Source: Ruminococcus sp.
Lineage (GTDB): Bacteria; Bacillota; Clostridia; Oscillospirales; Ruminococcaceae
Reading direction: 5' to 3'
Assembly: GCA_017534835.1 (NCBI GenBank)
Contig: JAFXVT010000047.1
Location: forward strand, 1-41,527
DNA: 41,527 nt
Shown here one piece after another: positions 1 through 41,527 of the stretch (its first letter is position 1; each line of letters opens with the position of its first letter). A program made the translations under genes and the position numbers. The notes under the pieces were generated by a model that saw nothing but the letters and a program-made list of their open reading frames with translations, did not search any database and was not told where the DNA came from.

Positions 1-100
1 AAGAGTAAGACCCCTCAAAGACTATGAGGTTGATAGGTGCAAGGTGTAAGCGTGGTGACGCGTTCAGCCAGCGCATACTAATCGGTCGAGGGCTTTTCCT
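1..100 (+). rRNA. rrl: 23S ribosomal RNA, 3' end (partial)
   Basis: The first 100 bases match the conserved 3' terminus of bacterial 23S rRNA, including the helix ending in GATACTAATCGGTCGAGGGC-like sequence (here ATACTAATCGGTCGAGGGC at about 77-95). The gene is cut by the left edge of the window and the exact 3' end near 98-101 is estimated. A short imperfect hairpin (TGAGAG/CTCTCA near 113-126) follows and may belong to precursor processing. No tRNA or 5S follows directly; the next RNA genes have their own promoter. Confidence 0.95.
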
Positions 101-184
101 TTTGATTCATGTGTGAGAGCTCTCTCAGATGATTACTTACTTTATTCAGTTTCAAAATTTCTTTTAGAAATTTGGAAAAATCGC

Positions 185-213
185 TTGACAAACGGTTACG
201 TTTATGATATAAT
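185..213 (+). promoter_or_regulatory. Consensus promoter of the tRNA-5S unit
   Basis: TTGACA at 185-190, a 17-base spacer, and TATAAT at 208-213 give a perfect sigma-A promoter about 18 bases upstream of tRNA-Lys. It would drive tRNA-Lys, tRNA-Glu, 5S rRNA and tRNA-Asn independently of readthrough from the 23S gene. Confidence 0.85.
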
Positions 214-230
214 ATATAAGCGATGTAAAT

Positions 231-306
231 GCACCATTAGCTCAGTTGGTAGAGCAACTGACTCTTAATCAGTGGGTCCTGGGTTCGAGTCCCCGATGGT
301 GCACCA
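231..306 (+). tRNA. tRNA-Lys (anticodon CTT)
   Basis: A full cloverleaf can be folded: acceptor GCACCAT (231-237) pairs with ATGGTGC (296-302), there is a canonical GGTTCGAGTCC T arm, and the anticodon loop CTCTTAA carries CTT, reading lysine AAG. Discriminator A and an encoded CCA end the gene at 306. It is the first gene of the stable-RNA unit. Confidence 0.95.
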
Positions 307-310
307 ACAC

Positions 311-385
311 GGCCCGTTGGTCAAGCGGTTAAGACACCGGCCTCTCACGCCGGTAACACCAGTTCGATTCTGGTACGGGTCACCA
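311..385 (+). tRNA. tRNA-Glu (anticodon CTC)
   Basis: Acceptor GGCCCGT pairs with ACGGGTC; the anticodon stem CCGGC/GCCGG encloses the loop CTCTCAC, giving anticodon CTC for glutamate GAG. CCA is encoded at 383-385. It lies four bases after tRNA-Lys and just before 5S rRNA, so all are probably processed from one precursor. Confidence 0.93.
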
Positions 386-392
386 AATTTCA

Positions 393-510
393 AGTCGGTG
401 TTTATTGCAGTGAGGTCACACCCGTTCCCATTCCGAACACGGCAGTTAAGCTCACTCGCGTCGATGATACTTGGCTGGCGACGGCCTGGGAAAGTAGATC
501 AATGCCGGCA
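393..510 (+). rRNA. rrf: 5S ribosomal RNA
   Basis: About 117 bases contain the 5S signatures CACCCGTTCCCATTCCGAACACGG, AGTTAAGCTC, GATGATACTTGG and GGGAAAGTAG, with complementary ends (GTCGGTG-like 5' end and GCCGGCA 3' end). The ends are estimated from helix I to within a few bases. Unusually it lies between tRNA-Glu and tRNA-Asn, not directly behind the 23S gene. Confidence 0.93.
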
Positions 511-517
511 CAGATAT

Positions 518-593
518 TCCTCCTTAGCTCAGTCGGTAGAGCACTCGGCTGTTAACCGAGTTGTCGCCCGTTCGAGCCGGGCAGGGGGAGCCA
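518..593 (+). tRNA. tRNA-Asn (anticodon GTT)
   Basis: Acceptor TCCTCCT (518-524) pairs with AGGGGGA (583-589). The anticodon stem CTCGG/CCGAG encloses CTGTTAA, anticodon GTT for asparagine. Discriminator G and encoded CCA end at 593. It is the last gene of the unit and is followed at once by a terminator. Confidence 0.94.
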
Positions 594-598
594 ATTGG

Positions 599-624
599 GC
601 GTCTGCAAAAGCAGGCGCTTTTTT
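599..624 (+). terminator. Rho-independent terminator of the tRNA-5S unit
   Basis: Stem GCGTCTGC / loop AAAA / GCAGGCGC, followed by six T. A second hairpin with a weaker T tract (AGCTCCC-GAAT-GGGGGCT, 638-655) follows and may back it up. Confidence 0.88.
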
Positions 625-699
625 ATTGCCTTTTTTCAGCTCCCGAATGGGGGCTTTTGCTGTATATAGACCAATTATTGCGGCTTCTGTAAAAAATTG

Positions 700-728
700 T
701 TGCTTTATTTCGCGTTTTGTGCTAAAAT
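700..728 (+). promoter_or_regulatory. Promoter of the metallo-hydrolase gene
   Basis: TTGCTT (700-705), a 17-base spacer and TAAAAT (723-728) lie 36 bases upstream of the ATG at 764. It sits between the terminator of the RNA unit and the gene, so the hydrolase appears to be its own transcription unit. Confidence 0.65.
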
Positions 729-763
729 ATATTATCAAGAAAATTAGCACAGGAGGTCTTGAA

Positions 764-1867
764 ATGAAAAAATCAAAGGTTCTGAAGATTATTCTTATCA
801 TTGCTCTGACATTGATCATTCTCTGCGTTATAGGCTTTATTGCGTTCTTCAAGTATTTCACGGTCCCGGTCGGTAAGTATCCCGATAAGGCACGCCGTCA
901 GGAATTCGTAAAGCTTTCGGAGCAGTATCACGACGGGAAGTTCTTTAATGAGGAAGATCATACCGATGTGTCAGCCACAGTCAATGTCGGCGGCTTCAAA
1001 CAGCCCGAGAAGCTTATACCTACGGAGAAGCTCAGCTCCATTGAACCCGCGTCTGCGGACAAGATGAACATCAGCTGGCTCGGACATTCCTCTGCATTTG
1101 TGCAGATAGGAGGCGAAAATGTCCTCATCGATCCGATACTCACTACCTCGGGCAAGCCTCTTCAGATGTATTCACTTCCGGCGCGCATATCGGAAATGCC
1201 TCTTAATATTGATGATGTGCCCGAGATCGGTGTTCTCTGCATTTCTCACGACCACTTTGACCACCTCGATTACGGTACTGTCAAGGCGATCGACAGCAAG
1301 GTCAGCGACTATGTTGTGCCGCTCGGAGTTGATTCCCTGCTCGAGAGCTGGGACGTAAACAAGGATAAGATACATACTCTCGGCTGGTGGGGCAGTGCTG
1401 AGATCCGTGGTGTTACCTATACTCTCACGCCTGCGCAGCACTATTCCGGCAGATTTGCAGGCAAGCAGTTTCAGACGCTCTGGGGCGGCATATATATGAG
1501 CAGCAGCTCACACAGCCTTTATTTCACGGGCGATTCGGGCTATTGCGATTCTTTCTCGGAGATCTATGAGCGCCTCGGCGAGCCCGAGGTGATGCTCGCA
1601 GATTCCGGACAGGATTCGCCTGCGTGGTCGCATATGTCTCCTGAGGAGGTCGTAAAGGCTGCTCAGGACGTACACGCGAAGTATGTGGTACCTGTACACT
1701 GGGGAGCTTATCTCTACGCAGGATATGACTGGTACAAGCCTGCTGAGGACATTTTAGCCGCCGCAGACAAGTCCGGTACAACTGTGATAACTCCTGTCAT
1801 CGGACACCTGTTCAGTATTGATGATGCAGATACGCAGGTTTCCCATTGGTGGGAAGAGCATAAATAA
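764..1867 (+). CDS. Membrane-anchored metallo-beta-lactamase-fold hydrolase (UlaG/NAPE-PLD-like)
   Basis: The 367-residue protein starts at ATG 764, chosen because AGGAGG lies at 751-756; the open frame continues upstream through tRNA genes but that part is not coding. Residues 8-29 form one hydrophobic helix (uncleaved anchor or signal), so the catalytic domain should face outside. The metallo-beta-lactamase fold is shown by WLGHSS (105-110), the metal-binding SHDHFDHLD (161-169), a later GDSGY aspartate and a VHWGAY histidine. The closest known architecture is the UlaG / NAPE-phospholipase-D-like branch of zinc hydrolases, which cleave lactones or phosphodiesters. The substrate cannot be read from sequence. 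It is monocistronic and converges on bceB. Confidence 0.85.
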   Translation: MKKSKVLKIILIIALTLIILCVIGFIAFFKYFTVPVGKYPDKARRQEFVKLSEQYHDGKFFNEEDHTDVSATVNVGGFKQPEKLIPTEKLSSIEPASADKMNISWLGHSSAFVQIGGENVLIDPILTTSGKPLQMYSLPARISEMPLNIDDVPEIGVLCISHDHFDHLDYGTVKAIDSKVSDYVVPLGVDSLLESWDVNKDKIHTLGWWGSAEIRGVTYTLTPAQHYSGRFAGKQFQTLWGGIYMSSSSHSLYFTGDSGYCDSFSEIYERLGEPEVMLADSGQDSPAWSHMSPEEVVKAAQDVHAKYVVPVHWGAYLYAGYDWYKPAEDILAAADKSGTTVITPVIGHLFSIDDADTQVSHWWEEHK

Positions 1868-1911
1868 TAAAACGGACGCAGGGGAAGCCTCCTCTGCGTC
1901 CGTTTTATTAT
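1866..1911. terminator. Bidirectional terminator between the hydrolase and bceB
   Basis: A long stem, AATAAAACGGACGCAG paired with CTGCGTCCGTTTTATT, around a GGGAAGCCTCCT-like apex. It has T-rich flanks in both directions and overlaps the stop codons of the two convergent genes. Confidence 0.85.
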
Positions 1912-3950
1912 CTTCTGCCTTTGATAATGCTCTTGCTGCTGAAATATGTTACGAGGAAATATCCGCCGTAGATGAGCAGGAGCGTGGATAATGTAAGCCC
2001 GACCGAGCTGCCGATGTTTTCTGTACCGAATACCTCAAGGAAGAATATGAGATATTTCATACCGAAAACAGAGTGTATCGCTGCAACAATGAGCGGAAGC
2101 AGGAAGAATATGCCTGTCTGTCTGAACAGGGAGCGCGAGATGTCGTTCTCGTCCGCACCTATCTTGCGGAGCATTTCGTATCTGCCGATGCTGTCTACAC
2201 TGTCTGAGAGCTCCTTGAGAGCGAGTATCGCACCGCAGGCGATGAGGAAGACAAGTCCGATGTACAGACCGAGGAAGGCGACGATAGCGCCGAGCCCGAC
2301 TGCTGCCTCCTTTATTTCGAGCTTTGTCGTAGTGAATATGCCGGTGATATTGCTTTCGTTATCAGATGAATCAGCTGCGGCACGCTGTACCGCGTCGAAT
2401 TTATCGCTCACGGTCTCCTCGGCAGCCTCTTTGTCCTTTGAGGCGTATTCACCGATGAAGTATTCTTCGTGCGCTGCACCCTCGTCTACAACGCTGTCCG
2501 GCACTACAAACAGTCCGGCGTTGATGTGCTCTGTTGAGATGTCGATGAAGCCGTCCTGACAGGTGGGATATTTTGAATCGAGAGTGTGACCGAAGATAGT
2601 GTGAGTGCTGTCAGTTTCGAGCCCCTTATTGCGGATATTCTTCATCGTGGTGAAGTTGCAGAAGAGGATATACTCATCGTCTGCGAGAGTGTAGGTCTTT
2701 CTGCCGTAGAGCTCCATCAGAGCGTTGTAGTCGCTGAGCTTTACTATCTGCTCGGGAGCGTCGTAAATGAGAAAGCTATACTGCCGGGCTACTTCATCGT
2801 AGTATTCGCCGAGTGAATCCTTAAATGTGAATCCGGTGTCGCCATAGTCGGTGAAATTCACATAGTCGCTGAAATCCTCGGTAATATCATAGCCGTTCGC
2901 GGTATACATCTCCTGAATGTCAGCGTACTGCATAGGCTTTTCTGTGTCATATGAGAGGACTATCTCGCAGTCAACGGGGCAGAGCTCATCGAGGTTGTTG
3001 TTCATAGAATTGCGTATCGAGAACGCCGATGAGAGCGTGCATATCGTCACAAAGAGCATAATGCAGATAACTGTCATCGAGAATACCATCGTATTGACCT
3101 TGCTGCTGAGCTGACGGAATGTGAATGCGTTGAGGTTCTTGTGATAGGTATTCTTCATCAGCATAAACACGCGCAGGAGCATTCCCGAAACAGACCAGAA
3201 TACAAGGAATGTAGCCGCGCTGCCTGCTGCGATGTTCGCGATAGCCGCAGTACGTGTGATATTGCGTGAATTCCAGCCGACCTGATAATAGCACAGCCCG
3301 AGTATCACAGCTGCTGCGATGAACACGATAACGCAGAGAACGGGCGATTTGAGCTTTATCTGCTCAGACCTTTTGCCGGACTGCATAAGGTTTATCAGCT
3401 TCATACGTGTCACAACGAAGCTGTTGAAAGCCATTGCAACGAGGTATATAACAGCGAAATAAACTATCGTCTTGACTATCGCGCCGCCGGAAACCGTGAA
3501 CTTGTAGGAGCTCATATCGACCTCGAACATATTCGCAACGACTGCGCTCATAAGCTGTGAGATCCCGATGCCGATGAGAAGTCCGATGAAAAGCGAGCCA
3601 ATACCTATTATGACGGTCTCGACGAGGAGGATAGCGGATATTTTTCGCTTGCTCATACCGAGCGTCATATACAGCGCAAATTCGCGGCTGCGGCGCTTCA
3701 TAAGGAAACGGCTCGCATACACTATAAGCAGTCCCAGCACGCCTGCGACGAATACGCTCGTGCCGGAAATGACGGTATCGAGGACCTGTATCATCTCGTA
3801 CTGAGAATCGGACATTCTCAGTGCAGCCGCCTGTCCGCCTATCGCATTGAAGACATAGAACACGGAAACGCCGATCATAAGCGTGAAGAAGTAGATAGCG
3901 TAGTCGCGCATACTTCTGCGGACGTTGCTGAGTGAGAGCTTAAAGAGCAT
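1908..3950 (-). CDS. bceB: Bce-type ABC transporter permease (FtsX-like)
   Basis: The 680-residue polytopic protein has the BceB layout: an N-terminal LSLSNVRRSMRDYAIYFFT segment, about seven transmembrane helices in the first 310 residues, a large extracytoplasmic domain (about 311-560) and three C-terminal helices with the FtsX pattern. Bce permeases remove cell-wall-active peptides (bacitracin, lantibiotics) from lipid-linked targets and signal to a partner kinase; the large outer domain senses the peptide. The start at 3950 follows a GGAGG 11 bases upstream and overlaps the end of bceA by 11 bases, implying translational coupling. Which peptide is recognised is unknown. Confidence 0.88.
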   Translation of the reverse strand: MLFKLSLSNVRRSMRDYAIYFFTLMIGVSVFYVFNAIGGQAAALRMSDSQYEMIQVLDTVISGTSVFVAGVLGLLIVYASRFLMKRRSREFALYMTLGMSKRKISAILLVETVIIGIGSLFIGLLIGIGISQLMSAVVANMFEVDMSSYKFTVSGGAIVKTIVYFAVIYLVAMAFNSFVVTRMKLINLMQSGKRSEQIKLKSPVLCVIVFIAAAVILGLCYYQVGWNSRNITRTAAIANIAAGSAATFLVFWSVSGMLLRVFMLMKNTYHKNLNAFTFRQLSSKVNTMVFSMTVICIMLFVTICTLSSAFSIRNSMNNNLDELCPVDCEIVLSYDTEKPMQYADIQEMYTANGYDITEDFSDYVNFTDYGDTGFTFKDSLGEYYDEVARQYSFLIYDAPEQIVKLSDYNALMELYGRKTYTLADDEYILFCNFTTMKNIRNKGLETDSTHTIFGHTLDSKYPTCQDGFIDISTEHINAGLFVVPDSVVDEGAAHEEYFIGEYASKDKEAAEETVSDKFDAVQRAAADSSDNESNITGIFTTTKLEIKEAAVGLGAIVAFLGLYIGLVFLIACGAILALKELSDSVDSIGRYEMLRKIGADENDISRSLFRQTGIFFLLPLIVAAIHSVFGMKYLIFFLEVFGTENIGSSVGLTLSTLLLIYGGYFLVTYFSSKSIIKGRR

Positions 3951-4704
3951 CGCTCATGTCACCTCCCAGAAGAGTCACAACGTCGATGATCTTGTCGAAG
4001 AACTGCTTGCGTGTGTTGTCTCCGCGTGTTATCGAGTTGAATATCTTGCCGTCCTTGATGAAGATGACGCGGCTCGCATAGCTTGCAGTGAAGCTGTCGT
4101 GCGTAACCATCATTATAGTTGCGCCGCACTCCTTGTTGAGGTAGCGGAAGCGCTCGAGCAGCAGCTTTGCTGATTTTGAATCGAGAGCGCCTGTCGGCTC
4201 GTCTGCGAGCACGAGCTTCGGACCTGTCACTATAGCACGCGCAGAGGCTACACGCTGCTTCTGACCGCCCGACATCTGATACGGGTACTTTTCGAGCACA
4301 TCGGCTATATCGAGCTGCTCAGCCACCTTTCTGACTGCCGCATCTATCTCCTTTGCCGGCTTCTTCTGTATCGAGAGCGCGAGGGCGATATTCTCGTATG
4401 CGGTCAGAGTGTCGAGGAGGTTGAAATCCTGAAAGATGAAGCCGAGGTTGTCGCGGCGGAATCTGTTGAGAGCCTTGCCGCGGAGCTTTGTGATGTCTTC
4501 GTCCTCGAGAAAGATGTGTCCGGCGGTGACCCGGTCTATTGTGGAGATGCAGTTGAGGAGGGTGGTCTTTCCGCTTCCGGAGGCGCCCATGATCGCGACG
4601 AATTCGCCCTTCTCCACCGTAAATGATATATCGTCGATAGCCTTTGTGAGGCTCGACTTGCTGCCGTAATATTTTTCTATCTGCTGTATTCTGAGTAATT
4701 CCAT
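3940..4704 (-). CDS. bceA: Bce-type ABC transporter ATP-binding protein
   Basis: This is a 254-residue ABC ATPase. Walker A GASGSGKT lies at 40-47, the signature YQMSGGQKQRV near 144, then Walker B LVLADEPTGALDSK and the H-loop VTHD. The pattern is that of the MacB/LolD/BceA class that pairs with FtsX-like permeases. The start chosen is the internal ATG at 4704 (MELLRIQQ), preceded by AAAGGAG seven bases upstream; an ATG 36 bases further up lacks a site. It supplies ATP hydrolysis for BceB, overlaps that gene by 11 bases, and has its own promoter region separating it from bceS. Confidence 0.92.
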   Translation of the reverse strand: MELLRIQQIEKYYGSKSSLTKAIDDISFTVEKGEFVAIMGASGSGKTTLLNCISTIDRVTAGHIFLEDEDITKLRGKALNRFRRDNLGFIFQDFNLLDTLTAYENIALALSIQKKPAKEIDAAVRKVAEQLDIADVLEKYPYQMSGGQKQRVASARAIVTGPKLVLADEPTGALDSKSAKLLLERFRYLNKECGATIMMVTHDSFTASYASRVIFIKDGKIFNSITRGDNTRKQFFDKIIDVVTLLGGDMSDAL

Positions 4705-4719
4705 ATCAACAGCTCCTTT

Positions 4720-4782
4720 CTGTATATTATAATACAGCATTTCCGCAAAGCTGTCGCTGTTTCAAGATTACAGAACATTACA
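4720..4782 (-). promoter_or_regulatory. Candidate bceAB promoter/operator region
   Basis: On the minus strand a TATAAT hexamer (4731-4726) lies within a perfect inverted repeat CTGTAT-N6-ATACAG (4720-4737). No good -35 is found at 17 bases, which is common for BceR-activated promoters. Further upstream TGTAA occurs twice 10 bases apart (4782-4768), a possible regulator contact. Assignment to BceR is inference. Confidence 0.4.
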
Positions 4783-4797
4783 TTTTTGAAAGGTTGG

Positions 4798-5793
4798 CTA
4801 TTCGGGCTTATAGAGCTCATTTTTGCCGAATGTGACAGAAATGTCCGTATATTCGCCCTGTACCGATGCAGCCGAAACAGCATGACCGAGCCTGCCGCAG
4901 AGCTTTTTCACGATGAACAGTCCCATTCCGGTAGACCCGCCGTGAGTCCTGCCGTTTTCGCCGGTGAAGGATTTCTCGAAAATGTTCGGCAGGTCGGCGG
5001 CAGGGATACCGATACCGTTGTCGCGGAAGTGCAGGACGGTCCGGTCGGGGAGCACCTCAGCGGTGACGGCTATCTCGTCCGCTTCGTATTTGATACTGTT
5101 GTTCATAAGCTGCCCTAAGATGAATGAGAGCCACTTTGCGTCCGTGAGCACCTCGGTATCAAGACCTTCGGTGCGCAGCGATATACAGCGTTCCTGAAGC
5201 TCCTCGCGGTTGCGGACAGCAATATCTGAAAATACACGCTTCAGAGTTACAGGCTTGATGATATAGTCCTTCTCGGCGCTTCCGCTGCGTGCATAGAACA
5301 GGACGTTCTCGATGTATTCGTCGATGCGGCGGAGCTGCTCGGCATAGCGTGTATTGCCGTCGTTGTGGCACATCAGCTGCAAGCCTGCGACGGGGAGCTT
5401 TATCTCGTGTACCCACATCTCGATATATTCGCGGAAATCGGAATTCTCGCGGTGTGCTGCACTTATCTGCTCATGCATCGACTTGTCCGCCTCCTGTACA
5501 GCCGTGCAGAGGATACGTCCGTCGAGGAATTCGGGCTCTTCGAGCATTTCGGGGAGGAGGTACTTGCGGTCGAGCTGCTCAAGGTCGGAGCTCAGCTTGT
5601 CATAGAAGCTCCTGCGGCGGAAGAATTCCCACAGCTCGGTAATGACGGCTCCGATGAGAGCGAGCACACTGACGATGACGACACACTCTGCAGGGACGTG
5701 AAATGTGAAGAGGAATATCAGCACGAGCGCGGACGCAACGGCGAGAATGAGGTATCTCGGGAGCCTGTCCCGTAAAAAAACAGCCGGTCTCAT
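4798..5793 (-). CDS. bceS: Intramembrane-sensing histidine kinase (BceS-like)
   Basis: A 331-residue kinase. Two transmembrane helices (about 13-33 and 36-54) are joined by a very short outer loop, the hallmark of intramembrane-sensing kinases that depend on a BceAB transporter for stimulus detection. The phosphoacceptor box WVHEIKLPV (H129) is followed by the ATPase motifs N (QLMNNSIKY), G1 (DNGIGI), F (IFEKSF) and G2 (GSTGMGL). The start at 5793 makes an ATGA overlap with the bceR stop; a longer frame upstream runs antiparallel over bceR and is not coding. The family phosphorylates a BceR-type regulator, here encoded immediately upstream. Confidence 0.9.
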   Translation of the reverse strand: MRPAVFLRDRLPRYLILAVASALVLIFLFTFHVPAECVVIVSVLALIGAVITELWEFFRRRSFYDKLSSDLEQLDRKYLLPEMLEEPEFLDGRILCTAVQEADKSMHEQISAAHRENSDFREYIEMWVHEIKLPVAGLQLMCHNDGNTRYAEQLRRIDEYIENVLFYARSGSAEKDYIIKPVTLKRVFSDIAVRNREELQERCISLRTEGLDTEVLTDAKWLSFILGQLMNNSIKYEADEIAVTAEVLPDRTVLHFRDNGIGIPAADLPNIFEKSFTGENGRTHGGSTGMGLFIVKKLCGRLGHAVSAASVQGEYTDISVTFGKNELYKPE

Positions 5794-6446
5794 ATCAGCA
5801 CATACCCCTGCTTCTTGCGCGTCACGATGGCGTCGGGGAATCCGAGCTCGCCGAGCTTTGCACGAAGGCGGCTGATATTGACCGAGAGCGCATTGTCGTT
5901 GACGAATTCGTCGTTGTCCCACAGCGCTGTCATAAGCTCGTCGCGCGTCACTATCTCGCCGATACGGTCGAGCAGGAGCTGGAATATTATCATCTCGTTC
6001 TTCGTCAGGATCTGCTCATTTCCGCCCCGTGTAAGGCTTCCTCTGACCGTACTGACCTCCGCATCGTGATAGGTCTGAGCGGTGCCTGTTTTTGCTGAGC
6101 GCTTCAGCACAGCTGATATGCGAAGCAGGAGGATTGTCGGGTTATACGGCTTTGTAACGAAATCGTCGGCACCGTAGCTCATCGACAGCACCTCATCGAG
6201 CTCAGATGTGCGGCTCGTGAGCATAATAACGGGCGTTGTGCTCCTCTTGCGGAAGTCCTGAAGGAGTGTTTCGCCGTTTGTTCCGGGGAGGTTGATGTCG
6301 AGCAGTATCAGGTCTGCGCCGGAGTTTATCATCTGCGCCGGTATTTCCGTCATCTCTGCGCATACCGGGTCATACCCTGCATTTTTCAGCAGAACAGACA
6401 GCTCGCTGCGCAGAGCGGAGTCGTCCTCTATAATAAGTATCTTCAT
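5790..6446 (-). CDS. bceR: OmpR-family response regulator (BceR-like)
   Basis: The 218-residue protein has an N-terminal receiver domain with acidic pocket EDD (7-9), phosphoacceptor D50 in LILLDINLP and the conserved Lys in FVTKPYNP, then a C-terminal winged-helix DNA-binding domain (about 125-218). AAGGAG lies eight bases before the ATG. It is the first gene of bceRS, coupled to the kinase by a 4-base overlap. By family knowledge it activates the adjacent bceAB genes when the transporter/kinase complex meets a peptide antibiotic. Confidence 0.9.
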   Translation of the reverse strand: MKILIIEDDSALRSELSVLLKNAGYDPVCAEMTEIPAQMINSGADLILLDINLPGTNGETLLQDFRKRSTTPVIMLTSRTSELDEVLSMSYGADDFVTKPYNPTILLLRISAVLKRSAKTGTAQTYHDAEVSTVRGSLTRGGNEQILTKNEMIIFQLLLDRIGEIVTRDELMTALWDNDEFVNDNALSVNISRLRAKLGELGFPDAIVTRKKQGYVLI

Positions 6447-6529
6447 ATGCCTTCTCCTTAAAGTGGTATATTTATTAGTTTAACACATAATGCAGCGCAT
6501 TTCAAGCATCACGGGACCCGGCTGAACGT

Positions 6530-6562
6530 AAAAACAAAAACGGCTCCCCGAAGGGAGCCGCC
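6530..6562 (-). terminator. Terminator of the fatty-acid operon (after acpP)
   Basis: On the minus strand CGGCTCCC-TTCG-GGGAGCCG is followed by TTTTTGTTTTT. It lies 12 bases beyond the acpP stop and marks the end of the fab/acc transcript. Confidence 0.92.
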
Positions 6563-6574
6563 GAACGTGCGGAA

Positions 6575-6808
6575 TTATTCCTCTGTGTTCTTTTCGATGT
6601 AGTTAACGATATCGCCAACAGTCTTGATCTCCTCAACAGCCTCGTCGGGGATAGAGAGATCGTACTCGTCCTCGATAGTCTGGATAAGATCTACGATGTC
6701 GAGAGAATCTGCACCGAGATCCTCCTGAATGTTAGCCTCGAGTGTAACAGCGTCCTCTTCAACGCCGAGCTGTTCTACGATGATCTCCTTGAGCTTATCA
6801 AATACCAT
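6575..6808 (-). CDS. acpP: Acyl carrier protein
   Basis: A 77-residue, strongly acidic protein with the 4'-phosphopantetheine attachment motif GADSLD; Ser35 is the modified residue. ACP carries the growing acyl chain between all Fab enzymes in the cytoplasm. GGAGG sits eight bases before the ATG. It is the last gene of the operon, directly behind accA, whereas in many clostridial clusters acpP sits near fabH. Being followed by its own terminator could let it accumulate at higher levels than upstream genes. Confidence 0.97.
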
Positions 6809-6874
6809 ATTACTTTCCTCCGTTTCTTTTGGTTTGTATTTCCTGTTTTGGGCAGGGGAAATCGAAAAACGGTG

Positions 6875-7681
6875 TCACTCTGTGAACTCTCCGATTTTTC
6901 TAAACTTAGTATAACGTTCTTTCAGTAAAACGTCAATATCTTTTTCGCATTTTTCTGGAATTTTGCATAACAAATATTCCTTGATATTTTCTGAAATTTT
7001 GTCTAAATCGTTATGTGCCCCACCGAGAGGCTCCTCGATGATGGATTCAGCAACGCCGAGACTTACCATATCTTCGGCAGTTATCTTCATAATATTGCAC
7101 GCTTCCTCCTCACGTTCGGCATCCTTCCACAGGATACTTGCAAATCCGCGCGGCGAGATCACAGAATACTGTGCGTTCTCGAGCATCGCGAGCTCATCGC
7201 ATACACCGAGCGCAAGAGCGCCGCCGCTTCCGCCCTCGCCGAGGACGATAGAGATTATGGGCGTGCGCAGAGTCATAAACTCAGCGATGTTGCGTGCGAT
7301 AGCCTCGCCCTGTCCGCGCTCCTCGGCGGCAACTCCGGCATATGCACCGGGGGTGTCGATGAAGCAGATAACGGGACGGTGGAACTTTTCAGCCTGCTTT
7401 GCGAGCCTGAGAGCCTTTCTGTAGCCCTCGGGGAGCGGCATTGCGAAGTTGCACGCCTTGTTCTCGTCGATGTCTCTGCCCTTCACCTGTGCGATCACGG
7501 TCACGGGAGTTCCGTCGAGCATCGCTATACCGCCGATAACAGCCTTGTCATCGCCGTAGAAGCGGTCGCCGTGCATCTCATAGAAATCATTGAAAATGAG
7601 CGGTATATAGTCTCTGATAGTGGGTCTGCCCTTGGTATGAACGAGCTTGAGGCGTTCCCACGCTGTCTTCTTCTCCTCCAC
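6875..7681 (-). CDS. accA: Acetyl-CoA carboxylase carboxyltransferase subunit alpha
   Basis: A 268-residue crotonase-fold carboxyltransferase alpha subunit. Diagnostic segments are RPTIRDYIPLIF, a GDRFYGDD box, FIDTPGAYAG and the GEGGSGGALALGVCDELAMLE glycine-rich region with SVISPRGFASILWKD. With AccD it moves the carboxyl group from biotin on AccB to acetyl-CoA, producing malonyl-CoA. The length suits Firmicute AccA, which lacks part of the N-terminal extension seen in enterobacteria. It starts three bases after the accD stop. Confidence 0.95.
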   Translation of the reverse strand: MEEKKTAWERLKLVHTKGRPTIRDYIPLIFNDFYEMHGDRFYGDDKAVIGGIAMLDGTPVTVIAQVKGRDIDENKACNFAMPLPEGYRKALRLAKQAEKFHRPVICFIDTPGAYAGVAAEERGQGEAIARNIAEFMTLRTPIISIVLGEGGSGGALALGVCDELAMLENAQYSVISPRGFASILWKDAEREEEACNIMKITAEDMVSLGVAESIIEEPLGGAHNDLDKISENIKEYLLCKIPEKCEKDIDVLLKERYTKFRKIGEFTE

Positions 7682-7684
7682 AGG

Positions 7685-8527
7685 TCAGACCTCCTTTCCT
7701 TTATAGCCGTGAAGCTCGAGGAGATGTGCGAGAGTAGCTCTCATACGCTTTCTCTCCACGATCATATCCACGAAGCCCTTTTCCTGCATAAATTCGGCAA
7801 GCTGGAAGTCCTCGGGGAGACGCTGCTTCATCGTGCTCTCGATAACGCGCCTTCCTGCGAAGCCGATGAGTATTTTCGGTTCAGCGATGATTATGTCGCC
7901 GAGCGAAGCGAAGCTCGCCGTAACGCCGCCTGTTGTGGGGTCTGTGAGGACGGTGATATAAAGTCCGCCGTTGTCGCTGTGGAGCTTTACAGCGCCGGAG
8001 GTCTTAGCCATCTGCATCAGCGAGACGATGCCCTCCTGCATACGTGCGCCGCCCGAAGCCGTGAACAGCACGACAGGCAGCCCGTTCTCCGTTGCATACT
8101 CGAATGCACGCGCTATCTTTTCACCGACAACGCTTCCCATTGAGCCCATCATATAATTCGGGTCCATAACGCCGATAACGGTCGTGATCCCCCTGATATT
8201 GGCAATACCTGTCACAACAGCGTCATTCAGACCTGTTTTCTGGCGGAGCTCCTTCTGCTTCTCGGTATAATCGGGGAAGTCGATGGGGTCGCAGCTTATC
8301 ATATCAGCGTCGAACTCTCTGAAGCTCTCCTTGTCGGCGGTTATGGCGATCCTCTCGCGCGCCGGAAGTCTGCCGTGGTAGTTGCAGTTCGGGCAGACTC
8401 TGTGGAGCTCCTCGTATCTGCTCATCGGAACGGGGCTCTGACATCTGGGACATTTGAATGTGGGGACCTCGTCCTCATCTCCGCCGTTGAAGCGGAGCTT
8501 TACAACATTGAAAAAATCGTCGAACAT
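7685..8527 (-). CDS. accD: Acetyl-CoA carboxylase carboxyltransferase subunit beta
   Basis: The 280-residue protein has an N-terminal zinc ribbon (C26, C29, C45, C48 in KCPRC...VCPNC) and a crotonase-fold domain with VVLFTASGGARMQEG and TDPTTGGVTASFA, the oxyanion-forming region for acetyl-CoA. It is the partner of AccA in malonyl-CoA synthesis. It is tightly packed between accC and accA, consistent with stoichiometric expression of the carboxylase. Confidence 0.96.
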   Translation of the reverse strand: MFDDFFNVVKLRFNGGDEDEVPTFKCPRCQSPVPMSRYEELHRVCPNCNYHGRLPARERIAITADKESFREFDADMISCDPIDFPDYTEKQKELRQKTGLNDAVVTGIANIRGITTVIGVMDPNYMMGSMGSVVGEKIARAFEYATENGLPVVLFTASGGARMQEGIVSLMQMAKTSGAVKLHSDNGGLYITVLTDPTTGGVTASFASLGDIIIAEPKILIGFAGRRVIESTMKQRLPEDFQLAEFMQEKGFVDMIVERKRMRATLAHLLELHGYKGKEV

Positions 8528-8541
8528 CTTGCGTCACCCTC

Positions 8542-9894
8542 TTATTTCTTATTCTTTTCCACGAATCTGTTAAGGAAGCCGATGTCGTAGTTTCCGCTGA
8601 GGAATTCCGGCTGCTTGATTATCTGTAGCTGGAAGTCGATATTGGTATCAACTCCGTCAACGATGAACTCTGCAAGAGCCCAGCGCATCTTGCGGATAGC
8701 ATCATCGCGGTCAGAGCCGTGAGCGATCAGTTTGCTTATCATAGAATCGTAGTAGGGCGTTATCGTATAGCCCTGATATACAGCGCCGTCTATGCGTATA
8801 CCGGGACCTCCGGGGACGTAGAGCGCGTTTATGGTGCCCGGTGACGGACGGAAGTTCATATTCGGGTTTTCAGCGTTGATGCGGCACTCGATAGCGTGAC
8901 CGCGCAGCTTGATGTCCTTCTGCGTTACGCGGAGGGGGAGTCCGGCAGCTATCTCTATCTGAGCCTTGACAATGTCAAAGCCGGTCACCTCCTCGGTAAT
9001 GGGGTGCTCGACCTGGATACGGGTATTCATCTCCATAAAGTAGAAATCGCGGTTCTCATCGACGAGGAATTCGATAGTTCCTGCGTTGTAATAGCCGCAC
9101 TGCTTTGCCGCAGTCACGGCAGCCTCGCCCATCTGCTTGCGCAGCTCGCTGTCGACGATAGGGCTCGGGCATTCCTCGAGCACCTTCTGATTGCGGCGCT
9201 GCATAGAGCAGTCGCGCTCGCCGAGATAGATATAATTGCCCTGTTTGTCGGCTATCATCTGGATCTCGACATGGTGGGGATTTATGAGGAATTTTTCGAT
9301 ATAAACGGTATCATCGCCGAAGAAGTTCTTAGCCTCCTGCTGAGCGGCAGTCATCTGTGCCTCGAGGTCCTTCGGTGAATCGACACGGCGGATACCTCTT
9401 CCGCCGCCGCCGGCTGAAGCCTTTACGAGCACGGGATAGCCGCACTTTTCCGCGATCTTCTTAGCCTCTGCGAGGCTCTTCACAGCTCCCTTTGAGCCGG
9501 GGATAACGGGAACTCCGGCAGCAGCCATAGTTTCCTTTGCAGCCGCCTTGTCTCCGAGCATCTCGATCGATTTGTATGAGGGGCCAATGAAGGTTATGCC
9601 GTTCTTTTCGCAGAGCCTTGCGAATTCCGCATTCTCCGAAAGGAAGCCGAATCCGGGGTGTATAGCGTCTGCGCCGGCGTTGAGGGCTGCCTGTATGATA
9701 GCGTTCATATTCAGGTAGCTGTCCTTCGTTGCCGGAGGACCGATACATATGGATTCGTCCGCTATCTGTGCGTGAAGTGAAGTTCTGTCCGCGGTGGAAT
9801 AGACCGTAACACAGCGTATCCCGAGCTCGCGGCAGGCTCTTATGATACGGACAGCGATCTCGCCTCTGTTGGCGATGAGTATTTTTCTGAACAT
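8542..9894 (-). CDS. accC: Acetyl-CoA carboxylase biotin carboxylase subunit
   Basis: A 450-residue ATP-grasp enzyme: the N-terminal domain begins with FRKILIANRGEIAVRIIRA, the glycine-rich ATP loop is KASAGGGGRGIR, then GERDCSMQRRNQKVLEE and the metal/active-site MEMNTRIQVEHPITE. It carboxylates biotin on AccB using ATP and bicarbonate. The length matches the family. It lies 14 bases upstream of accD. Confidence 0.97.
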   Translation of the reverse strand: MFRKILIANRGEIAVRIIRACRELGIRCVTVYSTADRTSLHAQIADESICIGPPATKDSYLNMNAIIQAALNAGADAIHPGFGFLSENAEFARLCEKNGITFIGPSYKSIEMLGDKAAAKETMAAAGVPVIPGSKGAVKSLAEAKKIAEKCGYPVLVKASAGGGGRGIRRVDSPKDLEAQMTAAQQEAKNFFGDDTVYIEKFLINPHHVEIQMIADKQGNYIYLGERDCSMQRRNQKVLEECPSPIVDSELRKQMGEAAVTAAKQCGYYNAGTIEFLVDENRDFYFMEMNTRIQVEHPITEEVTGFDIVKAQIEIAAGLPLRVTQKDIKLRGHAIECRINAENPNMNFRPSPGTINALYVPGGPGIRIDGAVYQGYTITPYYDSMISKLIAHGSDRDDAIRKMRWALAEFIVDGVDTNIDFQLQIIKQPEFLSGNYDIGFLNRFVEKNKK

Positions 9895-9957
9895 TTATAA
9901 TGTATCTCCTTTAAATGTATGGGACAGCGTCTCCTGTCACACATTAAAATGGGGTTA

Positions 9958-10407
9958 TTATTCCTTTTTGTCGTCTGTGACAACGAAGGTTATCTCGCAG
10001 GAGACAGCTCTTTCTCCGCCGACTGAGGCGAGAGCCTTGCCTGTGCCGATGGGACCTCTCTGCTTGATGATCTCGACCTCAAGGTCGAGCACGTCGCCGG
10101 GAACGACCTGTCTGCGGAACTTAGCCTTGTCGATGCCGCCGAAAAGACCTATCTTGCCCTTGAATTCAGGCTTTGAGAGCATACATACAGCTCCTGCCTG
10201 AGCGAGCATCTCGACCATAAGCACGCCCGGAGTTACGGGATAGCCCGGGAAGTGACCCTTGAACCAGAAGTCGTCCTCTTTGATGTACTTGCGTGCGTGT
10301 ACCTTTACGCCGACTTCCATATCGACGATCTCGTCGATGAGCAGGAAGGGGTCGCGGTGGGGGATAACTTCCATTATCTGTTCTTTATTCATAAGTATAT
10401 CAGCCAT
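9958..10407 (-). CDS. fabZ: 3-hydroxyacyl-ACP dehydratase
   Basis: A 149-residue hot-dog-fold dehydratase with the signature IPHRDPFLLIDEI and the catalytic GHFPGYPVTPGVLMVE, whose His and Glu form the active site. It removes water from 3-hydroxyacyl-ACP in each elongation cycle. No fabA or second fabZ is present here, so how unsaturated chains arise cannot be read from the window. It is separated from accC by about 60 bases and follows the inserted membrane-protein pair. Confidence 0.96.
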   Translation of the reverse strand: MADILMNKEQIMEVIPHRDPFLLIDEIVDMEVGVKVHARKYIKEDDFWFKGHFPGYPVTPGVLMVEMLAQAGAVCMLSKPEFKGKIGLFGGIDKAKFRRQVVPGDVLDLEVEIIKQRGPIGTGKALASVGGERAVSCEITFVVTDDKKE

Positions 10408-10445
10408 AGTTTCGCTCCTTGATATAGTATTCCCGGAATGCCGGG

Positions 10446-11150
10446 TCAGTTGTTGTTGATATTGCTGATGTCATTGTCCGCGAGCATAGCGCCCTCACCG
10501 CTGCCCCATCTGGTGCGGTACTTGTCGAAGGGATTCTCCTTGCGCTCGCTTTCGAGGTCGTCGGACTTCTCGCCATCGCTGTAGTTCTCCATACCGCCTT
10601 CTTCAAGCGATTCCTCATCGCGTATGAACGAGAGGTGGAGCTCGGCGAAGCCCGGATAGCCCGGCTCTTCCTTTATCTCATTATCGACATCGTTCATCTT
10701 TTTGACGAGTATGGCATTGAATATCGCCATAAGTAAGAACGCATAATTCGTCGGGACAGCTATCAGCGTCAGGATAAATATGAGCCTGCTGCTGTAGAAC
10801 TTCTTTATCACAATGAAGTATACGAACGCGGCGGCATAAATGACGGCAGGAAGGTAGGTCAGGAAGAGATTTCCGCCTTTAGCCATCATTACGGGTCCGC
10901 TTCCGCCGCTCAGCCTGAATGCGAGCGAGGTGTAGGAGCTCATCGCGGTCGGCATTGCGACAGCGAACATAAATATGTTCAGCAGGATAAGGCTCCACAT
11001 ATCGCGCAGAAAGCGGTGACGCCTGCGCTGCATATCGTACATATGCTGGTTGAACTTTTTTGCCTCGTCGTACATTTCGGCAGAGGTCACATTGAGGTGA
11101 GCAGCCTTGATGTCGAGGGGCGTGATATATTTAAGGTCCTGTATAGTCAT
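10446..11150 (-). CDS. Four-helix membrane protein inside the fab operon (paralogue B)
   Basis: This 234-residue protein is not recognised as a named family. It has a conserved N-terminal cytoplasmic segment (LKYITP...LNVTSAEMYDEAKKFN), about four transmembrane helices (roughly 52-75, 95-120, 125-145, 150-172), then EEPGYPGFAEL and a long charged, probably disordered tail. It is paralogous to the gene directly upstream: both share LKYITP, NV(S/T)S(P/A)EM.DEA and E(A/P)GYP.F. The ATGA overlap with that gene indicates translational coupling. Its location between accB and fabZ suggests a link to lipid synthesis or its regulation, but no function can be claimed. Confidence 0.85.
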   Translation of the reverse strand: MTIQDLKYITPLDIKAAHLNVTSAEMYDEAKKFNQHMYDMQRRRHRFLRDMWSLILLNIFMFAVAMPTAMSSYTSLAFRLSGGSGPVMMAKGGNLFLTYLPAVIYAAAFVYFIVIKKFYSSRLIFILTLIAVPTNYAFLLMAIFNAILVKKMNDVDNEIKEEPGYPGFAELHLSFIRDEESLEEGGMENYSDGEKSDDLESERKENPFDKYRTRWGSGEGAMLADNDISNINNN

Positions 11151-11767
11151 AGGAATTCCTCATCATCTGAGCGCAGATGCTTTGTGCGCTCTTTAATGCT
11201 GTCGTAGGTTATATCCGAGATATGCGTGGAATCGCTGTCGATAGTGGTGACATTGAGGCGCACGAACGCCGGATAGCCTGCCTCCTCAGCGAATTTTTCC
11301 TCTCTGTGTGTGTAGATATAGGCGGAAATGACATTTATCAGCACGACGAGCACACCGAAGCCGGTCGTCATCATCGCCGGAAACGAGCACAGGAACATTA
11401 TCTTCGGATCGCGCTGGAAGCGGAAGATGATGTAGTATCCGAAAAGTCCGAGGTATGCGAACAGCCCGATGAACATCGCCGCAATGCGTGCATAGGACAT
11501 TATTGCGCCGAAGTCACCGGCTCTGAAGGCTTCGAAATCGGTCAGTGTTTCAAGCGTCAGGTGCATACACACCGAGGCAATGAGGAGGGGGATCTGGATA
11601 ATGAGCCATATCCCCTGCGTCACCTGCATACGCTTGCGTCTGGCATTATTGGTGACGGCGTCCATATTGTAGCGGCGCGCCTCGTCGAGCATTTCCGGCG
11701 AAGAAACGTTGATGCCGCCCTTTTCGATTATCTCGGGTGTGATATATTTGAGCTCTGAGGGCTTCAT
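11147..11767 (-). CDS. Four-helix membrane protein inside the fab operon (paralogue A)
   Basis: A 206-residue unrecognised protein with the same plan as its downstream neighbour: an N-terminal LKYITPEIIEKGGINVSSPEM segment, about four transmembrane helices (roughly 52-72, 90-112, 120-140, 142-160) and a short cytoplasmic tail with EEAGYPAFVRLNV. Its ATG shares one base with the accB stop (TAATG) and its own stop overlaps paralogue B (ATGA), so it is locked into the operon's translation chain. It probably arose by tandem duplication. No catalytic motif is visible; a membrane-bound partner of lipid synthesis is only a possibility. Confidence 0.85.
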   Translation of the reverse strand: MKPSELKYITPEIIEKGGINVSSPEMLDEARRYNMDAVTNNARRKRMQVTQGIWLIIQIPLLIASVCMHLTLETLTDFEAFRAGDFGAIMSYARIAAMFIGLFAYLGLFGYYIIFRFQRDPKIMFLCSFPAMMTTGFGVLVVLINVISAYIYTHREEKFAEEAGYPAFVRLNVTTIDSDSTHISDITYDSIKERTKHLRSDDEEFL

Positions 11768-12240
11768 TATTTTATTATCATAATGGGTTGGTCGAATTCG
11801 ACTGCATCGCCGTCAGAGACGAGGATGCGCTCAACAACGCCGTCAAACTCGGACTGCACCTCGTTCATCAGCTTCATTGACTCTATTATCATAATGACAT
11901 CGCCCTTCTTGACCTTGTCGCCTATCTTTACGAAAGGCGGCTTATCAGGCGAGGGTGAGCGGTAATAAGTACCGACCAGCGGTGCCTTAACGATATTTCC
12001 GCTGTTCTCCTCCTTTGCCGGAGCCTGAGTCTGGGGAGAAGGTGCCGGAGCAGGCGCATTCATCGGCGGGAAGGGGGGCATACTCATCATCGGGGGCGGA
12101 GCAGGAACAGCCTTCCTGCCCTTTATCGTTATTGTGTTATCACCGTTTGAGATCGTTATCTCGGAAAGCTCCTTGTCGTTGATGATGTCGGAAAGCCTGC
12201 CGATAGTTTCGAGATCGGTAATACCTAAGATTTCGTTCAT
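11767..12240 (-). CDS. accB: Biotin carboxyl carrier protein of acetyl-CoA carboxylase
   Basis: A 157-residue protein with three parts: an N-terminal dimer-type segment (1-43), a Pro/Ala/Met-rich flexible linker (about 45-75) and a C-terminal biotinyl domain (82-157). Lys123 in ESMKLMNE is the biotin site; Ser replaces the usual Ala of EAMKLMNE, a tolerated variation. It shuttles carboxybiotin between AccC and AccAD. The stop overlaps the next membrane-protein gene by one base. Confidence 0.96.
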   Translation of the reverse strand: MNEILGITDLETIGRLSDIINDKELSEITISNGDNTITIKGRKAVPAPPPMMSMPPFPPMNAPAPAPSPQTQAPAKEENSGNIVKAPLVGTYYRSPSPDKPPFVKIGDKVKKGDVIMIIESMKLMNEVQSEFDGVVERILVSDGDAVEFDQPIMIIK

Positions 12241-12252
12241 CTTCTGTTCTCC

Positions 12253-13509
12253 TTAGTCTGTTACTTTTTTGAAGCAGAGCGTAGCGTTGTGTCCGCCGAA
12301 GCCGAGAGAGTTCGACAGGGCGGCGCGTACCTCCTGCTCGATATTGCCGTTTACGCAGTAATCGAGGTCGCATTCCTCGTCGGGCACCTTATATCCGACA
12401 GTTGCGTGGATAAAGCCCTCTTCGATGGACTTTGCGCAGATGATAGCTTCGATGCCGCCAGCCGCGCCGAGAAGGTGACCTGTCATAGACTTGGTCGAAT
12501 TTATCTTTACCTTGTATGCGTCCTCGCCGAATGCGAGCTTGATAGCGGCAGTCTCGTACTTGTCGTTGAGACCTGTAGATGTGCCGTGAGCGTTGATGTA
12601 GTCGACGTCACAGGGACGAAGACCAGCCTCCTCCATTGCAAGGGACATACCCTTTCCGGCAGCCTCGCCCGTAGGCATGGGCGATGTCATATGGTAGCCG
12701 TCGCAGGTAGCGCCGTAACCGGCAACTTCTGCATAGATCTTAGCTCCGCGAGCCTTTGCGTGCTCGTATTCCTCAAGTACGACGATACCGCTTCCCTCAC
12801 CGAGGACGAAGCCGTTTCTCTCCTTGTCGAAGGGAATGGAAGCACGTGAGAGGTCATCGCTCTTTGTGAGAGCCTTCATATTGGCGAATCCGCCGTATGT
12901 GAATTCAACGTTTGTGCTTTCGGTACCGCCTGCGATAGCCGCATCGAGGTAGCCGTCCTTTATCTTGCGGAAAGCCTCGCCGATAGCGTGCGTAGCAGTT
13001 GCGCAGGCTGTAGTTACATCGAAGTTAGCGCCGCGGAAGCCCGTCTTCATCGAGATAGTGCCTGCCGCCATATTGCTTATCATCATCGGGATATAGAAGG
13101 GCGAGATGCGTCCGGGGCCCTTTTCAAGGAACTTGCTGTACTCGCTGAGTGTGAGGTCGATGCCGCCGATGCCAGAGCCGACGATAACGCCTGCTCTGTA
13201 GGGGTCGAGGTCGGAGAAGTCCGTGCCTGCGTCTGTGAGCGCCTCATGCGCGGCAACAAGTGCATATTTTGTGAACTGGTCCATACGCTTTGCTTCCTTC
13301 TTGTCGAAGCAGCCCTCAACGCCGAAGTAGTCCTCCTCGTTGAAGTCGCGGACGATACCAGCTATCTTTACGCCTGTGCGCTCTGTGTCAAATTTATCTA
13401 TAAATGAGAAGCCTATCCTGTTTGCCTTTACGCCATCCCAGAACTTATCAACGCCTGTTCCGAGGGGAGTAACAGCTCCCATTCCTGTGATCACAACTCT
13501 TCTGCTCAT
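12253..13509 (-). CDS. fabF: 3-oxoacyl-ACP synthase II
   Basis: A 418-residue thiolase-fold condensing enzyme. The nucleophile C169 lies in VTTACATATHAIGEA; the two catalytic histidines are in NAHGTSTGLND and KSMTGHLLGAAGG. It elongates acyl-ACP with malonyl-ACP. The length and Cys-His-His triad are canonical. It lies between fabG and accB with a 12-base gap to accB. Confidence 0.97.
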   Translation of the reverse strand: MSRRVVITGMGAVTPLGTGVDKFWDGVKANRIGFSFIDKFDTERTGVKIAGIVRDFNEEDYFGVEGCFDKKEAKRMDQFTKYALVAAHEALTDAGTDFSDLDPYRAGVIVGSGIGGIDLTLSEYSKFLEKGPGRISPFYIPMMISNMAAGTISMKTGFRGANFDVTTACATATHAIGEAFRKIKDGYLDAAIAGGTESTNVEFTYGGFANMKALTKSDDLSRASIPFDKERNGFVLGEGSGIVVLEEYEHAKARGAKIYAEVAGYGATCDGYHMTSPMPTGEAAGKGMSLAMEEAGLRPCDVDYINAHGTSTGLNDKYETAAIKLAFGEDAYKVKINSTKSMTGHLLGAAGGIEAIICAKSIEEGFIHATVGYKVPDEECDLDYCVNGNIEQEVRAALSNSLGFGGHNATLCFKKVTD

Positions 13510-13561
13510 AAAAATTCCTTTCGTTCTGTGTTTTGTGTTCTTGTGCAGTGTATTGGTGAGA

Positions 13562-14302
13562 TTACATAGAAAGTCCGCCGGATATTTCGATCACCTGTCC
13601 GGTTATGTAACTTGCATTTTCCGAAACGAGGAAAGAAACCACCGAAGCTATCTCCTCGGGCTCGCCGTAGCGTCTGAGCGCAACTGCCTCAAGCATTTTT
13701 GCCTTGAGCTCGTCGGAGAGCACATCTGTCATAGGAGTGCGGATAAGTCCGGGAGCAACGGCATTGCAGGTGATATTGCGCTTGCCGTATTCCTTCGCAA
13801 CGGATTTTGTCATACCTATTATAGCCGCCTTGGAAGCGGAGTAATTTACCTGTCCGGGGTTGCCGTAGAGACCGGCAACTGATGAGACGTTCACGATCTT
13901 GCCGCTCCTCTGCTTGCCCATAATGTTGCAGACGAGCTTCATCATATTGTAAACGCTCTTCTGGTTCACTGCGATGACCATATCGTAGATGTCCTCGCTC
14001 ATTCGTGCGAGGAGGGTATCCTTTGTGATACCGGCATTGTTCACGAGAGCGTCGATGGTCCCGAAGTCAGCCTTGACCTTATCCACCATAGCCTCACACT
14101 GGTCGAACTTTGAAACGTCTGCCGCGTAGCACTCAGCCCTGACGCCGAAAGCACGGCATTCCTCGGCTACCGCGAGAGCCTTTTCCTTATCTCCGTTGCT
14201 GGGATAGTGGTTGATAGCCACATCGAAGCCGTCTTTTGCGAGTCTTTTTGCAATGCAGGCACCGATACCCTGTGAAGCGCCTGTGATTATCGCTGTTGCC
14301 AT
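13562..14302 (-). CDS. fabG: 3-oxoacyl-ACP reductase
   Basis: A 246-residue short-chain dehydrogenase. The NADP-binding glycine motif GASQGIG is at the N-terminus, NNAG follows in the middle, and the catalytic Ser-Tyr-Lys set is in VNVSS and YSASK. It reduces 3-oxoacyl-ACP with NADPH. GGAGGG lies before the ATG. The 130-base leader upstream contains a hairpin and a possible internal promoter. Confidence 0.95.
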   Translation of the reverse strand: MATAIITGASQGIGACIAKRLAKDGFDVAINHYPSNGDKEKALAVAEECRAFGVRAECYAADVSKFDQCEAMVDKVKADFGTIDALVNNAGITKDTLLARMSEDIYDMVIAVNQKSVYNMMKLVCNIMGKQRSGKIVNVSSVAGLYGNPGQVNYSASKAAIIGMTKSVAKEYGKRNITCNAVAPGLIRTPMTDVLSDELKAKMLEAVALRRYGEPEEIASVVSFLVSENASYITGQVIEISGGLSM

Positions 14303-14432
14303 ATTTGTTCCCTCCGTGAAATCATTTATGTGTTCTGCGGAACGCCGCGGACCTCGTTCCCCGTATAAAGCATATCACAATACCGGCAGACTGCCAATGT
14401 ATTGAATGTAATTTCCGCGGTTACAATTGTAA
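14303..14432 (-). promoter_or_regulatory. fabK-fabG intergenic region with palindrome, hairpin and weak promoter
   Basis: This is the longest gap inside the operon. It holds a perfect 12-base palindrome TTACAATTGTAA (14421-14432) abutting the fabK stop, a weak TTGGCA-17-TATGCT promoter reading into fabG, and a GGAACG/CGTTCC hairpin (14339-14360) in the leader. A regulator site or internal promoter is plausible but unproven. Confidence 0.35.
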
Positions 14433-15359
14433 TTATCTGGCGAGGAGCTTTTCAGCGCCTGCCATTATCTCAGCGACTATCTCGCTGCACGGCTTTATCT
14501 CGTTTACCATACCTGCGATAGCGCCGCAGAGGAACGAGCCCTCGTCCACGTTGCCGTCAACGACAGCCTTGCGGAGCGAGCCGAGAGTTATCTGCTCGAA
14601 CTCCTCGGGTGAGAGCGAGCCGTCCTTCTCGCCGTTTGCGAGCTTTTTCGAGAACTTTGTCTTTATATTGCGGCACGGATGACCGGTGTATCTGCCGGTA
14701 ACGACGCTGTCCGTATCCTTTGCCTTGATGACGAGCTCCTTGAATGTGGGGTGTATCTGGCATTCCTCTGAGGCGAGGAAGCGTGTGCCTATCTGAACGC
14801 CCTCAGCGCCGAGCATGAATGCCGCCGCCATACCTCTGCCGTCTGCGATACCGCCGGCAGCGATGACAGGTATCTCAAGAGCATCGACTACCTGCGGAAC
14901 GAGACACATCGTCGTATTCTCGCCGATATGGCCGCCGGATTCGGTACCCTCTGCGACAACTGCGTCCGCGCCTGCGCGCTCCATACGCTTTGCGAGAGCA
15001 ACTGACGGGATAACGGGGATGACCTTGATGCCGGCTTCCTTCCATGCCGGGATGTACTTTCCGGGGTTGCCTGCGCCTGTTGTGACAACTCTTACGCCCT
15101 CATCTATGCAGAGCTGAGCGAGGTCGTCGGCGTTGGGGCTCATAAGCATTATATTCACGCCGAAGGGCTTGTCGGTCTTTTCCTTGCACTTGCGTATCTG
15201 GTCGCGGAGGTAGTCTATCGGAGCGCTTCCGCCTGCGATGAGACCGATGCCGCCTGCATTTGACACAGCAGCTGCGAGCGTGTGCTCAGCGACCCATGCC
15301 ATACCGCCCTGTATTATCGGATATTCACAGCCTAAAAGCTCGGTTATGCGTGTTTTCAT
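14433..15359 (-). CDS. fabK: FMN-dependent enoyl-ACP reductase II
   Basis: A 308-residue nitronate-monooxygenase-like TIM barrel beginning ITELLGCEYPIIQGGMAWV, with the flavin/substrate motif EGTESGGHIGE and phosphate-binding AAGGIADGRGMAAAFMLGAEGVQIGTRF. In a fab cluster this family is FabK, reducing enoyl-ACP with NADH and FMN. No fabI or fabL occurs in the window. FabK-type enzymes are insensitive to triclosan. It lies 24 bases after fabH. Confidence 0.94.
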   Translation of the reverse strand: MKTRITELLGCEYPIIQGGMAWVAEHTLAAAVSNAGGIGLIAGGSAPIDYLRDQIRKCKEKTDKPFGVNIMLMSPNADDLAQLCIDEGVRVVTTGAGNPGKYIPAWKEAGIKVIPVIPSVALAKRMERAGADAVVAEGTESGGHIGENTTMCLVPQVVDALEIPVIAAGGIADGRGMAAAFMLGAEGVQIGTRFLASEECQIHPTFKELVIKAKDTDSVVTGRYTGHPCRNIKTKFSKKLANGEKDGSLSPEEFEQITLGSLRKAVVDGNVDEGSFLCGAIAGMVNEIKPCSEIVAEIMAGAEKLLAR

Positions 15360-15383
15360 ATTTCTTCTCCTTATCTTTTGGTA

Positions 15384-16370
15384 TCAGTATTCAAAGACAG
15401 CGCCGGCGTAGGTCAGACCTGCACCGAAGCCAATGAGAGCAAGCTTCTGTCCGCGCTTTATCAAGCCCTTTTCCACCGATTCGCACAGTGCGAGCGGAAT
15501 GGAAACGCTTGATGTATTGCCATAGTGGTCAAGCGTAACGATGAATTTGTCCATCGAAACACCGAGATTCTTTGCGGCAGTCTCGATTATGCGGACATTC
15601 GCCTGATGCGGGACGAACCAGTCGATGTCCTCGGGAGCGATGCCAGCCTTGTCAGCGGCGAGGTGGAATGCCTTGGGCAGAGCCTTCGTAGCGAATTTGT
15701 ACACCTCTCTGCCGTCCTGATAGAGCTTGTGGAGGCGCTTTTCGGGGAATCCGTCATCGAAATCGGTATCCACCCTTATCTCCTCAGCGACACCGACACT
15801 TCTCGCATAGAGAAGGCGTCCGCCGGTCCCGTCAGCCCTGAGAGCTGAGCTGAACGGTTTGTCGCTGCGCTCTATCACCATTGCAGCCGCGCCGTCTCCG
15901 AAGAGGATGCACGATGACCTGTCCTCGAAGTCGAGGAAGCGTGAGAGCGCCTCGGAGGCGACGATGAGGGCATATTTCATATTCTCGTCGGTCTCGAGGA
16001 AGCGTCTTGCGGTATCGAGAGCATAAACGAAGCCCGAGCAGGCAGCGTTCATATCGAAAGCCGCAGCGTTCACGGCGCCGGTCTCAGCCTGTATCATACA
16101 CGCCATACTCGGTGTGTGGAAGTCGCTCGTAGCAGTCGTTGTGATGATAAGACCGATGTCCTCGGGCGAAATACCAGCCTTTGCGATGGCATTTCCGGCT
16201 GCTTTGCTGCCCATATACCATACGGGCTCCCAGCCTGCCATACGTCTTTCGACGATGCCTGTGCGTGTTCTTATCCATTCATCGTTAGTCTCGACGAATC
16301 GTGTGAAATCGTCGTTTTTTAGTGTCTGTTCGGGAAGGTAGCAGCCCATTCCCAGAATGTTTATGCCCAT
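15384..16370 (-). CDS. fabH: 3-oxoacyl-ACP synthase III
   Basis: A 328-residue initiating condensing enzyme: C111 in DMNAACSGFVYAL, His in WFVPHQANVRIIE and Asn in DHYGNTSSVSIP form the catalytic triad. It joins acetyl- or branched acyl-CoA with malonyl-ACP to start fatty-acid synthesis. AAAGGAG lies before the ATG. As first gene of the minus-strand operon its leader abuts the 93-bp tandem repeats. Confidence 0.96.
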   Translation of the reverse strand: MGINILGMGCYLPEQTLKNDDFTRFVETNDEWIRTRTGIVERRMAGWEPVWYMGSKAAGNAIAKAGISPEDIGLIITTTATSDFHTPSMACMIQAETGAVNAAAFDMNAACSGFVYALDTARRFLETDENMKYALIVASEALSRFLDFEDRSSCILFGDGAAAMVIERSDKPFSSALRADGTGGRLLYARSVGVAEEIRVDTDFDDGFPEKRLHKLYQDGREVYKFATKALPKAFHLAADKAGIAPEDIDWFVPHQANVRIIETAAKNLGVSMDKFIVTLDHYGNTSSVSIPLALCESVEKGLIKRGQKLALIGFGAGLTYAGAVFEY

Positions 16371-16405
16371 ATGCAGTCTCCTTTGTGTTTTGTCTGCCTC
16401 GCAGA

Positions 16406-16439
16406 ATTATATAGTGGGGAGCAGGCGGTTTCGCGTCAA
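16406..16439 (-). promoter_or_regulatory. Candidate fabH operon promoter, partly in repeat copy 1
   Basis: On the minus strand TATAAT lies at 16411-16406, 36 bases before the fabH ATG. TTGACG at 16439-16434 is 22 bases away, too far for a standard pair with that hexamer, but 17 bases from a poor CACTAT. The TTGACG exists only in the first repeat copy; copies 2 and 3 read TTGCCG. Confidence 0.4.
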
Positions 16440-16687
16440 AGTTACCGGCTGCGCAGACATTTCGCCGCGCCCCTTGCGATTCACCTTTTTTTGTGTTATA
16501 GCGGAGAGCCTCCGCAGGCGGTTTCGCGGCAAAGTTACCGGCAGCGCAAACATTTCGCCGCGCCCCTTGCAATTCACCTTATTTTATGTTATAGCGGAGA
16601 GCCTCCGCAGGCGGTTTCGCGGCAAAGTTACCGGCAGCGCAAACATTTCGCCGCGTCCCCTTGCAATTCACCTTATTTTATGTTATA
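16421..16687. repeat. 93-bp tandem repeat, about 2.9 copies
   Basis: Three copies start at 16421, 16514 and 16607, each with GCAGGCGGTTTCGCG. Copies 1 and 2 differ at about six positions; copies 2 and 3 are identical apart from one inserted T, and copy 3 stops after 81 bases. A short inverted repeat GCGGAG-AGC-CTCCGC spans the copy junctions. GC-rich and AT-rich halves alternate. The period is divisible by three, so frames stay open, but no gene is supported. This is the whole non-coding core between fabH and fabD. Confidence 0.95.
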
Positions 16688-16876
16688 TTATTACTATACT
16701 GCGGAAGACCGTAGTCCAAGCAGTATACAATATATATTATAAATCATTTCCGAAAATTTTTCAACGATATTTTTTCCCTTTATTTCGACGCAAAGAATAT
16801 ATCGTCATCTTTCACAAAGATGCACTTGAAAAATTGGCAAAAATCCACAACAATAAAGAAAGGAAGCTGCAATACA
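16688..16876 (+). promoter_or_regulatory. AT-rich fabD upstream region
   Basis: The stretch between the repeats and fabD is AT-rich. The best promoter guess is TTGAAA (16826-16831), a 17-base spacer and AACAAT (16849-16854), 22 bases before the ATG; an AT-rich TATAAA-like site near 16740 is an alternative. AAAGGAAG serves as ribosome binding site. No known operator was recognised. Confidence 0.35.
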
Positions 16877-17812
16877 ATGATAATTTCACTCTTTTCAGGA
16901 CAGGGCTCGCAATATCCCGGTATGGGAAATGACATTCTTGAGGCTTATCCGCACACAGGCGAGCTCTACGACATTGCTTCGGACGTGCTCGGCAGAGATA
17001 TGCGAAAGGTCTGCTTCGAGAGCTCTCCGGAGGAGCTCGCACAGACTATCAACGCTCAGCCGGCAGTGCTCCTGACCTCGCTCGTATGCAATTCTGCCGC
17101 TATCTCACACGTTCACAAGGCAGGTATCCCGTTCCGCTTTGACGGAGTTGCAGGTCATTCGCTCGGCGAATATGCGGCTCTCACGATGTCGGGAATGGTG
17201 TCGCTTGAGGATATTTTCCGCCTTATCAAGGCAAGAGCCGAGGCTATGAACGATGCCGCACGCGAGCACAAGGGCGCAATGGCAGCCGTTATGAAGCTTG
17301 CTCCCGAGAAGATAGAGGAGATATGCAGCAGCGCTAAGAATTACGTTGCGGCAGTAAACTACAATTCGCCTATGCAGACCGTTATCGCCGGGACCCCCGA
17401 GGGTATCGACGAGGTCAGCGAGGTGTTCGCCGGGCTGAAGGCAAGAGTTGTACGCCTCAACGTTGCAGGCGCGTTCCACTCAAAGCTTATGCAGACCGCT
17501 GCGGACAAGTTCTACGAAGCCGCAAAGGAGATACCCTTCAAGGCTCCGCAGGTGAAGTATTATTCGAACGTCACCGGCGGCGAGCTGAAGGATTTCAGCG
17601 ATATGCCGTCACTTCTCGCAAAGCACATCGTATCGCCCGTGCGCTTCACATCTGAGCTCGCTGCGATGCAGGCTGACGGAGCAGATACATTCGTTGAATT
17701 CGGTCCCGGAAAGACACTGACAGGACTCGTTAAAAAGACCCTTTCCGACGTAAGGGCGTTCAATATAGAAAATCTCGAAACTCTCGGAAAGGCAGAGGAA
17801 ATATATGGATAA
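16877..17812 (+). CDS. fabD: Malonyl-CoA:ACP transacylase
   Basis: A 311-residue acyltransferase. GQGSQYPGMG near the N-terminus and the nucleophile elbow GHSLGE (Ser95), with a later AFHS histidine, define FabD. It loads malonate onto ACP for the fab pathway. The ATG at 16877 follows AAAGGAAG; an upstream extension of the frame lacks conservation. It is not in the main fab operon but leads a divergent one and overlaps aroE by eight bases. Confidence 0.96.
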   Translation: MIISLFSGQGSQYPGMGNDILEAYPHTGELYDIASDVLGRDMRKVCFESSPEELAQTINAQPAVLLTSLVCNSAAISHVHKAGIPFRFDGVAGHSLGEYAALTMSGMVSLEDIFRLIKARAEAMNDAAREHKGAMAAVMKLAPEKIEEICSSAKNYVAAVNYNSPMQTVIAGTPEGIDEVSEVFAGLKARVVRLNVAGAFHSKLMQTAADKFYEAAKEIPFKAPQVKYYSNVTGGELKDFSDMPSLLAKHIVSPVRFTSELAAMQADGADTFVEFGPGKTLTGLVKKTLSDVRAFNIENLETLGKAEEIYG

Positions 17813-18641
17813 ATATGGACTTATCGGACATCCGCTCGGACATTCTATGTCGCCGCTCATCCACGAGAAGCTGTTCGCTCTCAGCGGCATATCCGACTAC
17901 AGCTACGAGCTCATCGACATCGCGCCCGAGGACCTTCCCTCACGCATTGACGAGCTCCGCGAGCTGCGCGGCTTCAACATCACTATCCCTCACAAAACAG
18001 CCATTATCCCGTTCACGGACGAGCTCAGCGAGAGCGCTCTGCGCTACAATTCCGTCAACTGCATCAGCAGCAGCGGAGGCAGGCTCACCGGCTATAATAC
18101 CGACTGCGACGGCTTCCTGCGCTCGGCGGAGACACTTCCGCTCAGCGGAAAGGTGCTGCTCGTCGGCTGCGGCGGAGTAGGACGTATGATAGCCATTGAA
18201 GCCGCTCTTCACGGCGCGGACCTGACTATCGCTGTCATTCCGCAGGACATAAAGAACGCCCAGCTCGTTATGGCGGAGATACTCGCGAAGTGCAAGACCG
18301 CGAATGTCCGCATAAGCCTTGTGAGCGACCTCACAGAGGGCTTCGACCTCCTCATCAATGCGACTCCCGTTGGAATGTACCCGAAAACGGATAACTGCGC
18401 GGTTTCTGACGAACTGATAGAGAAGTGTCTCAGCTTCTTCGATGTCATCTATAATCCGACAGAGACGATGCTGATGAAAAAAGCCCGTGCGCTCGGAAAA
18501 ACAGCCGTCGGCGGAGCTTCGATGCTCGTATATCAGGCTGTAAAGGCTCACGAATACTGGTACGGCGGCGAATTCCACGCAGAGGACATCTCGAAGATAA
18601 TCCTCGACGTGGAGGAGCACGTCAACGCAATGAATAAATGA
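17805..18641 (+). CDS. aroE: Shikimate dehydrogenase
   Basis: A 278-residue enzyme with the N-terminal substrate motif GHPLGHSMSP, catalytic Lys64 in ITIPHK and Asp100 in GYNTDCDG, and the nucleotide-binding loop LLVGCGGVGRM followed by NATPVGM. It reduces 3-dehydroshikimate with NADPH. It is coupled to fabD by an 8-base overlap and precedes aroK, so two consecutive shikimate steps are co-transcribed. Confidence 0.93.
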   Translation: MDKYGLIGHPLGHSMSPLIHEKLFALSGISDYSYELIDIAPEDLPSRIDELRELRGFNITIPHKTAIIPFTDELSESALRYNSVNCISSSGGRLTGYNTDCDGFLRSAETLPLSGKVLLVGCGGVGRMIAIEAALHGADLTIAVIPQDIKNAQLVMAEILAKCKTANVRISLVSDLTEGFDLLINATPVGMYPKTDNCAVSDELIEKCLSFFDVIYNPTETMLMKKARALGKTAVGGASMLVYQAVKAHEYWYGGEFHAEDISKIILDVEEHVNAMNK

Positions 18642-18709
18642 CATAACAGCCTGCCGGACGACGTATTATTTCCGGAAACAAGAATAAGCACACAGTAAGG
18701 AGAAATGAT

Positions 18710-19210
18710 ATGACTGTATTTCTTTGCGGCTTTATGGGCTGCGGCAAAACGACAGTCGGAAAGCTTGCGGCGAAAAAGCTCGGCTGCGGCTTCTGCGACA
18801 CAGATGAACTCATAGTTGCCGACCAGAATATGTCCATTCCGGACATTTTCGCGCAGAAGGGCGAGCCCTATTTCCGGAAGGTCGAGGCTGAAATAGTTAA
18901 GTCGGTATGCGGAAGGACAGCGGTAGTTGCCTGCGGAGGCGGCGCGATGCTGGATCCGGAAAGTGCGAGGGCTGCTTCCGCGGCAGGTGCAGTCGTATTC
19001 CTCGACGCTGATTTCGAGACCTGCTATGAGCGTATCTGCGGCGACACGAACCGTCCCATAGCCGTTTCCTCAACGAAGGAGGAGCTGCTGGAGCGCTTCA
19101 ATGCGCGCCGCGAGATATATCTGAAGCATTCGGATATACGTATCGACTGCGGCGGAAGTCCCATAGAGACCGCTGAAAGTATAGTTGATGCCGTGAAAAA
19201 GCTACGGTAG
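18710..19210 (+). CDS. aroK: Shikimate kinase
   Basis: A 166-residue P-loop kinase: GFMGCGKTTVG (7-17) is Walker A with Thr in the usual Ser position, the D30/D32 pair in CDTDELI binds Mg/shikimate, followed by FRKVEAE and ACGGGAML. It phosphorylates shikimate using ATP. AAGGAG lies before the ATG; the 68-base gap from aroE shows no terminator. Confidence 0.94.
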   Translation: MTVFLCGFMGCGKTTVGKLAAKKLGCGFCDTDELIVADQNMSIPDIFAQKGEPYFRKVEAEIVKSVCGRTAVVACGGGAMLDPESARAASAAGAVVFLDADFETCYERICGDTNRPIAVSSTKEELLERFNARREIYLKHSDIRIDCGGSPIETAESIVDAVKKLR

Positions 19211-19225
19211 AAAGGCAGTTCTGAA

Positions 19226-20401
19226 ATGAAGATCTTCAACGCTGAAATTTACACGATGGACGCCGATGGCGTCATAGAAAACGGCTGGATAGAGCTTGAG
19301 GACGGCAGGATAAAAGCCGTCGCGAGCGGCGCTCCGGATACTGTTTCCGCCGGGGACATCGACGCGGAGGGAGGTCTGCTCCTTCCCGGATTCATCGACG
19401 CGCACACTCATCTCGGCATCATCGAGGACGGACTCGATACAGAGGGCGACGACTGCAATGAATCGACAGACCCGTTCACTCCGCAGATGCGCGCGATAGA
19501 CGGTATCAATCCATTCGACCGCTGCTTTGAGGAGGCGCGTATGCGCGGTATCACCGCGGCGGCTGTGTGTCCGGGAAGCGCGAATGCCTGCGGAGGCGAG
19601 ATATGCGTGATAAAGACCGCCGGCAGACGTGTGGACGATATGCTCATTGAGACAGCGGGTATGAAATTCGCGCTCGGCGAGAATCCCAAGCGTGTATACA
19701 ACGACAAGGACGAGACCCCCGTTACGCGAATGGCAACGGCTGCGCTTATCCGCGAGGGACTCTACAAGGCACGCCGCTATGCACACGATATGGACAGCTA
19801 TTACTCCGACAACGAGAACTACGATCCGCCGGAGTATGACGCGAAGTGCGAGGCGCTGCTGCCGCTTCTCGACCGCAAGCACAAGGCGTTCTTCCACTGC
19901 CACCGCGCAGACGACATCTGTACGGCAATGAGACTTGCGAAGGAATTCTCGCTCGATACCGTCATAATCCACGGCACAGAGGGCTACAAGATAGCCGACA
20001 TCATCGCTGAGGAGGAGCTCCCCGTGATATGCGGTCCTGTGATATGTGACCGCTGCAAGCCCGAAATGCGCGGACTTGAGCTGAAAAATGCCGCGGTCCT
20101 CGCTGAAAACGGCGTAAAGCTCGCGATCTGCACCGATCACACGGTGATACCGATACAGTATCTTCCGCTCTCGGCACAGGCAGCCGTGAAGGGCGGACTC
20201 GACAGAATGACGGCGCTCCGCTCGCTCACTATCGCTCCGGCGGAGATACTCGGGGCAGAGGAGAACATCGGCAGCCTCACACCCGGCAAGGACGCTGATA
20301 TTCAGCTCTACCGCAAGGGTGACGATCCGCTCGGACTTATGGCTGAGCCGCTGCTCGTTATGATAAACGGAAAAATCGTCCGTCAGGAGGAGATAGTATG
20401 A
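19226..20401 (+). CDS. Amidohydrolase-superfamily metal-dependent hydrolase (HutI-like)
   Basis: A 391-residue protein with the typical split beta-sandwich and TIM barrel. The first metal ligands are in PGFIDAHTHLG (H60, H62), then FHCHRADD near 223, an IIHGTEGYK histidine and D304 in ICTDHTVIP. The C-terminal SLTPGKDADIQLY is a standard amidohydrolase closing motif. Sequence resembles the imidazolonepropionase-like COG1228 group, but the absence of hut genes and its setting behind aroK argue against assigning histidine degradation. The substrate is unknown. It overlaps the next gene by ATGA. Confidence 0.82.
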   Translation: MKIFNAEIYTMDADGVIENGWIELEDGRIKAVASGAPDTVSAGDIDAEGGLLLPGFIDAHTHLGIIEDGLDTEGDDCNESTDPFTPQMRAIDGINPFDRCFEEARMRGITAAAVCPGSANACGGEICVIKTAGRRVDDMLIETAGMKFALGENPKRVYNDKDETPVTRMATAALIREGLYKARRYAHDMDSYYSDNENYDPPEYDAKCEALLPLLDRKHKAFFHCHRADDICTAMRLAKEFSLDTVIIHGTEGYKIADIIAEEELPVICGPVICDRCKPEMRGLELKNAAVLAENGVKLAICTDHTVIPIQYLPLSAQAAVKGGLDRMTALRSLTIAPAEILGAEENIGSLTPGKDADIQLYRKGDDPLGLMAEPLLVMINGKIVRQEEIV

Positions 20402-21312
20402 AAAAGCTCATAGCTTCGCTCTTTTCGGCAGCTGTTCTGTTCGGAGCCGCACCGCTCGGTGCAGCGGCGCTCGATCCGCTCCACACGGTCGAGCAGGACG
20501 GCGTGACCTACAGCTTTGCTGTCAGTGACGGAAATGCGGAGATAGTCTCCGTGAGCGGCGCAAAGGGCAGTATCACGATCCCGTCCAAGCTTGAGACCTA
20601 CAGCGTCACAGCTATCGGAGACAAGGCTTTCCTCGGTCAGACAGAGCTTGAGAAGGCAGTTCTCCCGAAAACGCTCACAGCTATCGGAGGATCTGCGTTT
20701 GCAGGCTGCTCCGCACTGACAGAGCTCACGATACCCGATTCCGTGAAAACTGTCGGCAGCAGTGCATTTATGAGCTGCTATGCTCTCGGGACAGTGAAGA
20801 TAGGCAGCGGAGTTACAGCGATACCCGATGACTGCTTCTTCTCGTGTCCGGCGCTCACTGAGGTGACACTTCCGGCGAAACTGAAAAGTATCGGAAACGA
20901 GGCGTTTTTTGGCTGTCCGGACGTTGAGGTCACGATACCGTCAACTGTTACCGAGATAGGCTCCAACGCCCTCGGGATGCAGGCAGATGCTCATTCGTCT
21001 ATGATAGTCAGGATAGAGGACTTCCTTATTTTCGGAAAAAAAGGCAGCTTTGCCGAGGAATATGCCGCGGAGCAGGGGATAGATTTCCTCGACCCGGACG
21101 ATTTCCTCGCCGGAGATGTCAATGACGACTCAAAGGTCGATGCGAAGGACGCCTCTGCTGTCCTAACCGAATATTCAAAGGCTTCCACCGGCGCGGCTCT
21201 CACTTTCTCCAGAAAGCAGAGGATGATCGGTGATATGGACGCGGACGGAGCCATAAATTCCAAGGACGCATCGAAGATACTCATCGAGTATGCAAGGCTC
21301 TCGACCCAATGA
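20398..21312 (+). CDS. Secreted BspA-type leucine-rich-repeat protein with C-terminal dockerin
   Basis: A 304-residue exported protein. The signal peptide (1-24) ends near GAAALD. Residues about 55-195 are five or six LRR_5/BspA-type repeats of the form (A)F.GC..L..(V/I).IP..(V/L)..IG. Residues 238-304 are a type I dockerin with calcium loops DVNDDSKVDAKD and DMDADGAINSKD, each followed by AS..L.EY. BspA-like repeats usually mediate protein or surface binding; the dockerin should place it on a scaffoldin. Its ATG overlaps the amidohydrolase stop, an odd coupling of an exported cellulosome component to a metabolic operon. No enzyme motif is seen. Confidence 0.9.
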   Translation: MKKLIASLFSAAVLFGAAPLGAAALDPLHTVEQDGVTYSFAVSDGNAEIVSVSGAKGSITIPSKLETYSVTAIGDKAFLGQTELEKAVLPKTLTAIGGSAFAGCSALTELTIPDSVKTVGSSAFMSCYALGTVKIGSGVTAIPDDCFFSCPALTEVTLPAKLKSIGNEAFFGCPDVEVTIPSTVTEIGSNALGMQADAHSSMIVRIEDFLIFGKKGSFAEEYAAEQGIDFLDPDDFLAGDVNDDSKVDAKDASAVLTEYSKASTGAALTFSRKQRMIGDMDADGAINSKDASKILIEYARLSTQ

Positions 21313-21397
21313 TTTTTCGCTTTAATGCGACAAGAATAGACATATTGTATCTATATTTTTGCATTATTTTTCTATATTCCGATTCGCCGTCCGGGTA
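21313..21397 (+). other. Intergenic stretch before guaB
   Basis: An AT-rich stretch holding a weak TCGC/GCGA hairpin and no convincing terminator for the fabD-aro operon. No purine riboswitch core was recognised. Confidence 0.4.
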
Positions 21398-21426
21398 TTG
21401 ACATATCCGAAAAAAATTGGTATGAT
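21398..21426 (+). promoter_or_regulatory. guaB promoter
   Basis: TTGACA (21398-21403), a 17-base spacer and TATGAT (21421-21426). The leader to the ATG at 21480 is about 45 bases and includes GGAGG (21468-21472). Confidence 0.8.
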
Positions 21427-21455
21427 ATAAGTTAATAAATTTCAAACCGAAATGA

Positions 21456-22952
<1,497 letters not shown>

Positions 22953-22963
22953 CGCATATAAAG

Positions 22964-22995
22964 AAAAGAGCTCCACGAAAAGTGGAGCTCTTTTT
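22964..22995. terminator. Bidirectional terminator after guaB
   Basis: AGAGCTCCAC-GAAA-AGTGGAGCTCT followed by TTTTT on the plus strand. On the minus strand it is followed by TTCTTT and would serve the convergent lipoprotein operon. Confidence 0.9.
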
Positions 22996-23012
22996 ATGTC
23001 CTATATCGGTTA

Positions 23013-23714
23013 TCAGAAAAGATACGGCTTACCGTCGATGGTGTAAACGCAGAACATGATCCCCTCGCTTATCATCTGGTTCACCTCTGCCCAGCCGCCT
23101 CCGCCGGTGACGTAGGAATCGCCGCCGATAGTGACGAGCTTGCGGTCGGTTATCTTGTCGGCGATAGCGTCGCCGAATGCAGCTTTGAGCGTGTCATCGC
23201 GGTTCTGGAACATATTCTCGGTCTCGGGGTCTCCGCCCGAGGTGCAGTCGGATATTTCGATGAAGCCGAACTTGAAGTCCTCTCCGAAGAGACCGGCGAG
23301 CTGGTCGCGGTAGGTCTTGGCAAATTCCTCGGGAGTTGCGAATGTATCCTCGCCGCAGAGGCTGTCAAGATAGCCGGGGTAGTAGCAGCTGAGAATGCCG
23401 CTTATATCGTTGTTGTTGAGTGCATCGAAGTATTTGTCGATGAGGTATATCTCGGTGTAATCCGTACCCTCCTTGCCGAAATAGCGGTTGTCGAAGCTTA
23501 TCATTATCTTGATATTCTCGTCATCCTCGGGCTTGAGGTCGAAGTTGGTCATATATGAGCTGTGGTATTCCTCGTCAGTCATATTCTTTCTTGCATTTGC
23601 GCCCCCGTCGATGCGCACGCCCGATGAAGAGCTTTCCTTGTCTCCGCAGGAAACTCCGCAAGCCATTGCGCCTGCGAGCAGAAGTGCAGCTGCGGCTCTG
23701 AGTATTCTTTTCAT
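23013..23714 (-). CDS. Putative lipoprotein (paralogue of the gene at 23730)
   Basis: A 233-residue exported protein of unknown function. A lipoprotein signal is visible, with lipidation at C19 or more likely C23 (GVSCGDKESSSSG), followed by a Ser-rich spacer. The mature part contains (I/A)LDKYF..(L/F)(N/Q)NND and a YYP.Y element shared with its upstream neighbour, so the two are diverged duplicates. It ends in a G(K/T)(P/Y)Y segment. No catalytic motif was recognised. It is the last gene of a three-lipoprotein operon. Confidence 0.85.
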   Translation of the reverse strand: MKRILRAAAALLLAGAMACGVSCGDKESSSSGVRIDGGANARKNMTDEEYHSSYMTNFDLKPEDDENIKIMISFDNRYFGKEGTDYTEIYLIDKYFDALNNNDISGILSCYYPGYLDSLCGEDTFATPEEFAKTYRDQLAGLFGEDFKFGFIEISDCTSGGDPETENMFQNRDDTLKAAFGDAIADKITDRKLVTIGGDSYVTGGGGWAEVNQMISEGIMFCVYTIDGKPYLF

Positions 23715-23729
23715 AGTTTCATCTCCCGT

Positions 23730-24479
23730 TTAACCGAATGTGTAGTAGGTGCCGTCCTTGACAGCGAAAGCGATGTCATAGCCGCTGATGAGGCGGTGCT
23801 CCTCTCCGTCCTCGCCCTTGGCATAGATGTAGAAGCTGACGTATCTGATGTCGTCGGAGTTTTCCTTGACGAATTCGTAGTAATCCAGACCGAATATCTC
23901 GTTGAAATAGCTGAAAAGCTTGGCGTTGAGGTCGTCCATCGTCTCGCCCTCTGTGAGCTCGGGAGCCTCTGCCTTGATACGGGTGATGGTGAAATCACCG
24001 GTAATATCATCGGCTTGCTCGCTGTCCTCGTCGACGTGCATCTTCATAATATCGCGGAGGTTTTCGCAGTTGAGCTCAAACGACTTGTCGAGCCCGTACT
24101 GGTAGTCTTTCTGGAGAAATGCCTCGTACCTTTCAGCGTAATCGGGATAAACGAGCGTTTTATAGGTCTCAAAGTCGTTATTCTGGAAGCAGGTGAAGTA
24201 TTTATCGAGTGCAAACATAAGCTCGACGGGGATGTCCTCGTCGTAATAGAGCTTAACTCCGGTGGAGCTCATTCTGTAGCTTCCGAGGTCGTATTCGGCG
24301 CTGTCCTCCTTTGGCTGGATGACATCTCCGACGGTCGGCTCGGTATCGCCCGAGGAAACGACGGAGCTGCTTCCGGAGGAGCTTTCATCGACTGTGAGCT
24401 TTGTATCATCTCCGCAGGAAGCACAGGAGAGCAGGAATATCGCTGCTGAAGCAGCAGCAAGGAGCTGTTTGTATCTCAT
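23730..24479 (-). CDS. Putative lipoprotein (paralogue of the gene at 23013)
   Basis: A 249-residue exported protein of unknown function. The signal peptide carries the lipobox candidates LLSC (C19) and CASC (C22), then a Ser-rich linker with ESSSGSSSVVSSG. The domain shares FALDKYFTCFQNNDFE...VYPDY with the downstream paralogue, suggesting a small alpha/beta ligand-binding or NTF2-like fold, though this is a guess. AAAGAGGTG precedes the ATG. It is 12 bases from the LRR lipoprotein gene and 15 bases from its paralogue. Confidence 0.85.
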   Translation of the reverse strand: MRYKQLLAAASAAIFLLSCASCGDDTKLTVDESSSGSSSVVSSGDTEPTVGDVIQPKEDSAEYDLGSYRMSSTGVKLYYDEDIPVELMFALDKYFTCFQNNDFETYKTLVYPDYAERYEAFLQKDYQYGLDKSFELNCENLRDIMKMHVDEDSEQADDITGDFTITRIKAEAPELTEGETMDDLNAKLFSYFNEIFGLDYYEFVKENSDDIRYVSFYIYAKGEDGEEHRLISGYDIAFAVKDGTYYTFG

Positions 24480-24491
24480 AATGCACCTCTT

Positions 24492-25175
24492 TTACATTGG
24501 CTGGTATTTTCCCATTGCGTCCGCCCACTGAGCCGCCTTTGAGCCGGCAGGGGCGTATACCGTAAGAGCGGGGAGCTCTTCGAGTCCCCAGTTTTCATAT
24601 CCAAGGTCGGGATTCTGTATCCGCAGCGAGGTCATCCCCTCGCAGGCTGTGAATGCTTCCTCGCGGATATATGCCACATTTTTCGGGATAGTTACCTCTT
24701 TCAGGCTCGTGCAGGCAACAAATGCACCTCTGTCGATACCTGTCACTGCTTCGGGGATATTTATCTCCTCAAGCGAGGAGCAGTCCATAAACGCGCACTC
24801 ACCGATGAGGGTCACGGTTTCCGGCACCTTCACCGAGCGGACGTCATATTTCGCCTCAAATGCGTAATAGCTTATCTCGGTCACAGGCACGCCCTCAACG
24901 GTGTCGGGAATGACAACATCTGCGTCATTTCCGGTATATTTCGTGATAAGAGCTCTGCCGTCCTCTATCGTGTACTCAAAATCGGCTGTTTCCTGAATAT
25001 CGCGCGTCGGGACTGTGGGCATTTCGGAATAGAGGTTCCCGTCCTCGTCAACGAAGTATGTTACCGCCTCGGTCGTCTCCTGAGGCACATCTGCATCGCC
25101 GCCTGTGCTGCCGCAGCCGGAAGCTGCCGCAGCGAATGCGAGCAGAACGGACAATAATACCATTTTCTTCATCAT
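24492..25175 (-). CDS. BspA-type leucine-rich-repeat lipoprotein
   Basis: A 227-residue protein with a clear lipobox (AASGC, Cys21), a Glu/Thr-rich spacer and then LRR_5/BspA repeats (about 85-195) of the pattern AF..C.SL..(I/V).IP..(V/A)..I. No dockerin is present, so unlike the LRR protein at 20398 it should be held by a lipid anchor. It is the first of three co-directional lipoprotein genes, 60 bases downstream of typA. Function is unknown; binding or adhesion is typical for the fold. Confidence 0.87.
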   Translation of the reverse strand: MMKKMVLLSVLLAFAAAASGCGSTGGDADVPQETTEAVTYFVDEDGNLYSEMPTVPTRDIQETADFEYTIEDGRALITKYTGNDADVVIPDTVEGVPVTEISYYAFEAKYDVRSVKVPETVTLIGECAFMDCSSLEEINIPEAVTGIDRGAFVACTSLKEVTIPKNVAYIREEAFTACEGMTSLRIQNPDLGYENWGLEELPALTVYAPAGSKAAQWADAMGKYQPM

Positions 25176-25235
25176 AATATCTCCGTAATTTGAAAGCTGT
25201 ATGGTGCTTATATGCGCAGTATGTGAAAAATACGC

Positions 25236-27059
25236 TTACTGCTTTGCCTTTACCTTTGCACGCTGAGAGTTGCTGAGTATACGCTTGCGGATACGCAGGC
25301 TCTCGGGAGTTACCTCGAGGAGCTCGTCATCAGCGAGGAATTCGAGGCAGTCCTCAAGGCTGAGGATACGGTGAGGAACGAGACGGAGAGCGTCATCGCT
25401 TCCGCTCGCACGTGTGTTTGTGAGGTGCTTCTTCTTGCAGACGTTGACTACGAGGTCCTCGGTCTTGGGAGAAGCGCCGACTACCATACCCTCGTAAACG
25501 GGAGTTCCGGCAGGAATGAAGAGCTGGCCGCGCTCCTGAGCGTTGAACAGACCGTAGGTAACAGCCTCGCCTGTCTCGAAGGAGATGAGAGAGCCTGTGT
25601 TGCGGCGCTCGATGTCGCCCTTGTAGGGCTCATAGTCCTCGAATACGTGGCTCATGATGCCCTCGCCCTTGGTATCGGTGAGGAATTCGCTCTTGTAACC
25701 GAAAAGTCCTCTTGCAGGAACGAGGAACTCGATACGCATACGGCTTCCCTGCGGGTGCATAGATACGAGCTCGCCCTTGCGTGAGCCCATTTTCTCCATA
25801 ACAGAGCCTACACAGTCCTCGGGAACGTCGATGACAAGGCGCTCGATAGGCTCGAGCTTCTTGCCTGTCTCCTCGTCCTTCTTGAAGAGTACACGGGGAG
25901 TGGAAACTGCGAGCTCATAGCCCTCTCTTCTCATATTCTCGATAAGTATGGAGAGATGCATCTCGCCTCTGCCTGCGACGCGGAAGGAATCGGTGGAATC
26001 CGTCTCCTCGACGCGGAGGGAAACGTCCTTGAGAAGCTCGCGGAAGAGTCTCTCGCGGAGCTGACGTGAAGTGACGAACTTGCCCTCGCGTCCGGCGAAG
26101 GGGCTGTCGTTTACAGAGAATGTCATTTCAACGGTCGGCTCGCTTATCTTGACGAAGGGGAGCGGCTCGGGAGCTTCCGTTGCACAGATAGTATCACCGA
26201 TAGTGATGCCGTCTATACCCGAGATCCACACGATGTCGCCGACTGTAGCCTCCTGAACGGAAACACGGTTGAGTCCCTGTATCTGGAGGAGTGTAACTAT
26301 CTTGGAGTTATAATTCTTCTTTGAGCCGGTGTAATCACAGACTGTTACCTGCTGATTCACCTTGATGCTGCCGCGGACGATGCGTCCGATACCGATGCGT
26401 CCTACGTATTCGTTGTAGTCGATGGAGGAGATGAGCATCTGGAGCGGCTCTTCCTCGTTGCCCTTCGGCGGCTCGATGTAGTTCACGATAGTGTCGAAAA
26501 GGGGCTTGAGGTCTGTGCCTGCTTCATACTGGCTGAGCGAGGCTGTACCGCTTCTTCCCGAGCAGAAGAGGAGGGGAGACTCAAGCTGCTCCTCGCTTGC
26601 ATCGAGGTCGAGCAGGAGCTCGAGCACCTCGTCGCCTATCTCATCAAGACGGGCGTCGGGACGGTCTATCTTGTTTACGACGATGATTATCTTGTGCCCC
26701 ATTTCGAGCGCCTTTGAGAGCACGAAGCGGGTCTGGGGCATAGGACCTTCTGCTGCGTCTACGAGGAGGAGAACGCCGTCTACCATTTCGAGTACGCGCT
26801 CTACCTCGCCGCCGAAGTCAGCGTGTCCGGGGGTGTCGATGATGTTTATCTTGATGTCGTTGTACATGACAGAGGTATTCTTCGCAAGGATAGTGATACC
26901 TCTTTCACGCTCGATGTCGTTGGAGTCCATAACTCTCTCGGCAACAGCCTGATTTTCGCGGAACACGCCGCCCTGCTTGAGCATTTCGTCGACGAGGGTA
27001 GTTTTACCGTGGTCAACGTGGGCGATGATAGCGATGTTTCTCAGATCATTTCTTATCAT
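25236..27059 (-). CDS. typA: Ribosome-associated GTPase TypA/BipA
   Basis: A 607-residue translational GTPase. G1 is AHVDHGKTT near residue 13, followed by the switch ERERGITI, G3 DTPGHADFGGEVERVL and G4 NKIDRPDAR, then domain II, the EF-G-like domains and the TypA-specific C-terminal region. BipA acts in 50S assembly and stress or cold adaptation. AGGAG precedes the ATG. It is separated from the upstream membrane-protein gene by 58 bases containing an imperfect hairpin. Confidence 0.97.
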   Translation of the reverse strand: MIRNDLRNIAIIAHVDHGKTTLVDEMLKQGGVFRENQAVAERVMDSNDIERERGITILAKNTSVMYNDIKINIIDTPGHADFGGEVERVLEMVDGVLLLVDAAEGPMPQTRFVLSKALEMGHKIIIVVNKIDRPDARLDEIGDEVLELLLDLDASEEQLESPLLFCSGRSGTASLSQYEAGTDLKPLFDTIVNYIEPPKGNEEEPLQMLISSIDYNEYVGRIGIGRIVRGSIKVNQQVTVCDYTGSKKNYNSKIVTLLQIQGLNRVSVQEATVGDIVWISGIDGITIGDTICATEAPEPLPFVKISEPTVEMTFSVNDSPFAGREGKFVTSRQLRERLFRELLKDVSLRVEETDSTDSFRVAGRGEMHLSILIENMRREGYELAVSTPRVLFKKDEETGKKLEPIERLVIDVPEDCVGSVMEKMGSRKGELVSMHPQGSRMRIEFLVPARGLFGYKSEFLTDTKGEGIMSHVFEDYEPYKGDIERRNTGSLISFETGEAVTYGLFNAQERGQLFIPAGTPVYEGMVVGASPKTEDLVVNVCKKKHLTNTRASGSDDALRLVPHRILSLEDCLEFLADDELLEVTPESLRIRKRILSNSQRAKVKAKQ

Positions 27060-27117
27060 ACTTATCTCTCCTATTTATTTTCAGCCGCAAGCCCAATGCT
27101 TCCGGCATTTACAGCGT

Positions 27118-27636
27118 TTATCCCTTTATCCTTCCTGTTTTTGCGCTCAGGAGCGCTCTCAGTCCGGCAGGTGAGCCCTCAGTTATCTCATTTTCTCTGA
27201 AGGCGTAGAAGCGGTATCTGTCGCACATTATGATGAACCAGCCGTCCGAGTTTTTCACCTTTGTAACGGAAGTATACATATTCGTTACCTTTTCGTTTAT
27301 CTTAGAGCCGATATTCTCAGCGATGAAGCTTTCATCCCCGAATGTCAGGGTCTCGGTGACGTCATCGCAGAGCTTCTGCGACATATTGAAGAGCCTTCTT
27401 GGCATATAGAGGGTGCTTACAGTCAGTATCACACCCAGCACGACGAAGATCAAGGAAATGCCGGCATAATAAAGACCTTCGTGCTTAACAATGAACATCA
27501 GCAGCATAAGAGCAAGCATGACCGATTCAAATGCGGTCATAGCGAGAGAGGTGACCAGAAGGATCATCGCTCGCGGAGTGCTCCACCAATATTTGCGGTA
27601 GCTTTCAAGTGAGGGTCGGGTTTTGACAGCAAGCAT
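27118..27636 (-). CDS. Hypothetical membrane protein with two or three helices
   Basis: A 172-residue protein starting MLAVKTRPSLESYRKYWWS. This start was chosen over upstream Met codons because GGAGGAGG lies six bases before it, while the earlier ATG at 27705 lies in the T tract of the tRNA-Tyr terminator. A pair of hydrophobic helices (about 22-50 and 53-80) precedes a soluble C-terminal half ending in a YRFYAF...ITEGS segment. The layout resembles YcxB-like membrane proteins, but this is tentative. It stands between a terminator and typA. Confidence 0.75.
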   Translation of the reverse strand: MLAVKTRPSLESYRKYWWSTPRAMILLVTSLAMTAFESVMLALMLLMFIVKHEGLYYAGISLIFVVLGVILTVSTLYMPRRLFNMSQKLCDDVTETLTFGDESFIAENIGSKINEKVTNMYTSVTKVKNSDGWFIIMCDRYRFYAFRENEITEGSPAGLRALLSAKTGRIKG

Positions 27637-27700
27637 AGTTACCTCCTCCACAATTATTGCACAAAGACGGAGTATTTCGTGCAAAAGCTCTTTTTTTTCT

Positions 27701-27766
27701 GACATAAAAAAGCCCTTGCAGGTCTGCAAGGTCAGGCAAAAAAACAGCCCCGATTTTTTCGGGGCT
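27701..27766 (-). terminator. Tandem terminators after tRNA-Tyr
   Basis: On the minus strand AGCCCCGA-AAAAA-TCGGGGCT is followed by GTTTTTTT. A second hairpin, CCTTGCAG-AC-CTGCAAGG with GCTTTTTT, comes 15 bases later. Both end the tRNA-Thr/tRNA-Tyr transcript. Confidence 0.88.
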
Positions 27767-27852
27767 TGGTGGGAGAGGGTGGATTCGGACCACCGAAGCT
27801 AAAAAGCAACAGATTTACAGTCTGCCCCCTTTGGCCACTCGGGAACTCTCCC
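27767..27852 (-). tRNA. tRNA-Tyr (anticodon GTA)
   Basis: An 86-base class II tRNA with a long variable arm. Acceptor GGGAGAG pairs with CTCTCCC; the anticodon stem CAGA/TCTG with loop CTGTAAA gives GTA for tyrosine. CCA is encoded. Confidence 0.94.
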
Positions 27853-27872
27853 ATTAGAAGTTAGATAGAAAA

Positions 27873-27899
27873 TTTATGAGGTCAGAGACCTCATAAAAA
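27873..27899 (-). other. Hairpin between tRNA-Thr and tRNA-Tyr
   Basis: A perfect 10-base stem TTATGAGGTC-TCT-GACCTCATAA on the minus strand, followed by ATTTTC. It may be an attenuating terminator or a processing hairpin separating the two tRNAs. Confidence 0.5.
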
Positions 27900-27975
27900 T
27901 GGAGCTGGTGGACGGACTCGAACCCCCGACCTGCTGATTACAAATCAGCTGCTCTACCAACTGAGCTACACCAGC
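27900..27975 (-). tRNA. tRNA-Thr (anticodon TGT)
   Basis: Acceptor GCTGGTG pairs with CACCAGC; the anticodon stem GCTGA/TCAGC encloses TTTGTAA, anticodon TGT for threonine ACA. CCA is encoded. ACA is one of the two main codons of the Thr-rich linkers in the cellulosome genes nearby. Confidence 0.94.
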
Positions 27976-27990
27976 TTAACTGACTTGATT

Positions 27991-28019
27991 ATTATATCAC
28001 AACGATTTTCATTTGTCAA
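27991..28019 (-). promoter_or_regulatory. Consensus promoter of the tRNA-Thr/tRNA-Tyr unit
   Basis: On the minus strand TTGACA (28019-28014), a 17-base spacer and TATAAT (27996-27991): a perfect sigma-A promoter 15 bases before tRNA-Thr. Confidence 0.88.
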
Positions 28020-28174
28020 GCATTTTTTGAAAATTTTTTCGGATTTTTTTGAAAAGCCTGACCCGGAAATGATTTTTTGCCGGAATATCGGCGATTTTGG
28101 AAGCGAGAGCATCTGAAGTTTTCTGTCCCGGCTCGCGAACAATATCCGTTTCAAGTAAACTATGCCGCGAAAAC

Positions 28175-28194
28175 AGGGAGCGGCGACACGCCGC
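28175..28194 (-). terminator. Weak terminator after tRNA-Pro
   Basis: On the minus strand GCGGCG-TGT-CGCCGC directly follows the tRNA CCA and is followed by TCCCTGTTTTC. The T tract is short and interrupted. The remaining bases to the next promoter (28020-28174) show no gene. Confidence 0.5.
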
Positions 28195-28195
28195 A

Positions 28196-28272
28196 TGGTC
28201 GAGGCGACAGGACTCGAACCTGCGGCATCTTGGTCCCAAACCAAGCACTCTACCAAACTGAGCTACGCCTCG
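28196..28272 (-). tRNA. tRNA-Pro (anticodon TGG)
   Basis: Acceptor CGAGGCG pairs with CGCCTCG; the anticodon stem CTTGG/CCAAG with loop TTTGGGA gives TGG, reading proline CCA. An encoded CCA follows discriminator A. It has a separate promoter from the other tRNAs. Confidence 0.95.
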
Positions 28273-28302
28273 ATAACTATGTCCTTTCCGGACAGCTTTT
28301 AC

Positions 28303-28331
28303 ATTATACCAAAAAAGCTGCGGCTTGTCAA
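28303..28331 (-). promoter_or_regulatory. Consensus promoter of tRNA-Pro
   Basis: On the minus strand TTGACA (28331-28326), a 17-base spacer and TATAAT (28308-28303), about 30 bases before tRNA-Pro. Again a perfect match. Confidence 0.88.
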
Positions 28332-28359
28332 GCGCGAACAGCGAAATAATTCTCCTGGA

Positions 28360-28392
28360 AAAGAAAAAGCTCAGAGCAAAACGCTCTGAGCT
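28360..28392 (-). terminator. Terminator after the small anchored protein gene
   Basis: On the minus strand AGCTCAGAGC-GTTTT-GCTCTGAGCT is followed by TTTTCTTTTCC, ten bases beyond the stop of the gene at 28403. Confidence 0.9.
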
Positions 28393-28402
28393 CCGTGGTA
28401 TC

Positions 28403-28747
28403 TTACTTCTTCTTGAAAACGTCCTTGATGCCGTCTGCTACATTCTCGGCAGCATCCTTGATGTCGTCAACTGCATTCTCAGCAGCGTCCTTGACGTCGC
28501 CTGCGAAGTCCTCAGCCTTATCAGCGAGATCCTCAGCCTTGTCGGTCATCTCGTCAGAGAGGTCCTTGACTGTTGAGTCGTTGATCTCGAAATCTATGCT
28601 CTCGTCTGTATCGTAAGGATCGGGATAATCATAAATATCGTCGTCATAATCGGGCTCAGCGTTCTTGCTCTTAATGATCTTGTATGCAGCGTAGCCTGCT
28701 GCAACAACTGCACCTGTTACAAGTACACCTACTAAAATGTTGTTCAT
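28403..28747 (-). CDS. Small membrane-anchored helical repeat protein
   Basis: A 114-residue protein. One hydrophobic helix (about 3-25, ILVGVLVTGAVVAAGYAAY) is followed by an acidic Asp/Tyr-rich stretch (36-55) and then a run of amphipathic repeats such as DKAEDLADKAEDFAGDVKDAAENAVDDIKDAAENVADGIKD in broken form (about 70-110), ending KKK. The 11-residue periodicity recalls YtxH-like or LEA/apolipoprotein-type helices that lie along membranes. The start MNNILVG has AGAGG seven bases upstream; an ATG nine codons earlier also has GAGG, so 28774 is a possible alternative. Function is unknown. Confidence 0.75.
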   Translation of the reverse strand: MNNILVGVLVTGAVVAAGYAAYKIIKSKNAEPDYDDDIYDYPDPYDTDESIDFEINDSTVKDLSDEMTDKAEDLADKAEDFAGDVKDAAENAVDDIKDAAENVADGIKDVFKKK

Positions 28748-28848
28748 ACTTAAACCTCTTTTCTCATCTTTCATGATTTTTCCTCATTTCTTCGCAAGGA
28801 AATGGTGTTACGGGGCTGCTTGAAAACAGCTCTGTAAACTACGTTACT

Positions 28849-28877
28849 ATTATATCACATATCTTTTCAAATTTCAA
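28849..28877 (-). promoter_or_regulatory. Promoter of the small anchored protein gene
   Basis: On the minus strand TTGAAA (28877-28872), a 17-base spacer and TATAAT (28854-28849). It implies a leader of about 95 bases before the ATG at 28747, longer than others here, containing a GAGCTGTTTTCAAGCAGC imperfect hairpin. Confidence 0.75.
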
Positions 28878-28881
28878 CCGT

Positions 28882-29604
28882 TTACATATTATTTGTTAAA
28901 AACATCAAAATAGATAGTGCTGTTATTGGTGCAGTTTCACAACGCAGTATACGATTGCCGAGCCAGACACGTCTGATGCTGTCGGAATCTGCCTCTGCGA
29001 CCTCGCTGCTGTCGAATCCGCCCTCGCTCCCGACGACGAGTCCTGCTGTCTTGACGCCGGAAAAATCAATATCCCCGAACGAGCAGCCGCCCTTTTCCTC
29101 GTACAGGAGCACTGTCATATCGAGCTGCTCCATCATCCTGACGGCGGTCTTCCAGTCGACTATCGGCGCTACCTCGGGTATCATTCCTCTTCCGGACTGC
29201 TTTGCGGCTTCGGCTGCTATCTTGTTCAGACGCGGCAGCTTCTTCGCAAAATCGCGCTCATCCGGACGCGAGATGCATCTGCGCGTCAGTACGGGGACTA
29301 TCCTGCTCACGCCGAGCTCAACGCTCTTTTGTATGATATGCTCGAGCTTGTCCTGCTTCGGGACAGCCTGAAACAGCGTTACCTCTATATCCGGCTCTGC
29401 GGCGCAGCGCACCTTCTCGGTCAGGTCGAGATACACCGTATCCGCGGTGATGCGCGAGATGACGCAGTTGTAGTCGATACCGCAGCAGCAGACCGTCAGC
29501 GGCTCGCCGGGACGCATTCTCAGCGAGCGGCCGATGTGGTCGGCGTCGCTTCCGGTGAGAGTTATGTTGCCTTCATCTATCTCATTTGTGAAAAATCTTG
29601 GCAT
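28882..29604 (-). CDS. rsmE: 16S rRNA m3U1498 methyltransferase
   Basis: A 240-residue SPOUT-class methyltransferase with an N-terminal PUA-like domain (PRFFTNEIDEG...HIGRSLRMR) and a C-terminal knot domain with VVGSEGGF and LGNRILRCETAPITALS, the SAM-binding loops. It methylates N3 of U1498 in 16S rRNA. The ATG at 29604 follows GGAGG by eight bases; the ATG five codons upstream overlaps that site and is rejected. No rsmE partner such as prmA is adjacent here. Confidence 0.94.
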   Translation of the reverse strand: MPRFFTNEIDEGNITLTGSDADHIGRSLRMRPGEPLTVCCCGIDYNCVISRITADTVYLDLTEKVRCAAEPDIEVTLFQAVPKQDKLEHIIQKSVELGVSRIVPVLTRRCISRPDERDFAKKLPRLNKIAAEAAKQSGRGMIPEVAPIVDWKTAVRMMEQLDMTVLLYEEKGGCSFGDIDFSGVKTAGLVVGSEGGFDSSEVAEADSDSIRRVWLGNRILRCETAPITALSILMFLTNNM

Positions 29605-29730
29605 CGGACACACCTCCATTTACCATTATTATACAACACTGCGTATTTTTTTGCAATAGGAATACAGAACATTATCGCCGATTTATACAATCAAAGCCGG
29701 CAGAATCTGACATAAATCCCAAAAAATATA

Positions 29731-29791
29731 TTTGTACACAAACTGTTAACAATTCGATAAAAAAGTATGGTATAATTGTATTATGTATAAT
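29731..29791 (+). promoter_or_regulatory. Promoter region of the first GH9 gene
   Basis: Two TATAAT hexamers occur at 29771-29776 (with TTAACA 19 bases upstream) and at 29786-29791 inside TTATGTATAAT, a string repeated exactly before the second GH9 gene. TGTACAC (29733) and TGTTAAC (29744) lie 11 bases apart upstream. The 29605-29730 stretch shows nothing else. Confidence 0.5.
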
Positions 29792-29848
29792 CGCCTAAAT
29801 ATTTAATAAAGGTGAGCGTACACAATAACTACGAGAGAGGGATGTAAG

Positions 29849-32233
29849 ATGAAGAAACACAAACTGCTCAGCAGGATCTCTGCGAGCCTCACGGCTGCTG
29901 CAACATCTGTCAGCTTTTTAGCGTCCGGAATGTTTGCTCCGGTCACAGCTGAGATGACTGCAAACGCTGCTGATGACACTGACAACTATGCCAAGCTTCT
30001 GCAATACTCCATGTATCTTTACGACGGAAATATGTGCGGAGACGAGGTCGAAAAGAAGAGCGCCTTCTCGTGGCGCGGAAACTGCCACACAGAGGATGCT
30101 GTGCCCGGCGGATACCACGACTGCGGCGACCACGTAAAATTCGGCATAACCGCCGGATATTCCGGTACAACTCTCGGCTGGGCATACTACGAGTACAAGG
30201 ACGTATTTGACAAGCTCGGTCAGACAGGTCACCTCAAACTCCTGACAGACCACTTCTGCAAGTATTTCAAGGACTGCACCACCCTCAGCGGCGGGAATGT
30301 CACTGATTTCGTATACCAGATAGGTGACGGCGATGCTGACCACAATACATACTGGGGACCTCCCGAAAAGCAGGACAGCTCTTCGCGAAAGGTGTTCAAG
30401 ACCTCAAGCGGTGCGAGCGACGTTGCGGCTGAGTATGCGGCTGCTCTTGCAGTGAATTACCTCAACTTCGGCAATGAGGAGGACCTCACCTACGCAAAGG
30501 CACTCTATGACTTCTCGAAGAAGTACAACCAGTGCGCGACACAGGGCGTTACACCTTTCTATGAGTCAAAGGGCTGCGATGACGACCAAGCATTCGCTGC
30601 CGGCTTCCTGTACCTTGCGACAAAGGAGGATAAATACAACGAGGCTCTCAAGTCCTATGCCGGCAATCCGAGCAACAATCCCAACTGGGACTACTGCTGG
30701 GACAAGGTGGCTATCGGTGCTTCTATCCTCAACGGTGAGATAAACGGCGATTTCGGTATCGCTTCCAACTATGCCAAGCAGAAGTACAATAATCCGAACA
30801 GCTGGTACTGTCTCAACAGCTGGGGCGCTGCAAGATACAACACAGCGGCTCAGTTCACAGGTCTGCTCCTTACAAAGTATAAGCAGGGCGACTACTCCGA
30901 ATGGGCAAAGTCACAGATGAATATGATACTCGGCGACAACCCCAAGGGTGTTTGCGTAGTTGTAGGCTACAACGCACAGTCTGCAAAGTATCCTCATCAC
31001 GAGGCTGCTTCCGGTCTCAGCGGCTGGGACGAATACAACAGTGCAGGCGAGACCTTCGGACCGAGGGGCGGTCACGTTCTCACGGGTGCTCTTGAGGGCG
31101 GCTTCCAGGACGCAGGCTTCCAGTTCAAGGACGCACTCAACGACATCACCTCCTCTGAGGTAGGTATCGACTACAACGCTACACTCGTTGCAGCAGCAGC
31201 CGGACTTTATGCAAAGTATGAGACCGGCAAGGTCGATTCAACAGTAAACGGCGTTGACCGCACTATCCAGTATGACGACCCGACTCCTGTTACAACAACA
31301 ACAACTACAACTACAGAAGCCACAACTACTACAACTACGACAACTACCGCAGAGCGTGCAAAGGCTATCGTGAACGTAAGCATCGTTGACCCCGATACAG
31401 GCAAGCAGGTGCCCGGCGTTGAGTATCAGATAACAGGTGCCGGCGAATGGGGCGCTCACTTCGGAACAAAGAATTATACAACGAGCGATAAGACCGATGT
31501 CATCGACGTGAACTGGAATGACAGCACAGACCTCAGTGATGTGACATACTGGGAGATAATTCTCAGGTCCATTCCCGATGGCTACGTTTATCCTTCTGCG
31601 CTCAACGACAGGATAACCTTTGTGGACGGCGTTGCAGATGTAAAGATAACGCTCGACAAGAAGCCTGATATGTCAAAGCTCACATTCGAGCTCATTGTCA
31701 AGGACAAGGAAACAGGCGAGTATGTTCCCGGAGTTGAGGTCGTTATCTCGGGCAAGGACTACGAAAAGCAGCTTCCTGAGAAGAAGTATACGACTCTTGA
31801 CGGCGTGAACGACCTCACCTGCCCGAGAGAGTGGGTCGAAGACCTCAACGACGTGACATGGACCGCAACTATCACATCAGTTCCCGAGGGATACAAGATG
31901 CCCGAGGAGCCCAAGAGCATCTTTATGTTCCTGACAAAGAATACTATCGAGAAGACATATGAGCTCGAGAGAGACCACACAGTTCAGAAGATAGTATGGG
32001 GCGATGCTAACCTTGATACTAAGGTAACTGTTGCAGATGCGGTCGCTATCCTTCAGGCTATCGCGAACAAGGACAAGTACGCTCTCAAGCCGCAGGGCGC
32101 GAAGAATGCGGACGTTTACGCGAACGGCGACGGCATAACTCCCAAGGACGCACTTATGATACAGATGGTCGACGCAGGCAAGCTCAAGCTCACCGACCTG
32201 CCTGTTCCTGCGGATGATTTAAGTAAGCAGTAA
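29849..32233 (+). CDS. Dockerin-bearing GH9 endoglucanase with tandem SpaA/Cna-B-like modules
   Basis: A 794-residue exported cellulase. Order: signal peptide (1 to about 40), GH9 catalytic domain (about 45-465), poly-Thr linker (481-501), two tandem ~100-residue beta-sandwich modules (about 505-605 and 608-709), type I dockerin (717-785). GH9 residues visible are D91 and D94 in HDCGDHVKFG (base), the YPHHEAASG histidines and acid E437 in SEVGIDYNA. It hydrolyses beta-1,4-glucan inside the cellulosome. Each module carries (D/K)..TG..VPGVE(Y/V).I(T/S)G, an SpaA/prealbumin-like pattern, instead of an ordinary cellulose-binding module. The dockerin helices read VADAVAILQ and PKDALMIQ. The start is supported by AGAGAGGG upstream. 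Confidence 0.95.
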   Translation: MKKHKLLSRISASLTAAATSVSFLASGMFAPVTAEMTANAADDTDNYAKLLQYSMYLYDGNMCGDEVEKKSAFSWRGNCHTEDAVPGGYHDCGDHVKFGITAGYSGTTLGWAYYEYKDVFDKLGQTGHLKLLTDHFCKYFKDCTTLSGGNVTDFVYQIGDGDADHNTYWGPPEKQDSSSRKVFKTSSGASDVAAEYAAALAVNYLNFGNEEDLTYAKALYDFSKKYNQCATQGVTPFYESKGCDDDQAFAAGFLYLATKEDKYNEALKSYAGNPSNNPNWDYCWDKVAIGASILNGEINGDFGIASNYAKQKYNNPNSWYCLNSWGAARYNTAAQFTGLLLTKYKQGDYSEWAKSQMNMILGDNPKGVCVVVGYNAQSAKYPHHEAASGLSGWDEYNSAGETFGPRGGHVLTGALEGGFQDAGFQFKDALNDITSSEVGIDYNATLVAAAAGLYAKYETGKVDSTVNGVDRTIQYDDPTPVTTTTTTTTEATTTTTTTTTAERAKAIVNVSIVDPDTGKQVPGVEYQITGAGEWGAHFGTKNYTTSDKTDVIDVNWNDSTDLSDVTYWEIILRSIPDGYVYPSALNDRITFVDGVADVKITLDKKPDMSKLTFELIVKDKETGEYVPGVEVVISGKDYEKQLPEKKYTTLDGVNDLTCPREWVEDLNDVTWTATITSVPEGYKMPEEPKSIFMFLTKNTIEKTYELERDHTVQKIVWGDANLDTKVTVADAVAILQAIANKDKYALKPQGAKNADVYANGDGITPKDALMIQMVDAGKLKLTDLPVPADDLSKQ

Positions 32234-32266
32234 TGCATATCGCACAAAATTAAATCAGTTGTTTTG

Positions 32267-32320
32267 GTACCGATGTACAAGGGGGATCTTGTGCATCGGT
32301 ACTATTTTGCTGTTTTTGAG
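32267..32320 (+). terminator. Terminator after the first GH9 gene
   Basis: A 15-base stem, GTACCGATGTACAAG with CTTGTGCATCGGTAC around GGGGAT, followed by TATTTTGCTGTTTTT. Confidence 0.88.
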
Positions 32321-32450
32321 CAATTTTATTCATAATACTTTGATTTTGTACACTTGGCGTTCACAAATTCTTGTAATAATTATGTCAATTTCTACAAAAC
32401 GGAAATATCATTTTAGGTCAATACGTAGAATCTGAAAAAAATGGGCTTTG

Positions 32451-32516
32451 TGTAACCAAATTGTAACCTTCTGTTATCCGGTTTGTAACAAACTTTGTGA
32501 ACAATTTATGTATAAT
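32451..32516 (+). promoter_or_regulatory. Phased TGTAAC array and -10 of the second GH9 gene
   Basis: TGTAAC-like heptamers begin at 32451, 32462, 32472 (TGTTATCC), 32484 and 32496 (TGTGAAC), close to one helical turn apart. TATAAT follows at 32511-32516 within TTATGTATAAT. No good -35 is present, so activation by a bound regulator is plausible. Confidence 0.5.
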
Positions 32517-32567
32517 AGGGCATAAGGCATATTATAGGCGAGATATTCAGAAAGAAGTGTGAATAGT

Positions 32568-34859
32568 ATGCATTTTAAGGTAAAGAAAATTACATCTGCA
32601 CTGCTCGGCAGCGTCCTCGCGCTCTCGACAGCTGCAAGCTCGTTCTCCGCAGTTGCTCCCTCTCTCAATGCAAATGCGGCAGACAGCAACTACGCAAGAC
32701 TCCTTCAGTACTCCCTCTATTTCTATGACGCAAATATGTGCGGCGACGTTACAGGCTGCGGCCTCAACTGGAGAGGCAACTGCCATACGAACGATGAAGT
32801 TCCCGGCGGTTTCCACGACGCAGGCGACCACGTGATGTTCGGTCTCCCTCAGGGATATACCGCAGCAGCACTCGGTCTTAGCTACTATGAGTTCGCTGAC
32901 GCATATGAGCAGACAGGTCAGGCTGATCACATCAAGATGATCCTCAACCATTTCTGCACATATTTCAAGAAGTCCACAAAGCTCAACGGAGACAACGTTT
33001 CCAGCTTCCTCTACCAGAAGGGCGAAGGAAAAGCTGACCACTCCTACTGGGGACCTCCGGAGCAGCAGGGAGGCAACCGCAGAATGTACTGGACAAGCAA
33101 CGGTGCAAGTGACATCGCTGCTAACTATGCTTCTGCTCTTGCTCTCAACTACAAGAACTTCGGCAACGCTGAGGACCTCAAGTACGCAAAGGCACTCTAC
33201 AACTTCTCGAAGCAGTACAATCAGTGCGCAACGGAAGGTCCCGATACCTTCTACGCTTCATCAAAGTGCGCTGATGAGCAGGCAATGGCTGCCGGCTGTC
33301 TCGCACTCGCTACAGGCGACTCGGGCTATAAGAACGATGTAAAGGCTGTAAACTCTCTTGGCGTTTACTGGGCATACGGCTGGAACGATGCAAACCTCGG
33401 TGCAGCTGTTATGAACGGTATCGTAAACAAGGACTGGACTGCTGCAAACAAGTTCCTCGGCGAAAAGTGCAACGGCAGCGGATACCTCTTTATGGACAAG
33501 TGGGGCAGCGCAAGACTTAACTGCTCTATGCAGTTCATGTCACTCGTTGCTACAAAGGAAGGCGCAGGAAACTTTACAGACTGGGCTCAGGGTCAGATGA
33601 ACTATATCCTCGGCGAGAACCCTTCAAAGACCTGCTTCGTAACAGGCTATGCGAGCAACAGCGCAAAGAACGCTCACCACAGAGCAGCTTCCGGCTATAC
33701 GAGCTATGAGCAGTTCAATATGAACGGCTGGGATCCTAACGGCGACCATATGAATCCCTTCTGTGCTTACGGTCCGAATGCAAAGCCCCTCATCGGTGCT
33801 CTTGTAGGCGGTCCCTGCAACGCAAACGGCGACTATCACGACAATATGGCTGACTATGTCTGCAACGAGGTAGCTATCGACTACAACGCCGGTCTCGTTG
33901 GTGCAGCAGCCGGTCTCTACCACTTCAAGAAGACAGGTACCCCCGACAGCACTATCAACGGTGTTACAAAGATCTACAGCGGCGGCTCACAGCCTGTAGT
34001 TACAACAACAACTACACAGTGGCAGCAGCCTGCTACAACAACCACAACAACTCAGTGGCAGCAGCCCGCTACAACTACTACAACTACAACTCCTCAGACA
34101 AATCCCGGCAGCGGCGACGGCTATTCGATCAGCCCCAAGAAGCACGTTGTATACGACCAGAACGCTGACGACAAGATGATCGGCTTCGACTGGGCAGATT
34201 TCGGTCTCCCGAGCGGTGCCAAGATCACAAAGGTAGAGGTAAACATCTCTGCAAACGGCAATATCGGCAAGTGGGAAGGCGCATTCGGTTCATCGACAAC
34301 TGTTGCTCCCGACTACTGGACAATGACAGACAATATGTCCGCAACTGCAAGCGGCAACTCCGCAACTATCACATGGAACGTTCCTGCTGATACAGCTGCT
34401 ATAATCCAGACTGCTTACGGCGGACAGCTCAAGTTCGGTACATGGTGGATCGACAGCGGTGAATTCACTGTTGACTCTATCAAGGTCTATGCTGACGGCA
34501 GCTCACAGCCTGTTGTTACCACAACTACCACAAGAGCTACTACCACTACTACAACAACAACTACCACAACTACAAGAGCTACAACTCAGCCTCCTGTAAC
34601 TACTACAACTACAACTCCTCACAGCCAGGTGAACGCTACAGTTTACGGCGATGTAAACCTCGACGGCTATGTTTCGGTTTCTGATGCAGTAGCTATCCTT
34701 CAGTACATCGCAAACAGGGATAAGTACGGTCTCACAGCTCAGCAGCTCGCAAATGCCGACGTTTCCGGCGGCAATGACGGTGTTACAGCTAACGACGCAC
34801 TTACTATCCAGAAGGTAGACGCAGGTGTGCTCAAAAAGTCTCAGCTTCCTGTAAGATAA
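32568..34859 (+). CDS. Dockerin-bearing GH9 cellulase with CBM-like module
   Basis: A 763-residue exported enzyme. Order: signal peptide (1 to about 38), GH9 domain (about 42-465), Thr/Gln linker with two TQWQQPA units (478-515), a ~130-residue beta-sandwich module (516-645), a second poly-Thr linker (646-685), type I dockerin (692-763). D84 and D87 in HDAGDHVMFG and E434 in NEVAIDYNA are the catalytic residues; AHHRAASG supplies the conserved histidine. The module, rich in Trp and Tyr (VVYDQNADDKMIGFDWADFG, WTMTDNMSA, FGTWWIDSGEF), looks like a cellulose-binding domain of the ruminococcal type; the exact CBM family is uncertain. ATG 32568 was chosen; GTG 32559 in the same frame is an alternative. 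Confidence 0.94.
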   Translation: MHFKVKKITSALLGSVLALSTAASSFSAVAPSLNANAADSNYARLLQYSLYFYDANMCGDVTGCGLNWRGNCHTNDEVPGGFHDAGDHVMFGLPQGYTAAALGLSYYEFADAYEQTGQADHIKMILNHFCTYFKKSTKLNGDNVSSFLYQKGEGKADHSYWGPPEQQGGNRRMYWTSNGASDIAANYASALALNYKNFGNAEDLKYAKALYNFSKQYNQCATEGPDTFYASSKCADEQAMAAGCLALATGDSGYKNDVKAVNSLGVYWAYGWNDANLGAAVMNGIVNKDWTAANKFLGEKCNGSGYLFMDKWGSARLNCSMQFMSLVATKEGAGNFTDWAQGQMNYILGENPSKTCFVTGYASNSAKNAHHRAASGYTSYEQFNMNGWDPNGDHMNPFCAYGPNAKPLIGALVGGPCNANGDYHDNMADYVCNEVAIDYNAGLVGAAAGLYHFKKTGTPDSTINGVTKIYSGGSQPVVTTTTTQWQQPATTTTTTQWQQPATTTTTTTPQTNPGSGDGYSISPKKHVVYDQNADDKMIGFDWADFGLPSGAKITKVEVNISANGNIGKWEGAFGSSTTVAPDYWTMTDNMSATASGNSATITWNVPADTAAIIQTAYGGQLKFGTWWIDSGEFTVDSIKVYADGSSQPVVTTTTTRATTTTTTTTTTTTRATTQPPVTTTTTTPHSQVNATVYGDVNLDGYVSVSDAVAILQYIANRDKYGLTAQQLANADVSGGNDGVTANDALTIQKVDAGVLKKSQLPVR

Positions 34860-34886
34860 GACGAGATAAGGATAAATATGTGAAGT

Positions 34887-34922
34887 GCCCCGGGCAGCGA
34901 GAGCTGTCCGGGGCTTGCTTTT
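34887..34922 (+). terminator. Terminator after the second GH9 gene
   Basis: Stem GCCCCGGGCAG with CTGTCCGGGGC (one G-U pair) and loop CGAGAG, then TTGCTTTT. Confidence 0.88.
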
Positions 34923-34929
34923 GCGCGTG

Positions 34930-35013
34930 ATTGACCATTTTTCAGTCAATATCAATCAATAATTGCGTAGTTTCAGGGTAATCATTGACAATTCCGGGCG
35001 GCTGTGTTAAAAT
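34930..35013 (+). promoter_or_regulatory. Promoter and inverted repeat of the GH10 gene
   Basis: TTGACA (34985-34990), a 17-base spacer and TAAAAT (35008-35013). An inverted repeat ATTGAC-N9-GTCAAT (34930-34950) lies about 35 bases upstream and could be an operator. The leader is about 95 bases; the rest of the gap has no gene. Confidence 0.65.
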
Positions 35014-35116
35014 GTAGCTGTAATATTTTTACGAATGTATCCGTTCAGTTATAGGCATGAACGGTACAAATAACGGACCATACATTAAGGTAAAGGTCCA
35101 GAAGGGATGATCAAAA

Positions 35117-37078
35117 ATGATCCACAAATCAATCAACGCATTGACAGCTGCTGCACTGTCGGCTGCAATGCTCCTGTCGTCCGTACCGGCGGCAGAAGGC
35201 GAGACAAAGGCGGATGCTGCCGACGCCGAGGGCGTTGTCTACTCCACCGACTTCGAGGACGGAGACGTCTCCAAATTCTCGAAGCGCGGCGACGAGGACA
35301 CCTCAGTCATCGAGGCTGTCGAGGACACGGACGCTCCGAGCGGAAGCAAGGTAATGTCGATCACCGAGCGCTCGAACGGCTGGAACGGTCCGTCTCTTGC
35401 GGCAGCAGGCTTCCTTGAGCCGAATGTGAAGTACGTTGTCACAGCCAAGGTAAAGGCTAAGTGGTACAACACAGTCCGCATCTCGCTCCAGCATACTCCC
35501 GGCGGCTCTGATGAGCCCCAGTATTCCAACCTTGTGAGCGGCAAGTCCGACGGAAAGTACATCGAGCTCACAACAGCCTTCTCTTTCCCCGACACCGACA
35601 AGGACGTTTCCATCTACATCGAGTGCGATGACAAGGCTGACCTCTACATCGACGACTTCTCTATCTCGCTCGCTCCCAACAAGCTCGACAAGTCGCTCCC
35701 CGGACTCAAGGACGTTTACGCTGATATGTTCAAGTTCGGTACAGCTACTACAACTCAGGAGATAGCTCCCGAGTCGACAAAGGAACTCGTAAAGCACCAC
35801 TTCAACAGCCTCACAGCCGGAAACGAGCTCAAGCCCGATTCTGTGCTCGATAAGAAAGCCTGCCTCGCTCTCGCAGCAGACGGCGACGATACTGACCCTC
35901 AGGTAACTCTCGCAAATGCAAAGCCGATCCTCGACTTCGCAAGAGACAACAATATCCCTGTAAGAGGTCACGTGCTTGTATGGCACCAGCAGACTCCTCT
36001 CTGGTTCTTCAAGGAGAACTACGATGAGGACGGCGAATGGGTATCAAAGGAAAAGATGCTCAAGCGTATGGAGAACTACATCAAGAACGTTTTCACGGCA
36101 GTCAAGGCGGAATATCCCGACGTTGACTTCTATGCGTGGGACGTTGTCAATGAGTGCTTCACTGACGGCGGTTCTCCCAGATCTGCCGGTTTCCCTGCTC
36201 AGGAGAACAACTATGAGGCTTCTCCGTGGGTAAAGATCTTCGGCGACAATTCCTTCATCAAGCCTGCCTTTGTCTATGCGAAGAAGTATGCTCCCGAGGG
36301 AACAAAGCTCTACTATAACGACTTCAACGAGTATATGCAGAAGAGCGACGCCATCGTTAAGCTCGCCGAAGATATCAATTCTGACGGCCACTACATCGAC
36401 GGTATCGGTATGCAGTCTCACCTCAATGTTACCAACAATGGCACGAACGATCCGTTCCCGTCTGTCAGCATGTACAAGTCTGCTCTTGAAAAGTACAGCA
36501 AGACCGGTCTTGACATTCAGATAACCGAGCTCGACGCTACAGTCGACGATGCAAGATACGAGCTTCAGGCTCAGTATTACAGCGACATCTTCGACGCTAT
36601 CGTTGAATACAAGGACTACGTTTCGGCAGTCGTTGTATGGGGCACGACTGATGACCAGAGCTGGCGCGCATCCAAAGATCCGCTCCTCTTCAACAAGGAC
36701 TATGAAGCTAAGGACGCTTACTTCAAGATAACAGACGGCATTGAGATCCCCGAGATCGTTACTACCACAACAAAGGCTACGACAACTGCTTCTTCAACTA
36801 CAGCTACTACGACAACGACAGTTTCGGACACTGATACGACAACTGCACCCTCTGCAAACCTTATCGGAGACGCAAACCTCGATAAGAAGGTGTCTGTTGC
36901 AGATGCAGTCGCTATACTCCAGTCCATCGCAAACAAAGATAAGTATGCACTCAAGCCCGAGGGAGCAGCAAATGCTGACTGCTTCGACCCAGGCGACGGC
37001 GTTACAGCTAATGACGCACTCGCTATCCAGAAGCTCGATGCAGGTTCTATCTCGAAGCTTCCCGAATATTCCAAGTAA
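35117..37078 (+). CDS. Dockerin-bearing CBM22-GH10 endo-xylanase
   Basis: A 653-residue exported enzyme. Order: signal peptide (1 to about 30), CBM22 xylan-binding module (about 38-190; DFEDGDVSKFSKRG, WNGPSL, YSNLVSG), GH10 domain (about 200-530), Thr-rich linker (548-578), type I dockerin (582-650). The acid/base is E346 in WDVVNECF and the nucleophile E471 in QITELDAT; GHVLVWHQQTP and LTAGNELKPD are further GH10 signatures. It cleaves the beta-1,4-xylan backbone. AAGGG lies ten bases before the ATG. The dockerin (VADAVAILQ, ANDALAIQ) is of the same class as on the GH9 enzymes. Confidence 0.96.
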   Translation: MIHKSINALTAAALSAAMLLSSVPAAEGETKADAADAEGVVYSTDFEDGDVSKFSKRGDEDTSVIEAVEDTDAPSGSKVMSITERSNGWNGPSLAAAGFLEPNVKYVVTAKVKAKWYNTVRISLQHTPGGSDEPQYSNLVSGKSDGKYIELTTAFSFPDTDKDVSIYIECDDKADLYIDDFSISLAPNKLDKSLPGLKDVYADMFKFGTATTTQEIAPESTKELVKHHFNSLTAGNELKPDSVLDKKACLALAADGDDTDPQVTLANAKPILDFARDNNIPVRGHVLVWHQQTPLWFFKENYDEDGEWVSKEKMLKRMENYIKNVFTAVKAEYPDVDFYAWDVVNECFTDGGSPRSAGFPAQENNYEASPWVKIFGDNSFIKPAFVYAKKYAPEGTKLYYNDFNEYMQKSDAIVKLAEDINSDGHYIDGIGMQSHLNVTNNGTNDPFPSVSMYKSALEKYSKTGLDIQITELDATVDDARYELQAQYYSDIFDAIVEYKDYVSAVVVWGTTDDQSWRASKDPLLFNKDYEAKDAYFKITDGIEIPEIVTTTTKATTTASSTTATTTTTVSDTDTTTAPSANLIGDANLDKKVSVADAVAILQSIANKDKYALKPEGAANADCFDPGDGVTANDALAIQKLDAGSISKLPEYSK

Positions 37079-37099
37079 ATACACACCGCTCTGACAGAC

Positions 37100-37145
37100 A
37101 AAGAAAGCAGAAAGGCTCCCAAAAGGGAGCCTTTCTGCTTTCTTT
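37100..37145. terminator. Bidirectional terminator between the GH10 and dockerin-BECR-like genes
   Basis: A perfect 21-base stem (AAAGAAAGCAGAAAGGCTCC-type arm, 37100-37120) with loop AAAA and the complementary arm to 37145. T-rich arms occur on both strands, so it serves both convergent genes. Confidence 0.93.
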
Positions 37146-37878
37146 ATTGCCTGTCAAAGTATGCCTTCCCGGAAGACGGGCGGAAATATGTCCGTATGAA
37201 GCCGTCTGTGGAAAGAACGACAAATTCGTTCGTGGAAACGATGTAATAAACGCCGTCGCCGTCCTCTTTTTCGGTTTTGTACAGAGCAGCGGTGCTATTT
37301 ATGACGTTGCTTGCGCCGTGCTCGTATTCACCGGGTGTTGTGTATCCGAAATCGTCTGCGAATTCCGCACCGTGCTTGGAAAAATGCTGCTCGAGCAGAC
37401 TCTTGCTGCGGAAGTGGTATTCGACATACGCCGGAATGGGAGCGGTCGTTGTGACAGTGGTCGTAGTTGCCGGAGCGGTCGTAGTCGTTGTGAGTGTTGT
37501 AGTAGTTGTTGTTGCCGGAGAAGGGGAGAAGTAGCTCTCGGGCGAGTCGCTTCCGCCTGTTGATACGTAGGAATAGTAGGCAAGTATCAGCGAAGCGTCC
37601 TTTGCGTCGGTCACGCCGTCACTGTTTACATCAGCGGCGCTGCGCACCTGCTCGGAAAACGCAGAGGGGGCGCCGGTCGACAGCCGCGTGTACTCAACAA
37701 GGAGCTCAGAGGCGTCTTTTGCGTCGACTCCGGAATCTCCGTTCACGTCTCCGATGCCGAACGCGGTGCTTTCGGCGTTTGACGGTACAGCATATCTGCC
37801 GGATCCTGACAGAGAGACGGCGGCTGCGAGTGTCAGCACAGTTGTCACCAGACAGGCTGTTATTCGTTTTATATCCAT
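37144..37878 (-). CDS. Secreted dockerin protein with BECR-nuclease-like C-terminal domain
   Basis: A 244-residue exported protein. Order: signal peptide (1 to about 36), N-terminal type I dockerin (43-108; DVNGDSGVDAKDAS and DVNSDGVTDAKDAS), Thr-rich linker (118-149), and a compact C-terminal domain (150-244). The last domain has L..HF.KHG.EF (H165, H169), EYE..A, YKTEKEDGD, a TNEFVVLSTDG.IRTYF core (R229, T230) and a YFDRQ end. This matches, from memory, the pattern at the tips of polymorphic toxins and secreted small proteins grouped with BECR-fold (Barnase/EndoU/ColicinE5-D/RelE) RNases. Activity is unproven. There is no neighbouring immunity-like gene. A consensus promoter and AGGAGG precede it. 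Confidence 0.8.
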   Translation of the reverse strand: MDIKRITACLVTTVLTLAAAVSLSGSGRYAVPSNAESTAFGIGDVNGDSGVDAKDASELLVEYTRLSTGAPSAFSEQVRSAADVNSDGVTDAKDASLILAYYSYVSTGGSDSPESYFSPSPATTTTTTLTTTTTAPATTTTVTTTAPIPAYVEYHFRSKSLLEQHFSKHGAEFADDFGYTTPGEYEHGASNVINSTAALYKTEKEDGDGVYYIVSTNEFVVLSTDGFIRTYFRPSSGKAYFDRQ

Positions 37879-37910
37879 AGTTAAAGCCTCCTATCTCAGG
37901 TTACAGGTAC

Positions 37911-37939
37911 ATTATAGCATACCGCCTGACACGAGTCAA
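37911..37939 (-). promoter_or_regulatory. Promoter of the dockerin-BECR-like gene
   Basis: On the minus strand TTGACT (37939-37934), a 17-base spacer and TATAAT (37916-37911), about 33 bases from the ATG. It is stronger by consensus than the GH9 promoters. Confidence 0.85.
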
Positions 37940-37970
37940 GACAGGATTCAGGTCACACATAAAAAAGTGC

Positions 37971-37999
37971 TTGCATTTGCTGATGTAAAGTGGTATAAT
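37971..37999 (+). promoter_or_regulatory. Promoter of the ATPase/kor unit
   Basis: TTGCAT (37971-37976), a 17-base spacer and TATAAT (37994-37999), 41 bases before the ATG at 38040. Confidence 0.75.
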
Positions 38000-38039
38000 A
38001 TAAGTTATAGGATTTTTAGAAGCCCGGAAGAGGATATTT

Positions 38040-38702
38040 ATGAAAAAAATTACTATCATCACCGGTCATTACGGAAGCGGAAAGACAAATCTCTCGGTCA
38101 ACCTTGCTGTGCGAGCCGCCGAAGAGGGCAAAAAGGTAGCTGTCGTAGACCTCGACCTTGTGAACCCGTATTTCCGTACTGCCGATTTCAAGCAGCTTTT
38201 CGAGGAGAAGGGCATCAAGCTCATCGCTCCCGATTTTGCAAATACAAACCTCGACGTGCCGTCGATACAGTTCGACGTTGAGCAGCTCGCCGTCAGCGAG
38301 GACTGCCTCATCATCGACGTGGGCGGCGACGATGCAGGCGCGACCGCGCTCGGACGCTATGCCGAGGCTATGCTCGAGCGCTTCGCAGACCAGATAGATA
38401 TGCTGTATGTCATCAACCAGCGCCGCACACTCACCTCGAATGCGAATGAGGCTGTTGCGCTTATGTATGAGATAGAGGCTGCTTCAAGAATGAAGCACAC
38501 AGCCATTGTGAACAATACCAACCTCGGCTGCGAGACAACTCTTGAGGTGGTCGATCAGTCGGCTGGATTTGCGGCTAAGGTCTCGGCAAAGACCGGACTT
38601 CCGCTCGCGTTCACGACTTGTCCCGAGGAGCTGTGTGAGCTCTCGGACAGAGACGATATTTTGCCGATAAAGGTGTATGTCAGACTGCCGTGGGACAGAT
38701 AA
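38040..38702 (+). CDS. MinD/ParA-like P-loop ATPase upstream of kor genes
   Basis: A 220-residue SIMIBI-class ATPase with an N-terminal Walker A GHYGSGKTN (about 9-17), a switch VVDLDLVNPYFRT and Walker B-like LIIDVGGDDAGA. It is shorter than ParA and lacks a DNA-binding region; it also lacks the CPxC iron-sulfur motif of Mrp/NBP35. It is 66 bases before the ferredoxin gene with no terminator between, so it probably belongs to the same operon. A role in assembling or positioning the oxidoreductase is a guess; no partition partner (ParB) is nearby. Confidence 0.82.
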   Translation: MKKITIITGHYGSGKTNLSVNLAVRAAEEGKKVAVVDLDLVNPYFRTADFKQLFEEKGIKLIAPDFANTNLDVPSIQFDVEQLAVSEDCLIIDVGGDDAGATALGRYAEAMLERFADQIDMLYVINQRRTLTSNANEAVALMYEIEAASRMKHTAIVNNTNLGCETTLEVVDQSAGFAAKVSAKTGLPLAFTTCPEELCELSDRDDILPIKVYVRLPWDR

Positions 38703-38768
38703 TATCATCAGAAACGCGGAGAATATCCGCATTACATCTTATATAGCTATGCGAAGGGAGTGAAAAGA

Positions 38769-38975
38769 ATGGCAAAGATGACGGTCATAACTGAGCGCTG
38801 CAAGGGCTGCGGTCTCTGTACTGCTGCCTGTCCCAAGAAGATAGTCGCTCTCCAGAAGGAAAAGCGCAATAAGAAGGGTTACTTCTACGCTGAATGCACC
38901 GATCAGGATGCTTGCATAAGCTGTGCAATGTGCGCAACTATGTGCCCTGACTGTGCAATTGTTATCGAAAAGTAA
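38769..38975 (+). CDS. korD: 2-oxoacid:ferredoxin oxidoreductase delta subunit (2x[4Fe-4S] ferredoxin)
   Basis: A 68-residue ferredoxin-like subunit with two cluster motifs, CKGCGLCTAACP and CISCAMCATMCP. It passes electrons from the TPP subunit to external ferredoxin. ATG 38769 is preferred because GGGAG lies eight bases upstream; an in-frame GTG at 38760 overlaps that site. It is followed by the alpha, beta and gamma subunit genes. Confidence 0.88.
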   Translation: MAKMTVITERCKGCGLCTAACPKKIVALQKEKRNKKGYFYAECTDQDACISCAMCATMCPDCAIVIEK

Positions 38976-39006
38976 AATAACTATCACCGAAAGGAGCTGT
39001 TAAGCT

Positions 39007-40065
39007 TTGGAAAGAAATCTTATGAAGGGTAACGAGGCTCTCGCTGAGGCTGCTATCAGAGCAGGCTGCAAGTGCTTTTTCGGCTACCCGATCACTCCCC
39101 AGACAGAGCTTGCCGCATATATGGCAAAGCGTATGCATAAGGCAGGCGGCGTATTCCTTCAGGCTGAGTCTGAGATCGCTGCTATCAATATGGTGCTCGG
39201 CGCTGCTTCAACAGGCGTCAGAGCTATGACTTCATCTTCTTCACCCGGAATCTCACTCAAGAGCGAGGGCGTTTCCTATATCGCCGGCTCTGATCTTCCG
39301 GCTGTTATCATCAACGTTGAGAGAGGCGGCCCCGGTCTCGGCGGCATCCAGCCCTCACAGGCTGACTACTGGCAGGCTACAAAGGCCCTCGGCCACGGCG
39401 ATTTCCAGCTTCTCGTATATGCTCCCGCTTCCGTTCAGGAAATGGTCGACTACGTTGTAAAGGCTTTCGACCGCGCTGACAAGTACCGTATGCCGGCTAT
39501 GATCCTCGCTGACGGTCTTCTCGGTCAGATGATGGAGCCTGTTTCCTTCCCCGAGATCAATCCCGACGCTTACGATAAGAGCGGCTGGGCTGCAAACGGT
39601 CACAAGAACGCAAGAGAACACCACATCATCAATTCTCTCTACCTCAAGCCCGATGAGCTCGAGAAGTCCATCGTTGACCGCTATAAGAAGTACGACATCA
39701 TCAAGGAGACCGAGACAGAGGCTGAGCTCTACCTCACTGAGGACTGCGATATTCTCCTCTGCGCATTCGGTGCTACTGCAAGAGTCGTAAAATCTGCTGT
39801 AAATACTGCAAGAGAGCAGGGCATCAAGGCTGGTCTCTTCCGTCCCAAGACACTCTGGCCCTTCCCCGTGAAGGAGATAAACGAGGCTGCAAAGAGCGCA
39901 AAGGCTCTTCTCAGCGTAGAGATGTCTATGGGTCAGATGGTAGACGATATAAAGCTCGCTATCAACTGCTCAAAGCCTGTTGAGTTCTTCGGCAGAACAG
40001 GCGGCGTTATCCCGACACCTGCTGAGGTCCTCGCAGAGATCAAGAGAATAGGAGGTACACTCTGA
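39007..40065 (+). CDS. korA: 2-oxoacid:ferredoxin oxidoreductase alpha subunit (KorA/VorB type)
   Basis: A 352-residue subunit with the pyrimidine-binding region LMKGNEALAEAAIRAGCKCFFGYPITPQTE and the acyl-binding half SSSPGISLKSEG. The enzyme oxidatively decarboxylates a 2-oxoacid with CoA to acyl-CoA, CO2 and reduced ferredoxin. The start is probably TTG at 39007, since AAGGAG lies ten bases before it and the next Met (39022) would be 25 bases away. Whether the substrate is 2-oxoglutarate (Kor) or branched 2-oxoacids (Vor) cannot be decided from sequence. Confidence 0.87.
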   Translation: MERNLMKGNEALAEAAIRAGCKCFFGYPITPQTELAAYMAKRMHKAGGVFLQAESEIAAINMVLGAASTGVRAMTSSSSPGISLKSEGVSYIAGSDLPAVIINVERGGPGLGGIQPSQADYWQATKALGHGDFQLLVYAPASVQEMVDYVVKAFDRADKYRMPAMILADGLLGQMMEPVSFPEINPDAYDKSGWAANGHKNAREHHIINSLYLKPDELEKSIVDRYKKYDIIKETETEAELYLTEDCDILLCAFGATARVVKSAVNTAREQGIKAGLFRPKTLWPFPVKEINEAAKSAKALLSVEMSMGQMVDDIKLAINCSKPVEFFGRTGGVIPTPAEVLAEIKRIGGTL

Positions 40066-40835
40066 TGTCAGTTGTATTTGAAAGACCCCATGCACTCATT
40101 GATGTGCCTACACATTACTGCCCCGGATGTACTCACGGTATCGTTCACCGCATACTTGCTGAGGTCATCGACGAAATGGGCATCGAGGGCGATACTATAG
40201 GCGTATGTCCTGTTGGCTGCTCCGTTATGGCTTACGATTACTTCAACTGCGATATGATCGAGGCTGCTCACGGACGTGCTCCGGCTGTTGCTACAGGCGT
40301 TAAGCGCACAAATCCCGACAAGTTCGTATTTACATATCAGGGCGACGGCGACCTCGCTGCAATCGGTACTGCCGAGACAGTTCATTCGGCTACAAGAGGC
40401 GAGAATATCGTTGTTATCTTCATCAACAACACTATCTATGGTATGACAGGCGGACAGATGGCTCCTACAACTCTCCCCGGTCAGGTAACACAGACAACTC
40501 CCTTCGGAAGAAGCCCTCAGCTCGCAGGCTATCCTGTAAAGGTGTGCGAGATGCTCTCACAGCTCACAGGTACAGCTTATGCCGAGCGTGTCGCAGTTGA
40601 CAGCGTTCCCCACATCAAGGCAGCAAAGAAGGCTATCCGCAAGGCTTTCGAGAATCAGAAGGCAGGCAAGGGCTTCTCTATCGTAGAGGTGCTTTCAACT
40701 TGTCCGACAAACTGGGGCCTCACACCTCTTGAGGCTATCAAGAGACTTCAGGACGAAATGATCCCCTATTATCCTCTCGGCGTTTACAAGGACGTTGAAG
40801 AAGGAGTATTTCCCGCAGAAGGAGGCAACGAATAA
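40065..40835 (+). CDS. korB: 2-oxoacid:ferredoxin oxidoreductase beta subunit (TPP-binding)
   Basis: A 256-residue TPP-binding subunit. CPGCTHG near the N-terminus, GDGDLAAIGT and the NN.IYGMTGGQMAPTT region form the TPP/Mg site. Together with the alpha subunit it forms the active centre; electrons leave via KorD. The ATG shares bases with the korA stop (TGATG), implying coupling. CPTNWG at the C-terminus is typical of the KorB branch. Confidence 0.9.
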   Translation: MSVVFERPHALIDVPTHYCPGCTHGIVHRILAEVIDEMGIEGDTIGVCPVGCSVMAYDYFNCDMIEAAHGRAPAVATGVKRTNPDKFVFTYQGDGDLAAIGTAETVHSATRGENIVVIFINNTIYGMTGGQMAPTTLPGQVTQTTPFGRSPQLAGYPVKVCEMLSQLTGTAYAERVAVDSVPHIKAAKKAIRKAFENQKAGKGFSIVEVLSTCPTNWGLTPLEAIKRLQDEMIPYYPLGVYKDVEEGVFPAEGGNE

Positions 40836-41368
40836 TGGCTACAACTGAAATTCTCCTTGCCGGCTTCGGCGGACAGGGTATACTCTTCGCCGGTAAGATA
40901 CTCGCTTACTGCGGACTTATGGACAACAAGGAGCTCTCATGGCTCCCTTCATACGGTCCCGAGATGAGAGGCGGTACCTGTAACTGTTCAGTATGTATCT
41001 CCGATGAGCCCATCGGTTCTCCGCTGGTACTTACTCCCGATATCCTCGTCGTTATGAACCAGCCCTCGTTCGACAAGTTCGTCAAGGACGTAAAGCCCGG
41101 CGGAAAGGTGTTCTTCGACAGCACTATGATCGATGCGAATACAGACAGAACTGACATCCAGCTCTTCGGTATCCCCTCACAGCAGATGGCAGATGATAAC
41201 GCTCTCAAGGGCGGCTCGAACATAATCCTCCTCGGAAAGCTTCTCAAGGAGACAGAGATATGCTCTCTCGACACTATGAAGAAGGCTATCGAGAAGGTAG
41301 TTCCCCCGAAAAAGGCAGCTCTTATCCCCAACAACTACAAGGCTATCGAGCTTGGTATGAATGCATAA
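40835..41368 (+). CDS. korC: 2-oxoacid:ferredoxin oxidoreductase gamma subunit
   Basis: A 177-residue gamma domain protein beginning EILLAGFGGQGILFAGKIL, the family's hallmark, followed by PSYGPEMRGGTCNCSV and a CoA-binding-type fold. It completes the four-subunit enzyme. Its ATG overlaps the korB stop by one base (TAATG). It is the last gene of the operon in the window. Confidence 0.92.
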   Translation: MATTEILLAGFGGQGILFAGKILAYCGLMDNKELSWLPSYGPEMRGGTCNCSVCISDEPIGSPLVLTPDILVVMNQPSFDKFVKDVKPGGKVFFDSTMIDANTDRTDIQLFGIPSQQMADDNALKGGSNIILLGKLLKETEICSLDTMKKAIEKVVPPKKAALIPNNYKAIELGMNA

Positions 41369-41424
41369 TTATAAAAGGCTATCGGTTAACTGTTGTACTC
41401 TTACAGAAGCTTTACGCGTATCTA

Positions 41425-41461
41425 TTGAGGAAAACCCTTTTGAAAAAGGGTTCTTCCTCAA
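41425..41461 (+). terminator. Hairpin after korC, possibly part of a dispersed repeat
   Basis: TGAGGAA and AACCCTTT pair with AAAGGGTT and TTCCTCA around TGAA, with one internal mismatch. The stem is not followed by a plain T tract but by CTCCTTTCCTAAAACTTTT. It lies about 57 bases after the korC stop. The final bases of the window (41462-41527) contain no gene. Confidence 0.55.
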
Positions 41462-41527
41462 ACTCCTTTCCTAAAACTTTTAACTCCGTTTTTCCCCTCC
41501 TATGGGGTCACGCTGACAGATTCAATA

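What the first reader, a model, noticed from the sequence alone, without database searches (positions are those of the whole stretch)
37144..37878. A cellulosome-docked protein ending in a BECR-nuclease-like domain
The sequence shows an exported protein with an N-terminal dockerin, a Thr linker and a 95-residue C-terminal domain with HF.KHG.EF, EYE..A, TNEFVVLSTDG.IRTYF and a YFDRQ end. That pattern resembles toxin-tip RNases of the BECR superfamily known from polymorphic toxins. Attaching such a domain to a scaffoldin would put a nuclease-like or toxin-like activity on the fibre-degrading surface, for competition with neighbours or another surface role. No immunity gene lies next to it, which fits a protein exported by Sec that never acts in the producer's cytoplasm.
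Basis: partly seen in the sequence, partly recalled or inferred. Interest (0 to 1): 0.75.

Follow-up and report, generated by a model that had tools for sequence, protein, structure and literature searches.

The report
Cellulosome-docked colicin-D-like RNase domain
A fibre-degrading Ruminococcus-like bacterium appears to put a small domain, shaped like the RNA-cutting tips of antibacterial toxins, onto its fibre-digesting surface complex, and most of its relatives carry a sister copy on exported proteins, which points to a stable everyday role more than to a changing weapon.

The parts
37144..37878 (-). exported-looking dockerin-BECR protein, 244 aa
   Evidence: Pfam; second paralogue in the own genome at G000:C67:119482-119760 (-), 74% identical in the domain
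37783..37878 (-). N-terminal signal-like region (about residues 1-32)
   Evidence: by eye: Lys/Arg, then a hydrophobic core; no signal-peptide predictor was run. 128 of 128 relatives with an intact 5' end have a hydrophobic segment ahead of the domain
37585..37752 (-). type I dockerin, two complete Ca-binding loops (DVNGDSGVDAKD, DVNSDGVTDAKD)
   Evidence: PF00404 residues 43-98, E 2.9e-8; genome hit at C2:37585-37752, 2.0e-8; sequences
37435..37524 (-). Thr-rich linker (about residues 119-148)
   Evidence: sequence
37147..37431 (-). colicin-D-type BECR domain, residues 150-244, with H165, K168, H169, E172, R229, T230
   Evidence: AF2 pLDDT 96.9; Foldseek and VIA matches; conservation
37911..37939 (-). 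promoter-like site TTGACT-17-TATAAT with TG before the -10, 11 of 12 (consensus match only)
   Evidence: 1 found, 1.1 expected by chance
37100..37145 (.). perfect 21-bp inverted repeat with a 4-nt loop, likely terminator shared with the convergent GH10 gene
   Evidence: read by eye; the scan reports a part of it on the minus strand

Best explanation
The protein is a cellulosomal form of a conserved exported ribonuclease family of the colicin-D branch of the BECR fold. A signal peptide takes it out by Sec, the dockerin binds a cohesin on a scaffoldin, and the Thr linker holds the C-terminal domain out from the complex. There H169 (general base by analogy with colicin D His611), with H165, R229 and T230, cleaves RNA by a metal-independent mechanism. 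The likely substrate is RNA set free from lysed plant, microbial or protozoal cells on fibre, for nucleotide or phosphate supply or for clearing RNA-bearing material. The core lipoprotein-like or membrane-anchored paralogue, often beside uvrC, would do the same at the cell envelope. Because it works outside the cell, no immunity partner is needed. Shown here: architecture, predicted fold, conservation of the active-site set, paralogy, synteny, no partner gene found beside it. Inferred: export, cohesin binding, RNase activity, substrate and benefit.
Against: No activity data exist. The window domain is acidic (pI 5.2, net -5; family median -8 over 127 rows, range -18 to +2), while the 8ey4 stretch is +3 and three plasmid toxin tips are +12, +20 and +3; acidic charge may weaken RNA binding. 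GH10, GH9 and other proteins of this window are acidic too, a cytosolic one included, so this may be a lineage trend. By spacing, the second essential lysine of colicin D (K608) is an aromatic residue here. No Colicin_D row is listed for the window protein at E up to 10 (HMMER's filters drop most weak matches). Nothing among the neighbours scanned with Pfam points to RNA or nucleotide use; no wider search for such genes was made. 5 of 68 good genus genomes lack a match.
Confidence: 0.5

Rival explanations
1. A contact weapon: the docked colicin-D-type domain is a tRNase that enters and harms neighbouring bacteria crowding on fibre, a Gram-positive analogue of CDI.
For: The nearest solved relative is a CDI toxin. 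Relatives on Priestia, Paenibacillus and Rhizobium plasmids sit at the ends of proteins annotated as a putative toxin, a DNRLRE-domain protein and a hemagglutinin-repeat protein. Active-site residues are kept.
Against: No immunity-like ORF beside the four dockerin copies checked: the short same-strand ORFs behind them are antisense to acpP (three) or to GH10 (window); the copies of G079 and G104 were not checked. No colicin D immunity family hit in the own genome at E up to 1 (other immunity families not searched). The domain is 61-84% identical to the window's among strong matches of other genus genomes, so there is little polymorphism. No entry or translocation module in the architecture. 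A passage of PMC13289728 names lanthipeptides of FD-1 with activity against R. albus, so the species has other weapons.
Confidence: 0.17
2. The domain has left RNA cleavage: it binds or hydrolyses a small nucleotide, or acts as a structural or sensing module on the surface.
For: Acidic charge unlike the toxin relatives examined; aromatic residue at the place, by spacing, of colicin D K608; in some relatives it follows a zinc-ribbon-like segment and a membrane span, a possible sensor layout (read by eye).
Against: The His/Arg/Thr set is kept almost without exception, as expected for a catalytic site; acidic proteins are common in this window.
Confidence: 0.23
3. A recent phage-derived domain caught by chance behind a dockerin.
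For: Related domains end phage portal and MuF-like head proteins (PHROG 15528 in 52 of 56 members at E up to 0.01; L185 and L187, phage-type by eye).
Against: Conserved locus in five genomes, one clade with support 96 in a quick tree, dN 0.12-0.18 with dS above 2 or saturated among the non-identical copies of these five, and a genus-wide core paralogue.
Confidence: 0.05

Closest known systems
CdiA toxin tip of E. coli O32:H37 (PDB 8ey4, PT-VENN domain protein)
   Different: 8ey4 is deposited as part of a toxin-immunity complex and its matched stretch is basic; here behind a signal-like start and a dockerin, no immunity-like gene beside it, acidic
Colicin D tRNase domain (1v74, 5znm; also 1tfo and 1tfk, whose titles say only ribonuclease with its inhibitor, taken for colicin D from shared residue numbers)
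   Different: 17-20% identity; second essential Lys not kept by spacing; no receptor or translocation domain; no hit of the Colicin_immun family in the own genome
PBECR domains of phage portal and MuF proteins
   Same: His in helix 1, Thr in strand 4 (passages of PMC5512222), C-terminal position; PBECR3 weakly in 7 of 56 members
   Different: here on exported-looking bacterial proteins, not virion proteins
SAR2788 family putative toxin of Priestia plasmids
   Same: 34% identical C-terminal domain
   Different: plasmid-borne, followed 17 nt later by a 105-aa ORF, strongly basic tip (+12)
Dockerin-serpin and dockerin-unknown proteins of R. flavefaciens FD-1 (PMC2930009)
   Same: signal, N-terminal dockerin, cargo that is no carbohydrate enzyme; 19 proteins there have an N-terminal dockerin (passages)
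   Different: cargo here is a BECR domain; no word beginning with nuclease or toxin occurs in that main text (words such as ribonuclease would be missed by that search)
Secreted BECR RNases: barnase, RNase T and relatives
   Same: secreted metal-independent RNases of the same fold (grouping in passages of PMC3482391)
   Different: different branch of the fold; barnase has barstar as intracellular inhibitor (recalled)

Membership tests
BECR fold | N-terminal helical segment followed by a four-stranded meander | tested here: met
   definition from passages of PMC3482391
[quoted passage not shown]
   H165 and H169 in helix 10-24, T230 in strand 78-83 of the model; conserved; definition from PMC5512222 passages
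Colicin D clade | motif [KH]K, Hxx[ED], [ST], [TS]xxK with K607, K608, H611, D614, S677 essential | tested here: inconclusive
   H165 fits [KH], H169-xx-E172 fits, T230 fits S/T; the place of K608 holds Phe by spacing; no residue-level structural alignment was available
Pfam Colicin_D PF11429 | match above the curated cut-off | tested here: not met
   no PF11429 row for the window protein at E up to 10; 32 of 56 relatives match weakly, best 3.6e-4
BECR RNases | ribonuclease activity | not testable with these tools
   needs purified protein
Polymorphic toxin | adjacent immunity gene | tested here: not met
   window and three other dockerin copies; core loci have uvrC or a PepSY-like lipoprotein behind in many; contrast. 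An unknown immunity gene elsewhere is not excluded
Polymorphic toxin | variable C-terminal domain on a shared trafficking module (CdiA, RHS, LXG, MuF) | tested here: not met
   61-84% identity among strong matches of other genus genomes; N-terminal parts vary while the domain is constant
Cellulosomal protein | dockerin with both Ca loops, behind a signal sequence | tested here: met
   dockerin; the signal sequence was judged by eye and hydropathy only
Cellulosomal protein | cohesins in the genome | tested here: met
   14 cohesin matches in the own genome, 13 over the cut-off; 124 of 125 genus genomes, 121 over the cut-off
Cellulosomal protein | binds a cohesin | not testable with these tools
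   needs a binding assay

The most novel reading that the evidence does not exclude
Ruminococci run a genus-wide, immunity-free surface RNase system made from a toxin-type fold, and a lineage has moved a copy onto the cellulosome, so that the fibre-degrading complex also cuts RNA: a cellulosome with a nuclease part.
Probability: 0.4. Interest if true: 0.72.

Novelty: new variant of a known kind. Interest (0 to 1): 0.55.

Why it matters
R. flavefaciens FD-1 has 118 dockerin proteins with 155 domains called unknown (PMC2930009, passages). This gives a fold, an active-site set and a likely activity to a domain that rides on a dockerin in some ruminococci, and shows that its sister is a widespread exported-looking protein of the genus. 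If it is an RNase, cellulosomes act on more than polysaccharide and peptide, and a fold known mostly from weapons has a stable role outside the cell. That is directly testable with a 95-residue domain and point mutants.

Tried and rejected
Immunity gene: looked for beside the window gene and its dockerin orthologues. The apparent 111-134 aa same-strand ORFs behind four dockerin copies are antisense to acpP (G007, G012, G018) or to GH10 (window) and are not one conserved gene; the dockerin copies of G079 (contig end) and G104 were not checked. Of 60 copies with at least 1,300 bp downstream, the longest same-strand ORF starting from 10 nt before to 150 nt after the end was long or open-ended in 46, short and within 60 nt in 10 (four of them these dockerin copies), absent in 1, other in 3. 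These are mechanical counts that include antisense ORFs; the other six short ones (L026, L073, L076, L077, L078, L081) were not examined. The colicin D immunity family search of the own genome was empty; other immunity families were not searched.

Charge as proof of a non-RNase role: rejected as weak, because GH10, GH9 and a cytosolic ATPase of the same window are acidic too.

One or two origins of the dockerin fusion: five copies form one clade and share a locus; the sixth (G104, L115) lies at another place and apart in the quick tree, but the test of all six as one clade does not reject it (p 0.74, and the held tree scored better than the free one), so this stays open. The tree has few columns.

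Tried without result: 8EY4 in papers (none); NCBIfam (nothing useful); a zinc-finger row of Pfam at E 0.05 taken as chance; the PHROG portal hit explained as the phage branch of the fold. BFVD viral search: one match under 0.001 (A0A9E7CKV2, E 1.7e-8), unnamed, not followed. Papers PMC12700104 (passages) and PMC9086364 (passages) served as background.

Rows dropped: 5 of 134 distinct open frames, those with E above 1e-15 (L086, L087, L168, L169, L170), were left out of the active-site counts; L168 and L170 look phage-type by eye. In those five, by the same alignment, H165 and H169 are each kept in 2, R229 in 3, T230 in 5. Omega used only the 175 core pairs with dS 0.2-1.2 (92 core rows). Identical open frames were counted once. 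In one search one of the 104 genomes (G039) has only a weak match (0.00246).

Full report
What is there. Window 37144-37878 on the minus strand is a 244-residue open frame with an ATG start. It begins with a signal-like segment (judged by eye), carries a type I dockerin at 43-98 (PF00404, E 2.9e-8, above its cut-off) with two complete calcium loops (sequences), then a Thr-rich linker, then residues 150-244. The gene stands alone. A promoter-like match lies upstream (no more than expected by chance in number), a divergent ATPase and 2-oxoacid:ferredoxin oxidoreductase block lies on that side, and on the other side a convergent CBM-GH10 protein beyond a perfect 21-bp inverted repeat read.

Active site. 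Of 134 distinct open frames with a match, 129 have E below 1e-15. In these H165 is kept in 129 of 129, H169 in 128 of 129, R229 in 128 of 128 with a letter there, T230 in 127 of 128 (one Ser), E172 in 124 of 129 with three Asp. In the model H165 and H169 lie in helix 1 and T230 in strand 4. Passages of PMC5512222 give His in the N-terminal helix plus Ser/Thr in strand 4 as a common active configuration, and passages of PMC3482391 give [KH]K, Hxx[ED], [ST], [TS]xxK for colicin D, with K607, K608, H611, D614 and S677 essential. By spacing H165 fits the [KH] place, H169-xx-E172 fits Hxx[ED], and T230 the alcohol, but the place of K608 holds Phe.

Not like a polymorphic toxin. The own genome holds a second copy, 74% identical, that looks like a lipoprotein. 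In the genus 104 of 125 genomes have a match (one of them, G039, only at 0.00246), 63 of 68 among good genomes; 94 of the 104 have one match. By simple patterns, of 134 distinct frames 66 look like lipoproteins, 6 bear a dockerin and 62 are other; the last group holds membrane-anchored forms, some lipoproteins that the pattern missed, a truncated frame and the five distant rows. Each of 128 rows with an intact 5' end has a hydrophobic segment ahead of the domain (a hydropathy cut-off, not a signal predictor). Some relatives carry a zinc-ribbon-like segment plus membrane span, Ig-like parts or a thioredoxin-like part (read by eye). In 48 loci with 4-kb flanks, uvrC follows on the same strand in 17: directly in 10, after one called ORF in 6, and in one the domain's own frame was not called; a PepSY-like lipoprotein is directly behind in 10 (PepSY is just below its cut-off, 20.9 against 24 bits). 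In the own genome the lipoprotein-like copy is directly upstream of uvrC. Omega has a median of 0.109, at most 0.277, over 175 core pairs. Outside the genus the family is rare: 15 of 148 family genomes, three of which are of this genus; 10 of 391 class genomes, of which the own and four others match at 1e-33 or better and the other five at 1e-9 to 1e-12, some phage- or toxin-like by eye; 5 of 398 phylum genomes, the own and G356 again among them.

The dockerin form. Six genus genomes have it (G000, G007, G012, G018, G079, G104) and all six also have a copy without it, that of G018 cut by a contig end. In five it lies beside the same oxidoreductase block and these five form one clade (support 96, quick tree). 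The sixth is at another place; one or two origins is open. Three carriers are named: R. flavefaciens YRD2003 (L038), Anaerotruncus sp. MC2020 (L039) and a yak rumen MAG (L040); their equality with G012, G007 and G079 rests on identical open frames. The strain FD-1 locus L060 is the lipoprotein-like form. Cohesins are found in 124 of 125 genus genomes and 14 times in the own genome.

Contrast with toxin relatives. tblastn of plasmids finds 22 records; three of the 22 were read. In Priestia the domain ends a SAR2788 family putative toxin and a 105-aa ORF starts 17 nt later; in Paenibacillus it ends a DNRLRE-domain protein with an 82-aa ORF 18 nt behind; in Rhizobium a hemagglutinin-repeat protein with an overlapping 68-aa ORF. 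That these ORFs are immunity genes is inferred from place and size. The three tips have net charge +12, +20 and +3; the exported family has a median of -8 (127 rows, -18 to +2). Since GH10 and other proteins of the window are acidic as well, charge alone proves nothing.

Mechanism. Steps shown: architecture, predicted fold, kept active site, paralogy, synteny, no partner gene found beside it. Steps inferred: Sec export, cohesin binding, RNA cleavage, substrate, benefit. I put the extracellular RNase reading at 0.5, a non-RNase surface role at 0.23, a weapon at 0.17 and a recent phage-derived capture at 0.05.

Literature. Searches for 8EY4 (none), dockerin with ribonuclease and cellulosome (six papers, unrelated by title), dockerin with polymorphic toxin (one, unrelated by title), and Ruminococcus with colicin D and lipoprotein (one, the CDI review) listed no report of such a protein. 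In PMC2930009 and PMC4081043 no word beginning with nuclease or toxin occurs in the main text; in PMC13289728, on rumen bacteriocins, none beginning with colicin, nuclease or dockerin; in PMC3482391 dockerin and Ruminococcus do not occur in the part held. Papers were seen as search listings or passages only. Most subscription papers are not held, so this is no proof of absence.

Noticed in passing
window 6578-37144: In three other genomes of the genus (L038, L039, L191) genes of the acpP-accA-accD-accC-fabZ cluster sit right beside the dockerin-BECR gene; here the cluster is about 30 kb away and turned round relative to it, consistent with an inversion with ends near 6.5 and 37.1 kb, or a mis-assembly.
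   Followed up: partly
window 37100-37145: Perfect 21-bp inverted repeat with a 4-nt loop between the convergent GH10 and dockerin-BECR genes; it touches the stop codon of the latter.
   Followed up: no
L071, L075, L077, L080, L178, L181, L182: Relatives, mostly outside Ruminococcus, with an N-terminal CxxC...CxxC zinc-ribbon-like segment, a membrane span and the BECR domain behind it: a possible sensor layout (by eye).
   Followed up: no
L079: The same domain behind a thioredoxin-like part (by eye) in a Lachnospiraceae genome.
   Followed up: no
L202 (MT836265.1): A record called Bacteriophage sp. encodes an exported-looking Ig-like plus BECR protein that looks bacterial; the record may be mislabelled.
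   Followed up: no
L193 4604-5524 (-): Upstream of the core lipoprotein-like copy lies another lipoprotein-like protein of 307 aa without a Pfam match at 0.001, with relatives near the same place in other genomes.
   Followed up: no
L032: One relative has Arg in place of H169 while H165, R229 and T230 are kept.
   Followed up: no
L201 4078-4234: Behind the Rhizobium hemagglutinin-repeat protein, further small ORFs follow, one annotated as a MafI family immunity protein: an immunity-rich tail that the ruminococcal loci lack.
   Followed up: no
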